64,000 nt of DNA, from positions 6,448,001 to 6,512,000 of the forward strand of contig JAPNXP010000009.1 in NCBI GenBank assembly GCA_028753945.1. Reading direction: 5' to 3'. Under the pieces are notes generated by a model. The model was given only the letters and a program-made list of their open reading frames with translations, had not been told where the DNA came from and searched no databases. Shown in pieces: positions 1 to 64,000 of this stretch. This DNA comes from Hexactinellida sp. DTS-2022. Taxonomy: Eukaryota > Porifera > Hexactinellida. The translations under genes were made by a program, and so were the position numbers. Each line of letters opens with the position of its first letter. Position 1 is the stretch's first letter.

Positions 1-2
1 TT

Positions 3-1121
3 ATGGCTGTGATATCGCCGCTCTCCAGCCCCGAGTACGTCCCTGCAGATAACGCAGCTCCTACGTCAGCTGAGAGAGTCACGGGCCGTAGACTGACTCA
101 TGACCTAGAAGAGGATGTCAGTTTGTCGCCTGTCAACAACCAACCGACATACCCGCCTCTGAGCTGGTCGTTCCTGGATAAATACAGCGACATTGTCGGG
201 ATAGACAAAGAAGAAATGGATTTCCCATTCGACGAGAACGGTGACTCACTGCCCCTCCCCGAATCGATCCCCCTGCCCCCTGTCTCGCATAACTCTCAGA
301 CCACGCCCTCTACCCCGGAGAGCTCAGTCCAGAGCTCTCACGCGCTGCAGGACGTATGCACCCCCATTCCGGGCGTAAAAGTGCACGCCGTGTTAGGCGA
401 GGCCCTGGAGCTAGGGAACTGCACCTACGAAATCGATCAGAACAACCTCACAATGAGTCTATCTAAACTGAAGAAGAAGCCCCAGAGTGTCCCGACAGAC
501 AGGTCCCTCGTGGCCCAGTCCCCATTCGCGTGTAGCGTGAGCTCTACCCCTGTGCGGACCTGTGGCCGCAAATCCATCAGCAACCTGGTCACCTCCCACG
601 CATCTCCCTCTGTCAAGCCTCATTTAATCTTCGACAACGTGATGTACAAGTCCCCCATCCACTCGCCCAAGTCGCATCAATCTAAGCCGATTGAGCTGGC
701 TATCAAGCCGGCCGACAGCACTGTAGACTTTGAGGTCGGCTGTGACTTGGATGAGACGGTTAGTTACGAGGAGGAGCCACTCAAGAAGCCAGCCCCTCCC
801 CCTGAGGCTGAGGCTGAGACTCAGAGCGTTCCTGCTCACAAGGCTGCCACCGGGGCCGCTTCTAAGAAGCCCTCGCACCTGCCCGCCCCCCGGAGGCTGT
901 CCCAGAGGTCTGTGCTCCCTGTGGTCTCTGGGAAGTCTAGCAGGAACAAAGCTGGGAGCCGGCTGCTGCAGGGCCTGCGGGCAGCCTCCAGCACGGGCTC
1001 CCTACCCCAGGTGCCCACCCGGGGCTCGCTCCTGCCCTCCTGTCTGAAGAGCAGGTCTCACGAGCGCATCAGCACAACTGCCCAAGCGGGCACACTCTCA
1101 AGGAATCGCACTAACTGCTAG
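3..1121 (+). CDS. Unknown Ser/Pro-rich protein, C-terminal part
   Basis: Open frame of 372 codons starting at the window edge. The ATG at 3 may be internal to a longer gene cut by the window, so the N-terminus is uncertain. The product is rich in Ser, Pro and charged residues, with no signal peptide, membrane span or fold that I recognise. The first half has acidic and proline-rich stretches; the last 100 residues are basic with repeated Ser-Arg and Gly-Ser-Leu-Leu patterns, as in disordered scaffold or microtubule-associated proteins. GC-rich third positions match the neighbouring genes, which supports real coding. The lamin gene follows on the same strand after a 657-bp AT-rich gap. Function unknown. 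Confidence 0.6.
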   Translation: MAVISPLSSPEYVPADNAAPTSAERVTGRRLTHDLEEDVSLSPVNNQPTYPPLSWSFLDKYSDIVGIDKEEMDFPFDENGDSLPLPESIPLPPVSHNSQTTPSTPESSVQSSHALQDVCTPIPGVKVHAVLGEALELGNCTYEIDQNNLTMSLSKLKKKPQSVPTDRSLVAQSPFACSVSSTPVRTCGRKSISNLVTSHASPSVKPHLIFDNVMYKSPIHSPKSHQSKPIELAIKPADSTVDFEVGCDLDETVSYEEEPLKKPAPPPEAEAETQSVPAHKAATGAASKKPSHLPAPRRLSQRSVLPVVSGKSSRNKAGSRLLQGLRAASSTGSLPQVPTRGSLLPSCLKSRSHERISTTAQAGTLSRNRTNC

Positions 1122-1778
1122 CTACTGTACGCCTGGAATAGTTGAATTATCTGTGTTTTGTTTGTATTTCTCTCCTGCCCACAGCAATCACTTACACTTG
1201 AATCGATTAAACCATTAAGTAGTACATCGTGTACCCCGTATAAGCACCCCAGGTATTTCTTATACAATGAAGGGTAATAATGATATGTGATGATATTCCG
1301 AAAAAGGGATTTGTCATTCTAATTTTACTTTGTCATCTTTCGAAGTTACCTACCAATCTTATCAATTGCTATGGAGTTTAGTAACTACTGATGTAATCTG
1401 ATAGTACGTGCAACCGAAAAACAAATTAAAATACGTAAAACCCATTCTATAATAACCTAGTGATTGATGGAATAGGAATGTCAGATTGTATTACATTGAC
1501 ACTTATATGGCTGCATTCCATCTACCATAACTTAACGACTGGATTTGCCAACTTTTATGTTCTTATTAGAAGCCAGTACTACTTATCCTAGAGACGGTTG
1601 AACTGAAAAGATATTTGACCACAAAATATTATTCTTTATTTAGCTAATTACGCCTGAACTCCTCTTATATACACCAGCCGCTCGATAATGTCATTATTTA
1701 TTTGATTATCGCCACAAACTTATAACAACATTTCTGAATTATTCTTATCCTATACAAGCCCCGAATAACCTAATTGCA
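1122..1778. other. AT-rich intergenic spacer, nothing recognised
   Basis: 657 bp between the first gene and lamin. It contains the 3' UTR of the first gene and the lamin promoter. I see no open frame with coding character, no RNA gene and no repeat. Confidence 0.5.
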
Positions 1779-3712
1779 ATGTCTAAACTGGATTATCAAG
1801 TGCTGGCCCCGCACATGGAGCAGGACAAGAGCCAGATGCAGTGCGAGAACAACAGATTCGCCCAGTACCTGGAGATAACCAGGCGCATCAGGGACACCAA
1901 CATGACTCTCGAGAAGGAGATCGGTATTTACCAGAGCACGACTAGTCTGCAGATAAAGGAGGTTTGTCCTATGCTATGTGTAACTAATGCTCTTATTCTG
2001 TGATGTCACTAGATCCAGGACCAGTACACGCGCGAGATCGAGCTCGCGGACAGGGACCAGCGGCTGAACACGCAGGAGCGAGACCAGCTGCATGCGCAGA
2101 TCCGGGAGCAGGAGCGGGAGCTGGAGGCGCTGCTGCAGTCGGAGCGCGAGCTGGCGGGGGCGGGGGGCCAGGGCAGGGAGCGGCTGCAGAGTCTGAACAT
2201 TGCTCTCGCCGTGAGCGAGAAGGAGCGGGACGAGACTCAGGAGAGAGTGGAGGAGGTCACTTGCCTAGTCAGACAGCTGGAGATCCAGCTTGAGACTAGC
2301 TCTAAAGCTCTGGAGGCAGAAGTAAGGGAGAAAGAGGTGAGTGAGATTGCACTGCTTTATAGCTCATATTTGATTAACAGCATAACTAGGCTGCCTTCAA
2401 TGAACTCAACGAATTTCGCAACGATAGTGAAAACTCTCCTGACCACTACACCCAGTGTCTGGAGGAGAAGCGCCGCGAGAAAGACGGTCTGAAGGCCTCT
2501 TTTGAGCTCAAACGCATGCAGACGATCGACGAAGTGGACGAGCATTTGGCAGACACTCTCGAGGAGATTCGCAAGGACACGGAGGAGAGAGCGGGGAGCT
2601 ACCGGCGGCAGATCGAAGAGGTGTGTGAGCTTATAATCCTGTCGGATGCTGTGTTACAGTTGCTGTAGGAGTACCACGGACACCTGGTGGAGCTGAGGGA
2701 GCTCATAGAGTCCCGCGAAGAGACAGCCTCCGCCCTGGACGAGGAGGTCCGCGTGCTGTGGGAGAGACTGGTGGACACCAACAAGCGGTTCCGGGCCCTG
2801 GTGCAGGAGCACATGGAGCTCGAGAAGAGAGTCAGCAGCGACGAGAACTCCCACGAAGAAAGGCGGAGGAACTTCCTTAACGAGGTCCGTATCCAGACGG
2901 AGGACATCAGGAGCATCAAGGACAACATGGGTGGGAATCTAGAGAAGCTGCACGAGCTACTCGGCCTTAAGGTATGTGCTGTTAGTACCTGTAGCTGTAG
3001 ATATGTTATTATACGCCCGTAGATTCTTATATCGCACGAGGTGGACACGTACCAGACGCTGCTGGAAGAGGAGGAGAGCAGACTCAACCTGAACATGGAC
3101 AAGCCCCGGCGGGTGCTGCGCTCCAGGAAGCGGCGCCAAGAGGAGGTGCAGCAGCAGACCAAGGTCTTGCGAATCGATCCCATTTTCAAATCCCCTTCTA
3201 AGGACCCCGACAGGGTCGAGATGACCTCACAAACGGTGGACACTGTCATCGACAACCCAGAAGGGTTCCTACACATTTCCAACGTGGACTCGGACGGCAG
3301 GTACATTCTCATAAAGAACAACAGCGACGTCGCCGAGAACCTTGGTGGGTACAAAATCAAACACTCCTCCATCGACGAAACTCAGATTTTCAAATTCAAG
3401 TCCTACTCAAAGCTGCAGCCGGGTAGAACCGTGCGCATCTGGTCTAACTGCTTAAACGCGAGAAATTCCCCACCTTCTGACATCATTTGGCGCAGCCAAT
3501 ACAAGTGGATAACTGGGCGTGTCACCAAGACCCTCCTTCTAACGCCCAAGGGCGAGAAAGTGGCAGTTTTCACGCAGAGGACCAAATATGTCCCTCAGCA
3601 GTCTGCGCCCCCCCAAGCACCTCACAAATCAGCTGACTCCCCTGCGGACCCTGTGGCGGTGACAGCCGAGCCCCAGGAGGAACAGCTGAGAGAAGCGTGC
3701 ACCATTATGTAA
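1779..3712 (+). CDS. LMN: Nuclear lamin with CaaX box
   Basis: Intermediate filament protein of the nuclear lamina, predicted 576 aa. Five exons, each fitting GT-AG and frame: 1779-1961, 2013-2336, 2390-2620, 2669-2971, 3023-3712; the four introns are 48-53 bp. The head is very short. The first exon carries the start of coil 1A (ENNRFAQYLEITRRIRD), and the rod ends at the exon 4/5 junction with the conserved helix-termination pattern (VDTYQTLLEEEESRLNL). A basic nuclear localisation signal (RSRKRR) follows, then the immunoglobulin-fold lamin tail domain (GFLHISNVDSDGRYILIKN) and a C-terminal CTIM, a canonical farnesylation CaaX box. The length suits an invertebrate B-type lamin. The start is the first ATG in frame with coil 1A. 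Confidence 0.95.
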
Positions 3713-3906
3713 CGACAGAGTCTCACAACCTATTCACAGTCTCACAATTCTAAATATAGCTTATGTAAATACTGAAGTATACTGCTCAACTTATTTTGTA
3801 CACATTTGGATTTATCTGGATATATTGATTTGTATAGTTTTGTATTTGTTTTCTGCTGTTATTCGCATGGATATATTAGTTCTCTTATTTGCTGTTGGTA
3901 ATACTC

Positions 3907-3912
3907 AATAAA
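3907..3912 (+). terminator. Polyadenylation signal of lamin
   Basis: AATAAA 195 bp after the lamin stop codon, followed by a T/GT-rich stretch. It lies only 40 bp before the next possible start codon (3952). Confidence 0.6.
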
Positions 3913-3951
3913 TATTTTATGTATGTTGACCTGTTGCATTATATTAGGGAA

Positions 3952-4212
3952 ATGGCGCAATCAGGTTCACCGCAATTCGGACTTAAATTGAGCAATGTTT
4001 GCAAGTTGTCCCTCCCTCTACGCAAACCTGAGCTATCGTAAGTACTTCTGTCTGTCTATAACCATTACTATATTTGTACGTACAATACTGATTAGACAAA
4101 CACGCTGTGGTACTCAACTGGAATGTTAGTCTGTCTACCAAGGGTTGGAAATTGGACATTATTGGTGAGACGGTTCCAGCTCCTTACATGGAGCTGTGGA
4201 ATCTGTTGAGGT
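3952..4212 (+). other. Possible 5' exons of the TAPP-like PH gene
   Basis: Between lamin and the transposon there is a possible exon from 4095 (after an AG at 4093-4094) to about 4210, before a GT. In one frame it is open and reads like protein (VLNWNVSLSTKGWKLDIIGE). Spliced from here to the AG at 8079-8080, the frame runs straight into the ATG at 8085. An upstream piece (ATG at 3952 or 3995, donor at 4038) is less clear: only the 3995 start is in frame with the 4095 exon. If right, the transposon lies in an intron of the PH gene. Seen: the open frame and compatible phases. Inferred: the gene structure. Confidence 0.3.
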
Positions 4213-4321
4213 ATCTGTCTGTTCCAATATAAATATTGCAAACTAATGCTGGACTCTAATACAGAATAGAATTATGATATGACATAATATTATAAACTAT
4301 TCATAAGCTGCAAATAGAGCT

Positions 4322-4326
4322 TACCC
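4322..4326. repeat. Target-site duplication TACCC, left copy
   Basis: Five bases TACCC directly outside the left terminal repeat, identical to the five bases outside the right one (7990-7994). Five-bp duplications are the rule for Transib and RAG-type transposition. Confidence 0.9.
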
Positions 4327-4363
4327 CACAGTGGTCCAGAATGGCGATTATCTTCGAATAGGC
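4327..4363 (+). repeat. Left terminal inverted repeat
   Basis: Two conserved blocks: CACAGTGGTCCAG (4327-4339) and TCTTCGAATAGGC (4351-4363), separated by 11 bases. The same blocks occur inverted at the right end but with only 2 bases between them. Confidence 0.9.
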
Positions 4364-4390
4364 ATTTTTACACATCCTAGGTACATAGAA

Positions 4391-4726
4391 TGTATTATTT
4401 GGGTATGGGTTATCGACCCTAAGAAAGCGATTGGTGTAATCAGAATTACTGTATGGCTTCAATTTTTTAAATTATGACGTCATCATATTCAAACAAAATG
4501 CCATTTCGTCTCTATAATTGGCTCTAAATGGACAATATACACATATAATGTATTATTTGGGTATGGGTTATCAATCCTAAGGAAGAGATTGGTATAATCA
4601 GAATTCTTGTATGGCTTCAATACCTGTAATTATGACGTCATCAAATTTAAAAAAATTGTCTTTCATATCTAAAATGTTATTTATCTTGATAATAGAGTAC
4701 CGAAATATATTAATTAGGTATATGAT
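4391..4726 (+). repeat. Tandem repeat, two units of about 168 bp
   Basis: TGTATTATTTGGGTATGGGT begins at 4391 and again at 4559. Similarity continues through the AATCAGAATT, GTATGGCTTCAAT and ATTATGACGTCATCA segments in both copies. The units have diverged by scattered substitutions. They lie just inside the left end of the transposon, beyond the 3' end of the transposase gene. The end of the second unit is approximate. Confidence 0.8.
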
Positions 4727-4992
4727 GACATTCTAGGATATCAATTGGGATTATTTATTATTTTTAAATATTTATAAGTTATTAAATTATACAATAACAA
4801 GACATTATTATCTTTCTGAGCTTCAACAGTTTACATAAATTTCTTATTAATTACAATCGCTACAGAAACAATTATTACTACCTATATCACAAATAATCAG
4901 TGAATTTACAAGTAAATCTTGTTGTGACAACTCCTTGGATAAATTTTTGTTTCTCTTGGATTCTACTTTTGTATGACAACTTCTCCTAACCA

Positions 4993-7024
4993 TTAAAGAA
5001 TAGGATCGCTTTGAGTTACAAGCCTTATAAATATATCTCTAACGTTATCATTAAAGGATGTTTTACGAGCAAGTTTGTCTCTATAATGGCGTATATGCTT
5101 ATTTAAAGCTTCGATACACTCCTCAGAGTACAACTTTAACCCGCATCCATTGTTGTACTTGTCGGTAAGTTCAGTGGAATGTGCCAAAAGTTTGTGAAGA
5201 GAAGGGGTAATGCTGATCCAGGGGAAATTGTTCACTATATACTCATAAGTAGTTTTGCAAAGCATTTCAAGTTTCCCGACGTCCAATTTATGGCTACTGT
5301 TAAAAACACGAAGTATTGCGCCAAGGTTTGTGTGAATAATTATGAGCTTTTCTTTATCTTCTGGAGCGATAGTGGACGTAGCCCACCTCAAGAAATCGCG
5401 TTTATTGTTAAAACTCTCTAGCGACGTTTCCAGTGGAACTTGTTCCTCCATCACAAGAAGGTAAATCAATGTGATATGAAGTTTCCTTCAATAACAAATT
5501 GCGCACTCTGTTCATCGATTTTTGCACCTGGGAGGAAGTTGGTGACCATTTTGTAGTGCCAGCGTCTAAATGATATATAACTAGCATTAGCCATCTAAAA
5601 ACGCAAAGGTAGCTATGTAGTGGAGAAACAGGTAGGATATCTTTTTCAGATATTGGAGGATGTGTTAACCCGTATCTCGATTTGGAATCCAATTTCAAGA
5701 ATTCTTCGTGATTACTCACATCATTAAATAGGATCTTTGCATCATGAATGAAACGATTAATTGGAAATCCATCCCTTATTAAATTCAAGTCTTTTAATTG
5801 CGTGTGGTTAGCAGTACACAACTGGCAACTAGCTCCACCAGCACCGCTCAATGTTGCAGACATTTTTGAATCAAATAATGATCTAATTATCCTAACGTTG
5901 ACATGACCACCAGTAATGTCCAAGCCAGAATCTTCTATTATTGATGTTTGAGGATTTATTAGTTCAGTCATTAAAAATTGAACGTTCTGAATATTCTCTT
6001 TGAGAGATATCAGGACTACAGGTCTAGTAACATAAGGAGAATTAGGAGTATCGTTTGACCATAATATTTCACAATTTTTGGATGTTATCTTGAGGATTTT
6101 AAAAGCGAAGAGTATGAAATTTTTTGTTGAAAAATCTGTGTTAGTCTGAAGTTGATTATAGACTTTATAGCTGCCTGATCCATCTAGGCCATCTGCGACA
6201 TCTATTGTTAATGGAAATTTGGTAGTATCAATACTCAATTGTTTTGACATTCTTTCGGTTGTAAAAGTTAGAATTTTCGAGTACGCGATACCTACCCCAA
6301 TTGGATAACCATCACGATGGTTCACAATTTCAATATGACTAGAGAGTGCCAGTTCGCGCCTATAAGTGGCTAGTTTATTGTATGTGGGGATTGTAAAACC
6401 TTCTGGTTTACAAATGACTCGCAATTCAGTGTATTTTCGTTTACCTATTTCCAGGATATCCATCAATGCTGCTGCCTTATCAAACTGTAATTTGCAATTC
6501 GTTTCTGCTAATACCCCAGTTTCAGCGATTTCTTTGCAAACTTCCGAAGTTTTCCTATCATAATCCTTATTTGCAATAAGCTCCAGTGACATTGCTGCTA
6601 TTTGTTTTGCAGTAACTGACTCTCTTTCAGCAATAAAAGCAATATGATCTAGGAGGATATTAAGTCTGTGTTTCAGAGATTCCTTCGTTACAGTGCAGAT
6701 ATGTTTCCTAGATTTTAGGACTTTCTCTTCAATGAAGATTTTTTTGCCAGTATCTATTGATTTACCGGAGATAATTGAACATTTAGACAATTCTAGGTCA
6801 TCGATAAGTAATTCGCTTTGGGATTGAAAGGGAGTATCATTCCAGCTGTCCAATTTACCATTTTTACGAAATCGCACTCGCTCTGAAATTAAGTCCCTAA
6901 AACGGTAGCGAAAATGTTCATACTCTGTTTCAGGTAGCTGGAATATCTCCAAAAAATCATTTGTAGCATCATTTACATTTTCATTATGTCCTTTTAAGAG
7001 GTTGTATGCTCCTATATTATTCAT
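4993..7024 (-). CDS. RAG1/Transib-family transposase, frameshifted
   Basis: DDE-type transposase of about 675 codons, ATG at 7024-7022. Frame 1 gives 538 aa ending at 5408; the rest continues in another frame to the stop at 4993. Motifs in order: D1 region DGLDGSGSYKVYNQ (about residues 278-291), D2 region FDSKMSATLSGAGG with Asp385, then CQLC (400-403), GGTSSTGNVAREF at the end of frame 1, and after the shift SLHKLLAH and SEECIEALNKHIRHYR with the expected catalytic Glu. D1 to D2 spacing is about 104 residues, close to 108 in RAG1 (D600 to D708). The CxxC plus HxxxxH pair matches the RAG1 C2-H2 zinc site. The frameshift falls in a TTTT run near 5408-5412. It may inactivate the gene, be a sequencing error, or be +1 ribosomal slippage at TTT-TAA. 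No N-terminal RING or zinc module of vertebrate RAG1 is visible. AT-richer than host genes. Confidence 0.9.
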
Positions 7025-7961
7025 TATCTTGTCTCGTTGGTTACTGTACGTGCAAAATTGATAGTTGTAAATGCAAATGTATTGATTTATTATTTACTCT
7101 ATTTATATCCTCATTAAACGAATGCATTTATTATTATATGGTTATCTTATGGCATTGAAGATTTACAGTACAATTGTGTTTCAATGAATCTTCACTGGCT
7201 TTATTCACGATCTTATTAAACTTCAATTATTAACCATTAATTATTAAAAGCGTATCATGTTCATGGTTTCAATAATGGAATTGAAACATTTAAATCATGA
7301 TTTGAAATATTTTTCTATGAGTTCGTTTACAAATTAATACAAGCGTAGATAATCAATCCATTCGTTACTATAATGCGTGTTATTGTACGAGTATTTTACA
7401 CTTTCTATTTAACCATAATAAAAAAATATTTTTAGATAAAAAAATTTCTTCTTAAAATGATGTGTACCGCACTCCCTTCCAGCTGCTAAACGACCATCCG
7501 CGCGCCTCCGCGCTACCCTGAACCCTATATGATATCTTTTCAGAATATAATGATCTTTCAAATGAAATTAATTTCATCTAACGCTTTGAAACGCGTCAAA
7601 AGTTATTACACAATAAACTTCTATTGATAAACTAAATTTCTTTTTAGGTCTTCATGTACTAATATCTACTTACACTCATCCTTTAGAGCTCTGATGTTGT
7701 GTTTATCTTAAAGTACACTTAAAATTGATTTAGAAACATTCCTTCCAAATTTAAAATCCTCCAAATACGAAAGACACAAAAATAAGATAGAAAAATTTCA
7801 AAAAATATTGTTATTAAATTCTGTTTGCAAGTCAAGGTTTACCAGAGCATAGTCCAAATATATTTACGTTTGATCATCAAAAAATTACGGATTCTAGGGT
7901 TTTCGACTCCGCTGAAATCGATTATAATAGTTTCGAAACGATTTGACTTGGTCAATTTTTT
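7025..7961. other. Non-coding right part of the transposon
   Basis: About 940 bp between the transposase start and the right terminal repeat. It is AT-rich except for a short GC-rich patch near 7480-7530 that could be part of the transposase promoter or leader. No second gene is seen here, in particular no kelch-repeat RAG2-like frame on either strand. Confidence 0.6.
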
Positions 7962-7989
7962 GCCTATTCGAAGATGCTGGACCACTGTG
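7962..7989 (-). repeat. Right terminal inverted repeat
   Basis: Read inward on the minus strand: CACAGTGGTCCAG (7989-7977), two bases, then TCTTCGAATAGGC (7974-7962), followed by an A-rich stretch (CAAAAAATT) just inside. The heptamer-to-second-block spacer is 8 bp here against 17 bp at the left end. Confidence 0.9.
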
Positions 7990-7994
7990 TACCC
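7990..7994. repeat. Target-site duplication TACCC, right copy
   Basis: Identical to 4322-4326 on the other side of the element. Confidence 0.9.
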
Positions 7995-8084
7995 AATGTA
8001 CTGCCTCTGTTGCTATTTATACCAGAGCGTTAGAACATTTGTCACAATTGTTTGCTACAACTAGTTAGCTAACTCCACAGACGC

Positions 8085-9864
8085 ATGACACAGCAAGCAA
8101 TGAGTTTGTTAGAAGCTGTTGTATTCTACGGCCTGGAGAATCCGGAGAAGATGTACGCTAGATATAGCACCGCCTCTCAGAAATGCATCCTTCTCTTCAG
8201 CTCGCCGCCGCCTGACGACTTTAGCGACGAGGCCCTGGAGCAGGGCCGCAGCTCCCCCAGCACGGACTTCTCGCTGTCCCACCGGATAGACCTGCCCTGT
8301 GTCCGCGAGGCCAACAAGCTGGACAAGCAGAATCCCATAGACCGGAGCATGACTGACTACTCGCTCGCACTACTGGCCACGGACGGGGCCAAGCACCACC
8401 TGTGCTTCACGTCGCTCTCAGTGCGGGACGAGTGGCTCTCCCACGTACAGGCGGGTCTCGGGAGGGCCAAGAGCTCGCTCTCCCACTCACTGCCCATAAC
8501 CGGGGTCTCTCCCCACCAGCCGCTGGTCATCGGCAACTGCAACGCGGAAGTTAGCGTCGACTCGCCCTCCAGCTCCGAGAGCTCTGGGGACGAGCGCAAT
8601 GGGAAGAAGGAGCAGCCGCAGAACAAGGCGCTGGTTCTCAAGGGGAACCCGCAGGACTACCCCGCACTGGCTAACTGGAGCACCTCTCTCATCCGGTAAG
8701 TCCCACAGCTGTATAGCCACAGGCGTTACTTAATGCACTAGGTATGGGTATGGATACAAGAAGGGAGCCAAGCGCAAGAACTGGAAGTACCGGTTCTTCG
8801 TGCTGACGCAGCACTCGTTCGCGTACTTCGAGACCGAGAAGAAGAAGAACCCGATCTGCAGCATCCCTATCAGCAACGTGCGCACCATCTACCAGCGCAA
8901 AGACATGCAGGGACACAACTTCGTTATGGCTATCGACACCGACGACCGGATGCACCTGTGGGAGTTCGACACGGAGGAGGAGCTCAGGGGCTGGATGGAG
9001 GTTCGTTATACATGATAATATCTGGCAAAGTTCTATTGTTATTACGTAGGACTTCGCGGACCATATCGATATGAAGTCTCTGCCTCGGCCCACTCAAAAG
9101 ATTCCTCAGAAGATTACCCACATCCACTCCTTCCCAGGCGCCTCAGCTGACGCCTCGGAACACAACGCACACATCGCCAACAGCCTCCCTGCTAACATAC
9201 ACGCGGCGAGTGACACCTGCTCCTCAAATGTTGTCATCGAGACTAAGGTGTTTGATGGCGCGGTGGTTAGGAAGATTGTCAAGAAGACAGTACACAAGTG
9301 AGTGACATTCAGCCTCTAATTACTAGTCTGTTATATGAGCTATTAACCTGCTTGTTTTGTAGAGGACTAGACTACGACTCGGACGATTCACCCGAGGAGG
9401 ACAGCTCGGTGCCTGTGGTGAGCAAGTTCGCCAGAGCTCTGCTGGGCATCGACCCCTCCTTCCTGGTCAGGTACGGCTACTGTCGGAAGGAGGGGGGCGT
9501 GGTGCACAACTGGAAGAGGCGCTTCTTTGTTCTCACCAAGGGGACCCTCTCCTATTTCAATAGCCAGAATGACTCCCAGGCTATCAAGGTTATAAAAGTT
9601 AACACGATCACATCAGTGTTGGAAGCCCCGGCTTACCAGGGAAGGAACTTTGTTATTACTGTCCATACACATTCGCGAAACTACTTCATGCAGTGCGAGA
9701 CACAAATTCAATCCTTGGACTGGCTTGATGACCTCAATAAGTGTCGTGAGTACCAGGACAGGTTCAAGCCCGCTACCTGCACCCCCGCCTCCTCTGACCA
9801 AGAGGACATACTCTACCCCCCTCCCGTAAACAAGCCAGAGCCAGACTCCTCCGTCAACAAATAA
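8085..9864 (+). CDS. TAPP-like protein with tandem PH domains
   Basis: Predicted 539 aa if it starts at 8085. Exons 8085-8695, 8742-9000, 9050-9297, 9363-9864; introns 46, 49 and 65 bp, all GT-AG and in phase. The N-terminal 155 residues look like a divergent PH domain with a Ser-rich insert. A second PH domain starts near residue 204 (KKGAKRKNWKYRFFVL) and a third near 405 (GYCRKEGGVVHNWKRRFFVL). The third resembles the C-terminal PH domain of TAPP1/2 (PLEKHA1/2), which binds PI(3,4)P2 through this Lys/Arg pattern, so membrane-recruited adaptor function is likely. The C-terminus is acidic and Pro-rich. More exons may lie upstream of the transposon (see 3952-4212). Orthology to PLEKHA is not certain. 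Confidence 0.8.
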
Positions 9865-9989
9865 TATCTCGCACGGGACAGCTACTGGATGTGTAATTTT
9901 ATTGAGATTTAGTGCGAGCTTTGTTATATTTTTATTCTGTTTTGATTTGTAGATATAAGTTTTGAATTTAATTTTAATTGCCTCTATTC

Positions 9990-9995
9990 AATAAA
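9990..9995 (+). terminator. Polyadenylation signal of the PH gene
   Basis: AATAAA 125 bp after the stop at 9864, followed at once by a (TTG)n run that abuts the next gene's start at 10038. The two genes are therefore packed with almost no room for a separate promoter. Confidence 0.55.
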
Positions 9996-10037
9996 TAATT
10001 GTTGTTGTTGCTGTTGTTGTTGTCAAATAATAGCCCG

Positions 10038-12122
10038 ATGGAGAACCTCATCCCTGTGATCAACAAGCTCCAGGACATCTTCAATACTGTGGGTTTCGAG
10101 GCTATCCACCTGCCGCAGATCGTGGTGGTGGGCACGCAGAGCTCGGGCAAGAGCTCGGTCCTGGAGAACATCGTCGGAAAGAGCTTCCTGCCGCGCGGGA
10201 CCGGGATCGTGACGCGGCGGCCGCTGGTGCTGCAGCTGCTGAACAGCAAGGAGATCGCGGCGACCGAGGAGTCGGGCGAGGAGCCCTGGGGGTACGGCGT
10301 GTTCCTGCACAGGGGCGAGCAGAGGTACTACAGCTTCGAGGACATCTGCCAGGAGATACAGCACGACACAGACAAGGTCTCTGGCAGCAATAAGGGCATT
10401 TCCGCGGAAGCTATCACCCTGCGCATCTACTCCCCCCACGTGCTCAACCTGACCCTCTGCGACCTCCCGGGCATAACCCGGGTGCCCGTGGGCGACCAGC
10501 CAGAGGACATAGAGGCACAGACAAAGGAGATCGTCACCAAGTACATCACCAATCCGAACTCGATCATCCTCGTGGTGCACGCGGCCAACACGGACCTGGC
10601 CGTTTGCGAGTCGCTAAAGATAGCGCAGCAGGTGGACCCCGACGGCGCCCGCACGCTGATGGTGTGCACCAAGATAGATCTTATGGACGCAGGGACGGAC
10701 GCGGTGGACCTGCTCACCGGGAAGATAATCCCGGTGCGCATGGGGATCGTGGGCGTGGTTAACCGCTCCCAGCAGGACATCAACTCGAAGAAGCTCATCG
10801 AGGCGTCTCTGAGGGACGAGGCGGAGTTCTTCCGCAGGAAGTACCCCGGCCTCGCGGCTAAGAACGGCTCCTCCTACCTCGCGAACCTCCTCAGCCGCAT
10901 GCTCATGTGCCACATCCGCAACTGTCTGCCCGAGCTGAAGAGCCGGGTCTCGCACCTCTCCTTCACCTACCAGAACCAGCTGGCCGAGTTCGGCAACGAG
11001 CCTAAGGAGAAGGGGCCCCTCCTGCTCAACATAATCCACAAGTTCGCCTCTTCCTACGCCGAGGCGATAGAGGGCAGGGCCAAGAACATAGACGTCTCCA
11101 AGCTGTACGGGGGCGCCAGGATCTGCTACATATTCCACAACACGTTCGCGGAGACCATCAGCTCCATAAACCCGCTCGACAACATCGGTTCCTACGAGAT
11201 AATAACTGCCATGCGTAACTCGTCGGGCACGCGGTCCTCCCTGTTCGTGCCGGAGGTGGCGTTCGACCTGCTGGTGAAGCAGCAGATCCTGAGACTGAAG
11301 GAGCCCAGTCTCAAGTGCGTGCAGCTCATATTCGAGGAGATGCAGAAGATCCTCCTCAACTGCATCAAGGGCATCCCGGAGCTGGAGCGGTTCTACCTGC
11401 TGGAGGAGCGGCTGCTGGACATTGTGTACGAGATTCTTAGGAAGAGACTGCCCGTGACCAGCGAGATGGTGGAGAACCTGATCAAGATAGAGCTCGCGTA
11501 CATCAACACCAGCCATCCGGACTTCAAGGAGCTCGAGTACATACAGAACCCGCAGCTCATGCCCGAGCGGCCGCATGCGCAGGGGGCGGAAACCCACCCC
11601 CACCCCCACCCCCACCCCCAGACGCAGCAACAGCCGCAGCAACAGCCGCAGCAACAGCAACAGCCGCAGCCCGGGGGCTTGTTCGGCATGTTCGGACGGG
11701 GAGCAGGGGATAGCATGGCGCCGCAGGAGGGCGGGGCTGAGGGGACCGCCCCCTCGCTGCCGAGCCGAGTGGAGAACACGACTCTCTCGATCACAGATAA
11801 GAACAGGAGAGACTGCGATATCATAGAAAGGCTAATAAGTTCATACTTCCAAATCGTCAAGAAGAACATTCTAGATACCATCCCTAAGACGGTAATGCAC
11901 TTCCTAGTCAACTACGTGAAAGACAACATCCAGAACGAGCTGGTGGTGCACCTGTACCAGCCCAGCGAGTACGAGGGGCTGCTCAAGGAGGCGGAGTACG
12001 TCACGGAGCGGCGAGAGGAGGTCAGCCAGATGCTGGAGGCTCTCAGGAAGGCCTCGCAGATAATAAACCAACTCAGAGACCCAGACTTCCAGCACAGAAA
12101 GAACTTTAATTTCATTCCCTAG
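10038..12122 (+). CDS. DNM1L: Dynamin-related protein 1 (mitochondrial fission GTPase)
   Basis: Single exon, 694 aa. Large GTPase that assembles around mitochondria and peroxisomes to divide them. The N-terminus MENLIPVINKLQDIFNTVG is the typical Drp1 start, preferred over the in-frame leucine run encoded by a TTG/CTG repeat upstream. GTPase motifs: G1 GTQSSGKSSV, G2 region PRGTGIVTRRPL, G3 DLPGI, G4 TKID. A middle/stalk domain follows. The variable (B-insert) region near residues 505-560 is a His-Pro repeat followed by Gln/Pro runs. The GTPase effector domain occupies the C-terminal 120 residues. There is no PH or proline-rich domain, which separates it from classical dynamin. An AG precedes the ATG by four bases. 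Confidence 0.96.
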   Translation: MENLIPVINKLQDIFNTVGFEAIHLPQIVVVGTQSSGKSSVLENIVGKSFLPRGTGIVTRRPLVLQLLNSKEIAATEESGEEPWGYGVFLHRGEQRYYSFEDICQEIQHDTDKVSGSNKGISAEAITLRIYSPHVLNLTLCDLPGITRVPVGDQPEDIEAQTKEIVTKYITNPNSIILVVHAANTDLAVCESLKIAQQVDPDGARTLMVCTKIDLMDAGTDAVDLLTGKIIPVRMGIVGVVNRSQQDINSKKLIEASLRDEAEFFRRKYPGLAAKNGSSYLANLLSRMLMCHIRNCLPELKSRVSHLSFTYQNQLAEFGNEPKEKGPLLLNIIHKFASSYAEAIEGRAKNIDVSKLYGGARICYIFHNTFAETISSINPLDNIGSYEIITAMRNSSGTRSSLFVPEVAFDLLVKQQILRLKEPSLKCVQLIFEEMQKILLNCIKGIPELERFYLLEERLLDIVYEILRKRLPVTSEMVENLIKIELAYINTSHPDFKELEYIQNPQLMPERPHAQGAETHPHPHPHPQTQQQPQQQPQQQQQPQPGGLFGMFGRGAGDSMAPQEGGAEGTAPSLPSRVENTTLSITDKNRRDCDIIERLISSYFQIVKKNILDTIPKTVMHFLVNYVKDNIQNELVVHLYQPSEYEGLLKEAEYVTERREEVSQMLEALRKASQIINQLRDPDFQHRKNFNFIP

Positions 12123-12667
12123 TATAGATAGCCCCTTCTGGTTATATTAGTAATTATCCTACCTAGGATTAACAGTGAGTTGACGTATTTGGTGCAATGT
12201 ACGATTTAATCTCCTTGCTAGGACCCTTCACTCAAGCCTTATAAGGTTAGACAATGAATTGTGTTGCCTTCTTTATCCTCAACAACAAAGTCTAGTCGTA
12301 CTCTAATCCTGTTTGATCCAATAACCACGTTATTTGGTATATCTTAGGAGCTATAGAAAAGTAATCTAGCAGGTAGTTAGATTTGTTTGTATGGTAAACA
12401 ACCCACATAATCTGAAATAATGCAATTATAGCTTTACTTCTCATCGCTATAGACCTCCATTCATATAAAGACATTGTCTCTTTCTTTTGAAATGGCATTA
12501 GGTAAATGGCTTGTTTATAATATTTCCTACTCTGTTTACATTTTCTAATAATAGGCTTATTTGTCAACATCATCGTATTCAATCATTATTTATTTATATT
12601 TATACACATTGTCTATGGTTGCAACATTTATTGAATTTCAGTAGTAGGCTTCTCTCTTTTCAGGCCG
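12123..12667. other. AT-rich spacer before the TRP channel gene
   Basis: 545 bp without coding character on either strand. It ends with a strong splice-acceptor-like sequence (TCTCTCTTTTCAG at 12651-12663), four bases before the next ATG. Confidence 0.5.
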
Positions 12668-15600
12668 ATGACAGACCAGGTTCAGATGGATTCGTTGGAA
12701 AGGAACCAAGCCCTCGGGACTGCTGGTAAGTTGTCAGCAGTTCTGTACGCAGTCACTTCTAGCACTCTGGTTGGCAGTGTCACGCTGAATGAGAACGATC
12801 TGTTGATCGCGGAGCCCGACTGCAATGCCAAGTTCGTGACGTGCTCGGCTATAGTCTCCGAGGAGACTTCGTATTGCACTATTCAGGTGCCTTGCGAAAA
12901 GATAGCTCTGCTTACGTCACTGGCTGGCTTTACAGTCGAGAAGCGAGAACAGATTCTCAAGCTCATAGTCCAGGCTAACAGCACTCAGGCAGTGAGCACC
13001 GCCTTCAAAACTGGCCTCCTGGAGGCGTGCGGGGCGCTGTCTCGAGGGGACACGCTCTCCCACTTCATCGCGCGCCACGCCAGCGACATGGTATTCTCGT
13101 ACATATTCAGCCGCCTGCACGAATCCTTCCCATTCGACTCGCAAAACGGGGAGAATGCCACTATCCTGCATACAGCGGTTCAGTCTAGGAACAAGGCTGC
13201 GTTCGACGGGATTCTGAGTCTGCTGAAGGCCGAGAGCGTGGGGGAGAAGCGGGAGTTTGTGAACAGCCGACTGGACAGCGGGGACACGGTGCTGCACACG
13301 CTGGCGTGGGCCCACTCGCCGGACTTCAGAGTGGACATGGCGGGACTGGTGCGGGCGGGGGCGGAGCTGGAGCTGGAGAACGAGGGACGCACCTGCTTCC
13401 ACGTGGCAGCCGAGTGCAGCAACCCGGGGTTCGCAAACGCTATTTGCGAGGCCCTGGAAGAGGTGCTGGGACAGGACCAGGCGAAGCGTGAGCTGAACAA
13501 GGTTCTGGAGAAGAGGAACGGGGACGACAAGGTGGCGGCGCTGCTGGCCAAGGAGGAGCAAACGCTGAGAGCCGTCCTGCGGCTGTCCGACCTGGAGCGG
13601 CCGGTGTTCGAGGACGGGCGCTTCATCCACTACGCGGCCTTCACCAACAACGTGCTGCTGTGCGACTCTCTGGTGGCGCTGGGCGCGGTGGTGGACAGCT
13701 TCAACAACAAGAGCTTCACGGCTCTCAAGATCTCTTCCAAGAAGGGGCACCTCGAGGTGACGCGGTCGCTGCTGCATGCAGGCGCCAACCCCAACCTGGT
13801 CTCCAAGAACCCCGGGTTCACAGCGCTCAACAACGCGGCTCAGTTCGGACACTTGGAGTGCGTGCGTCTCCTGATAGAGTACAGGGCTAACATAGACAGT
13901 CCGGACATGGCCACCACTCCCGTGCACTCCGCCGCCTACGGGGGACACGTGAAGGTGCTGGACTACTTCCTGAAGGAGTGCTGCACGGATGTAAACCTGC
14001 TGAATACCAATGGGAAGGTTCCTCTCTACCAAGCCACCATCCAGGGACACACCGCGTGTGTGCAGCTGTTGCTACGCTACGGGGCTAATGTCAACCTGAC
14101 CGTCTCTGACCAGCAAGAGACCCTGGTGCACATCGCGGTTAAGGAGAACAAGCGGCAGATCCTGCGCGCGCTCCTGGAGCACAAGGCGAAGCCGGACGAG
14201 GCTACGAAGAGCGGGAAGACTCCTCTCATGCTTGCGGTAGAGCAGGACAACGTAGACTTCATTCCACTCATTATGTCCTACGGGATTACGCTTATAAAGA
14301 AGGACACCAGCGGCAACACGGTGTTCCACTACCTCGCGAAACACGGGTCCGCCAAGTGCGCCAAGTACCTCCTGCGGCGCGTGTCGCTGATATCCGGAGT
14401 CACCCAGGAGTACCAGCTGTTCAAGAACAAGAACACGTACGACAAGTCTCCGTTCGACATCGCCCTTGAGAACAGACAGGAGAAGCTCCTGGAGCAGTTC
14501 ATCAAGTACATGCCGGAGCAGAAGAAGACGCGTGACCAGAAGATGTTCCACCAGCTCTACGACAAAGGTCTCTATCACATAATACAGCTAATCATACGCG
14601 AGCTGCCGAGTCACAAGTGTGGGGCCTTCCACAAGGTGAACAGTAAGTTCGTGGACTCAAACAGCGAAGGGGTCACCCCTGAGGACAAGGACTTCTCCCC
14701 TTCGAAACCCTCCTTCCTCCACAAACTGGCCTCCTGTCCGGACTACTCACTGATTCTCCATCCACTGATTGACAGCATCATTAACGCTAAGTACCAGATC
14801 TACCGCTGGTGGTTCGTCCTATCATTTTTGGCCCACTTGTTCATTTTCTTACCGATCTTATCCTTTGCCCTCATTCAAGGTTCCTACCTGTGCGACGAGA
14901 ACTTAACCGAGTACACAAGCGATATAGATTATGCCAGACTCGTGTGTGAAGTTTGCGTTGTGATTTATGCCTCAGTGAATGTGTTATTTAACCTTTTGAA
15001 CTTTGCAAGTTTCTGGCACTCTCTATATCAAGTCAGCAAGAACAAGCACAGCACGGATAATCGCTTGGATGTGGAGTTCTTAAATCCTAAAACATTGATA
15101 GAAAAAGTCCCCGTTAAGGGTCCCCGTTTTTTCCAGTTATCAGTTCTCAAACTGAAAGAGCTGCTCTCAAAGCTGGACTCTAAGCTACGGTTGGTATTCA
15201 GTGCGGCAGTGCAGTACTACCTCAGGCCTGGCAACCTGCTCGGGATGCTCGGCTTCTCCTCGCTCCTGATACTAATCGCACTTCGGTATCTCACCTCCCC
15301 TGCACAGTGGATATTCGCTGCCTTTGTTTTCATGAGCTACTCACTCAGTCTAATTACCTACGCTAAGATTAACCCGACACTCGGACTCTATATATCCGTT
15401 CTGCTGCGCCTATTCTATCAAGAAGTGCCAAAGTTTATTTGTGCATTCATGATACTGTTTATAACCTGTTCGGGAGCAATGCACCTCCTGGTCCGATCCA
15501 CCCTGTGCGCCACTGACGGCCTGTCTGCCTGCAACCAGACCCTACAACTGCTCTGGTTTGGAGAGAACTACCATCCGATCTACTCGCTCCTCTCTCCGCT

Positions 15601-16168
15601 GTTCCTGCTGCTTAACCCCGGCATCGGAGAGGGCGCGTTCTCGCTCTACAGAGCCCAGCCTATAGGCGTCATTCTGTTCTATTTTATCTTCGGATTTATT
15701 ATTTCTGTGTTTATGCTAAGCGTGTTCATCGCACAGCTAACCAACTCTTACAGGACTATTGGAAATTATGAAAAACTACAATTCAAACTGGATACGATAA
15801 TCGACATAGAAAGAAACTCAATCGTTTCGCTAGTATTCGGAAAGTGGCTAAGGAAGAGCTCTTCCGTGATGAAAGTTTTAATTCCTAAGCAGAAGTGGGA
15901 CGAAGTAGTGTTGAACGGCGAGAGTTGCTTGCCCATGTACAACTTTAACGTGGTATCGCAGGAGACGAATCGACAGGTGCACTCCAGCAAGGAGCTGGTG
16001 GAGAAACGAATGGACGATCTCGGTAAGACTACCGACGGGCTCTCTAATAATGTGGAATCTATACAAGATTCGCTAAGCCACTTAGAACAGTTCCAGACTG
16101 ATATTCAAGTGCAGTTAGACTCCATTCGAGTGGCTCTTCAGCATTTGCAGCAAACTTTGGTTAAATAA
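12668..16168 (+). CDS. Ankyrin-repeat TRP channel (TRPA/TRPN-like)
   Basis: Single exon, 1,166 aa. Cation channel of the TRP superfamily with a long cytosolic ankyrin array. Ankyrin units run from about residue 155 to 640 (for example TALKISSKKGHLEVTRSLLH, TPVHSAAYGGHVKVL, VPLYQATIQGHTACVQLLL). Six hydrophobic segments follow from about 714 to 1025: S1 begins WWFVLSFLAHLF, a pore-like stretch sits around LQLLWFGENYHP, and S6 contains FYFIFGFIISVFMLSVF. The last 55 residues form a coiled coil (heptads of Leu, Val, Ile) that may drive tetramer assembly. The layout is that of TRPA; the number of ankyrin repeats and the C-terminal coiled coil leave the exact subfamily open. Likely sensory, at the plasma membrane. 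Confidence 0.85.
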   Translation: MTDQVQMDSLERNQALGTAGKLSAVLYAVTSSTLVGSVTLNENDLLIAEPDCNAKFVTCSAIVSEETSYCTIQVPCEKIALLTSLAGFTVEKREQILKLIVQANSTQAVSTAFKTGLLEACGALSRGDTLSHFIARHASDMVFSYIFSRLHESFPFDSQNGENATILHTAVQSRNKAAFDGILSLLKAESVGEKREFVNSRLDSGDTVLHTLAWAHSPDFRVDMAGLVRAGAELELENEGRTCFHVAAECSNPGFANAICEALEEVLGQDQAKRELNKVLEKRNGDDKVAALLAKEEQTLRAVLRLSDLERPVFEDGRFIHYAAFTNNVLLCDSLVALGAVVDSFNNKSFTALKISSKKGHLEVTRSLLHAGANPNLVSKNPGFTALNNAAQFGHLECVRLLIEYRANIDSPDMATTPVHSAAYGGHVKVLDYFLKECCTDVNLLNTNGKVPLYQATIQGHTACVQLLLRYGANVNLTVSDQQETLVHIAVKENKRQILRALLEHKAKPDEATKSGKTPLMLAVEQDNVDFIPLIMSYGITLIKKDTSGNTVFHYLAKHGSAKCAKYLLRRVSLISGVTQEYQLFKNKNTYDKSPFDIALENRQEKLLEQFIKYMPEQKKTRDQKMFHQLYDKGLYHIIQLIIRELPSHKCGAFHKVNSKFVDSNSEGVTPEDKDFSPSKPSFLHKLASCPDYSLILHPLIDSIINAKYQIYRWWFVLSFLAHLFIFLPILSFALIQGSYLCDENLTEYTSDIDYARLVCEVCVVIYASVNVLFNLLNFASFWHSLYQVSKNKHSTDNRLDVEFLNPKTLIEKVPVKGPRFFQLSVLKLKELLSKLDSKLRLVFSAAVQYYLRPGNLLGMLGFSSLLILIALRYLTSPAQWIFAAFVFMSYSLSLITYAKINPTLGLYISVLLRLFYQEVPKFICAFMILFITCSGAMHLLVRSTLCATDGLSACNQTLQLLWFGENYHPIYSLLSPLFLLLNPGIGEGAFSLYRAQPIGVILFYFIFGFIISVFMLSVFIAQLTNSYRTIGNYEKLQFKLDTIIDIERNSIVSLVFGKWLRKSSSVMKVLIPKQKWDEVVLNGESCLPMYNFNVVSQETNRQVHSSKELVEKRMDDLGKTTDGLSNNVESIQDSLSHLEQFQTDIQVQLDSIRVALQHLQQTLVK

Positions 16169-16411
16169 ATGGATTTATTAGGTAAACCCCTATTATTTAT
16201 CATTTCGATATGGTCTCTCATTTATGTGCTTAATCACAATACATTCTTTCGTTGGTAGATATATTCAATAATTTAGTTTCTTACGTATAATAATGTTAAT
16301 TAATTAGTTAATTCTCTACGTATACCACAAGTTCTATGTTTTGTCTATAATTTCAGTTTATAATAATTACAGTGATATTGCCATAAGGAAGTTGCTAGTT
16401 TGTATAAGGCA

Positions 16412-17686
16412 CTAATAGCTGCTCACTGTACCAGCCCATTGTATAATGTCTGTAGGACAGAGGCTGGGGTCCAGGATTCCCTTCTTGACCTGCTCCCTCG
16501 ACACCAACAAGGTCACACAGCTAGTGTCCCTGCTCCTATTGCCCCCCTCCGTGGAGCCGAGCAGCTCCAGCTGCAGCAGGTGTCCCACCGCCCGCAGCGC
16601 CTGGTCCCTGGGCAGCAGGCCTATGCTGCTGGAGCTCCTCGCGAAGAGCTCGTACTCTCGGAATATCGCGTCGAAGCTGAGCTTAGCCTTAGGATTCTGC
16701 TCGTGCAGCTTGCTCGCAGAAACCATAATGCACTTCTCCAGCAGAGAGAGGCTGGAGAGCATCTCCACGCTGGGGTCCAGGTTGATGCAGTGCCAGGATT
16801 CCTGGAAGTCCTGCGGCTCAAACCGGAGCCCCCGCCTCCGCAGCCTCGAGAGCGGAGTCGCGAGCAGGTTCTGCAGTACGCACAGGTTCTTGGAGCACGA
16901 GAACAGCTGTTTTATCGAGCTCTGCACCAGCGGGTGGCACAGGGTGGCATCAATGTGTTCCGACCACTCTTTGTTTTCAATGGAAGCTGGATCCAACAGC
17001 TGACTGACCATCCGCGAGTATTCTGGGAATGTGTAATCGGTAGCCAGGTAGAGCTGCCTGTGGGAGAATCGGGATTTAACCCGCTTCTCCAGTAGCTCGA
17101 TGACGTCCAGCCTCGCGGTTATTCCCACGACAGAGATGGGACAGGAGTTGGACTGAGATATGTCGAACAGACTGTAGAGCAAATTCTGGTTCTTGTGTTG
17201 GGTGAGGAGGTCGAAGTTGTCCAGGATGAATACGATTGGCGTCTTTTTTCTTTTGCTCTCGTAGAGGTACTCTAAGAGCAGACTTAAAGAGCTCTCGAAA
17301 GAAGTCGCCTTTGGTTTCGCTTCTTCGATCTTCAAGTCAATGATTATCTGCTCTACTGCTGCCGGCCCGCTGCTGTGTATCAGTCCGTTTAGCTTCACCA
17401 CACACACGTCCGTGCCTAGTCTGTACTCTGAGCCCAGCCTAGCGAGCACACAGTCCACAAGGAATGTCTTACCCGACCCAGTGGGGCCTAGCAGAAGCAC
17501 CGAGTTGCTCTCCTCCCACCTGAGGCTCCTCTCTACCAGGGTGTACAGCGACTGGTAGCATTCCATTTGGTAGTTAAACAGCTGATCTCTTATCGCTCCT
17601 CGCCCGGCGCTCACTCCCCCGAACACAGAGCTCTGCACTGCTCGCAGCAGCTCAGTTTCTGCGTCGACACTCTGTTGTTCATCCAT
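16412..17686 (-). CDS. ORC4: Origin recognition complex subunit 4
   Basis: Single exon, 424 aa; human ORC4 is 436 aa. AAA+ subunit of the origin recognition complex that marks replication origins and helps load MCM. Walker A is LLLGPTGSGKTF (about residue 63), Walker B is VFILDNFD, and the family signature HKNQNLLYSLFDISQS followed by RLDVIELLEKRVKSRFSHRQ is nearly unchanged from vertebrates. A winged-helix region fills the C-terminal third. Converges with the TRP gene (244 bp between stops). Trm5 lies upstream on the same strand. Confidence 0.95.
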   Translation of the reverse strand: MDEQQSVDAETELLRAVQSSVFGGVSAGRGAIRDQLFNYQMECYQSLYTLVERSLRWEESNSVLLLGPTGSGKTFLVDCVLARLGSEYRLGTDVCVVKLNGLIHSSGPAAVEQIIIDLKIEEAKPKATSFESSLSLLLEYLYESKRKKTPIVFILDNFDLLTQHKNQNLLYSLFDISQSNSCPISVVGITARLDVIELLEKRVKSRFSHRQLYLATDYTFPEYSRMVSQLLDPASIENKEWSEHIDATLCHPLVQSSIKQLFSCSKNLCVLQNLLATPLSRLRRRGLRFEPQDFQESWHCINLDPSVEMLSSLSLLEKCIMVSASKLHEQNPKAKLSFDAIFREYELFARSSSSIGLLPRDQALRAVGHLLQLELLGSTEGGNRSRDTSCVTLLVSREQVKKGILDPSLCPTDIIQWAGTVSSY

Positions 17687-17761
17687 ACGGATATAAGCAA
17701 TCTACCCATTGTGAAACCATGCATTATTTATTCATTGTTATAGTCAATAACCTAATCGAAT

Positions 17762-17860
17762 ATGGGGCAAAGCAAGGAACTGATTCTCAGAGAGAGGATG
17801 TTGAGCAACATTGTCGATGGCATAACCGGAAATTTATGTGCTAGGATATTTCCCAGCTAA
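17762..17860 (+). CDS. Possible 32-aa small ORF
   Basis: ATG at 17762 to TAA at 17858-17860, between ORC4 and Trm5 and on the opposite strand. The peptide starts MGQSKELILRERMLSNIV. It is less AT-rich than the DNA around it and begins with MG, as N-myristoylated proteins do. I do not recognise a family and it could be chance. Confidence 0.2.
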   Translation: MGQSKELILRERMLSNIVDGITGNLCARIFPS

Positions 17861-17967
17861 AGTTCCTGTTATCAACATATTACAATATAATTATTTAATT
17901 AGCTTTCTGAATAGAAAGCTAATGATAGAAATTCTATTTTAAGAAAGTTAGCTAGTATCTAATTCAT

Positions 17968-19328
17968 TCAGCTTACTGATACATCCTTTGAGTCTAACTT
18001 CGCCCTCTTCTGTTGCTGTTCGGATGCCACCTCTGCCACTTGTGGCTGTCTGTACGCCACTTCCGGGGGAAGTTTGAAGCTAATGCGAATTTGTTCTTTC
18101 TTTGTGGAGACATGTCTGACGTAGCTGGTGTCACATGCCGCGAGCCGAGAGATCAGAACCCCTTCGACTCGCTGCTTAACTTCCTCTTTCGGGTGTTCGC
18201 CGCCCGCGAATGAGTAGCAGTGGATAGTCGGGAGTTTGAAGCTCTGTCTCTTCTCTTCGGGAACCGAGACGAACAGTCCGATAAAGCTGTTCAGGAACTC
18301 AACAGCTGTTCCCGGGAGGTTCATAACCACGTGTGAGTACATGCTCTTCATCTTGCTCGCGAAACCGTCTCCAGACATCTCGCCCTCTATCAGCTCCTCT
18401 GTAACCCTCTTTATGAACTCTCGGGCATCCATGTTGTAGGGCCTCATCCTGTCGACAACCTTGTTTAGTTTCACGTTTTCACACATCCACTGGTAGCAAT
18501 GCGGGTTGAGGTCATTAGCGTGTGCAAAGCACTTCTTCTTGCAGGCGAGCACTGAGAAGGGGCCCACCCCCGCGAACACGTCCAGCACCACCTCCCCCGG
18601 TTTGAAGAGGTTTGTGATCCTCTCTCTCTCCCCCTGAAGTCTCGAGTTCCAGAACGCTTTGAAGTAGTCCAACTTGTAAGTGCAGTGAAGCTCCCTCACA
18701 GTCACAACTCTCGCCTCCTTATCTCCTGCGATGACCTGCGTATAATACCACATAACAACCTGCCTTCCTGGTTGTTAATAACAACATGACTCACCTCCAT
18801 ATCAAACACTCTATACTCGTTCTCTATTATTCCCAGTTTGTTTACTACCGTTCTGATCGGCGCTAGCTTCTCCAACAGCACCTCCCCTATCACGTGCTTG
18901 TACGGCAGCTGCTCGTCGCGTAGGTTCACGTGTGCGATGTGTCCCGCGGCCTCGTACGCAGAGGGCACCACCAGGCTCTCCGGCAGGATGGCGGCCAGCA
19001 GCGCCCGTATGGGCCAGCTGGAGAACTCCAGCTGCAGCTCGCGCTCAGTCAGCTGGGTCCCCTCTGTCAGACACTTCTCCTCCGCGGGGGAGAGCTGGAA
19101 GTCCGGCCTGAGGAGGATAGCGACCAGCTGCTTAGCGCCTTCTTCGGGCGGGCTCACGTCCCACACCCTCTTCACGCACAGAGAATCGAGCGTGTTCGTC
19201 TTCAGGTCCCGCATGAGTGCGCTCACTCTGTCGCGAGTGGTTTGCAGGGCAGGCACCCTCACCGTCTTCCTGAAGAGCTCCTTGTTCAGCGCCTTCATGC
19301 CCCGGACCGCGCTGGGTGGTAGCAGCAT
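17968..19328 (-). CDS. TRMT5: tRNA (guanine37-N1)-methyltransferase Trm5
   Basis: Two exons on the minus strand: 19328-18795 and 18735-17968; the intron is 59 bp (GT-AG); 433 aa. Transfers a methyl group from S-adenosylmethionine to G37 of tRNAs, protecting the reading frame and giving the first step towards wybutosine in tRNA-Phe. The start ATG at 19328 gives MLLPPSAVRGM, matching the usual Trm5 N-terminus. Motifs: FDMEVIAGD across the splice site, FWNSRLQGERERI, SAM site VVLDVFAGVGPFSV, ANDLNP, and MNLPGTAVEFL for the catalytic NPPY-like loop. No obvious mitochondrial presequence in this reading. An AG lies one base before the ATG. Confidence 0.94.
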
Positions 19329-19478
19329 CCTATCGATACACCGCACTGATCTATAGTATACGCTGTTATGGAGAGACAAATATTATAATTCTCGCTACCT
19401 CAGTAGATCATCAACAAATTTAATCAATACTAACAATTAATCTACAATCCTGGGAAATCGGGCGTCGGGAGCATTAGG

Positions 19479-20546
19479 TTATGTGGCTTGTTCTATCATA
19501 ACCCAGCTGCAGTTCTTGTTGGAGGCAGCAGCAGCTTGCATTACTCGGCTCATAGCGTTCATATGCTGATGGTTGGTGACGTCGATCATTTCGTCTGAGT
19601 TAACATCTGGGTTTAAATTTCCCGCCAAGCAATCCAGCTGTCTGAGTATTCCTTCCTCGAAAGGGCTGCTAAACACCCCGGCAACTGCCCTCAGCTCCGA
19701 ATCGAGAACGTGTGTCTCGCCTTCCTCGCTCGTCTCTCTCGTTAGGCTAACTCCATCGAAACTCATTGAAGCTTTTTCACCAATAACTTTAATAAGAAAT
19801 CTTCCTTTCCCTGGTACATTGCTTACGCACTCGATGCTAGCGAATGCACCACTGTTTGTTTTCAGTTGTAATGAGCAGAAGTCGTCGCTGGAAATCGTAC
19901 GGAATCCCTTTATCCTCTCTGTCTTCTTGAAGAACGTGCACAGCCTGCAGCTCACTTCCCTTATTTGCTCGTTCGTGATGAACATCAGCGCGTCGATGCA
20001 GTGGCTCCCGTAGCAGCTGAGCACCCCCCCGCCCATCATGCCCTCGCACATCCAGTCGAAACAGGAGGTGTTGAGTCCGAGGGTGGTCGGCATCTCCAGT
20101 CTGGCCTCAAACAGGGAGACCTGCCCGAGAGACCGCTCGCCCACCGCCCTGCTCATCTCCTGAACTGCCCTCACCATTCTCAGCGGATACGAGACGAACG
20201 TTTGTTTCTTTCCGAACAAGGCCGGAATCGAAGGAGAGGGAGACACATAGAGACTACATATTAAACACAGTTTTTCCTTCTTGCTCACTTCGAAGAGCTC
20301 CCTCTCTATCAGCTTGGGAGCTGTGGCGACCAGTACAAGGTTCACGTCGAGGTCGGAGTATACGTGCAGAGGTGAGAGCGCAGGGTGTTTGACATTGTAG
20401 CGTAGCGAGAGTGCGTCTGTGTCTTGTCGGCTGTGGCAGAACAGTGTGTGCACTAGGTGGCCGTTTCCTGTCAGAGTTGATAGCCAAGCTTCTGCAAAGG
20501 ACCCGTCCCCTATAAGCCCTATCTTTAGAGGTTTATTTCCCTTCAT
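19479..20546 (-). CDS. GFOD: GFOD-type glucose-fructose oxidoreductase domain protein
   Basis: Single exon, 355 aa. Gfo/Idh/MocA-family dehydrogenase fold: an N-terminal Rossmann domain (GLIGDGSFAEAW, residues about 9-20) and a C-terminal alpha/beta substrate domain. ERIKGFRTISSDDFCSLQL and the preceding MMGGGVLSCYGSHCIDALMFI match animal GFOD1/2. GFOD2 has been linked to extracellular matrix; the substrate is unknown and the usual catalytic Lys of sugar dehydrogenases is not evident. The sequence before the ATG ends TATAG, an AG directly adjoining the start. Confidence 0.88.
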   Translation of the reverse strand: MKGNKPLKIGLIGDGSFAEAWLSTLTGNGHLVHTLFCHSRQDTDALSLRYNVKHPALSPLHVYSDLDVNLVLVATAPKLIERELFEVSKKEKLCLICSLYVSPSPSIPALFGKKQTFVSYPLRMVRAVQEMSRAVGERSLGQVSLFEARLEMPTTLGLNTSCFDWMCEGMMGGGVLSCYGSHCIDALMFITNEQIREVSCRLCTFFKKTERIKGFRTISSDDFCSLQLKTNSGAFASIECVSNVPGKGRFLIKVIGEKASMSFDGVSLTRETSEEGETHVLDSELRAVAGVFSSPFEEGILRQLDCLAGNLNPDVNSDEMIDVTNHQHMNAMSRVMQAAAASNKNCSWVMIEQAT

Positions 20547-23500
20547 CTATACACACACTTATTAAGGGTGCTCTGTACTGATATTTTGACACCCGACGAC
20601 CTAATGTTTTTATTGCGTTTTTGGATAGTACAAATATATCTAAGATATCCCTGAAAATATTAGAGTTCTACTATGTATATAACCTTAGTTATGAACTAGA
20701 CAATGTCAATATAGGCCTAATCCATACTAGGCAAATATTTAAAAAAAATTTTTATGTTAGTTTTTAGCGCGAAACATGTCAATTATAAAATATACCTGAG
20801 TCAATACTCAATGTTTTAAATCGAACCGAAATATGCTTTTTCTTTAATCTACTCTATGTTATTGTCATTTTTGAGAAATTGGTCAAAAAAAAACCACTAA
20901 TTTTCATTAAAAGTATACTAATTCAATTTTTTTGTATTATATTGCCAAAACTGCCCGCTTTTAAAACATGCGCCTACATATACTGAGCATTTTAAAAAAA
21001 AGTTTGACTTTCTAGAATAAAATTCTCTTTTTTACATCCATATGCCCAAATGGTCTTTTTTTACACCTTCATAATTAGCATTTAATTAATTTGTGTCGAA
21101 GTGGCTGAGTCCAGAATATGAAAGTGCGAAGAAAAGGAGTTCCTAAACTGCATAAAATAGATAATGTCATTTGAAATTAAATTAGACTATTTTTAGCAAT
21201 TTAGAGCTAAGCTCTATCTCATTTGGATCAGAAGTTGGATTTTTGTCACCCTTTTAACATATTGCCACTTTGACACCACCATATTTGGGCATTTGAAATC
21301 AGAACACATCATTCGAATCATAATATAATCCCAAAAGTTTATCCAATGAGTAAGAAATAGTATCATGATGTGACTAGAATTTTAGAGCTAGTCTCTGCAG
21401 TCCAGAGATCAAGAGTTACAAAATTTGCTTCGTCATCAAAATTGGGCACATCAAATTACCATATATGGTCATGTTAAAAAGTGTGACACCTAGAGTCCTA
21501 AAATGTATTATAAACGTATAGAAAGTCAGGTGTTTACAGTATTTTCTAATGCCTATGATAATTTTATCTCAAAGCGTTTCTGAAATATCGACAGGTGTGA
21601 AATGTTAGATTTTTTGCCCCCTTCTGTGGCCCAAAAGTCCATAACTAATCGAATAATGATTGGATCGTGTTGTGTAACGTCTCATTTTGTGCGCAAATGC
21701 TATTTCCATATTTGTATTAACAAATTGGTGTTTTATATAATACATTATTGTATATTTGAGGGCCTTGAGGTGTGAAAATATGACAAAACAGACAAAACCA
21801 TAGTCATAAATTGGTCATAACTCATGATATATTATTGTAAAAGTGTTGAAAACAAATGCTACGCATAGATAAGATGCAGGCGCATTTTTATGAAGAATAA
21901 CAATATTTTCCTGCTGTCCAATTTCCCACAGTAATATATGATCACCGGGTACTTGCATACTCTTCATATTCTTTTATGCCCCTAATTTCCTAATTTTTGA
22001 CATATTCCTGAACTTTTTGACGTGAACCTGTATATTTTGACCTGTAGGTTCCGAATTTTTTAATTTTGGGAACAATATATGGCAGTGTAGAATTTTATCA
22101 CCTCTTTTGATGTTGAAATTCGGAAAAATTCGTGGGCCGCAGCCTTAGAATGCTTATAAAACCAAAAATAATTATCAGAAAGTCAAAAAATTTCTCTGGG
22201 GTAATACATGATACATCCTCAGAACCTTGAACTAGAATTGAAAATTTTTACTTCTAACATTTTATAACGATAGTTTAGTGCACGACTGCGTTTTATGATT
22301 ATTTTGAAAAAATGCCCTTTAGCATCGTTTCTTCTGCAAAAATAAATAAAATAAAAATTATTACTGAGAGGAAATAGTCTCATAATAATATGTTCAAAAA
22401 TTCAAAAAGATTCAACAATTTTTGAAAAAATGTCATGCCCATATAAGGAAGTCGACGTCTTATTTTATTAAAAAACACCATCTTGATTGAAAATTAAGAA
22501 GAAAAAAAATCATAGAAGTCAATCTCTATCTCATCTAGAGTATTCCTAGTAGTAAATTATGCAATTCTGAGATTCACCGTGAACGCCCGAATATCAATAC
22601 AGATTACCCTTAACACACTTTATTAACTTAGCAACTAATAGCTATTAGTGGCGAATTCGCTGTGTAATGAAAACAGTCCCAATTACAGGTTTTCTGCAAT
22701 CTTTGCTATCCAGTAAGCTGCTGCACTGAAGCTGTACATTAATATTAACTGAATGGTCATTCAATAATGAACAATACTTTGGTTTTTCGTGTACAAATAT
22801 GTACTTACAGTAGGGGTAATTATTTTTGAACATTTACAGGTGAACAAGCTGTATTTTGCTATAATTTGAAATTTATTTTAATTATCTGCAGCTGTATTTC
22901 CTCAATTAATGGACGAGACTGTAAGAGGTTTTCTCGATTAAGTTCTACTTAGAGTAATTATATTTTTATATGAGTAATCATGCAATCATCGTTTTTAGTG
23001 AATTTATCCTTTTGCCTTACCCAAAAAATGATAGAATTTTTTCACTTTGACAGGCTATCTTTTGATAACTCTTTAAATAAAATTAATCTTACAATTTACT
23101 GTTAGATTAACCTTCTGTCTAATAGACGATCCCCGACAACAGTCTCAGGTCGCCACATTTAGCTAGACACTCGCTAGTAGCATTACTGTTTATTCTGTTC
23201 TATAACCACCTTTGTCCCTTTGAAGCTACCTTGAGCTTCGAGGGGTCCACATCCTGATTCTTGTTATTTATTGATTTGAATAACTAAATATTTACCTTGG
23301 TGGTTTATTCTGTCGAATGAAGTAATTTAATTTCAGAATTCTACGTAAAAGTTGCACGACTCTGTATAGTAGAACTTAGCCAGTGCATCAGTATTGGCTA
23401 GCTATCTCTGGCTTAGCGGCATACTATAGGCTTTAGAAGCAGCTTAGCTGTGAGCTGGCTGGATATATTGCTTTCAGAGCCCTACTTATTGTTTAGAATG

Positions 23501-23658
23501 TAGACAGTCAATTATATTATTATTCAATAAATTCAGTTGTTTGAAAATCTTCACTTTTATTACATTCAATACTTCTTCAAAACTGTGAGTTTTCCTATTC
23601 AAATACAAATTGTTATGCATTTAAAATATAAATTATTTCTATTTCCCTGCAGCACTTA
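20547..23658. other. 3.1-kb AT-rich gene-free region
   Basis: The longest stretch without a recognisable gene in the window. Base composition is strongly AT-rich, with many A and T runs. I found no long frame, tRNA-like pattern, obvious transposon ends or clean repeat. Some phrases recur loosely (for example TTTAGAGCTA at about 21200 and 21383). It may hold regulatory DNA or decayed mobile-element sequence, and the last few hundred bases may include 5' UTR or outron sequence of the AFF gene. Confidence 0.5.
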
Positions 23659-26600
23659 ATGTCCTCATCACCTTTTGGCAGAGACCTAGATCACCCTTTC
23701 AGACAGTTCGAGAGTCGCAATTCAAATCTGCCAGTCAGGAACGCCCACGTCCGCTTTGGTGAGCCCCAAACTTCGAAGAACAGTTCGGATCCCCTGAACC
23801 TGAAGATCTCGGAAATACTTGGCCCCTTCAATCACGTATCTCCTCACCTCCTTTCCGAGTTGAACGACAGTGAGTAATTTGACTTTTATAGTATCCTATT
23901 CCTTCTTGTTTGTATTTATTGTTGTCTTCAGGTCCAGATAATCTGTTTGGCATAGAGCGGCCAGATACGCCTACTAGTCCTCTCAGCAAGAAAATACCCT
24001 TCCGATCAACCAACTCTTTGGACAAAGTCTCGAATAATACTTCCCCTAAACACCACAGGCAGAAACCAACAGGTGCGTTATTATCTCTAGCTGCATCAAA
24101 TATTTTTATGAAATATGTATCTAATGATTATTAGAGCTATTTTATTTGGAAATTTCCCTGCTATCTCTGATGATTGCCTCTTATTTTATTACGGGGCCTA
24201 CGAAATTATCTATTTTGACGCTATATGGAACTTGTAGCAGTATGCAGTATTTACTAATACACATTGTTGTAGGGTTCCATTCTTATTAACTTAACTTCTA
24301 TTCAGTGTTTGTATTAGACAATCTTACTGTCAATTTCAAAAGCAATCTTAAATTAGGTTATTCTCGCCTGTCGTAATTAGCTAATGGGTTACTGAACTCG
24401 CTTACACTGTGACTACTAATGTTTAATTCTTTAATTATGTAAATCAGACACAAGCTATCTGTACTTAAGATTGGTTCAACCACCTGATGGCATCTGGGAA
24501 TCTTATTATGTTTAACAACACACAACTTTACAGGAAGACTTTTCAGACTAATTTGCAACTAAATTATGTATTAAGTTAGTTTCTCCGTTTGCAAAACCAC
24601 CTAATTACATCAGGATTCATTTTACAACCTATAAGTGAGCTACAGCTTACTGCTAACTTGGCACACGCAATGCTTACAGTTTGCTAGTTAGCCCATCCTC
24701 AGGTATAAGTAGTCTTCTCAATAAATTATTTAGTTATTTCTTAGATCAAAAACTAGTAAGAATGATGGGACAGAATTCCCAAACGGTCTCTGCTGCGACG
24801 AGACACACCCCCAAACATTCATTTAACGCGTCAGGGCAAAAGCCCAGCCAAGCGCTCAAGCAGCGCAAGCCGCAGCTCCCGACCGACACCAGACCCAGAC
24901 AGACCAGCCAGCACTCGCTGCACCACACGGGGAAGCACGGCTCGCGGACGCTGCTCTCCAGTCCGAGCTCTGCCGCGCCCCCGCACCGGAGCAGCTCCCC
25001 GAACGGAAAGAAGTACAAACACGAAGACAAGAAGGGGGCCCCTCCCACGGGCCCCAGCAGGAGACCGGACAAGCCGAAGTCTAAAGAGGATACCGCCGGC
25101 ACCTTTAAGAAACTGCTTAACAGCGATCCATCGACTAGCAGGATGGTTAACGGAGATTCGAATAACTTGGGACAGAGGAGTCCCCCCCGAGAGGACACCA
25201 AAACTTCGGTTGTGCCCCCGGGCCGGGCCCTGAAGCCCCCTAGCGACAGACCGCGCTCAGCGACCAGCAGGAATGCGGGAGAGGTCACTCCCAAGAAGAA
25301 CCAGCTCCCCAACCTGGACCTCTCCCTCAACAAGCAGAACCTGCAAGATGACAGTAACGACATATTCGCTTTCGGTAAGCACATTGTTAGCACCGTTTAG
25401 TGCCTAGCTGACTAATGCGTGTTTAGTGATGGAGCCCCTGCCCACCCCTCTCACGGAGATCCAGACGCCAGACGGCATCAAGAAGTTCCAACATTTCCCC
25501 AACTGTTTCATCCGATCAGTGCTGCAGGATAAGCAGGACCTGGCGCCCTGCCGGGAGGGCCATGGCGCGCCTAAGACCGGCGGCCTGCGTCCCGACAGTT
25601 CGGACAGCGAGCCCGAGGAGCCGCCGAGGCCGGACGCCCCTCCGAGCAGACTCGCCCCTGTCAGTACTGCTGTCCCGTGGTCTGTGGCAGCCCTTATCTG
25701 TCGCTCTCTTGTAGAATTTCTTAGACATCGTGGTGAGTTCTGACTCGGACAGCAGCGACTCCTCCCCGACACGCCCCGGCTCCTTTCGCGACGGGGGGGA
25801 CAGAGAGGACATATTCCTGCCCCCGTCCCCAAAGAGGACCGAGAAGGTCACGGAGTCGCCCCCAGTTCCGGGCGCCCGAGGCTGGGGCTCCTCCCCCTCC
25901 TCCGACAGCTCTAGCGGAGAGGCGGAGGACGTCTGGAGACAGGGAGAGGTCGCCCCGGCCCCCCTACACAAGTAAGAGCTGTTAATAATAGTATTAACTT
26001 ACAGGCTGCTAATTGTTAACACCTATTCATTGACCTCTGTTCCCAGGAATGTGTACCCTCAGCGGGACCCTCCCCGCTTGCCCACACCTCCCATTGAAGA
26101 GAAGCCCACCCCAATGGAACTCGCCACAGAATCGCTCATGCATTACAGCACCGCCACGGTATGTTCGGAAAGTTAAATATGTCTACGCATAGAATGCTAT
26201 GGTCTACGTTATAGTGTTACTTATATTATTGGGCGGGTTTTGATTAACATTATCTGCTTGCATAGAACTGTACTACTGTGGCAGAGTATATTTCTGTGTA
26301 CAAACAACAATAACACCCTTGAATAGATTGCTATTGTTGGTACACATGCAGTTATATTGTGTACTGCATTGTTAGGGAACAAGATTAAAGAGATTATTTA
26401 TTAGCTTATATCTTATATGCATTATGCAATAACATACAAATTAGAAAACAAGTGTTTACCTTTGATCATTTATTTTGCTCTGCAGACCAAAACTCGTGAA
26501 AGGATGTCCGACGACTCAGACGGCAGCTCTCCCGACCTGAAGCGCCTCAAGGTATCCATCTCCCTGCACAAGATAGCAGTCCCCGAGAGGAACAGGAGTC

Positions 26601-27864
26601 TCATTGTCAGCTTTCCGAGAGACAAGATCTCTCTCCCCGGCGAGAAGCCCGCCGAGAGCAAGCAGACCGCGCGAGTGCATCCCATCCAGAGACACCCCGA
26701 CTCGGGAAAGGAGATGTCTGTCGCTGCCCCCACACACAGCCACCCCCCTCGGTGAGTCCTACTAGCTATCTGGCTTCCCTTTGTTGGGATAGAGCAATGC
26801 ATATGTGCAGAGGCTCGTGACTTGTTAATTCGGAGTACAATAGAATTGATATAACTACCTCTTAGAGTAGCAGAAGTTCTTCCGCAACAGAAAATATCTC
26901 GCAAGTCCCCGCGTAACATGGTGGATCACCAGCCCCCAGACCAGCTAAGACCCAGGGAGCCCTGCTTCGACCCCCCTGTCCCCCCACAGCTGCTCGCCCC
27001 CGCTCAGAGCACCGCCAGCGACAGGTGTGGCAACAGTGAGCTCTCCTTTCAATCGAAGCTGACTCGCCTATCGACCTCGCGCGACTACCTCACGGTAAGT
27101 GACAGCTGTTAGCAGCCTTACGATAGCCTGTTCAAAACGTGTCTCCTGTTAGGAAGCGAAGGACCTGAAGCATCAAGCTGACAACTTCAAGTCCACCTAC
27201 AAGAAGGCCCTCTACTACTGCGAGGCGGCGCTCAGCTTCATGCTGTACGGGGACCAGCTGGAGGTCACCAGCAAGGGGGACGCCATCCCCACCTACCTGG
27301 ACACCTTCGACCTGCTCGACTTCGTGCTGCGGCCCTGCAACAGCAACAGCAGAGGCGGACTGGGGTTGACCAAGCAGTGTCCCCAGCTGACGACCATCTG
27401 TCTCAGGTGCCAGGCCGTCATCCTGAACAGGATATTCATTATAAAGCAGGAGACTCTGAAGAGCACGCACAGAGAGCTCCACGAGTTCTTCAGCGTCTAC
27501 AAGTCGGACACGAAGGCTAAGACGCCCCTCTCGAACAAGTCTCCCTATGCTGACGGGGCCTCCTCCTGGACGCCCAACATGGTGCAGGTCCCGCAGCGGA
27601 TCGCCACTATGAACTCTGACTACCTGCAGGTAGCTACTTGTAGCATAGCTATCTTATGGTAAATGTAACTGTGTCCCCCAGGTGCTGGAGTACCAGTTCA
27701 ACAGCATGGAGCTGTGGAACAAGTCTCTGCACTACGGAGATAATTCCCTCGCGCTAATACAGCGGCTGAATGAGTCTGCAGGCAAGCCTATAGAGATCCA
27801 CAGCTCCATCAGAGACACGACTTCCTGGTGCAAACTGGGGCTGCAATTGTTGAAGAAGGATTAG
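23659..27864 (+). CDS. AFF: AF4/FMR2-family transcription elongation scaffold
   Basis: Ten predicted exons: 23659-23869, 23932-24072, 24703 (or 24745)-25374, 25427-25659, 25715-25971, 26047-26158, 26486-26751, 26866-27094, 27153-27629, 27682-27864; about 926 aa. Scaffold of the super elongation complex, which brings P-TEFb and ELL to RNA polymerase II (human AFF1-4, fly lilliputian). The middle carries the ALF-type motif PLPTPLTEIQTP, Ser/Asp-rich runs (SSDSDSSDSSP) and basic, Pro-rich linkers. The C-terminal homology domain spans the last two exons: KALYYCEAALSF, CLRCQAVILNRIFIIKQE, VPQRIATMNSDYLQV. Introns are 52-75 bp except three of 114, 327 and 630 bp. A CTGCAG lies six bases before the ATG. 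The third-exon acceptor and possible extra exons in 24073-24702 are uncertain. Confidence 0.85.
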
Positions 27865-28477
27865 GTGTGATGGATGACGTCACCGGGTGTAAATATCCTT
27901 GTTTTTAAAGCATCCACTTTCAACCTATCCTCTTTTACGCTTTTAGAGATATATCTTAGATCCTCGCTCCATATAATGTATATTGAATTGACCTGTTTAA
28001 TTTTATTATTTTTATCCATCACTCATGAATCCTCCGCCCAATCAATCTCCCAATCAAGAAATCGCATTGCCACTCTATATGTGTACTATATATATATTGT
28101 TAATACAAATCTGTGAACACAAAACATAGTGAATCTCTTGTTGTAATTCTTTTGAATAATATCTCGCATACTTCTTTCTATCGCCATGATTTGCAATGGA
28201 CAAGTTGATCCCTTATTAAATTTGTGGAAGATTTGATCAATCCCTTCTACCAGCCCTCCCTCACATGATAACTTTGATATTCTAAATGACCAAATAAGGC
28301 AATGACAAATTAAAGTTACACTTATCCCACAAATAATTTGCATGATTTGCTACCTTATTTGGGAATAGTAGAGTTTGGTTATCAGGCCACACGAGTAGAT
28401 TTATTTAATTTTAAGTCTCGATAGTGATATGTACTGATATCACGAGCTTATAGAGTGACACACTAAACATAGCTCAG
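27865..28477. other. AT-rich spacer, nothing recognised
   Basis: 613 bp between the AFF gene and the TM2-like gene. No coding frame or RNA gene is seen. Confidence 0.5.
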
Positions 28478-29062
28478 ATGCGCCATCAGCTGCTGCTGCT
28501 TCTGTTCTGTATGAACGCTTGTCTGGCCCTCCCTAACGCCTGTAGCTCGCCACAGGAATGTTCCCCTATCCCTATAGCACAGGACAGCATCCAGGTCCGC
28601 TGCATAGACAGCGTGTGTGTGTGTAATACCAGCTGTTTCTATCTCAGTTCTAACAGCAGTCCTCCCTGCCTCCTAAACTCGGCTTGCTACTCATATTCGC
28701 CGGAACTTGACACCTGCGCCCTCGTCTCTAAGCGCCTCGTAGACTCTGTTATTTTCGCGATATTCCTTGGCTACGCGGGAGGGGCTAACTACTACGTAGG
28801 GCGGTACACTCTCGCTATAATACAGTCCGTGTTGCTAGCGGTCGCGCTCTCTTGCTGCTGCTGCGTGTGCGCATTTAACTCCTACACGCTGTACAAGAGC
28901 AACACTGAGGACCCAGGCTGCTTGTTTTATCTAGGGATCTTTGGTGTCCTTGTTCTCTTTGTGCTGAGCGGCTCCTCGTTTGTGTGGTGGTTTCTGGATA
29001 TATTCCTCTTCGCGACGAACTCAAACCTGGACGGGAATGGCTGTCCCCTCTCTCTCAGCTGA
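28478..29062 (+). CDS. TM2-domain-like membrane protein
   Basis: Single exon, 194 aa. N-terminal signal peptide (leucine-rich, to about residue 17), then a cysteine-rich extracellular part to about residue 80, then three hydrophobic segments. The pattern VIFAIFLGYAGGANYYVGRY and the C-terminal SFVWWFLDIFLF resemble the TM2 domain (fly amaretto/almondex and vertebrate TM2D proteins: a glycine-rich hairpin between two helices ending in Trp-Trp-x-x-Asp). Function is inferred only by family: TM2D proteins affect Notch signalling and phagocytosis. The ATG directly follows CTCAG. Confidence 0.65.
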   Translation: MRHQLLLLLFCMNACLALPNACSSPQECSPIPIAQDSIQVRCIDSVCVCNTSCFYLSSNSSPPCLLNSACYSYSPELDTCALVSKRLVDSVIFAIFLGYAGGANYYVGRYTLAIIQSVLLAVALSCCCCVCAFNSYTLYKSNTEDPGCLFYLGIFGVLVLFVLSGSSFVWWFLDIFLFATNSNLDGNGCPLSLS

Positions 29063-29198
29063 CACCTGCGCTAGCTGGATACTTGTACAGTTTGGATGTT
29101 TTTATTGTAAAGAGAGTAAATATTTTTGCTTTTTATCCGTTGCTTAAGTGTTCGGGACTGTATCTAAGCTGTTGACGGACAATACAGTGCTATAGCGT

Positions 29199-29771
29199 AT
29201 GTCAGTGCAGGACTCGCCTGACCTAATGGCGGAGGCGGCGCCCGCTCAGCCGGCAGAGGACCCAGCCACTCTCGAGCTGAAGCAGAAGATTCTGGCCAAC
29301 TTCTCGGTGTTTGACCACGAGAACACCAAGACCGTGGACGTGAGCGAGGTGAGGGCCATAATCGCCTCCCTGGAGCTGTACCCCACTCAGACGGAGCTGC
29401 ACGACCTGGTCACGGAGATGGAGGAGGAGGAGCCCACCGGCTACATCACCTACCTCAGATTCGAGCCGGTCAGTTGCTGTACAAGTTGCTAGCTGCTGTA
29501 CTTATGTGTTCAGGTTGCGCTGAAAGCCGTGACGGAAAAACGGTACTCCCCTGCCACCGAGGAGACCCTGCTGAAGGCGTTCGAGACTCTGGACTGCGAG
29601 AACCGGAACTTCCTGACGCCTAAGGAGATGCAGCAGCACCTGTCGGAGGGGGAGGACTCCTTCTCGAAGGAAGAGCTGAACGAGTTCCTGCACTCGGCAG
29701 TGGACCCCAGCACAGGGAATATTAACTATAGGGACTTTGTCCAGTTCATGCTGGAACAGGACCCTGTCTAA
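29199..29771 (+). CDS. EFCAB2: EF-hand dynein regulatory complex subunit 8
   Basis: Two exons, 29199-29468 and 29514-29771, with a 45-bp intron; 175 aa. Subunit of the nexin-dynein regulatory complex in motile cilia and flagella. NFSVFDHENTKTVDVSEVRA, LVTEMEEEEPTGYITY and AFETLDCENRNFLTPKEM align closely with EFCAB2/DRC8. Two pairs of calmodulin-like EF-hands are visible, with degenerate calcium loops in at least the first and third. Its presence implies that the organism builds motile cilia. Confidence 0.92.
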
Positions 29772-29839
29772 CTACCCGATCACTCGTTACTGTATGTGTT
29801 AACGTGCTATGTACTGCTGTTATATTAGTCTAGCATGCT

Positions 29840-32800
29840 ATGGAGCGGGCAAGGCCGCGCAGTGATACGAAGAGCGACAACTTCAAAGTGGGCGTGAGGG
29901 TGCGGCCGCCTCTGGCTAGAGAGTCAGCCGGCACCAGGTGTGTGCACCTGGAGCACGGGGGCGTGACTGTGTTCCGGGGCAGCTTCGGGCCCGAGGGGAG
30001 AGACAAGAGCTCCTCGCAAGCTCTCATCGACGTCACGGACCTAGCCAGCCTCCACCACCCGGACAACAAGCCCCAGAGCTACTTCTACGACAGTCTCTTC
30101 GCCCCCGGGGCTCTACAGGTAACCCAGCTATCTCACGTAGCGTAGCGTAGCTAATGCTCTGGTTAGGAGGAGGTCTACAAGACCTGCGCCCAGCCAGTGG
30201 TGCTGTCGGTGCTGGAGGGGTACAACGGGAGCGTGATCGCCTACGGACAGACCGGGACCGGGAAGACACACACGATTGAGGGGGCCGACAGCGAGGAGGA
30301 CAGGGGCGTGGTCCCCAGGTGCTCGGAGGAAATATTTAGTTTTATTCAGAACAGAGCTGAGACCGATTCTAAGTTTTTAGTGAGTTGGGTCAATAAATCA
30401 TTTATTTAAGTCATAATTATTGTAAATACAGTATATGCTACTTCTAAGTCTTGACCTTCGGCCTCATGTTGAGAGCGACCCCCGCTACCAATACGAATAT
30501 AGTGAACCCCTGAGCCGCGACTCGTGCCCGCATCATCAAGTTGGACTTCCTCTGGTTTCCTTTCAGGAAGTGGAACAGTCCAACGGTCAGGGCTGCTACT
30601 GTCAGGCCGCACCCGAGGGGCACGAATGGGTTGGCTTTAACTTTCCTCCAGAGCCGCTGCTTCCTGCTCTCGGGCTTAGAGAAGATGTAGTCGGACAGCT
30701 CGTCTGACTCGATGGACTTTCCAGTCATCACTGTCTCACGAATATCTAATTAATATTCTAACTAGACTCTAAATACAATGTAAACTAACTAAAATGTAAT
30801 GTGTAATCGCCGTATTTGCAGGTCCGTATCTCCTTTCTGGAGATCTATAACGAGCGTCTGTTGGACCTGCTGGACTCGAGTCAGGACAAGCTGCGGGTGC
30901 GAGAGGACGGGTCCGGCTGCACCTTTGTGGAGGGCCTGAGCGAGCACGTGGTGAAGTGTACCACGGATGTGAACAGACTGCTACGGAAGGGGTCCGTAGC
31001 CCGCACCACGGACGAGTCTCGGATGAATAAAGAGAGCAGTCGCAGCCACGCTGTATTCACAGTTGTGGTAGAGCGCTCGGAGGGCGGCGGTAGGGTGACC
31101 ATAGGGAAGTTGCGACTGGTGGATCTAGCCGGGTCCGAGAGGTGAGTCCCAATCTGAGACAACAGAATATACATGAACGACAGAATATGACTGAGTGCTA
31201 TATAGGTTTGATGTGGAGGCTAAGGACAAACACCTGATCGAGACCAAGAACATTAACACGTCTCTCACGACGTTCGGTAAAGTTGTGCTGGCTCTGACCA
31301 CGCCCGGCTCCCACTCGTACATCCCGTACAGAGACAGCAAGCTCACGCGCATACTGCAGGACTCTCTGGGCGGCAACAGCAAGACCTTCTTGGTATGCAC
31401 CGTCAGCCCCATGTATGACTGCTACCTGGAGACGCTAAGCACTCTGAAGTTTGCGAAGCGAGCGAAGCACATCCAGAACCGGGCGGTGGTTAACCAGGAC
31501 TTTTCTAAGAAGGCGATGCTCTCCTCGTACGAGAAGGAGATCGCGCGTCTGCACCGCGAGCTGATCGAGAGTCGGGAGGGGTGGGTCTGCGCGGGGGAGC
31601 TGGACCGGGAGCGCCAGGACAAGGAGCGGGCCGAGACCGAGAAGCGAGAGGTTATCGAGATGCTGGGGAGACAGAGAGAGGAGGCAGACAGGGCCGGACA
31701 GGAGCGGGAGAGCTTCGAGAAGAGGATACTGGAACTGGAGCAGTTGGTGCTAAAGGTCTGACAGTGGGTAGTTATAAACCGTAGCTGTACCAGTGTCTGT
31801 AGGGCGGAGATAAAGGGAGCAAGCCGAGTGGGCCGTTAATAACTCGGCAGACCGAGAGTGAGCTGCTGAGCGAGAGAGAGGCTCTGTCCGCGGAGAGGAA
31901 GCGGCTGGAGACGGAGAGACAGGTATTCGCGCGAGAGAAGGACTCCTTTCTGAGAGCCAGGACGGCCCCGGACGGACAGACGGGGTCTGACGAGGAGGAC
32001 GCCGACTCTCGGCACCGCGTGCCCAGGAGCAGCACCAGCTCCTCCATCAGCTCGCTGAGGAGCGGACAGCCCTTGTGGCCGCAGAGCCACGCCTCGCTCG
32101 CGCCCGCCGCCAGGAGTCAGCAGGGATGGGTCGGGCACCCTGTGAGTCTCCTGGTTACCTGCCCAGCACACGGTAGTTATATGTATTCAGCAGCAAGCGA
32201 GGGGCTCGGTGCCGGCGCTGTACGACCCGGCCTACAGGAAGGCTCTCTGCTCCTACGCGACGGCCCTCACCAGCCCCAAGACAGGCATCCCCTGCAAGCA
32301 GTTCGAGAACGGGCTCTCCGTCTTCTCGGGCAGCCACGCGGTGCACTGGTTCATGGAGAACATGGAGGGGGTGGCCAGTGTGGGAGCCGCGGCTGAGGTC
32401 GGACAGAAGCTGCTGAATCTCCTGGTAATCCTTATGATACAGGTATATACTGGGTATTAACATGCCGATAGGTGTTCACAAGTATGGACGGGACTCTCCA
32501 GTTTGTCCCCTCTGACACGGCCTACTACAAGTTCTCTCACGAGTACGCTCCAGGCCCAGATCGACAGAGCTCAGCTGTGCCGTCTCTCAGGTAACTCACA
32601 TTCCATATGCCAGCGCTGTAGCTTCAGATCTTCCCTCACTAGGTCCCAGAGGTCCCGGAGTCTATCCCCAGAGACGCGGCGTCTGTCCCTCCTGACGCCC
32701 GACAACCTCTCTACCAACACCTACAGTCTCCTCTCCGACACCTCCTCCGTCAGCAGCCACGCCTCCTCCTGCTCCTCGGCGCGGGCCCCCCTCGTCGAGC

Positions 32801-35046
32801 GGCTGGGCTGGTCCAGCGCCTGCCCCTCCCTCCTGCACGTGTCCGCCTCCCAAGTAACCCGCTTAACTAGTGTACAGAGCCGCTCTTATCTGTGTGTAGG
32901 GCAACCGGAGTCTCTTAAAGAAGCTGCTGCCTGGCTGTCTGCCGGACGAGCCGGACTCGGAGGGTCGGTCTCCGCTCATGTACGCCACGGCGGGGGGACA
33001 GCTCAAGTGCGCCGAGCTCCTCATCAAGGCGGGGAGCTCCGTAAACCTGGCCGACAAATCTGGGAACTGCGCCCTGCACTACGCCGCTCAGCTCGCGCGA
33101 GACCAGGTAGGTTGCTTATAATTAGCTGTTCTATAATTAGATTGCTGCGTAGTTAGTCCGACTGCTGCTGAGGGCCGCTGCCAACCCGGCTGCGCGGAAC
33201 GGAGAGGGGAAGAACCCGCTGCACGTCTGCGCGGAGCTGGAGGGGAGCCTCCGCTGTCTGGAGTTCCTCTGCAAGTAAGCCACTGCGCACTATCCGCACT
33301 AGCCTAACCTACCCCTCTCTAGACACGCGAGTTCGTCCCGAGCTATAAACGAGAGGGACGGGCGGCAGCAGTCCCCCCTGCACATCAGCGTGTTCGCTAA
33401 CCTCCCGCTCCACTCGCGGCTGCTGCTGATGGCCAGAGCCAAGCTCAGCGCGCGCGACGCCGAGGGCCGCACCCCCCTGCACTATGCCGTCACCGCTAAC
33501 TCCCTCCCCTGTCTGCAGGCCATACTAGAGGTCCGTTGTAGCCGCCCTTAGACATACGAAATCACGTAATTACCCCTAACTAGTACAAAGGTCGTTTTAT
33601 TGGCTATCAAGAATAATTAATGTAATGGTTACGTATGAAACATTCCGGTAGGAGTTGGTGAGCACGGTGGGTCAGAGGAGACCCAGCTGGCGAATGGCTT
33701 TGAACTGGTCCGGAACTTCCATCAGCGCGTGCAGCGCAAAGTTCACATCGGGGAAGTCCTGGCCATGAGTAACTTTGTGGAAATTAACAAATTGGAAATT
33801 ATCGAAAGTTCTCTCTGTTATTTTGTCGTCGAACTCCTCCATCATGTCCCAGGGCCCGTCCCCCACCCCCACCATCACGATGGAGAGGGGGTACTTGGAG
33901 GCGCGAATGATGGCTCGGATGGTGTCCTCCTCGTTGGTCACCTGTCCGTCCGCTATGATCACCAGGATGTGGTAGGAGGTCATGCTGCGGACTATCTCTA
34001 TCGCCTTGTCGATCAGAGGAGCGAAGTTGGTTGGGCCCGACAGGATTATGTGCGGGGTTATTTGCTCGTAGAGCTTCAGAGACTCGCTCACGCCGTGACA
34101 CATGCCGCCGTCGGTCTTTATGTTGAAGACGCTCTTCCCTTTCGTCCGAGAGTCCCCGAACCCGTAGACCGGGATGAGGTTGTCGTCGTCGAACGGCTCC
34201 AGGACCCGCCCCAGGGTCTGGATGACCTTCTGGTAGGGGTTCAGGAGGGGCGGCACCAGCGCGTGCAGAGAGGTGCCCCCGAAGGTCTGCTCCCCCTGCG
34301 TTATGTTGCTGCGCGTGTAGTCGATGCCGAATATCAGCTGACTCGACTCCAGCCCCGCCTTGCGCATGCTGGCCTGCAAGTCTTCGAAGGAAGTGTATTT
34401 GTCCTGGATTGTTAGCAGGGTGGGCGTGGTCTGCTTTGGCACCTGTTTCTTCTTTTTCTTGCTGGCAGTGACCAGATACACGATGAACAGAATTAGAATA
34501 ATTATCAGCAGCGTGTCCATATCTGTCCGCAATTCTTCTTACGAATATATTAGTATAATATATTGTTACTCGGTTCAATAACTAGACTGCTATAAATGTA
34601 ATATGAACTATGCCTATAATGTAGTAATTTGAGTCTCGAGTTAGTCTATAATGCTCGTAATTTGAAGGTAATCCCGATTCTATTATTAGAACTGCGGGAG
34701 AGACATAAATATATGCGACACTTCCGGCTGGTCCCCACTGCACCTGGCCTGTCTCGACGGAACCGCGGAGTCGGTGCACCTCCTGTTGTCCTCCAAGCAC
34801 TGTGACGTCAATCTCCTGGACCTGCACTCGGCCTCGCCGCTGCACAACTGCGTGTTCGCTAACCGGCCCGACCTCATCCAGAGGCTGATGGAGGCGGGCG
34901 CGGTCCCCAGCTGCGCGGACAAGTCTAAGAAGGCTCCCTTGCACTACGCTATAGAGAGGGGCTACACGGAGTGCGCACACATGCTGCAGAGGTGCAACAC
35001 GCCGCAGAAGGGAAAGTCCCTGCTACACACCGTGAAGTCAAGTTAG
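29840..35046 (+). CDS. Kinesin motor-coiled coil-DEP-ankyrin protein
   Basis: Twelve predicted exons: 29840-30118, 30167-30379, 30822-31141, 31206-31755, 31803-32141, 32191-32424, 32472-32590, 32643-32853, 32900-33106, 33153-33274, 33323-33530, 34690-35046; about 1,052 aa, all phases consistent. Kinesin motor at the N-terminus: P-loop YGQTGTGKTHT, switch I NKESSRSHAVF, switch II VDLAGSER, then NINTSLTTFGKVV and TLKFAKRAKHIQN. A charged coiled coil covers about 370-530. A DEP domain follows (VFSGSHAVHWFMENM, AAEVGQKLLNLL across a splice site, AYYKF), then a Ser-rich linker and at least five ankyrin repeats to the C-terminus (SPLMYATAGGQLKCAELL, CALHYAAQLARD, SPLHISVFANLP, TPLHYAVTANS, SPLHLACLDG). 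Introns are 46-64 bp except two (442 and 1,159 bp), each holding an antisense gene. I know of no standard kinesin family with this architecture. Confidence 0.85.
30444..30728 (-). CDS. HIGD2A: HIG1-domain mitochondrial protein, nested gene
   Basis: Single exon, 94 aa, lying wholly within intron 2 of the kinesin gene on the opposite strand. HIG1-domain proteins (yeast Rcf1, human HIGD2A) sit in the inner mitochondrial membrane and help assemble cytochrome c oxidase and supercomplexes. NPFVPLGCGLTVAALTVGLF forms the first helix, and SNLMMRARVAAQGFT carries the conserved Gln-x-x-x-Arg region before the second helix. ATG at 30728; the GTG before it is not used. Confidence 0.9.
   Translation of the reverse strand: MTGKSIESDELSDYIFSKPESRKQRLWRKVKANPFVPLGCGLTVAALTVGLFHFLKGNQRKSNLMMRARVAAQGFTIFVLVAGVALNMRPKVKT
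33672..34520 (-). CDS. Membrane-anchored copine/RGLG-type vWA protein, nested gene
   Basis: Single exon, 282 aa from the ATG at 34520, entirely within the last, 1,159-bp intron of the kinesin-ankyrin gene and antisense to it. The N-terminus is a hydrophobic anchor (LLIIILILFIVYLV) followed by a Lys-rich stop. The rest is a copine-type von Willebrand A domain: FGIDYTRSN carries the MIDAS DxTxS, then YQKVIQTLGRVLEPFD, IPVYGFGD, GPTNFAPLI, YHILVIIADGQVTNE, and SIVMVGVGDGPWDMMEEFDD. The domain matches RGLG/copine vWA proteins, but I see no RING finger and no C2 domains, so ubiquitin ligase activity is not supported. An ACAG lies two bases before the ATG. Confidence 0.85.
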   Translation of the reverse strand: MDTLLIIILILFIVYLVTASKKKKKQVPKQTTPTLLTIQDKYTSFEDLQASMRKAGLESSQLIFGIDYTRSNITQGEQTFGGTSLHALVPPLLNPYQKVIQTLGRVLEPFDDDNLIPVYGFGDSRTKGKSVFNIKTDGGMCHGVSESLKLYEQITPHIILSGPTNFAPLIDKAIEIVRSMTSYHILVIIADGQVTNEEDTIRAIIRASKYPLSIVMVGVGDGPWDMMEEFDDKITERTFDNFQFVNFHKVTHGQDFPDVNFALHALMEVPDQFKAIRQLGLL

Positions 35047-35265
35047 AATGCGAATAGTGACGCGTAGAGACCGATTTACAAGTTTGTAACTTTACTTACA
35101 TTTGTTTTTATTGTTTTATATTTAATATACTCTGTCTTATAAATGTAATAGTGATACCCAATCAACCAGTCATTGGAATCCCAGTTTAAAATTACAAGCA
35201 CAATAGACTAATAACCACGATACATACACTTTCTGCCCGAGCTTTAAATTTTCTGAGTTCTTAAT

Positions 35266-35742
35266 TTATCCATAAATTGAGTCGATTTCGTTGACGGAGT
35301 TTGTGATTCTTACGATGTCGTCTATGATGACGGACATGCACACTACCAGGATCCCGATTAGCAGCATGATTATGATTAGCGAGGTAACTACTGCTGTGAA
35401 GGAGACAGCCTTTAGGATTTTGATCCAGAAGTAAGTGCTCTCCATATCTTTCTTATTTTCGAACGAGCGCGCGAGACACGCGGCTATTATTGAGAATATT
35501 CCGAGGCAGGGACAAGCTATGCAGGCGGAGACCGAGAGGATCCACACCCAGGGCCCCGCCACTGTTGCCACTCCCTTCTCGAAAGGGGCGGTCGGTACAA
35601 TCCCGGGCTGCTCCATGCTGACGAGCCCCGGGTACAGCTCGGGCTCTAGATCTGGGTACTGCATCTCCGGAGCCGTCGGCCCGGTGGGGGCGTAGAACTC
35701 TCCTTCGTATCCGAACGCCTCTCGCTCTTTCTCTGTGGCCAT
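35266..35742 (-). CDS. Dispanin/CD225-like small membrane protein
   Basis: Single exon, 158 aa from the ATG at 35742. A Pro/acidic cytosolic N-terminus (PTGPTAPEMQYPDLEP) precedes two hydrophobic segments: WVWILSVSACIACPCLGIFS, with a cysteine pair typical of palmitoylated CD225 proteins, and TAVVTSLIIIMLLIGILVV. A short loop with SFENKKDMESTYFWIKILK joins them, as in dispanins (IFITM, PRRT, synapse-differentiation-induced proteins). The CD225 assignment rests on layout and the Cys-Pro-Cys motif, not on a full match. Confidence 0.55.
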   Translation of the reverse strand: MATEKEREAFGYEGEFYAPTGPTAPEMQYPDLEPELYPGLVSMEQPGIVPTAPFEKGVATVAGPWVWILSVSACIACPCLGIFSIIAACLARSFENKKDMESTYFWIKILKAVSFTAVVTSLIIIMLLIGILVVCMSVIIDDIVRITNSVNEIDSIYG

Positions 35743-35955
35743 AACACTAATTCTAACTACGGAATACTGAATACAATCGTTAAACAATACTGTCCCTACA
35801 TACCTTTGTGAGGAGTTATCCCTTAGACCTATAAGCAGTGCACTGGTATTGTTTTAATTGAGTGAAGGGAATTAAAGAGGCAGATTGTATCAAGAATCTA
35901 GGAAAAAGCTTACCTAAAATTACTTTAGGACTTGTATGGGAGATGGGACAAGTAA

Positions 35956-36396
35956 TTACTGATCTTTGTAGTAAACGTTGCGCAGTAAGATCACCAGTAC
36001 AAACACCGACACGAGACTTATGCAAGCTGTATACAGTATTGTACCAGTTACTATTGCAACCATCGCGAAGCCGCGTCCGTACTTGACCTTTCTGTTTGTT
36101 TCAATTGTTTTTCCATCTTCTGCGTCTTTGCAGGCTGAAAACGTGAAAATAATAGAAGGAATCCCGCAGGCGAGGCAGCACACGAAAGAGACACTGGAGA
36201 GAATCCAATCTAGCTTTCTTACATGTGGACCTTTCCTTTGATGGAAACCGCTCAGTCGGACAGCGGCCTCTTGCTGCGCTTTGTACGGGTTTGTGTTCCG
36301 CGTGAAACCCTTCTCTTCGTATATCTCATAGGGCGGCGGAAGCGCGTCCACTTTGCTTGCGTAATCATCCAGCTTTATACCATTCGATATTTCCAT
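35956..36396 (-). CDS. Dispanin/CD225-like small membrane protein, second copy
   Basis: Single exon, 146 aa. Same layout as the neighbouring gene downstream: a cytosolic N-terminus with a PPxY motif (LPPPYEIYEE, a WW-domain ligand), then WILSSVSFVCCLACGIPSII with clustered cysteines, a short charged loop, and a second helix (VAIVTGTILYTACISLVSV). Probably an old tandem duplicate of the gene at 35266-35742, much diverged. The PPxY suggests recognition by Nedd4-type ubiquitin ligases; that is inference. Confidence 0.55.
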   Translation of the reverse strand: MEISNGIKLDDYASKVDALPPPYEIYEEKGFTRNTNPYKAQQEAAVRLSGFHQRKGPHVRKLDWILSSVSFVCCLACGIPSIIFTFSACKDAEDGKTIETNRKVKYGRGFAMVAIVTGTILYTACISLVSVFVLVILLRNVYYKDQ

Positions 36397-37131
36397 TAAT
36401 TTAGTAACAATATGTTGAACTCATTTCTGTTTCTAGTTATTCATGTTATATACATATTTACAAACAGAGAAGGCATATACCGAGCTCTCTATAAGAATGG
36501 AATCGTCTCATGATTAGCATAATATTTTATTTATTCACTAAATAGTCCTTATTACTGTTTGCTCCGTATATTCATCTATTGTTTTCTCGGGCATCCCACT
36601 CCATACAAATTCTCACATGCTTCTACACAGAGACATTTTTCATCAATTGTTATCTCGATTTGTAATTATCGTAGAGACCAATGTTCTTGCAGTAATTGGT
36701 TGCAGTTATCATACGATTTCTTCTAAAGCCCATTAATGGACTTGGGTTGATTTTCTATGACTTGTGCTACCTTAATTAGCTGCTTTGTCCGATTTCTTAG
36801 TTCAGTTTTGGAGAATAGTTCATCTCTGGTTATGAGCTCAGGCCTCAGCCGAACCAACTAATTGCTTCCATTGACATTGACTGCGCACTAACTTATAATG
36901 ATTGAGAGTAGCAAGGCTTACCTCGCTGAGCCTAGTGCATTAATTAGTGATTTACGTAGTATTGGTTACATTTGTATTGTCTGCTCACACTCTGGCACCA
37001 AAGCCATTAATCTCCGTCTCTTATTCTCTCACCACTTTGCTGCTTTATTACGAGTCTAGAGTTTATTCTATGCCTAGCTATCAAAGTAGCCTCCGAAGGC
37101 TCTAGAATAAATAGCTGTGATTGCTCGTATT
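36397..37131. other. AT-rich spacer between divergent genes
   Basis: 735 bp between the minus-strand dispanin-like gene and the plus-strand RASSF-like gene. It must hold both promoters. No coding frame, RNA gene or repeat is seen. Confidence 0.5.
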
Positions 37132-38085
37132 ATGATAAGTCGCTCAAAGCACAAGGCCATTAAAAAGACTAAATCAAGGAATTCACCCTCTTACGAAATG
37201 AAGACAGTCAAGAAGTCCTCTGCAGAGTCATTGCCCGCCCATATGGACCCCGACTCGCCCGAGATGCCATTCACCTCTGCGGTCAAGCGGGCCCGCACTC
37301 TCTCCCGGAGGCTGACCAAGCAGAAGAAGACAGCCGTGACAATCGGGCCCAGGGAGATCAACATGTCGCTAGAGACCACATTCGCCACAGAATCGGTGGA
37401 AGACCTGCGGGCACACATTGAGAAATATAACATCAGCTGTGAAGACTCGTTCAACATAAATATAGTGGATAACTTAGCTCAGGGGTATGTGCCAGTGTAC
37501 TTGTCTATAGAAGGAAGTGTAGATGTAATGCCGCCCACTGGCGTTGGGATGGTGTGGAGCTCGCTACACATTGTGTCAGACATCCTTATAGAAGACGAGA
37601 TAGAAATGAGAGGGAAGCACGATATAGAAAAGGTTGCGTTCGATCACAATGCTAAAACATTTGTGAATTTAGACACGCACACAATGGCTTTTGAAGCAAT
37701 CGCACTTTTAATCCGCAAGCTGTTCATTGTTGAGAACCCAGCTGACTTTATTTTCTACGAGCACTTGCACGGGAACACCAGAAAGGTGAAGGACACGGAG
37801 CTCCCGCTGATCATAATGATCCGGTGCTCGGACCGGAGCGACTGGAAGCTGATACTCAAGCGGAAGCCGTTCGATGACCAGATCGGGCAGTGGACCCCCT
37901 TCACAGTGCCGGAGCTGCGCATGTTCCTCGACATGGCGGACTACGAGCGGGAAATGAAGGAGACGAGCCTCCGCAACCTGTACGGAGATGTCCGGGAGCT
38001 GATGCTGAAAGAGATCGCCAGGAAGACACAGCTCGAAGAGGAGGTCGCCATGGTGAGAATGAGAAAGAAGTCTATGCCCATTTAG
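37132..38085 (+). CDS. RASSF-like protein with RA and SARAH regions
   Basis: Single exon, 317 aa from the first in-frame ATG (37132). The N-terminus is basic and Ser-rich. A Ras-association domain spans about residues 120-255, recognised from DFIFYEHLHGNTRKVKDTELPLII, the counterpart of the FYxxxxxGxxRxLxxxExPL block of RASSF1-6. WTPFTVPELRMFLDMADYEREM then leads into a C-terminal helix like a SARAH domain, which in RASSF proteins binds Hippo/MST kinases. There is no C1 domain. Likely a Ras/Rap-linked Hippo-pathway adaptor. Upstream DNA in the same frame is closed by stops. Confidence 0.75.
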   Translation: MISRSKHKAIKKTKSRNSPSYEMKTVKKSSAESLPAHMDPDSPEMPFTSAVKRARTLSRRLTKQKKTAVTIGPREINMSLETTFATESVEDLRAHIEKYNISCEDSFNINIVDNLAQGYVPVYLSIEGSVDVMPPTGVGMVWSSLHIVSDILIEDEIEMRGKHDIEKVAFDHNAKTFVNLDTHTMAFEAIALLIRKLFIVENPADFIFYEHLHGNTRKVKDTELPLIIMIRCSDRSDWKLILKRKPFDDQIGQWTPFTVPELRMFLDMADYEREMKETSLRNLYGDVRELMLKEIARKTQLEEEVAMVRMRKKSMPI

Positions 38086-38599
38086 GGTCTCACTGGTTGT
38101 AAGAAGAATTTGATTGTATATATTGCTTATTTCTGTTTGCTGCTCTTTCCCTCTGTATATTGGTAATTCTAGCTTGTCAGTTTTTTAAAATAGCAAATTA
38201 CTGTTTCTGTTTTAATTGGGTCGGCATAGTAACACGCTTTATACATATGCTATTTGCATGCCATTTGTTCGTATGCCCAGTTTGGAAATCATTTCTATCC
38301 GTAAGGAGTCCCTCTCTTGAGCCGATGCTATCTGAGCTCTTAGCGCCTCTGGCCTGTTCTGTGTCCCTGGGTCCTAGGCTGTCCTTCTTTTGCAAACATA
38401 ACTATTCTTATCGGATAATAGAACATCCTCTTGTTGCAGTAGCTAGAGGGAGTAGTGGGTAAGGCACTGTGCAGCGGGTGGTTCGCTTGACAGTTCGGTA
38501 GAGTATAGCGACCGGGTTGAGTGGTTGAGTTGAGATGGCTAGTTCTTTGGAACGACCAACTAACCTCAAATTCAATCCCAGTGGTATCTCCGTTGCAGC
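38086..38599. other. Spacer before the RBM5/10-like gene
   Basis: 514 bp of intergenic DNA. The last 65 bases contain an out-of-frame ATG (38535) and end CGTTGCAG one base before the gene's ATG, so most of it is probably removed as outron or 5' intron. Confidence 0.45.
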
Positions 38600-40802
38600 A
38601 TGGATAAGGACGAGCACTACTGGCGGCAGGAGGAGCACCCTTACGAGCGGGAGTACGAGCGGGAGCTGCGGCGCCTCGCAGCTGCGTCCGATTCGCAGGG
38701 CGAGTCGACCGTCAGAAGTCGCGACGACGAGCGGCGGATCGAGGCGCTGGAGCTGAGGTACCGGCGGGAACAGCTGCGGGAGAGGGACATTTCGCGGAGA
38801 GAGAAGCTTCGCTGCGAATTCGGCGGGAGAGGAAGCGCGGAGCGAGAAGTTAGGCGAGTGCGCGTGGTGGACAGTTTGAGTCCGGAGCCGGGACTGATAA
38901 TCTCCCCGGAGTCCAGTCCCTACCGGAGCGACAGCGAGTACAAGTCTCGCTCTCGCAGCGCCGGGCCGGAGGGCGCCTTCTGGAGGCGGAGCAGCTCCCC
39001 TCTGGAGGAGAGGCGCCGCCGCAGCAGGAGTCAGTCCGAGGAGCGGACACGGAGGAGAAATGTCCGCAGCAAGAGTCCCGACAGGAGGAGCAGACGGGAT
39101 GGACATCGTGAGTAATGAGATTGTTTGTTTGTTGTTTGTTTACTTTCAGTTGCTTTAGACCGGCCCAGACGCTCGGAGCACCGCTCTCATAGAAGGAGCT
39201 CCCGCTCCAGGTCCCACTCCAGGTCCCGCTCCAGGTCCAGAGGCCACAGGGAACACACCCCTCGCATCTCGGAAGAACCGTCTCCGCTGATTCTGCTAAC
39301 CAACCTGCCACCCTCTGCCTGCAGGGGAGACATCGAGGTATCAACCCGGCAGTTCCAGACTCGCGAAATTCGCATCTTGTATGACACAGACACGAACAAG
39401 AGCCGCGGGATGGGCCTCATAGAGTTCGCGTACAATACTGACGCCACGGCCTGGCTGACGCAGAACAAAGACTCGTTTCATATTTTCGGAGAGAAGATAA
39501 CCGTGCAGTACGCGGAGCACAGGGCCAGGGAGGGCGAGTGGAAATGTGCGAAATGTAACGCCTTCAACTACCGCCACAGATTGATCTGCTTTGTATGCAA
39601 CACCCCTCTGCATGAATCCAACGAGGCGAACCCTGGCAGCCGCCCGCCCGAGCTGGCGACGCCCAGCAACGTGCTGATTCTCCGCGGACTCAAGTTCAGC
39701 ACGAACGAGGAGGGAGTGCGGGCTGCGCTGGGTACGGTCTCCGGCCGCAGCGTGAGGGACGTGCGTCTGATCCGAGACAGACTCACGAAGCAGTCCCGCG
39801 GGTTCTGCTTCATAGAGTTCGTGGGCGTGAGAGAGGCCACCGAGGTGCTGGACGGGATTTTCCAGCAGGAGCCCGCCTTCTTCGTGGACGGGACCAGGAC
39901 CGTGGCCAACTTCGCCCGAGGGAACTTCTCCTTCAGCAAGCTGAGCCAGGCGGGGCAGTCCGCCATTGAGCAGGGCAGCTGGTCCTCTGTGGGCGAGGCC
40001 GCGCCGGACGCGGGGCCGGGGGAGGGGGGCAAGGGGGGACAGGAGTACTCCTCGCGGCCAGTGACCTACTCGGCTGTCCCCAGCGCCAGCTCCGACTCCT
40101 CCAACTACGTGTACGAGCCGTCCTCCGGGTTCTACTACGACAGCAAAACTGGTCAGTTGGCACTTGTCTTGTAGCGTGCGGTTACTGTTGTGTGTAGGTC
40201 TCTACTACGATCCCAGCTCACAGTACCACTACGATCCCGTCTCCCAGAAGTACTGCTATCTCGACCCGGCCACCAACACCTATGTGCAGGTGGAAGCCGC
40301 CTCGGGGGACGCGGAGGAGGGCGACCCTTCCAAGAGCAAGGACAAGAAGAAGGAGCTGGACAGCTTCTCCACCTCCAACACCAAGCAGGCCCGCAAGATC
40401 GCCAAGGACATGGAGCGCTGGGCGCAGAAGCAGAACACCTCCAAGTCCAACCGGTCCGCCCCCGCCCCCGCGGCGCAGGAGGGCGAGCCGGGCCCCGGGC
40501 CCCCCGTCCTGGCAGGGGACTTCACGCTGGCGCCCATTAACATCAGCGTGGACACCCGCGGCATGGCGGAGGTGGGAATCTCGAGTTCCTCGGGTCAGCT
40601 GGACTTCTCCCAGCTGGGCTCTTCTCTCCCGACCTCAGCCAACCCCCCCGTGCCGCTACTAGTCGCAGAGCCGCTGTACACGGACTGGGAGCGGCTGGCG
40701 TGTCTGCTCTGCAAGCGACAGTTCCAGTCGCGGGACCAGCTGGTGAAGCACCAGCAGCTGTCCGACCTGCACAGACAGAACCTCGAGAAGACTCAGTACT
40801 GA
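38600..40802 (+). CDS. RBM5/RBM10: RBM5/RBM10-type splicing regulator without G-patch
   Basis: Three exons, 38600-39107, 39150-40151, 40198-40802; introns 42 and 46 bp; 704 aa. Nuclear alternative-splicing factor associated with the early spliceosome. Order of domains: Arg/Ser-rich N-terminus, RRM1 (LILLTNLPPSACRGDIE), RanBP2-type zinc finger (GEWKCAKCNAFNYRHRLICF), RRM2 (NVLILRGLKFSTNEEGVRA, RGFCFIEFVG), OCRE aromatic repeat (YYDSKTGLYYDPSSQYHYDP across a splice junction), and a C2H2 finger (CLLCKRQFQSRDQLVKHQQ). It ends 16 residues later, where vertebrate RBM5/10 continue into a G-patch. The next gene starts 165 bp on, leaving no room for one. Confidence 0.92.
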
Positions 40803-40967
40803 CAGGCTCCCGCGTTGTAGTTAGGATGTAGTGAGTAACGTTTTGATTCTCATTGTTTAATAATAATTCTACAATTCCAGTAACTGCGTCCCTTTCTTTT
40901 CCGTTTGTACTCTAACTCACCACTAACAGCTGTTCGATTGCTGACACTTTAGCCAGCGGGTAGCGAG

Positions 40968-43900
40968 ATGGCTGACGTCATATTCCAGGAGATGCAAGCG
41001 GTGTTCATCAAACTGCCGCCCGTGGCGAGACTCTCCCTCAAAAAGAAGTTCATCCAGTGCTCCAAGGATACGCTGGAGATAATAATCCGGCCGTCAAAGG
41101 GCAGCAAACCCGAGGACGTCATCGACATCCGGTCCATCCACGAGGTGCGGAAGGGGCCGGAAGTTCTGCGGGAAGAGCGGATCATAGATCCCAGCGTTAT
41201 GGAAGCCAAGACTTGCTTCACTATAGTCTATGGGTCCGAGTTTAAACTGAAATTTGGAGTGTTTTGTTGCTCAAACTGGAACATTTGTGAGTTTTGGATA
41301 GAAGGGCTCCTCAATCAAATGCAGGGGATCGCGAAACTTGACACCTGCAGCCTCACCAAAATCTGGCTCATAAAGGAGTTCAACGAGCTAGATAGGAACC
41401 AGACGAATACCATCGGCACCAACGATCTTAAAAAGTATTTCTTCAACCGAATTCAGTTAAAGATTTCGCGAGAGCGGCAGCACAAGCTGGTGCACGAGTT
41501 GGACGTTAAGAGCGTCGGCTACCTCTACTTCTCTCAGTTCAGACAGTTCTACCACAAGAAGTTGCTGTTTAACGAGGAGATCGTTAAGCTGATGAGTCAG
41601 TGCATGTCTTTCCAGTTGAAGAGCCCGTGGTTCATTTCTTCCCAGGAGCTGTGCGACTTTCTGCACTCGGAGCAATTCGCTCTCACGCCCATGACACCGT
41701 TGCTGGCCGAGAAAACAATCCGGCCTTATCTGCTCAGCGACAAGCCGCTCACCACGCCCACTGTGTCCATAGAGGAGTTCTACGACTTCCTGTTCTCCCG
41801 CGGCAACAGCCTCTTCGACGAGGAGTACACTGGCCGGCTGCAGGCCGCGGACCCCGGGTACATGGACCACCCGCTCTCCGAGTACTGGATCAACTCCTCC
41901 CACAACACCTACCTCACCGGGAACCAGTACGCCTCCGACAGCACCGTGGAGGCCTACATCCGCGTTATGCGCAGCGGCTGTCGCTGCATAGAGCTGGACC
42001 TCTGGGACGGGGGTCCGGACGACCTCCCCTGGATCACGCACGGACACACGAGGTGCACAAAGATAAGATTCCGCGACATAGTGGTTGCTATTCGCGATCA
42101 CGCGTTCGCGACTTCTGACTACCCCATGATCCTGTCCCTGGAGGAGCACTGCTCCATCCCCATCCAGAAGAACACCGCGCACGAGTTCAAGAAGATCCTG
42201 GGAGACCTGCTGCTGACGGACCTGGTGGAGAAGGGGGCCTCTGCCCTCCCCTCGCCCTTCCAGCTGAGACGGAAAGTTATCCTTAAGCACAAGAAGCTGC
42301 CCGAGGGGGCGGACGAGACGCTGCTGCTCGCGGAGCCCGGGGAAGTGCAGGTGGCCAAGCAGCAGGACATCTCCAACTCGATGAAGAACGGATTCCTGTT
42401 CCTCAAGGACCCGGGGGCCAACGTGTGGACCCGGCGGTACTTCGTGCTGACGGACAAGATCCTCTCCTACTCCGTGGAGGAGGACGACCAGGAGCAGGAG
42501 TCCGAGGGTGGCTGCGACCCCGAGCACATCTACATGGAGACGGTCCCCTCCCACAGGCGACACGTGAACCACGCCTGGTACCACCACGGGGTGGGCAGGG
42601 ACGCGGCTGTGGACAAGCTCAAGGAGTTCGAAGGCGGAAACGGCTCCTTCCTGGTCCGTCCCAACGACAAGTACGAGGGCTACGTGTCGATATCCTTCAA
42701 ACACGACCGAGAGGTGTTCCACAGTCTGGTTAAGCGCCTGCAGAATCCCGACGGGTGCTTCTGCTACCAGCTGGTGCAACCAGCCTCGTTCGACGACGTA
42801 CCGTCGCTAGTCGACCACTACAAGTGCCACCCGCTGAGAGCCTCCACCTTCGAGCAGATCCTGACCACGCCCTGTCCCAGCCACAACAACTCCAGCCACG
42901 AGATGCAGCCCTGGTTCCACCCGGGCATGAAGCGCTGGGACGCCGAGAAGATGCTGGCCTCGGTCCGTCTGGAGGGGGCCTTCCTGGTGCGTCCCTCCGG
43001 CGAGCAGAGCAGCTACACCATCACCTTCCGCACGGAGAACGAGATTAAGCACTGCCGCGTGGAGTACAACCGGGACAGCGACCTGTACATGATCGGGACC
43101 GCTCAGTTCGAGTCGCTCAGCGAGCTGGTGGTCTACTACCGGTCGCACCCGCTCTACCGCAAGATGAAGCTCAAGCACGCCATAAACGAGAGCGTGCTCA
43201 AGAACATCGGCACGGACGTGGACACCCCCTCGGAGGCGGAGTACATCTCTGTCAACCCCATCATCTACCGCTCCACGCACCCCTTCACGGGGCAGAACAA
43301 GGACGAGCTGAGCTTCCCCGCGGGAGCCGAGATCACCAACGTGGTAGAACACCAGCAGACCAAGGGCTGGTTCCAGGGGGACTTTGGGGGCAAGACCAAC
43401 TTGTGGTTCCCTGAGAACTATGTGAAAAAGTTCGACGCCTCGACGCCCCTGACTCCCATGGAGCCGCCCAAGCCCGAGCTGGACAACCAGGAGGAGACCA
43501 TTCGCATCGAGAACCTGGAGGTGAGTCGCGTGCCTCCGCATCTGGCGGGCCGCGAGTGGGTGCTCAAGCTGCATCCCACCAACGCGCTGGACTACAAGTC
43601 CTTCAAGCCCGAGAGCAACAGCCCCCTGCTGGTGGCCTGCGAGAACGAGGAGGACCTCAGGTCCTGGGAGGCGAAGCTGGGCGAGGTGAAGAAGGAGCTG
43701 ACGCGCTCCCAGAGTCTGGACGCCCGGCTGCAGAAGAGGACCAGCATCGCTAGGGAAATGTCGGAGTTGATCATTTACTGCCGATCCGTTCCGTTCCGCA
43801 TGGACAGCATTGGCAGCGGCAAGTTCTGCGAAATGTCCTCCTTCCCGGAGACGAAGGCCTTCAACTACGCGTGCAGCCGCGAAACCTCGCACAAGCTGGT

Positions 43901-44738
43901 GCTCTACAACCAGCAGCAGTTCAGCCGCGTGTACCCGAAGGGCAGCCGCATCGACTCCTCCAACTACCTCCCCATTCCTCTGTGGAACGTCGGTTGCCAC
44001 ATGGTGGCGCTCAACTTCCAGACGCCGGACAAAGCGATGCAGATTAACGACGCGCGCTTTATGATAAACAACAAACTTGGCTACGTGCTGAAGCCCGCCT
44101 TTATGCGGATGAGAGACAGCAAGTACAACCCGATGGACCCCAAGAGCGTGCCCACCGCGGCTATGCTCTTGAGCATCCGGGTGCTGGGCGGCAGACACCT
44201 GTTCCGGGTGGGGAAGGGGTTCCCTTCCTGTCGCGTGACAGTCGAGCTGGTCGGCGCGGAGTACGACAATCAGGCGTACGTGACGTCAAACATATCTGAC
44301 AACTGTCTGAACCCCGTGTGGGACCACAAGAACTTTGAGTTCGTTGTCAAGAACCCGGAGTGCGCCTTCCTCAGATTCGTGGTGCACGACATCGACATGT
44401 TTGGGGACCCGAATCAGATCGGACAGGCCACCTACCCGTTGGTCGCCTTGCGCCCAGGCTTCCGGTCGGTGCAGCTGAAGTCTCCGTTTTCCGAGGACCT
44501 CGAGCTCTCCTCGCTCCTCGTATTCGCGGCTTTTGCCAGCAGCGAGAAGGGGCCCGAGAGCCAGGACCTGAAGCAGCGCATCGACACGGTCCGAGAGGAG
44601 CTGAAGGCGCTCTACCACTGCTCCGGCGAGCTGCGCTCCGACCTCATCGAGGCCAAGCGCCGCGAGCTGCAGGGCCTGGAGAGCCAGTTCTCCCGCGGTA
44701 GTTCGGACGCGAATAAAGCGAATGCTGTGAAGAAGTGA
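40968..44738 (+). CDS. PLCG: Phospholipase C-gamma
   Basis: Single exon, 1,256 aa; human PLCG1 is about 1,290. Cleaves PI(4,5)P2 to IP3 and diacylglycerol downstream of tyrosine kinases. Order: N-terminal PH domain, EF-hands, catalytic X box from about residue 299 (HPLSEYWINSSHNTYLTGNQ; second catalytic His in THGHTRCTKI), first half of a split PH (LFLKDPGANVWTRRYFVL), nSH2 (WYHHGVGRD, GSFLVRPND), cSH2 (WFHPGMKRWDAEKM, FLVRPSGEQSS), SH3 (about 771-835), second PH half, Y box (about 930-1045, SNYLPIPLWNVGCHMVALNFQ), C2 (about 1065-1180) and a coiled tail. All parts of the PLC-gamma array are present. The lack of introns in so long a gene is striking. Confidence 0.97.
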   Translation: MADVIFQEMQAVFIKLPPVARLSLKKKFIQCSKDTLEIIIRPSKGSKPEDVIDIRSIHEVRKGPEVLREERIIDPSVMEAKTCFTIVYGSEFKLKFGVFCCSNWNICEFWIEGLLNQMQGIAKLDTCSLTKIWLIKEFNELDRNQTNTIGTNDLKKYFFNRIQLKISRERQHKLVHELDVKSVGYLYFSQFRQFYHKKLLFNEEIVKLMSQCMSFQLKSPWFISSQELCDFLHSEQFALTPMTPLLAEKTIRPYLLSDKPLTTPTVSIEEFYDFLFSRGNSLFDEEYTGRLQAADPGYMDHPLSEYWINSSHNTYLTGNQYASDSTVEAYIRVMRSGCRCIELDLWDGGPDDLPWITHGHTRCTKIRFRDIVVAIRDHAFATSDYPMILSLEEHCSIPIQKNTAHEFKKILGDLLLTDLVEKGASALPSPFQLRRKVILKHKKLPEGADETLLLAEPGEVQVAKQQDISNSMKNGFLFLKDPGANVWTRRYFVLTDKILSYSVEEDDQEQESEGGCDPEHIYMETVPSHRRHVNHAWYHHGVGRDAAVDKLKEFEGGNGSFLVRPNDKYEGYVSISFKHDREVFHSLVKRLQNPDGCFCYQLVQPASFDDVPSLVDHYKCHPLRASTFEQILTTPCPSHNNSSHEMQPWFHPGMKRWDAEKMLASVRLEGAFLVRPSGEQSSYTITFRTENEIKHCRVEYNRDSDLYMIGTAQFESLSELVVYYRSHPLYRKMKLKHAINESVLKNIGTDVDTPSEAEYISVNPIIYRSTHPFTGQNKDELSFPAGAEITNVVEHQQTKGWFQGDFGGKTNLWFPENYVKKFDASTPLTPMEPPKPELDNQEETIRIENLEVSRVPPHLAGREWVLKLHPTNALDYKSFKPESNSPLLVACENEEDLRSWEAKLGEVKKELTRSQSLDARLQKRTSIAREMSELIIYCRSVPFRMDSIGSGKFCEMSSFPETKAFNYACSRETSHKLVLYNQQQFSRVYPKGSRIDSSNYLPIPLWNVGCHMVALNFQTPDKAMQINDARFMINNKLGYVLKPAFMRMRDSKYNPMDPKSVPTAAMLLSIRVLGGRHLFRVGKGFPSCRVTVELVGAEYDNQAYVTSNISDNCLNPVWDHKNFEFVVKNPECAFLRFVVHDIDMFGDPNQIGQATYPLVALRPGFRSVQLKSPFSEDLELSSLLVFAAFASSEKGPESQDLKQRIDTVREELKALYHCSGELRSDLIEAKRRELQGLESQFSRGSSDANKANAVKK

Positions 44739-44945
44739 TTGTACAGCAGCTACATGTAAATTTTTGGTTTTTATGTGTACAAATGTGTTATTGGATCTTA
44801 TTTGCGTGCTTTGTTATGTAAATAGAGTTTGTTTATTCTTCAGTTTTAGTTACATAACAGGTCACAGGTTCTATTACGTCAATCAATGACTTTGTCTTTG
44901 TATAAATTCTTTGTTCTTAGTTGCAGTTTATTTGCAACTATCTGA

Positions 44946-47219
44946 ATGTCAAAACCCTCGGAAAGAGACTCGCAGCATTCCCGAGTGGAGCTGACTAAGC
45001 TGGAGGTTATGATAGACCTCGAGAGTCTGGTCCGTCCGGAGGACTCCGAGCCCCAGAAGGGGTTCTCAGTGGCGGAGTTCGAGATCGCCCCTCACAAGCG
45101 GGTGGGGGACCTGGTGGCTCTGATCTACGAGAAGGAGGGCCTCGGCATACACACCCCTCTCTGTCAGCAGCAGCTGCACGCCTCCAAGACCCGGAGGAGA
45201 CCCTCCCTCGTCATGGTCAACTCCGCCAAGGAGTACGGCCTGTTCGACGTGTACCGCTCCAAGTGGCAGTCTAACGGGACGGAGGTGCGCGAGCTGGTGG
45301 CGGGGGACAGCAACCCGCTGGTGCTGTTCGGACGGAAGCTGCGCATTACCAGCATCCGCTATCTGGACAGCAGCATGAAGACGCTGCTGGTGGACCACAG
45401 CAGCTCCGTGCGCGGCGTGGTGGCCGACATCTGTTCCATCGTGGGCATGGAGCACCCGGAGGAGGTGGGGCTCATCGTGGCAGCTGACTACTCGACCACT
45501 TCCGGACACCACCCCGCCACCGCGCCCCTCCCGCAGCAGGACTCAGACTCCACTAAGAAGGGCGGGACGCTCACCTCTCTCTCCGCGGCCAAGAAGCTGG
45601 CCTCCGCCACCTCTGCCACCCTCAGCCCCGCCCAGAAGCGGCGACACATCAGCCGCACCATCGGGCGGGCAGCAGCTGACTCGCGGCGCGCGAAGAGGAA
45701 GGAGGGCCGCAAGAAGAAGAAGCAGATCAGCAAGAAGCGGCAGCTGCGGCTGGACACGCCCTGGCTGGACCAGAACCTGAGTCTGCCGGAGCAGGACGTG
45801 GTCGAGAGCGATCAGCTGATCCTCATGCACCGGTACTTCTACAACATGCAGCTGGAGAGTGGCTCGCGGCGCGCCGAGCTGCTCTTCTCGCAGTGCAAGG
45901 CCAAGTTCCTGGCGGGCGAGCTCTTCTGCTCCCCGGAGGACTGCCACCGCTTCTCCGCGCTCCTCTGCCAGATCTCCTTCGGGGACTTCCAGCCGGACGC
46001 CAACACGGAGAGCTGGCTGTTCAGCGTCCGGAAGTCGGTTCTGCCGCCCAAGTTCAAAGCCAAAACGCTCTCCAAGTCCATCCTCCTGCTCTACCAGTCC
46101 CTGCGAGGAATCGCGTTCGCGCACTGCCAGCTGATAATGCTGAAGCTGTGGAGCTCCATGCCTCTCTTCGGGTACGAGTTCTTCTCCGGCACCAACCTGA
46201 TAAACAGGAAGAAGTGTCTGCTGGGCGTGTCCAAGCAGTTCCTGCTCTACTCGGAGCAGGGCGAGAGCTCCTTCTCGCGGACCCTGCGTCTGGAGGCCCT
46301 CACCTCCTGGGAGTACGAGAAGACGCTCGACTCCTTGTCCCTGGTATTCCACTCGGAGTGCTTCAGCGTGTATCTGCCGGACTACTCGGGCATCGTGGCA
46401 GACACGATTCAGTCCCACCTGGAGTACATCCGGTCCTGCGAGGACGACCTCTTCCTGGCCTCCGAGTTTGTGCTCCCCGCGGAGCTCCGGGGCACCTACC
46501 GCTCCGTCGCCAGCGCGTTCGGCATCAAGGCCCTGGGGCTGGGCCTGCCGCGCACCATCTCCTACCAGAGTCTGTACGACGGGAACAACCCGCTCTTCAC
46601 GCCGGAGGAGATAGAGAGCGTGCAGGAGTCCGCCTGGGAGAACCCTGCCTTCCACGACATGGACCAGTTGCTAGAGGAGAGATTCAACTTCCTGGATGAC
46701 GTACATTCTATCATTTCGGAGGAAAACCTGTCCCAGATTGTCCCTCCTAGCTTCGCCAACTCGCCCCACCAGTCCCCCATTCAAGTCGCTAAGGATTTAG
46801 AAGATTTGGCGATCTACATTCCTGATCTGCCAGTTGACAGGCCCGGCGTGTCCCCTCTCCCCGAGGCCCCAGACAGCGACCCGGTCACTCCCGTGGGCAC
46901 CCCGCCCTCCTCGGACTCCCCCCGGTCCGCACGGCCCCCCACCAGCAACTTTATCTCTGTCTTTGAGAAGAAACCCCGCGTCAAGAACCCGCTAGTCAAG
47001 AAGCTTTCTGCGGGATTCCAGAGCGCCAACACCAGCCAGAAGATCCTCAGCTTCGAGAACCCCCCCAAGTGGACCTCCGAGCCCAAGAGCCTCGTGCCCA
47101 TCCCCAGGCACGCCAGCGCCGGGGTAATAATTAACGCATTCGAGACTCTGCACAAGAACCAAGCGGCTCAAATCGCGAAATTCCTGGAGAGGCGGGAGGA
47201 TATCCCCGAGTCCGTTTAG
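44946..47219 (+). CDS. Talin-head-like FERM protein lacking the rod
   Basis: Single exon, 757 aa. A four-part talin-type FERM: F0 (about 20-135, RKLRITSIRYLDSSMKTLLV at its end), F1 (about 135-300, LDQNLSLPEQDVVESDQLIL, with a long basic insertion rich in Arg/Lys), F2 (about 300-415) and a PTB-like F3 (about 415-510, KKCLLGVSKQFLLYSEQGES, LTSWEYEKTLDSLSLVF, IQSHLEYI). In talin these bind integrin tails and acidic lipids. Here the helical rod (over 2,000 residues in talin) is missing, replaced by about 245 disordered residues with Ser-Pro sites. Probably a talin-head paralogue that competes with or modulates talin; a kindlin is less likely because no PH domain interrupts F2. Confidence 0.75.
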   Translation: MSKPSERDSQHSRVELTKLEVMIDLESLVRPEDSEPQKGFSVAEFEIAPHKRVGDLVALIYEKEGLGIHTPLCQQQLHASKTRRRPSLVMVNSAKEYGLFDVYRSKWQSNGTEVRELVAGDSNPLVLFGRKLRITSIRYLDSSMKTLLVDHSSSVRGVVADICSIVGMEHPEEVGLIVAADYSTTSGHHPATAPLPQQDSDSTKKGGTLTSLSAAKKLASATSATLSPAQKRRHISRTIGRAAADSRRAKRKEGRKKKKQISKKRQLRLDTPWLDQNLSLPEQDVVESDQLILMHRYFYNMQLESGSRRAELLFSQCKAKFLAGELFCSPEDCHRFSALLCQISFGDFQPDANTESWLFSVRKSVLPPKFKAKTLSKSILLLYQSLRGIAFAHCQLIMLKLWSSMPLFGYEFFSGTNLINRKKCLLGVSKQFLLYSEQGESSFSRTLRLEALTSWEYEKTLDSLSLVFHSECFSVYLPDYSGIVADTIQSHLEYIRSCEDDLFLASEFVLPAELRGTYRSVASAFGIKALGLGLPRTISYQSLYDGNNPLFTPEEIESVQESAWENPAFHDMDQLLEERFNFLDDVHSIISEENLSQIVPPSFANSPHQSPIQVAKDLEDLAIYIPDLPVDRPGVSPLPEAPDSDPVTPVGTPPSSDSPRSARPPTSNFISVFEKKPRVKNPLVKKLSAGFQSANTSQKILSFENPPKWTSEPKSLVPIPRHASAGVIINAFETLHKNQAAQIAKFLERREDIPESV

Positions 47220-47378
47220 CTTTTTAGTATAATTCTACTCCTGTATTTCTTTATATTCTTTTCTACTGAAGATTAATATTCTAAGATTCCAATACTGAGT
47301 CTGACCAATAGATTCTAAGCACTGTAGGCCCATTAGTCGGTGTACAAATGAAGACTCCTGTAATGTCTGATCTCAGAT

Positions 47379-48410
47379 ATGTCTGTTCAAGCTATTATTT
47401 GTTTTCTTTCCTTGCTAGGTTCCTGCGCGGCCAGCTATTCCCCGCACCCTGCGATTACCAAGATCACAAAGCAGGCCCCAGAGTACAGCTCTACTGTAGC
47501 GGTCCATTGGTACTTCCCTGAGTTCGGCTTCGGGGACTACGCTGACACGACGCGTGTGTACACCTGCAAGCACACAGACCCGCCTCAATACTTTCTTTAC
47601 GAGTATGAGCTCGTTTTGACTCTGAAACCAGAATTCGGGAAAATATATTACTCTGCTGAGATTGGGAATATGCCAGAAGGAAATGTCTGTTTTCAGATTT
47701 GTGCGTTCGGAGACGACACTCTGGAGAGATGCAGTGAGCCTTTCAAATTTGAGAATAAAATAATTAGCCAAACTCCGCCTAAATCTTTTCCTGTCTTTTG
47801 GGATCAAAATAAGCTTTTCAAAACCTATCCCTACATCTTGAAGCTGGAACTCAGAGACAGTTCCATTGACTTAGAATGGTATTTCCCCCAACACCTGACT
47901 AAGAAATTTCCCAAAACATTTGTTTACTCATGCGAGTTTAGTCCAGAGGATCTCTCATTCTCAAACAGAGAATTGGTCACTGAAATTGACACCCAGGAAA
48001 GGAGTGTCCACAGCGCCAGGATTCCCAACGCCTCTGTCCGCTGGGCCTGCGCTGTCGTGTGTCTAGTGAGTCATTACTTTCTCTGCGCGGAACCTGCCAA
48101 GTTCGACAACCACTTGTTCCTCTCCGGTCTCGATTCGGACCTCCACTCTCCCACTGCTCCCACCTCCGCAGCGCCCGATGACGTCACTCCGAGTAGGGGC
48201 GAGATAGACAGCTACGGTTTGGTATTTGACGACTACGAAGACTATGACACTTATTTTGAACAGTTGCAGACAGGGATGACTAATCTAAAGACAGACCGAA
48301 CAGAGACCGGGAATTTAACCGCGAGCGAGGTGTCCTCCTCCCCCTTCCTCTCCTCCCGCTTATTTATGCTTCTGCTGTGCTTATCTATGCTATATTTATT
48401 CATTAACTAA
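47379..48410 (+). CDS. Secreted/GPI-type protein with two FN3-like repeats
   Basis: Single exon, 343 aa. N-terminal signal peptide (to about residue 18). Two internal repeats of about 110 residues can be aligned: VAVHWYFPEF...TRVYTCKH...NVCFQICAF...RCSEPFKF and IDLEWYFPQH...TFVYSCEF...WACAVVCLV...LCAEPAKF. Each looks like a fibronectin III-type beta sandwich with paired cysteines. A linker rich in Asp, Tyr, Thr and Ser leads to a hydrophobic C-terminus (LFMLLLCLSMLYLFIN) with no cytoplasmic tail, which favours a GPI anchor signal over a true membrane span. Family unknown; possibly a cell-surface recognition or receptor protein. Confidence 0.65.
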   Translation: MSVQAIICFLSLLGSCAASYSPHPAITKITKQAPEYSSTVAVHWYFPEFGFGDYADTTRVYTCKHTDPPQYFLYEYELVLTLKPEFGKIYYSAEIGNMPEGNVCFQICAFGDDTLERCSEPFKFENKIISQTPPKSFPVFWDQNKLFKTYPYILKLELRDSSIDLEWYFPQHLTKKFPKTFVYSCEFSPEDLSFSNRELVTEIDTQERSVHSARIPNASVRWACAVVCLVSHYFLCAEPAKFDNHLFLSGLDSDLHSPTAPTSAAPDDVTPSRGEIDSYGLVFDDYEDYDTYFEQLQTGMTNLKTDRTETGNLTASEVSSSPFLSSRLFMLLLCLSMLYLFIN

Positions 48411-48456
48411 CTGTACCCATAGTCCATCCAACATAAGAATTATTGCGTAGTGTTAT

Positions 48457-49533
48457 ATGCCTGTCCTAGTCATGGCCTCGGTCCTGGCTAGCGCGTACGA
48501 TTCGCTGGAAGCGGGACAGGGAGACTTCTCCGACGCGGAGTTCGAGACGGTGGCCGGAGAGCTGGTTTCCTCCGTCAACTACGACGGCTACGAGTTCATC
48601 ACTAACTACGAGATGGACAGTCTGCGCTGCACCATGCACCGGAAGTACCGAGAGGACTCGGGCCTGTACCAGTACAAGCTGTGGGGACACCTCATGGACG
48701 TGTGTGTGGAGTCCTGCTCGCAGAGCTACGTGGATCTGGAGTTCAGGTAAGTCCCTCTCCCAGTTGAGTTGCTGCTTGTTAGAGCCGAGCGATAAGACAC
48801 TAACACGCCAAAATTGTCTTGTTCAAAGTTCATGTTTCGTTGTTGGGTTAAAATTTCATAGGTGTTATGTTATTTATCTTATACAAATACTTGTGGTAAC
48901 AAGCTATTGTATGATATTCGTATTTCACTATTGTATTTTCTTCAAAATTGTTTTTCAACCACAATTGTCTCTTATATGTTGTAGTTCGTGTTCGTGTTTC
49001 CTGTTGATTGTTGTTGAAATGTTGATATTCGTGTTTCGTGTTCTCCTTCTACTGCTAATGGCGTGTGTAGGAATTTTTGGGACGACTATTGCCTGGAGGC
49101 TGCTCGGCGCGATGACCCGGCCACGAAGAAGACCGCCTACTACTGGCAGCTGAGCTACCCGTTCCCGCTCTACAACAGGGACTACTGCTTCGTGCGGGAG
49201 TCCAGGAAGCTGGCTGTGGGCGGCAGAGACGTCTACGTCACGCTGGCCAAGAGCCAGCCCTTCCAGGTGTTCCCCGAGCGGAGCGGAGTCGTCCGCGTGA
49301 AGGACTACTTCCAGCAGTCGGGCATGATGAGCGACGGGAAGGCGGGAACCGTGGCGTACATGACCTACTACGACAACCCCGAGGGCATGCTCCCCACCTG
49401 GCTCATCAACTGGGCCGCCTCCACCGGCGGGCCCCAGTACCTCAAGCTCATGCACAAGAGCTGCAGCCAGTACTCCGAGTGGAGGGAGTCCACGGGCCGC
49501 AAGGCCGGGGTGCCCCCTGACAGGGAGGTGTAG
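48457..49533 (+). CDS. PCTP: START-domain phosphatidylcholine transfer protein
   Basis: Two exons, 48457-48746 and 49071-49533, 250 aa; the 324-bp intron is unusually long for this genome. Lipid carrier of the STARD2 group that shuttles phosphatidylcholine between membranes. YYWQLSYPFPLYNRDYCFVR, ERSGVVRVKDYFQQ, YYDNPEGMLPTWLINWA and the closing LKLMHKSCSQY match PCTP along the whole START fold. There is no transmembrane or PH extension as in STARD10/11. A second in-frame ATG six codons in (48472) could be the real start. It begins only 46 bp after the preceding stop. Confidence 0.92.
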
Positions 49534-49666
49534 CACCGCCGCATCCTTAGTATAGCTGCTGCTTCTGAACACGCGTATATCTATTTTCTATCTATTGTAT
49601 ATACCTATTGCAGATTTTCTCTGGCACCTGTTCACTTATTTCCTGTATCACTTCACTCGTTAGACA

Positions 49667-51271
49667 ATGTGGCTGTTGATTCACAACCAGAGCCAGATCC
49701 AGAGCCAGAGCCAGAGCCCCCCGGGAGAGACGGCCTACTGCCTGCAGCCGGACGAGGAGTACACGCTTGGGAGAATTGATTGCAACATAACCACAGCGTT
49801 GGAAAACTCTATAAGCAAGAAGCACGCGATCGTGCGTGTGCCCGCTACCCAGGGGACCCCTAGCGTTAAGGACGTGTCCTCTTTCGGGACATTTGTAAAT
49901 GACAAGAAACTCACTAGCGATTGGGAGAACATCAAGGAAGGCGACCAGATCGTGTTTGGGATAAAGAGTTGGTTGTCTGGCACTTACACTCTGAGATGGC
50001 GCCCAGTGGTCTTGTGCTGTTCACAAATGACACCGTCACACCTCGTCTCCTTCAAGGCAACCACCATCAGAGCTCACATTCCCGTTTTGGATACCTGGGA
50101 TGTGACGGTAACGCACCTAGTGGCAGGTGAGCTGAAAACCAGTCAGAAGGTGATGTGTGCCCTCGCAAAGGGTGTCCACATTGTGGCTGAGAGCTGGGTG
50201 GAGGCGTTTATTGATTCCGTGAAACAGCTGCGCCCCCTCCCTCTGCCCTCGGAGCACCTGCCCACTCTCGCAAGCGACTGTCATCTCAGCGCCGCCAGTC
50301 TCTTCCTCAGCGACCCGAGACGCGGGAAGCTATTCGACGGGAAGCGCTTCTACTTCCTGGACTGCTTGGAGTACCAGCAGCTGAATATTCCCGTCTCCTA
50401 CTGCGGAGGCACCAGCACACTGGTCGATGTGTCTGACGTCACGTTTGCAACCTTCGACAGGTACGCGTCTCCCGAGGCGGTGGTGGTGTCTGGGAACCAG
50501 GGTCGGTTCTGCTCTGTGTCCGGGGGCACCGAGTTCATCTCCCTGCTGGAGCTGGCAGTTGAGAAAGCCGGGAGGTCTCTCGTTGAGGAGTCGGAAATAA
50601 TTAATTCTATAATTCACGTGTCGACTGAGAATTTCTTCTCCCAACCTCTTTCCCCGTCTCCTCTCCAGGTGAGTAACCTCGCGCACTGCCCCAGCCATTC
50701 CCCTAGGAAGCAGGACCGCACCTGCATGTTCGCCTTATTCGACGAGGAGAACACACCTCAACACTTCGACTATCCCAGTAGCCATCCCGTTTCTAAAAAC
50801 CAGTCATCCCAGCCGCAGCCCACCCGCCACGCCATCAAGCGGGAAGTGATCACGGAAAGTTCTCCCCCAGATATACCTTTCAGGGAGCCAGATGCGACCA
50901 CCTACACTTCGAGCTGGCTCTCTTCCGATGGCAACTGTGGATTCAGGGAGCCCTCTCAGATATTTGTCTCCAAGAATGAAGTGCATGAGGCTAATGGCTA
51001 CAAAATCCTTCGAAAATGCTTTGTGAAGACGCCTTCTCTAGCTTCAATAAAATACTCTTATTTAAAGCCATTCATTCGTGTAACGGCTAATTGCGAGACA
51101 CTTAGCACCGAGCCATCCCATTTCTCTTCAGAGTCCCAGACTATTTCCACCCCCAAGTGCAAGCGAAAGAGCTCGGAATCTATTCAACCGAAGCAAAAAC
51201 GATCCCTCATCGTTGTACCCGACTCGGACTCGGATGATGACAAATTCCTTTCGGTAACTTCGCAGCACTAA
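49667..51271 (+). CDS. NBN: Nibrin (NBS1), MRN complex subunit
   Basis: Single exon, 534 aa; shorter than human nibrin (754). Works with MRE11 and RAD50 in sensing DNA double-strand breaks and activating ATM. Opens MWLLIHNQ with an FHA domain (YTLGRIDCNI, SISKKHAIV, DVSSFGTFVNDKKL), then tandem BRCT domains (VTHLVAG, CALAKGVHIVAESWVEAF, and GKRFYFLDCLEYQQLNIPVSYCGG). The middle is disordered. KCFVKTPSLASIKYS near the C-terminus resembles the MRE11-binding region, and an acidic DSDSDDDKF lies where the ATM-binding acidic-aromatic motif is expected. A QS repeat in the first 20 residues is unusual. Confidence 0.88.
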   Translation: MWLLIHNQSQIQSQSQSPPGETAYCLQPDEEYTLGRIDCNITTALENSISKKHAIVRVPATQGTPSVKDVSSFGTFVNDKKLTSDWENIKEGDQIVFGIKSWLSGTYTLRWRPVVLCCSQMTPSHLVSFKATTIRAHIPVLDTWDVTVTHLVAGELKTSQKVMCALAKGVHIVAESWVEAFIDSVKQLRPLPLPSEHLPTLASDCHLSAASLFLSDPRRGKLFDGKRFYFLDCLEYQQLNIPVSYCGGTSTLVDVSDVTFATFDRYASPEAVVVSGNQGRFCSVSGGTEFISLLELAVEKAGRSLVEESEIINSIIHVSTENFFSQPLSPSPLQVSNLAHCPSHSPRKQDRTCMFALFDEENTPQHFDYPSSHPVSKNQSSQPQPTRHAIKREVITESSPPDIPFREPDATTYTSSWLSSDGNCGFREPSQIFVSKNEVHEANGYKILRKCFVKTPSLASIKYSYLKPFIRVTANCETLSTEPSHFSSESQTISTPKCKRKSSESIQPKQKRSLIVVPDSDSDDDKFLSVTSQH

Positions 51272-51387
51272 ACAGCTAGGCAGCGCCTCACGAGATTTGG
51301 CTTCTTCCCATTACTAGGAACCCCTATCGTTATATTCTTCATTGGGATAATTTAATACGGACTTTGTGTAGTTATTCTGCACATTCT

Positions 51388-51393
51388 AATAAA
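51388..51393 (+). terminator. Polyadenylation signal of nibrin
   Basis: AATAAA 117 bp after the nibrin stop codon and 137 bp before the next start. Confidence 0.6.
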
Positions 51394-51529
51394 GTTCAAT
51401 CAGTCCCTTTAAACGCTTACGTTAGTATGAACCCGATACCTTAGCTACCTCGTGTACAACTTGTCTCATTTATGCTTGCTAATTATTGGCTAGAACACAT
51501 GATTCACTTTGTTTGAACTTGTTATTCCA

Positions 51530-52714
51530 ATGGAATCCCAACAATTATTGTGTGTAATAAGGAAAGAGGACACTCAAACTTGTAGAGCTATATTGACCAA
51601 ACTCGGTCTTTTTGATGCTTCCAAGAGGATTGTTAAAATACCCGGAGAGCCCCAGAATGGTATCCCTATCACAGCTAACTCTGTCACTGCAGACCATTTA
51701 AAGCAGTTTAACTTCTCTTTCGAAATACGACAACTGCCAACACCGTCTCCACTGAAACACAAGCCCGTATCCCCCTACGAGAGACTGCTGGCTGCTCTCG
51801 CTGAGTGCGTTTGCAAAGAGAGCCTGGATATGTCTGTCCTTAAAGAGGTTCCCAACAAATGGGAGCGCTTTGGTGACCTTGTGCTGCTGCCCCACAGCTC
51901 GCTTTTGTCGGGGGCCTGGAGCAGGTGCCCCGGCCTGTGGGAGGGCGTGTGTGCGGCACTGCGCTGCGGCCGGCTGGCCAGGAATGCGCCGATCAGTAAC
52001 GACGAGTATCGGCAGTCTCGGGCTATTCTGCTTTGGGGGGACACGGGCTGGGTTAAGCACACAGAAAATGGAATTGTCTATTGCTATGACGTGACGAAGT
52101 GTATGTTCTCGTCCGGCAATTTAAGCGAGAAACTGAGACTGTCGCACTTGGACTGTTCTGAAGAAATCGTTGTTGATTTGTTCGCTGGCATCGGCTATTT
52201 CACTTTGACTTATCTGGTGCACTGCGGGGCTAAACTCGTCCACGCTTGTGAGTGGAATCCGAGTGCGCTCCAGGCTCTGGAAGCCAGCTTGGCGGAGAAC
52301 GGGGTCAGAGACAGGTGCGTCATTCACGCGGGGGATAACCGCCTCGCGGCGCCGGTCGGAGTGGCCGACAGAGTAAATCTGGGCCTGCTCCCCTCCAGCG
52401 AGGGCAGCTGGGAGACCGCTTGCAGGTGTTTGAAGCCCAGCGGGGGAACCGTAGTGGTACACGGGAATGTGAACAGCCTGCGGGTAGAGCCGAGACTGCT
52501 GCAGCTAGCGAATACTGTTAAGGATTCGTATCCCGCCAGGGAGGTCTGGCAAATGTGGTCCCGAATGGTGCAGACAGCTTTCCAGAATGTATTGGACCGC
52601 TTAACACAGCTGGGGAGCTGGGAAGTTACTGTTGCGCGGTTGGAACACGTCAAGTCCTATGCTCCTCGCATCGACCACTTGGTCGTAGAGCTTGCTTGTA
52701 AGCCTCGTGTTTAG
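51530..52714 (+). CDS. TRMT12: Wybutosine-synthesis acp-transferase TYW2
   Basis: Single exon, 394 aa from the ATG at 51530. Transfers the 3-amino-3-carboxypropyl group of S-adenosylmethionine to the tricyclic base at position 37 of tRNA-Phe, two steps after Trm5, which is also in this window. Evidence: YERLLAALAECVCKE and PNKWERFGDLVLLP typical of TYW2, the SAM motif VVDLFAGIGYFTLTYLV, acidic CEWNPSALQAL, and DRVNLGLLPSS where Trm5 has its catalytic NPPY. The Asn-Leu-Gly-Leu-Leu-Pro form separates TYW2 from Trm5. Confidence 0.93.
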   Translation: MESQQLLCVIRKEDTQTCRAILTKLGLFDASKRIVKIPGEPQNGIPITANSVTADHLKQFNFSFEIRQLPTPSPLKHKPVSPYERLLAALAECVCKESLDMSVLKEVPNKWERFGDLVLLPHSSLLSGAWSRCPGLWEGVCAALRCGRLARNAPISNDEYRQSRAILLWGDTGWVKHTENGIVYCYDVTKCMFSSGNLSEKLRLSHLDCSEEIVVDLFAGIGYFTLTYLVHCGAKLVHACEWNPSALQALEASLAENGVRDRCVIHAGDNRLAAPVGVADRVNLGLLPSSEGSWETACRCLKPSGGTVVVHGNVNSLRVEPRLLQLANTVKDSYPAREVWQMWSRMVQTAFQNVLDRLTQLGSWEVTVARLEHVKSYAPRIDHLVVELACKPRV

Positions 52715-52827
52715 CTTAATGCACTCTTAATTTATTGTCATAACTAACAGCCTAAATTGTCATTGTAGACTAATTATGTTTTCTGTAAATTTCCAATAGC
52801 ATATGTGCTGTGACTTGTTGAATTAGG

Positions 52828-54705
52828 ATGCAGTGCAGTAAGGTGTTCGGATACACTCTCTTCTCAGAGTATCTCATTAGCAACGCGCCGCCGCCCAACT
52901 TCAAGGACATTGGCCGCCGGGCCCGCGGCGTCTCAGACATCGAGAAGAAAAGGAAGAGCCACTACTTCGCCTCGGCCATGTCCTCGCAAGAAGTGACGGT
53001 CTGCCACTCCCACTCGCAGACCTGCTACTTCCAGCACTCGTACCTGTCGCTGCAGGCCAACCGCACCGGGGAGTCCTACAAGAAGTGCACCCTGCACCAC
53101 GCCAACTGCAGACTCACGCGCTTCGAGCACTTCCTGCGAGACATCGAGCAGGCGGTCTACAGACACGAGTCGGCCGCGCCGAAGGATTCCTTTCCCAAGG
53201 AGTTCTCCTGGCTGACCGAGCACGTGGTGCAACAGTTCTACAACAACTTTATGAACTTTGACGAGTTCCTGGGTCTGCTGCTGAAGATCTCCAACTTCTC
53301 GGAGACTAACAACCTTACTGCTCAGAAGGTATGTTGGGAGGTCTACCACAGAGAATACCATTCTGTTCTGCAGAAGCTGGCTTTGGTCAACGAGCACTCA
53401 ATCGAATTTATTGAACAGCTGTTCGCTATTTTTACCCAGCTAGATAGACACATTTCCTGTGAAATTTCTCCATTCTTGATGAAGCAGTTCATCACCTGGT
53501 GGATTAAGGAGTCAGAGACGACTCCTGACAAGCATTTCCAGCTCATCGAGCAGTGGTACCAGTCCGCGGACGGACAAGCCGCAACCATTGACTTCATAGA
53601 ATTCTTGGATATACTCTACAAGCTATTCTTCAGACCCTTCCCTTCTATCACGCGGCACTTCCTGCTCAAGGACGCGTATCACAGCTTGGCGTGCAAGGTC
53701 CTGAAGAAGGGCTACCTGGCCAAGTGCGGGCCCAGCAACAGCAAGTACCAGATCCGCTGGATGATCCTGTACCCCGAGCGGATGGAGTACTTCAAGCGGA
53801 GATCCGAGGACGACATGCTAAAAAAGGGCGTCATCTCCCTGGGAGAGAGAACGGCCGTTAAGAACGTGTATGATGATGACAAAAAGGGTTTCTACAAGTT
53901 CACAGTCTCTTGTTCCGCCTCGCAAAGAATATTCTCGATTCGCGCAGACGACATTCGCATCAGGATGTCCTGGGTGACTGCGATCGGACACGCAGTCGAT
54001 GTGCTGAACGGGAACAAAGGGATGCAGGTGTTCGAGAAGCCCCTGGACCTCACGCGGGAGGATCACGACTATCTGAGCAGCTCAACTATGTTCCGCGGGA
54101 TCGAAGCTTCGAGCTCCGTCCCTCTGCCCCCTCCCTACAACGGCGCCCTGAGAGAGGACATTTTGCTGCCCATTAACTACGTCGACCCTCTCACGCAGCA
54201 TCCGAGCAGCCTCGAGCTGGATCCCCTCTGCAGAGACAACAACCACACTCTGCACATCCGACACATCGACCGCGAGTTCCCAGCCGGAGTAGAGTCGGGT
54301 AGCTACGAGGCCAGCCCCCTCTCCCCGAGCAGCGCGGATAACAACGCCTCCTTCCGCCTGCAGCAGTTCTCCAGTCTCTCCTCCAGCGACGACGAGAACT
54401 CCCTGCCCCCCATCCCGGCCCGACTGCCCGCGGAAATGCACCCGCAGGCCCATCTCACCCCGCCGCCCCAGGCAGAAGCCCCGATCCCGGCTCCGAGGGG
54501 CCTCCACAGGAAGGACTCGAGTGGAGAATCCGGGAGCTCCCGCACGAGCATGACCACCCACCCCCCTTTCCTCACCTACAAGACACTGGAGGCACAGCCC
54601 AAATTGCCGCCACGCCTCCCCTCGCGGTCCCAGCCGCTGGTGCCGAAGCGGAGCTTCCCTCTCGTGCCTGACCGGGCGGACTCCCTCACGAAGAGTAGGT
54701 ACTAA
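52828..54705 (+). CDS. SWAP70/DEF6-like PH-domain protein
   Basis: Single exon, 625 aa. A helical N-terminal region with EF-hand-like spacing (about 150-280, HSIEFIEQLFAIFTQLDRHI, IDFIEFLDILYKLF) is followed by a PH domain (about 290-395): VLKKGYLAKCGPSNSKYQIR, RWMILYPERMEYFKRR, WVTAIGHAVDVLNG. The order and the phrase VLKKGYL match SWAP70 and DEF6, PIP3-responsive regulators of Rho GTPases and actin. Instead of their long C-terminal coiled coil, this protein has about 200 disordered Pro/Ser-rich residues with several SH3-type PxxP stretches. So it is a relative, not a clear orthologue. The ATG follows ATTAG by one base. Confidence 0.72.
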   Translation: MQCSKVFGYTLFSEYLISNAPPPNFKDIGRRARGVSDIEKKRKSHYFASAMSSQEVTVCHSHSQTCYFQHSYLSLQANRTGESYKKCTLHHANCRLTRFEHFLRDIEQAVYRHESAAPKDSFPKEFSWLTEHVVQQFYNNFMNFDEFLGLLLKISNFSETNNLTAQKVCWEVYHREYHSVLQKLALVNEHSIEFIEQLFAIFTQLDRHISCEISPFLMKQFITWWIKESETTPDKHFQLIEQWYQSADGQAATIDFIEFLDILYKLFFRPFPSITRHFLLKDAYHSLACKVLKKGYLAKCGPSNSKYQIRWMILYPERMEYFKRRSEDDMLKKGVISLGERTAVKNVYDDDKKGFYKFTVSCSASQRIFSIRADDIRIRMSWVTAIGHAVDVLNGNKGMQVFEKPLDLTREDHDYLSSSTMFRGIEASSSVPLPPPYNGALREDILLPINYVDPLTQHPSSLELDPLCRDNNHTLHIRHIDREFPAGVESGSYEASPLSPSSADNNASFRLQQFSSLSSSDDENSLPPIPARLPAEMHPQAHLTPPPQAEAPIPAPRGLHRKDSSGESGSSRTSMTTHPPFLTYKTLEAQPKLPPRLPSRSQPLVPKRSFPLVPDRADSLTKSRY

Positions 54706-55006
54706 CTAACTCGAGTGGCACCTGTCATAGGTGAGCTGCTTTGTATGTATTGGTTGAAATTTAATGTTTTTTTATTTATATTTGGAAAAATTCTATTTTA
54801 TAATATTTCGCATGTAAACATATGTTTTTTTCTACGTTATTCTAACGAGAGGATTTCCTGACAACACGTATGAAGTTGGCGGAGTCAAAATGGAGCATTT
54901 AAAATTATGATATATTAACTTTATTAGCTCGCAATGTGTCTTTACAGAACTCCAAAAGTTCTGTTGAATATAAGCCTAGAACTATGATTCTAGATGGCAT
55001 CCCGAT

Positions 55007-55705
55007 ATGAACTTCCTTATCTTTCTTCTTTTCCTCTCTCTCCTGGTTTCTCGCGGCTCTTTCGCGAGTTCGCCGAGCAGCATTCGCGTGGAGGATTTCG
55101 GTTACACCTTTGGGGGCACGATGTCCACCGTTCTAGTCTTCTTCATAGAAGTGTTCAACGAGGGCCATGCCCCCGTGGGGGTGGAGGTAAGGAATGAAGA
55201 GTGCTGTCTCAGGATTGACGAGAATGACGTGGAGTGCGAAGCTATGCGTTTGCCGACGAAGAGCTACACAGTGGACCCAGTTGGCAGTCAGGAGTCCACT
55301 AGGAAGTTTGAGTTTATGTTCCACAGTATGTACGTGATGAACAGGAAGGGAGTCTGCACGTTCCACGTGCTGGATAAACTGCTTGCGCACAGCGAGCGTA
55401 TCAGGATTGCATTCGATACTCTGATGCCAAACTTTGCCACGTGTGGCTCAGTAGACCTAGACCCGGAGAGGGACTGCCAACCGGCCAACTGCCTGCTTAA
55501 GTATATGGGCAGGAGGAGCTTCTTCAACAAGAACACCCTCCTGTGCGAATCTGTAGTCGAGTGCATGACTCTCTCTCCCGACCGAACCGAGATAACCGCG
55601 TTCTACGACCCGGCCGCTAACCTGTGTGTCCGGCTGGACGAGGCGCTTGAGAGCACAGAGGAGGAGGACTCTCCTTTTCGGGACCAGCTGATGGATGAGC
55701 TCTGA
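55007..55705 (+). CDS. Secreted or ER-luminal cysteine-containing protein ending MDEL
   Basis: Single exon, 232 aa. A clear signal peptide (FLIFLLFLSLLVSRGSFA). The mature part begins with a beta-rich segment (about 25-135), followed by a cysteine-bearing region (10 or more Cys in all) and an acidic C-terminus ending MDEL. The ending resembles KDEL-type ER retrieval signals, so residence in the ER lumen is possible. I do not recognise the family. An out-of-frame ATG at 54994 directly follows a TAG. Confidence 0.6.
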   Translation: MNFLIFLLFLSLLVSRGSFASSPSSIRVEDFGYTFGGTMSTVLVFFIEVFNEGHAPVGVEVRNEECCLRIDENDVECEAMRLPTKSYTVDPVGSQESTRKFEFMFHSMYVMNRKGVCTFHVLDKLLAHSERIRIAFDTLMPNFATCGSVDLDPERDCQPANCLLKYMGRRSFFNKNTLLCESVVECMTLSPDRTEITAFYDPAANLCVRLDEALESTEEEDSPFRDQLMDEL

Positions 55706-55780
55706 GACAATTATGTACCCCCATGATTCTCATGTTGATTATTAGCTTACTAACGAGAGTAATTATAACTAGCTACTTGA

Positions 55781-56623
55781 ATGGACATTAAAATGAGCTT
55801 CGCCAGGTACGGGCTCTGCTCGCTGGCGGCCGTGGTTATATACGGGCTGCCCCTGGCTGTTCCTCACTACTACAAAAGCTTCTATCGACTGAGCGACTCC
55901 CAGGTCCCCACAGCCCTGGACAACCACGTGCGGAAAGTGGCGTTCTTGATGGGCTACCTGCCGAGCCAGGTGGCCAATCTCAACGTCTTTATCAGCAAGG
56001 AGATGAACAGCATCTCCTTTGGCCACCTCTCCTCCCCCTGGGGGGCCTACGTCGGTCTCCCGCGACAAGTCCTGTGGACGAGTCCGGACGACGTTAAGAA
56101 GTCCACCCTCCACAAGAAGGGGTTCCCTGTCGACTGGAAGTCGGACTTCGGGCGGCGTCTGGCGATCTGTCTGACCCCGTCCGGCAGCCAGACCAACTTC
56201 CGCATAGCGCACGAGCTGGCGCACCTCAAGTCCGCACACCAGCTCTACTTCGTGCTGATAACGCCTCTCCATCTCATGACGCTCTTCCTCTTCCTCCAGT
56301 ACGGGTCCCCCTTTCTGCAGAGAAAGCTAAACGTGAATTCCTTGGCAGTGGGCATGGGCGCGCTCTGCATTTGGGCGATTACTCTCGTTATCGAGATGAA
56401 GCGCACCCGACACAAGTTCGAGTTCGATGCCGACCGGACCGCGGCCTGTGTGGGGCGGGGGTTCGCAGAGGGGGGCTTGGAGCTGTTCTTCAGACAGAGA
56501 CAAATATCTCTGTTGCTAGGAGACGATAACGAACAGTCCAGCGCCACGCACCCCTCCTGTCTGGACCGACAGAAGCAACTGCAGGAGCTGATGCTCAGCG
56601 AGTACCAGGTCAAGTTAGATTAA
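55781..56623 (+). CDS. TMEM177: TMEM177-like protein with intact M48-type protease motif
   Basis: Single exon, 280 aa. An N-terminal hydrophobic segment, then FPVDWKSDFGRRLAICLTPS and FRIAHELAHLKSAHQ (about residues 138-152), two membrane helices (about 154-205) and KFEFDADRTAACVGRGF (about 211-227). Topology and the VDW block match TMEM177, a mitochondrial inner-membrane protein that stabilises COX20/COX2 in humans. Human TMEM177 lacks the metal site (its equivalent reads REVVYLE). Here HELAH plus downstream ExDAD is the exact zinc-ligand layout of M48 peptidases (Oma1/HtpX/Ste24). So this may be an active ancestral form. It starts 75 bp after the previous stop. Confidence 0.78.
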   Translation: MDIKMSFARYGLCSLAAVVIYGLPLAVPHYYKSFYRLSDSQVPTALDNHVRKVAFLMGYLPSQVANLNVFISKEMNSISFGHLSSPWGAYVGLPRQVLWTSPDDVKKSTLHKKGFPVDWKSDFGRRLAICLTPSGSQTNFRIAHELAHLKSAHQLYFVLITPLHLMTLFLFLQYGSPFLQRKLNVNSLAVGMGALCIWAITLVIEMKRTRHKFEFDADRTAACVGRGFAEGGLELFFRQRQISLLLGDDNEQSSATHPSCLDRQKQLQELMLSEYQVKLD

Positions 56624-56713
56624 CCAGATCACTTCAATAGAATTAAATACGATAGAATCTCACTTGTATTTCTGTAATTATGGGGTGATTACCTTTGACG
56701 CTGACTTAGCTAG

Positions 56714-59700
56714 ATGCTTGCTCAGAAATGGTACAACACAGGGTTAGAGGTCAGTCAGCTGAGTTCTCACATGAGAGAGACATTTTCCTGTATCCTCTTT
56801 CAAGAGTATTCTCATTTCATTCCTTACTCGCTCCAATTCTCTCATCGCACAACCACCTTGTTTACTTTTGAGTTTCTTACAACTCCCGAGTATTTCTTTT
56901 CTAACCACCCCTCCCTATTCAATCTCTTCAAACAGAGTCTGATGTCTACCCAGGACCCCGCCCTGTCTCAGCCCGATCTCTTAGCGCGCTGTCAGGAGTT
57001 CCTGCACTACTTGCTGCACTCCGTATCCGCTCTGTCCTCTCTCCGCAAGCAGAGACACGAGCTGCAGGCGTTCGGAGAGTCCCTCTCCTCTCAGCTGCTG
57101 GCGGTGTCTGCACTGGCAGAGAGTCTCGGAGAAGTCTGCAGCGCCGCCAAACTGAAAACTGTGTCAGATACCTTTCTCGCGCCCATTGACATGCAACCGC
57201 TCTCTAAGCTCATCATTGAAATAATGTCTCACTTTATGCTGTCCTACTATATGATCGCCAAACTCCTTCCAGAGTTCAAAGTACAAGCTATGAACTGTAT
57301 CCAATCTATTTGGACAGACCTGCTAGAGAGGGCAGCCGTCGTGTTCTCGTCTCACTCAGACCTGCTTCGGTTGAACTTTTCACCTTTCCACTGCTCGGAG
57401 GTGATAGAGCTGTGGTGCTTGTCAGCTCTGCTGTCAGACGCACTGGCATCTGGGGACAGCGGGTCAGCTTTCTGGGACTCATTCATTCCTACTCTGCTCT
57501 CCTTTCCCGACTCTCGTATTTATAATAGAAATAACGGCATTCGCCCGCAGGTGGAGAAGAACAAGTTCTTTTGGTGGCTAGTTGTCAATTTATCTAGAGT
57601 GCTGCCTCCGTCCCTCGGACAGCAGCAGAAGATCTGCTGGGATCTCTCTAGGGCGGCTGTTCTGGCACTGGCTCAACTTGAATCTGAATCCAACTCCTCT
57701 CAGCTGGCATTCTCTCTTTGGCACCTGATCCAGCTGAGCGGCTACTGGGGACCCTCGATGGACAGTGTTATGCTCCTGTGGGAGACCTTTAGCAAAAGGT
57801 TGGGCGAGGCGAGTGGCCTCTCTGATCCGAAGCAGATCTCCGTCAAAGACGTATCGGAACTGTGCTATGGGATAATTAACAATCCTACTGAGTTAGGAAC
57901 TCCCCTACAAGTGTCAACGTTCGAACTTTTCCTGCGATTTTTCTCTGTCCAGTTTACCTTGGTGGACGAGTGCACGAATGATTGCTGGAAGCAGTATAAA
58001 GGTAGGTTCTATTCGAAACTCTCAATTCGCAGACTGCAGGCCCCAACAGCTGACTCCATCATTAACCTCTATCTGCTCACTTTCCTGCTCGGCTATAAAA
58101 CGGACGCGAACGACGTCATTGACAAGTCGGTTGAGATATTCCTCAAGTTGTTATCCAGCGCCTCAACACTGCCTTCTCGTTTCCATTCACTCGTTTGGGA
58201 GTCCATCTTCGGTCTCTTCCATCTGTACACGGACAAGTCGATCAGCTTGTCTCACTTCCTCTCGAAGTTTGTTCCTACACTCCTTGAGTATCAGAACACT
58301 GCCATTTTCGATGCTAGTTATGCTAAGTCCCATTGGGCCATTTGTAATCTCTTGTGGCTAGAGCTGCCCGATCTGTGCTGCTGTTTGCTTCAGTCGTCGC
58401 CCGTCTCTGGACTCATTAAGGAGCTCTACGTCTCCTACTATTCAGCATTCCACTCCGAGCACATTGCGGCAATTGCTGCTAATTTAACGCAAGTGCTGTC
58501 GGGCTTCAGTAGCTTGCTAACAGAAAACGATTCTTCGAGAGGCACCTGTGGAGAAGTGTGTCTCTTCTTCTGGGAGTTCGGCTACCCCAACTGGAAGCGA
58601 GACCACCTGTCTGAATGTCCGGTCCCGGAGATGGGGCCTCTCCTCTCCCGCCTCATTCTGCTCTCGCTCGCCTCCGAGTGCAGTCTCGCTACCAGCCTCA
58701 CGGATGTGATCAGGGATCTCCTGTTTGGCAGCGGGATTTCTTGTCAAGCTGGGACTTCCTTTATCAGAGTCTTGCTGTGTGAAGAAATCGGTAGGCTATA
58801 CATTTTGCAGAATAATGCAATCAGTCAGTTGATTGTGAAGGCTTGGCTGCTCTATATAATCCAGACACACAGATACCCTCAGTTCACTTCCTCTCTCATT
58901 TCTTGCACCAATGCGTTGGAGGCACTCCCGATCCTTGCGCGGGCATTCTTCCCGGTGAGCTCTCTCTCGGAAGTGCTTGTTGCGTTCGAGCGTATGCTGC
59001 AGGCACTTCCGGCCTCAGAACACGCCAGAGACTCTCAGTACTACTTTTCAGACTTATTGGAATGGATCGAGCCCCACTTATGCGACCCGAACACTCCAAA
59101 TGAATGTATGTTTGCTATATACAGGCTGGCGTCTAGCTTAGTACGCTATTGCCCAGGAATTATTTATAGTCGCACTCAGGCCCATTGCCTTCTGCCGCGA
59201 CTGATCGAGTACCTCTTCCTCCCCACGCACTCTCTCTCCAAGCCCCCTCACCCCTCCCATCTGGACTGCGTCAGGAGACATCTCGTGGAGTTCCTGTTGA
59301 GTCTATTTGCTATTCAGTCTGAGACCGACCATTTCATTCAGCGGAAAATACGACAGCTCTTTTCCAAATATTTCAATCGCTTCCAGCAGCAGACCTTAGG
59401 CAATACACTCGTTGCTTCTAAGTCCAACCCTCTCATCTCTCTTTTCGACTCCAGTTCTGCGCTTCAGCAGGAACGAGCCCCACTGGTCACTGCGGCGGCC
59501 CTGTACTACCTCTCTCTCGTCCGAGAGTTGTTCCTTAAGCTCCCGCAGCCCCCTAACAGCCTCCTGTCCACGCTTCTCTTCCTGGAGAAGGCAACGGATG
59601 TCGCAGCTGGCCCGCTATTGGCCGGTTGCGGAGAGCATTTGTTGTTTCCCCTGCTAGGGTGCTTGCTAGCGTGCAATGTCTGTCCCAGAGAGAAAGAGCC

Positions 59701-60016
59701 CCAACACGTGAGAGCAATTTCAGAAAATATTCTTAAAAAGATCCTGAAAGCTGTTGATACGAAGACAAATAACTGTCACAAACAAAAGTTAATCGAATCC
59801 ACTAATGAGTTTGTAGTAGCTAACATGCCTTCCTTTCACGGGAAAGTGTTCACAACTCTAAGGTTATTCGCGCAACTAGATCCCACCCTCCTAATCTCCT
59901 GTCTCCCTAAATTCCGCAGTTGCTTGCTTGAGTTTGAAAGAGGCGACGCTAAGCTTGCGACAGAAATACGAGTTGAACTCGACAGATTGGTGTCACTTTT
60001 AAATACAATAACTTGA
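56714..60016 (+). CDS. MMS22L: MMS22L, replication-fork repair protein
   Basis: Single exon, 1,100 aa; human MMS22L is 1,243. With TONSL it loads RAD51 at stalled replication forks. The protein is all-helical, without catalytic motifs. Identity rests on collinear blocks: VIELWCLSALL with FWDSFIPTLL, then FFWWLVVNLSRVL, CWKQYKGRFYSKLSIRRLQ (about residue 423), and a C-terminal helical part ending in VFTTLRLFAQLDPTLLIS, parallel to the VYSILETVATLDQQVV region of human MMS22L. Divergence is high elsewhere. The ATG directly follows a CTAG and lies 90 bp from the previous stop. Third positions are less GC-rich than in PLC-gamma. Confidence 0.8.
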   Translation: MLAQKWYNTGLEVSQLSSHMRETFSCILFQEYSHFIPYSLQFSHRTTTLFTFEFLTTPEYFFSNHPSLFNLFKQSLMSTQDPALSQPDLLARCQEFLHYLLHSVSALSSLRKQRHELQAFGESLSSQLLAVSALAESLGEVCSAAKLKTVSDTFLAPIDMQPLSKLIIEIMSHFMLSYYMIAKLLPEFKVQAMNCIQSIWTDLLERAAVVFSSHSDLLRLNFSPFHCSEVIELWCLSALLSDALASGDSGSAFWDSFIPTLLSFPDSRIYNRNNGIRPQVEKNKFFWWLVVNLSRVLPPSLGQQQKICWDLSRAAVLALAQLESESNSSQLAFSLWHLIQLSGYWGPSMDSVMLLWETFSKRLGEASGLSDPKQISVKDVSELCYGIINNPTELGTPLQVSTFELFLRFFSVQFTLVDECTNDCWKQYKGRFYSKLSIRRLQAPTADSIINLYLLTFLLGYKTDANDVIDKSVEIFLKLLSSASTLPSRFHSLVWESIFGLFHLYTDKSISLSHFLSKFVPTLLEYQNTAIFDASYAKSHWAICNLLWLELPDLCCCLLQSSPVSGLIKELYVSYYSAFHSEHIAAIAANLTQVLSGFSSLLTENDSSRGTCGEVCLFFWEFGYPNWKRDHLSECPVPEMGPLLSRLILLSLASECSLATSLTDVIRDLLFGSGISCQAGTSFIRVLLCEEIGRLYILQNNAISQLIVKAWLLYIIQTHRYPQFTSSLISCTNALEALPILARAFFPVSSLSEVLVAFERMLQALPASEHARDSQYYFSDLLEWIEPHLCDPNTPNECMFAIYRLASSLVRYCPGIIYSRTQAHCLLPRLIEYLFLPTHSLSKPPHPSHLDCVRRHLVEFLLSLFAIQSETDHFIQRKIRQLFSKYFNRFQQQTLGNTLVASKSNPLISLFDSSSALQQERAPLVTAAALYYLSLVRELFLKLPQPPNSLLSTLLFLEKATDVAAGPLLAGCGEHLLFPLLGCLLACNVCPREKEPQHVRAISENILKKILKAVDTKTNNCHKQKLIESTNEFVVANMPSFHGKVFTTLRLFAQLDPTLLISCLPKFRSCLLEFERGDAKLATEIRVELDRLVSLLNTIT

Positions 60017-60064
60017 AACTAGAGTTTTGTTGCTCATTTGTTTATCTGTATATTCAGGTATCGT

Positions 60065-61135
60065 ATGAATGGTTTGTCGAATTTTATCTCAATTGTTTCA
60101 TTTTTCACTGAACTAATAGTTAGTTGCCTAGCAATGAGATTTGTTCCTCGTTGGTTCCGACACTCTCTGGCGAGACGCAGTACCCTCATATTGCTGACAG
60201 CTCTGGCTGGGATAATCGTGCTTGTCTGGTACACAATGCCTCCTTCTCTGGAGTCGGAACTGAGGGTGTGGGAGAAGGAGAGGAAAAGGGCGGTTTTGGA
60301 TGTGAATTGTCTGGTGCATCACCCATATGTGCTCTTTTTTAATCGCATTCCTAAGTCCGGGAGTACCACTCTGCAAGATTTCTTTCGCTCTCTGTCGACA
60401 TACGTGGATGTGGAAATCGACATACACCCTGAAGGGGCGGCTCAGTGGTTCCGCACACAAATAGAAGAGGTCGAGGGACGCGCAAAGTCCCTGCTAAGAC
60501 GAGCTAAGCTGATGCACGGGGGCCAAGGGTCGAAGCACTACTCCCCGCGCGGCATCTACATTCAGCACTTCTACTACACGGAGTTTCCTGGGCTCGCGTC
60601 GCTGGGAATGTACTATGGCTACATCACGCTAGTGCGCGACCCGGTCGACAGGGCGATCTCTGCTTACCACTACTACCACTTCACGAAGAACTTTGAAATG
60701 CCGGTGGAGCAGAAACAGGCTCCTCTCCTGGAATGTGTTCGCAAGGAGCTCTTCGGTTGCGAGGCAAACTTGATGACTCAGTACTTCTGTGGACACGAAG
60801 ACAATTGTGTTTCCATAAGTAGAAATCATAAATTCGCTCTAGAGACTGCTAAGCGAAACATGCTACAGTACATCGCAGTTGGAATCACAGAGGAATTCAT
60901 GTTGTCTGTCAAACTCTTTAAGAAACTGTTGCCAGACATTCTCCCACAGTTTATCGAACTTCCAGAGACAATTAAAAAGAAGAATATTAACGAAATAGAT
61001 TACATGAAGGGCATCTCTGAAAGTGATAGAGCAGTGATCAAAGAGAAGAATTATCTGGACATGGAGCTGTACGCATTCGCAAAGGATTTATTCGAAGCAA
61101 GACTTTCAGCATGTAGTTTAGGCCATATTAAATAA
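60065..61135 (+). CDS. Glycosaminoglycan 2-O-sulfotransferase (HS2ST/UST family)
   Basis: Single exon, 356 aa. Type II Golgi membrane enzyme: a cytosolic start, one hydrophobic anchor (about residues 40-58), then a luminal catalytic domain. FFNRIPKSGSTTLQ is the 5'-phosphosulfate loop of PAPS-dependent sulfotransferases; LVRDPVDRAISAYHYYHF is the 3'-phosphate site. QYFCGHEDNC and VGITEEFMLSVKLFKKLLP correspond to the C-terminal blocks shared by heparan sulfate 2-O-sulfotransferase and uronyl 2-sulfotransferase. Which chain it sulfates (heparan or chondroitin/dermatan) cannot be told. Only 48 bp separate it from the preceding gene, and that spacer ends TATTCAG seven bases before the ATG. Confidence 0.85.
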   Translation: MNGLSNFISIVSFFTELIVSCLAMRFVPRWFRHSLARRSTLILLTALAGIIVLVWYTMPPSLESELRVWEKERKRAVLDVNCLVHHPYVLFFNRIPKSGSTTLQDFFRSLSTYVDVEIDIHPEGAAQWFRTQIEEVEGRAKSLLRRAKLMHGGQGSKHYSPRGIYIQHFYYTEFPGLASLGMYYGYITLVRDPVDRAISAYHYYHFTKNFEMPVEQKQAPLLECVRKELFGCEANLMTQYFCGHEDNCVSISRNHKFALETAKRNMLQYIAVGITEEFMLSVKLFKKLLPDILPQFIELPETIKKKNINEIDYMKGISESDRAVIKEKNYLDMELYAFAKDLFEARLSACSLGHIK

Positions 61136-61588
61136 ATAAATTGTTTATCGTTCCCATCCGTCCCAATTTTACCCTCCGTTCGGATATATCTATTTTTATC
61201 TTGTGAACATAAACGACAAATATTAGCTATAAACTTGTTTTAAAGTAAACCTAATGTATAAATTTTTAATCAGTCTTGTCTTTTTGAGCATTAATTTAAT
61301 TCTTTAAGCATTGTCATGATATTTTCTAATTAAATTAAATACTAATATTTATTGTTTTGCATAGGCTAATGTTATTTGCATAAATAATGTAAATAAAAAA
61401 TACAATCCCGTCCGCCGTCCGTATTTTCTGAAAATAATGGATGATACACAATTTATTTATTTTACCTGGCCTTTTTTTTAAGCTGGATTTGATGATTGAG
61501 CTTGGAATTTTATGCATTATTTCTTTAACTATGATACGTTCTTACAAGACTTGTACTTTGTATTGTTGTTTGTAGATCTATAGGGTAG
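61136..61588. other. AT-rich spacer, nothing recognised
   Basis: 453 bp of very AT-rich DNA with homopolymer runs between the sulfotransferase and NHL genes. It ends GGGTAG directly against the next ATG. Confidence 0.5.
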
Positions 61589-62842
61589 ATGGCAGCCGCC
61601 ACTTTTGATCCGCTCGCTGACACCTTCGAGGATTCGATCGAAAGAGTTAGAGAATCCGTTAGAACTAAGTTTGCTGAGTTAGTCGAACTGGTGCTGGCAA
61701 GGGAAGCGTTGATCCTGACAGAGCTAGGCGCCATTTCGGGAATCCGCAGGCAGCAGAGAGACGAGTGTGAAGGCAGAAAGAGAGAACTGGAAGAAATACG
61801 GAATCAAAATAAGTCAAATCTTAACTATCCTGAGCTGAGAACGCTGCAGCAGGAGTTTATGAAGAAGATTGAAGATAAAATAAAAGAACTGGAACATCAG
61901 CTAGTCAATTCGTTCATACATTTTGATTGGCATGCTACGATCTCAAATGAACTGTCGAAGCTAGGCAAAGTACAACTCCTCGACACTTACACACTAGCGC
62001 CTAAAATAGATTACAAACAAAAAGTTTATTCCGTCCTGAGAAGGAACAGTTCTGGACTAATGGAAGGGCAACTGACTGATCCGCGTGTGATTTGCATTGA
62101 TCCTAAAACGGGCGATTTGTTCATTTCTGAGAAGGGAAACAACCGAGTCCAGCGGTTCGATAGAAACGGGAATTTCCTCTCTATAGTGGGGGAAGTGGGG
62201 GGAGGTGCTAGTATGAGAACGCCAGATGGCATTGCTATCAATGAGGACAAAATGTACATTTCACAATATGGCGGTCATCATGTTCAGGTGTATTTGCTTT
62301 CAACCGGAGAGTTCGTTGGAAATATTGGCAAGAAGGGATACGGACCAGGAGAGCTAGAAAAACCGACTGGACTTGCCATCAACAAGAGGAACAACGATCT
62401 CTACGTGTGTGACAGGGGAAACTCAAGGATACAAATATTCAACCAAGAAACCGTATTTAAGTGTATGTTTGGAAGCGAGAACTTGGATCGGCCAATTGAC
62501 ATTAAATTGACTGGATACGAAATTTTCGTGTTGGATGAGAGTAATCCTTGCATTCATGTGTTCAGTTACGAAAATCAATGCTTAAGGTCCCTCATTAGCA
62601 ACGGAAATGGGAAGCAAACTGCAGACCCTTATTGCTTTTGTTTTGATTTCGATAGCAACATATATGTCACAGATTTTAAGAGAAATTGTGTTTCTATTTT
62701 CAACCCAAGCGGAGATTTGCTCCACCAGATTGGCGATCAGTTCTCCGGCACCCTTTGTTCACCTACTGGAGTAGCAATCGATTTGCTAGGGAGGGTTGTT
62801 GTTGTTGACAAGAGTTTACAGGGCTGCGTTAGATTCTTCTAA
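61589..62842 (+). CDS. Coiled-coil NHL-repeat protein (TRIM-NHL relative without RING)
   Basis: Single exon, 417 aa. Residues about 10-115 form a charged coiled coil (RRQQRDECEGRKRELEEIRN, KKIEDKIKELEHQL). Residues about 150-417 make a six-bladed NHL beta-propeller: DPKTGDLFISEKGNNRVQRF, TPDGIAINEDKMYISQYGGH, KPTGLAINKRNNDLYVCDRG, then three more diverged blades ending GVAIDLLGRVVVVDKS. In TRIM2/3/32/71 such propellers bind RNA or protein. Here RING, B-box and filamin domains are absent, so no ubiquitin ligase activity is implied. Codon use is more AT-rich than in the genes upstream. It converges with POLE, 120 bp apart. Confidence 0.85.
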   Translation: MAAATFDPLADTFEDSIERVRESVRTKFAELVELVLAREALILTELGAISGIRRQQRDECEGRKRELEEIRNQNKSNLNYPELRTLQQEFMKKIEDKIKELEHQLVNSFIHFDWHATISNELSKLGKVQLLDTYTLAPKIDYKQKVYSVLRRNSSGLMEGQLTDPRVICIDPKTGDLFISEKGNNRVQRFDRNGNFLSIVGEVGGGASMRTPDGIAINEDKMYISQYGGHHVQVYLLSTGEFVGNIGKKGYGPGELEKPTGLAINKRNNDLYVCDRGNSRIQIFNQETVFKCMFGSENLDRPIDIKLTGYEIFVLDESNPCIHVFSYENQCLRSLISNGNGKQTADPYCFCFDFDSNIYVTDFKRNCVSIFNPSGDLLHQIGDQFSGTLCSPTGVAIDLLGRVVVVDKSLQGCVRFF

Positions 62843-62962
62843 TTAGCCCCAGCCCGACTAAACTCCCTCTAATATCTCTATTTAGTTTACTCAAAATCAT
62901 ATAGACACATGGTATGTATTTTATTACTCAGCTAGGCATTGCATGGATCAAAATAAATTTCA

Positions 62963-64000
62963 TTAGATTGATTTGCACGAGTTGTTGAGTGATACAGAGT
63001 TGATAGATTTGTTTTTAATCCAGGCTACAATTTCACTTAAATAGGTTAGTCCAGATGAAGTTGCTATGTTTTGGAAGACTTCAAAATGTACAGCGAGTTT
63101 GTAATTAGACAGAGTCCTCGAGTACTCACCCGCACAGGGACAAAATTGGGACATGTGGTCCGCCTTGACTTGATTGCATTTGAGACAGACTAGGTCTTGG
63201 AGTAGGTAAGTTCGTGAGAGATTCTGAACTATCTCTACCAGTTCTGACTCAATGAAGTCTCGATCGTAAGGCTGTCCACAAGTACACTTCCAAATAATCC
63301 AATCTCTTCTCTCTTCGTATTCGTTGTTGGCGTCTCTCACCACATCCAGGTCTCTCGCGTAGTCGCAGTAGTGACAGATTATCTGAGGCAGAACGTAGGA
63401 CCGACAGGGATTCTTGAATATGGCGCTTTGGGAGAACTCTCCTACATTCAGTAACTTCAAAAGGTCACGTTTTATCTTAGTTATCTGTGTTTCTAGGTTC
63501 GTGTCGAGGGAAACTATTTGACAAACAGTTTTGACGAAATTAAGGAGATCAGACTTTCCCAGAGATTCAGAGTAATTGGAGTTTTGCTTTACATCATAAA
63601 CAATTTTGTACATTTGCTGGCTTATGACCTCTTGAACTCTTTGAATTGTGAAATTCAACACACTCATTCCTATAGCTGACTGCTGCTGTGAAGAAGTTTT
63701 TCTAAGGATCGGTGTTTCTCCTTCCTTGGTTACATTGTACTCTTCATGCGCATGGGTGTAAATATCTGTGATGTGTTCTTCCAACAATCTGTTGAACATT
63801 AATTGGTAGTCAGGATCGCTGGCGAGGTGCTCCTGCACATTCCATCGCATGTCAAGTTTCCTCTCTTCGGAGATGACCTCAGTTGGAGTTGTCTCCACCA
63901 GAACTCCGCCGAAGTTCGCAGTGTCCATCCAGAGGAGATACTCCCAGCACTGGACCTGCTCCAGCCCCACGTAGTGGAACAGGTCTTTGTTATGGATGCT
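62963..64000 (-). CDS. POLE: DNA polymerase epsilon catalytic subunit, C-terminal part
   Basis: Partial: the frame stays open to the window end at 64000, so the N-terminal part lies outside. About 345 residues of the inactive-polymerase and zinc-binding C-terminal region of the leading-strand replicase. CHYCDYARDLDVV with WKCTCGQPYD forms the CysA zinc finger; LQDLVCLKCNQVKADHMSQF with CPCAG forms CysB, which anchors the B subunit. FQNIATSSGLTYLSEIVAWI is the conserved closing helix. The catalytic exonuclease and polymerase domains are not in view. Confidence 0.95.
   Translation of the reverse strand, partial: SIHNKDLFHYVGLEQVQCWEYLLWMDTANFGGVLVETTPTEVISEERKLDMRWNVQEHLASDPDYQLMFNRLLEEHITDIYTHAHEEYNVTKEGETPILRKTSSQQQSAIGMSVLNFTIQRVQEVISQQMYKIVYDVKQNSNYSESLGKSDLLNFVKTVCQIVSLDTNLETQITKIKRDLLKLLNVGEFSQSAIFKNPCRSYVLPQIICHYCDYARDLDVVRDANNEYEERRDWIIWKCTCGQPYDRDFIESELVEIVQNLSRTYLLQDLVCLKCNQVKADHMSQFCPCAGEYSRTLSNYKLAVHFEVFQNIATSSGLTYLSEIVAWIKNKSINSVSLNNSCKSI

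Follow-up and report, generated by a model that had tools for sequence, protein, structure and literature searches.

The described transposons nearest to the element reported here appear to be the Subgroup I Transibs (ctenophore elements and Hydra Transib-9), which PMC9435367 describes as potentially intermediate between Transib and RAG1L. They share with the window element the lack of a RAG2L gene, and with the sponge family asymmetric ends, an equivalent of the RAG1 nonamer-binding domain (NBD), a longer zinc region of RAG1 length and, for part of the sponge family, a C-terminal zinc motif like CTT1 (Cx2Cx3GHx4C in Subgroup I). The host here is a glass sponge, and the words 'sponge' and 'Porifera' are absent from the text of PMC9435367; literature search listings likewise showed no earlier report of a sponge Transib. 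Compared by the text of that paper rather than by end sequences, the sponge family further differs in having the vertebrate consensus heptamer CACAGTG in all 15 subfamily representatives and spacings drawn from 543 matches.

Insect-type Transibs of Subgroup II, e.g. HzTransib, share with the sponge element the RNase H core and the D-D-E triad as well as, going by the literature for these known elements, the CAC start and the 5-bp duplication ('insect-type' follows the named members, which are all insects and a minority of the set). Their zinc region is shorter than that of the sponge family by approximately 35 aa, and they lack CTT1. An NBD equivalent has been published for Subgroup II also (PMC9435367), and the sponge family is thus not alone in having this domain. 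As for the ends, passages of PMC8289069 describe symmetric ones in most Transib families, and passages of PMC8355894 report 12/23-like ends in a few.

Among RAG2L-bearing systems, AanRAGL of Aureococcus (PMC9435367) has two-element ends in which the second element follows a 13-bp element after 4 or 13 bp. By our own arithmetic this equals 10/19 bp from the heptamer, near the sponge 11/20 and with an equal 9-bp difference, but AanRAGL carries RAG2L and the heptamer CACACCC. The amphioxus ProtoRAG (BbRAGL), as described in parts of PMC8289069 and PMC7204232, is similar in its asymmetric bipartite ends, NBD*, CTT* and 5-bp duplication, and differs in its 27/31-bp spacers and its RAG2L. Vertebrate RAG1 and its 12/23 RSS have in common with the sponge element the CACAGTG heptamer, a second element shifted by about one helical turn, the NBD and the core fold; the sponge element differs in that no RAG2 is seen, its block is GGAARTAGG rather than ACAAAAACC, its spacing is 11/20 rather than 12/23, and its activity is transposition rather than recombination.

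The element and its copies in the genome

The window, i.e. the whole analysed stretch of 64,000 nucleotides, contains a DNA transposon of 3,663 bp whose CACAGTG ends (CACTGTG on the forward strand at 7983-7989) and flanking TACCC copies can be read directly (Table 1), as the initial annotation had stated. Its limits of 4322-7994 enclose a real element, the span being that of the element plus both target-site copies. Within the window, exact matches to CACAGTGGTCCAG are confined to the two element ends and three more matches carry 2 mismatches; at this tolerance shuffles gave a mean of 1.7 matches and reached five in 4 of 100.

Table 1. Features of the transposon in window coordinates
Feature	Positions	Strand	Basis or remark
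Target-site duplication TACCC, left copy	4322..4326	.	Direct reading
Entire transposon, 3,663 bp	4327..7989	-	Transposase encoded on minus strand
Long end (3' side of gene): heptamer 4327-4333, 20-bp spacer 4334-4353, block TCGAATAGG 4354-4362	4327..4362	+	Exact end 12 times genome-wide
AATGGCGATT, 10-bp stretch within long end	4340..4349	+	1 bp at equivalent place of short end
Subterminal direct repeat, units 4383-4505 and 4541-4663	4383..4663	+	85% identity
Second frame of the transposase (158 aa as listed), with HxxxxH and catalytic Glu	4993..5469	-	Reading frame broken between frames 1 and 2
Catalytic Glu in SEECIEALNK, 639 of intact copy, RAG1 E962 column	5110..5112	-	Alignment
Zinc ligands HKLLAH	5179..5196	-	
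First frame of the transposase (538 aa), with N-terminal helical domain, NBD-like region, CxxC and the two catalytic Asp	5408..7024	-	
Zinc-region segment, about RAG1/RAG1L length	5621..5815	-	Insect-type Transibs shorter here by about 35 aa
Zinc ligands CQLC (C400, C403)	5816..5827	-	
Catalytic Asp 385, RAG1 D708 column	5870..5872	-	Alignment
Catalytic Asp 281, RAG1 D600 column	6182..6184	-	Alignment; RAG1 numbering as in a passage of PMC6941560
RAG1 NBD-like region, about residues 101-160	6545..6724	-	Approximate limits; partly from relatives
Short end (5' side of gene): block 7963-7971, 11-bp spacer 7972-7982, heptamer 7983-7989	7963..7989	-	Exact end 9 times genome-wide
Target-site duplication TACCC, right copy	7990..7994	.	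Direct reading

The single gene described earlier does hold D281, D385, the CxxC and HxxxxH ligands, GGTSSTGN and SEECIEALNK, but it is not intact, being frameshifted into two overlapping frames; an intact transposase of 726 aa is found in another copy in the genome that is 99.9% identical to the window element. Besides both transposase frames and a pair of short antisense ORFs, the element has no ORF of at least 60 aa that could represent a second gene such as RAG2L; a 79-aa frame crosses its right end. A PF03089 (RAG2) profile search of the genome gave 0 matches but is uninformative, as its control also gave none.

Further copies with two-block ends, which the initial annotation had suggested looking for, are present genome-wide, with at least 85 matches to the family at about 77 loci. 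One near-identical copy, on contig C1, has the same two ends, a different duplication (TACTG) and only 5 differing alignment positions over 3.66 kb, meaning that the window element has been recently mobile. Exact 5-bp duplications flank 18 of 34 examined elements and a duplication with one mismatch flanks another, while five have both ends without duplication and ten do not have both ends. The locus L031 holds a nested 1,160-bp relative flanked by CAATT; in the window copy and at four other loci, the corresponding 75-bp stretch has a single CAATT and runs on uninterrupted at 100% identity. An empty site, which had been suggested as a check, is found here for this related element. Host frames flank the window element on both sides, and the suspected animal with a compact genome is a glass sponge. 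This placement comes from the host phospholipase C gamma, whose identity is 78% to Oopsacas minuta, 93, 87, 77 and 51% to four further sequences and no more than 41% to the others among the 120 matches listed.

Two fixed spacings at the element ends

The earlier description of a 26-bp two-block end was correct in recognising two blocks, but their spacing differs between the ends, which had gone unnoticed: the GGAARTAGG-like second block lies 10-11 bp after the heptamer at the gene-start end and 20-21 bp after it at the opposite end. Genome-wide, 507 of 543 heptamer-plus-block matches fall at 11 bp (177) or 20-21 bp (330, by subtraction), compared with 0 for a reversed-pattern control; the other 36 include 19 at 10 bp and 8 at 19 bp. 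Among the 100 matches listed, 20 of 21 convergent pairs join a short to a long end, and the ends of the one exceptional pair look like two different families. Such pairs would also be expected in the absence of any pairing rule wherever copies arose by internal deletion, since these would inherit both types of end.

A consensus-block scan was dropped after misplacing the block in L025, L029, L032, L039, L045, L048 and L053, i.e. subfamilies with another block, and the offset between ends was instead measured consensus-free. An offset of +9 or +10 was the sole best in 11 of 15 subfamily representatives, +9 was tied in two and neither was best in two; summed over representatives, the score at +9 was 126, the highest of 300 shuffles being 96. 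Taken singly, the best offset stood above shuffles (≤3/500) in eight of the 15, was reached by 18/500, 89/500 and 105/500 shuffles in L050, L052 and L040, respectively, and lay at or near chance level in L032, L039, L045 and L053. The two ends also covary inside elements, with positions 9-13 agreeing at 4.27 of 5 within and 1.76 between elements (0/10,000 permutations), a test that is somewhat biased because pair selection had scored agreement at these same positions.

Both the block and the 10-11/20-21-bp spacers are held across representatives at most about 70% identical in protein, with largely variable intervening sequence. This persistence, along with the concentration of genome-wide matches at two spacings, argues against an asymmetry that is real but idle, i.e. 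an ancient insertion inherited in one of the two ends, with the first 13-17 bp driving cutting, as proposed for invertebrate RAGL. We consider such idleness rather unlikely, although internal deletion hands non-autonomous copies one end of each type, L037 has a short spacer of 7 bp and nonetheless an intact duplication, and passages of PMC7204232 describe the terminal 15-17 bp as what invertebrate RAGL chiefly depends on, with relative insensitivity to asymmetry. A functional role for the asymmetry is presumed.

Placement of the transposase

Membership in the RAG1/Transib superfamily, as initially proposed, is supported in agreement by profile, a relative's fold and all three catalytic residues. 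Profile searches matched HzTransib at 7e-43 and RAG1 at about 1e-14 (profile A1 was built on the intact copy together with 19 of 42 sponge-type matches, profile A5 on 20 of the 120 matches listed), and the modelled fold of the relative P0005 matches both HzTransib (TM 0.86, by target length) and RAG1, its residues 88-669 superposing on RAG1 387-1004. In Pfam, window frame 1 had no match and frame 2 matched RAG1 at E 0.034, as did 17 of 20 family members at E ≤ 1 (best 2.6e-9); PF12940 is found at 68 places in the glass sponge genome, 15 of them above cut-off, and at 0 in 14 control genomes. The D-D-E triad (D281, D385, E639) falls in the RAG1 columns, with both D present in 27/27 aligned sponge sequences and the third column being E or a gap.

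Resemblance to RAG1 extends beyond the core. The isolated RAG1 NBD crystal structure was matched at E 0.0088 in a profile search, and hhalign against this domain scored 33.4 for the sponge family, compared with 13.0 for the N-terminal region of insect-type Transibs, which lies inside the range of 40 column shuffles (≤18.7). Together with the lengths of the zinc region and the C-terminal motif Cx2Cx3GHx4-7C, present in 4/13 own-genome and 6/14 other sponge sequences (several truncated) and missing from the window element's own subfamily, this likeness to RAG1/RAG1L would suit a RAGL transposon in which RAG2L was lost secondarily, as opposed to a Transib that lacked it from the outset, and RAGL is known from a pelagophyte and corals (PMC9435367). 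Such a loss is nevertheless improbable, given that RAG1 and BbRAG1L cluster together at 34% identity, whereas the sponge proteins average 19.3% to mouse RAG1 and 21.6% to BbRAG1L (insect-type Transibs 16.9% and 20.2%) and 25.5% to HzTransib, which is also the best single-sequence PDB match.

The latter match, the single gene and the 5-bp duplication would equally suit an ordinary Subgroup II Transib of the HzTransib kind, but this is very improbable in view of the CxxC-to-LH spacing of 62-64 in 27/27 sponge sequences (13 own-genome and 14 other) versus 25-28 in 14/14 insect-type ones (57 in BbRAG1L, 61 in mouse), a GN-to-HK spacing of 72-77 versus 64 (22/27 and 11/14 measured, respectively), the C-terminal motif in 10/27 versus 0/14, and a mean identity to insect-type proteins of 22%. 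Judged by length alone, the longer zinc segment probably corresponds to the alpha11-alpha12 region of Subgroup I. An assembly artefact or contamination, for which nothing was found, is negligible in the face of many loci on many contigs, differing duplications, host frames on both flanks and the unoccupied target site of a related insertion.

Taken together, these sequence features fit the published Subgroup I Transibs. The suggestion of an intermediate between Transib and RAG1-like elements holds insofar as the family combines features that PMC9435367 gives Subgroup I; this kind had already been described, however, and the outgroup-less tree allows more than one branching order, staying unrooted because no bacterial or viral relative was confirmed in scans of genome contigs and viral contigs. 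The tree comprised 13 of the 15 representatives, HzTransib with 14 of its 120 matches listed, and 14 of the 42 sponge-type matches.

A possible mechanism and the origin of the 12/23 rule

The element is probably a Subgroup I-type member of the RAG1/Transib superfamily, i.e. a cut-and-paste transposon that lacks RAG2 and has moved recently. The RNase H/zinc core of its transposase would bind the CACAGTG heptamer and the RAG1-like NBD the second block, and one short (heptamer-11 bp-block) end would be paired with one long (heptamer-20/21 bp-block) end; cleavage at CAC would proceed by a nick and then a hairpin, and insertion would yield the 5-bp duplication. The ends, duplications, copies, spacings, homology, relative's fold and active-site residues are observed directly, and the hairpin cutting, domain-to-block assignment and required short/long pairing are presumed from RAG and HzTransib biochemistry.

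How the 12/23 rule arose is debated: asymmetric ends have been considered ancestral (PMC9435367; passages of PMC8289069), and the opposing view, in passages of PMC7204232, holds invertebrate RAGL complexes to be relatively insensitive to end asymmetry. We tentatively raise the possibility that glass sponges keep a RAG2-free transposon with the vertebrate heptamer, a RAG1-type NBD and an enforced 11/20 pairing rule, in which case the logic of the 12/23 rule would predate RAG2 and vertebrates and could be studied in a living element. The origin of the 12/23 rule becomes testable in vitro with this genome, in which no RAG2 is seen: its natural ends number in the hundreds, have the RSS heptamer and fall into two fixed spacing classes, and its transposases form many subfamilies, with an intact one available from the near-identical copy.

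The family and its host

The genome holding the window (112.4 Mb, 18 contigs) contains at least 85 matches to the transposase (31–100% identity), a lower bound because scoring covered 80 of the 829 first-look candidates. Grouped by hand, these matches fall into 77 loci. The further copies with two-block ends sought by the initial annotation are present. Sequence was examined at 33 loci and in the window (n = 34): 19 elements have both CACAGTG ends and a 5-bp duplication (18 exact), five have both ends without a duplication, and ten miss one or both ends; in pairing ends, candidate partners were inspected by eye and dropped where their sequence was plainly unrelated. Fifteen subfamily representatives share at most 70% protein identity with their nearest neighbour in the set.

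For phospholipase C gamma, the host gene compared, identity to the protein of the glass sponge Oopsacas minuta is 78%; among the best 120 of 924 matches, four others reach 93, 87, 77 and 51%, and the rest at most 41%. All six named sequences among 42 transposase homologues are from Oopsacas. The source is taken to be a glass sponge (Hexactinellida), one host gene having been compared.

GC content is 33–34% in the two 2-kb bins covering the window's element vs 52% on either side, and its transposase is broken into two minus-strand frames (538 and 158 aa). A copy on contig C1 has identical ends, a different duplication (TACTG) and an uninterrupted 726-aa protein, and it departs from the window copy at five alignment positions; the comparison suggests recent movement. 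In the window protein and in the model of a relative (P0005), residues 1–62 are confidently predicted as a four- to five-helix domain at the N terminus, ahead of a region resembling the nonamer-binding domain (NBD), with no clear Pfam family match for residues 1–62.

Features in the window and in other contigs and loci of the same genome
Feature	Sequence	Position	Remarks
Transposon	window	4327–7989	transposase on minus strand; TACCC on both sides
Lamin-like reading frame	window	ends 3712	presumably lamin, from a reading of its translation
Neighbouring reading frame	window	starts 8085	
Subterminal direct repeat	window	4383–4505, 4541–4663	85%; long-end side; also in L023
Undisturbed CAATT stretch	window	7189–7263	75 bp
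AT-rich block	window	~20550–24500	no open frame ≥80 aa; rest of window gene-dense
Exact-end pair	C10	2982327–2984329	one long, one short
Exact-end pair	C11	2225512–2227300	one long, one short
Exact-end pair	C13	2017790–2019595	one long, one short
Palindromic joint	L030	1461–1487	3′ end; two heptamer-bearing ends

Asymmetry and possible pairing of the ends

CACAGTG lies at both ends of all 15 representatives, in a search demanding at least six of seven matches. A search in which nothing but CAC and, at short spacing, the block GGAAATAGG was fixed retrieved 161 places (reversed control, three), and 82 of the 100 matches listed from these 161 read CACAGTG. In ends that allow its position to be assigned, the block follows the heptamer by 10–11 bp near the gene's start (short end) and by 20–21 bp at the opposite end (long end). 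Exceptional among placeable ends is locus L037, whose short spacer is 7 bp instead of 11 with the duplication intact, a naturally occurring test of how much spacer variation is tolerated.

When the two ends are compared without a consensus, a single best offset of +9 or +10 emerges for 11 of the 15 representatives; in two the best offset is tied with +9, and in two it falls elsewhere. Tested singly against shuffles, eight of the 11 stand out (≤3 of 500), the offset being barely or not distinct in L050 (18 of 500), L052 (89) and L040 (105). The chance of at least 11 such offsets is ~1e-11 under uniform offsets and independent families, assumptions that do not hold. Unpaired ends, judged by eye, are short on the gene's 5′ side (3/3) and long on its 3′ side (5/5).

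Genome-wide, CACAGTGG followed by GGAARTAGG within 2–27 bases gave 543 matches (reversed-pattern control, 0), with heptamer–block distances of 10 bp in 19, 11 bp in 177, 12–19 bp in 15 (eight at 19), 22–28 bp in two and, by subtraction, 20–21 bp in 330. The window's own family has 12 long and nine short exact ends, and no other spacing was found within 0–13 bp. Among the first 100 matches listed, 20 of 21 convergent neighbouring pairs (≤6 kb) are short plus long; the sole other is long plus long, with ends resembling two families. Since 13 of the 21 span less than 2.2 kb, too short for the transposase gene, non-autonomous copies keep one end of each type. A short/long pairing rule is thereby suggested and not more, because deletion derivatives would look alike without any rule. 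In the exact-end pairs on C10, C11 and C13, the two ends lie 1.8–2.0 kb apart; judged from these ends, the pairs probably mark shortened forms derived from the window's family.

Two further observations concern the ends. An A-rich stretch follows block 2 in the short-end consensus (5′ ends, 15 representatives), ~21–22 bp past the heptamer, and may be the true nonamer counterpart, block 2 then lying within the spacer. The palindromic joint in L030 may be the trace of an excision that failed or was repaired.

Nested insertions

In locus L031, a member of the window's family is interrupted by a 1,160-bp relative that carries a short and a long end of its own and is flanked by the duplication CAATT. 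The window copy, L021, L022, L023 and L033 match the undisturbed 75-bp stretch, with its single CAATT, at 100%, and three further loci match it at 96–99%; this stretch is the empty site for the sister element. The initial annotation had proposed to look for an empty site with a single TACCC; the site obtained belongs to the nested relative and does not concern the window insertion itself. L026 holds a second nested element (duplication TAGAA), with no empty site among the examined loci.

Placement among RAG1-like systems

Membership of the RAG1/Transib superfamily, as first proposed, is borne out. In the unrooted maximum-likelihood tree, RAG1 and the amphioxus ProtoRAG protein BbRAG1L form one group (support 100) and the insect-type Transibs another (100); a split (99) sets both together, on long branches, against the sponge sequences, and their point of attachment to the sponge group is weak (67). 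The suggested phylogeny, being unrooted, does not give the sister order of the groups, and it lends no support to a sponge–RAG1 pairing. Subgroup I Transibs, which have been called possible intermediates, are defined by asymmetric ends, the alpha11–alpha12 region, CTT1 and proximity to RAG1L (PMC9435367). The sponge family shares the first two features, the second as judged by length, and part of the family has CTT1; proximity to RAG1L was compared in the unrooted tree.

12/23-like ends are reported for a few insect Transibs (PMC8355894). In pelagophyte RAGL, a 4/13-bp spacing follows a 13-bp element (PMC9435367), which by our arithmetic corresponds to 10/19 from the heptamer, as compared with 11/20 in the sponge family and 12/23 in vertebrates. 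Given this resemblance, the one-turn difference in spacing may be old. What the present study adds is a sponge host, two fixed spacings and a RAG1-like nonamer-binding domain.
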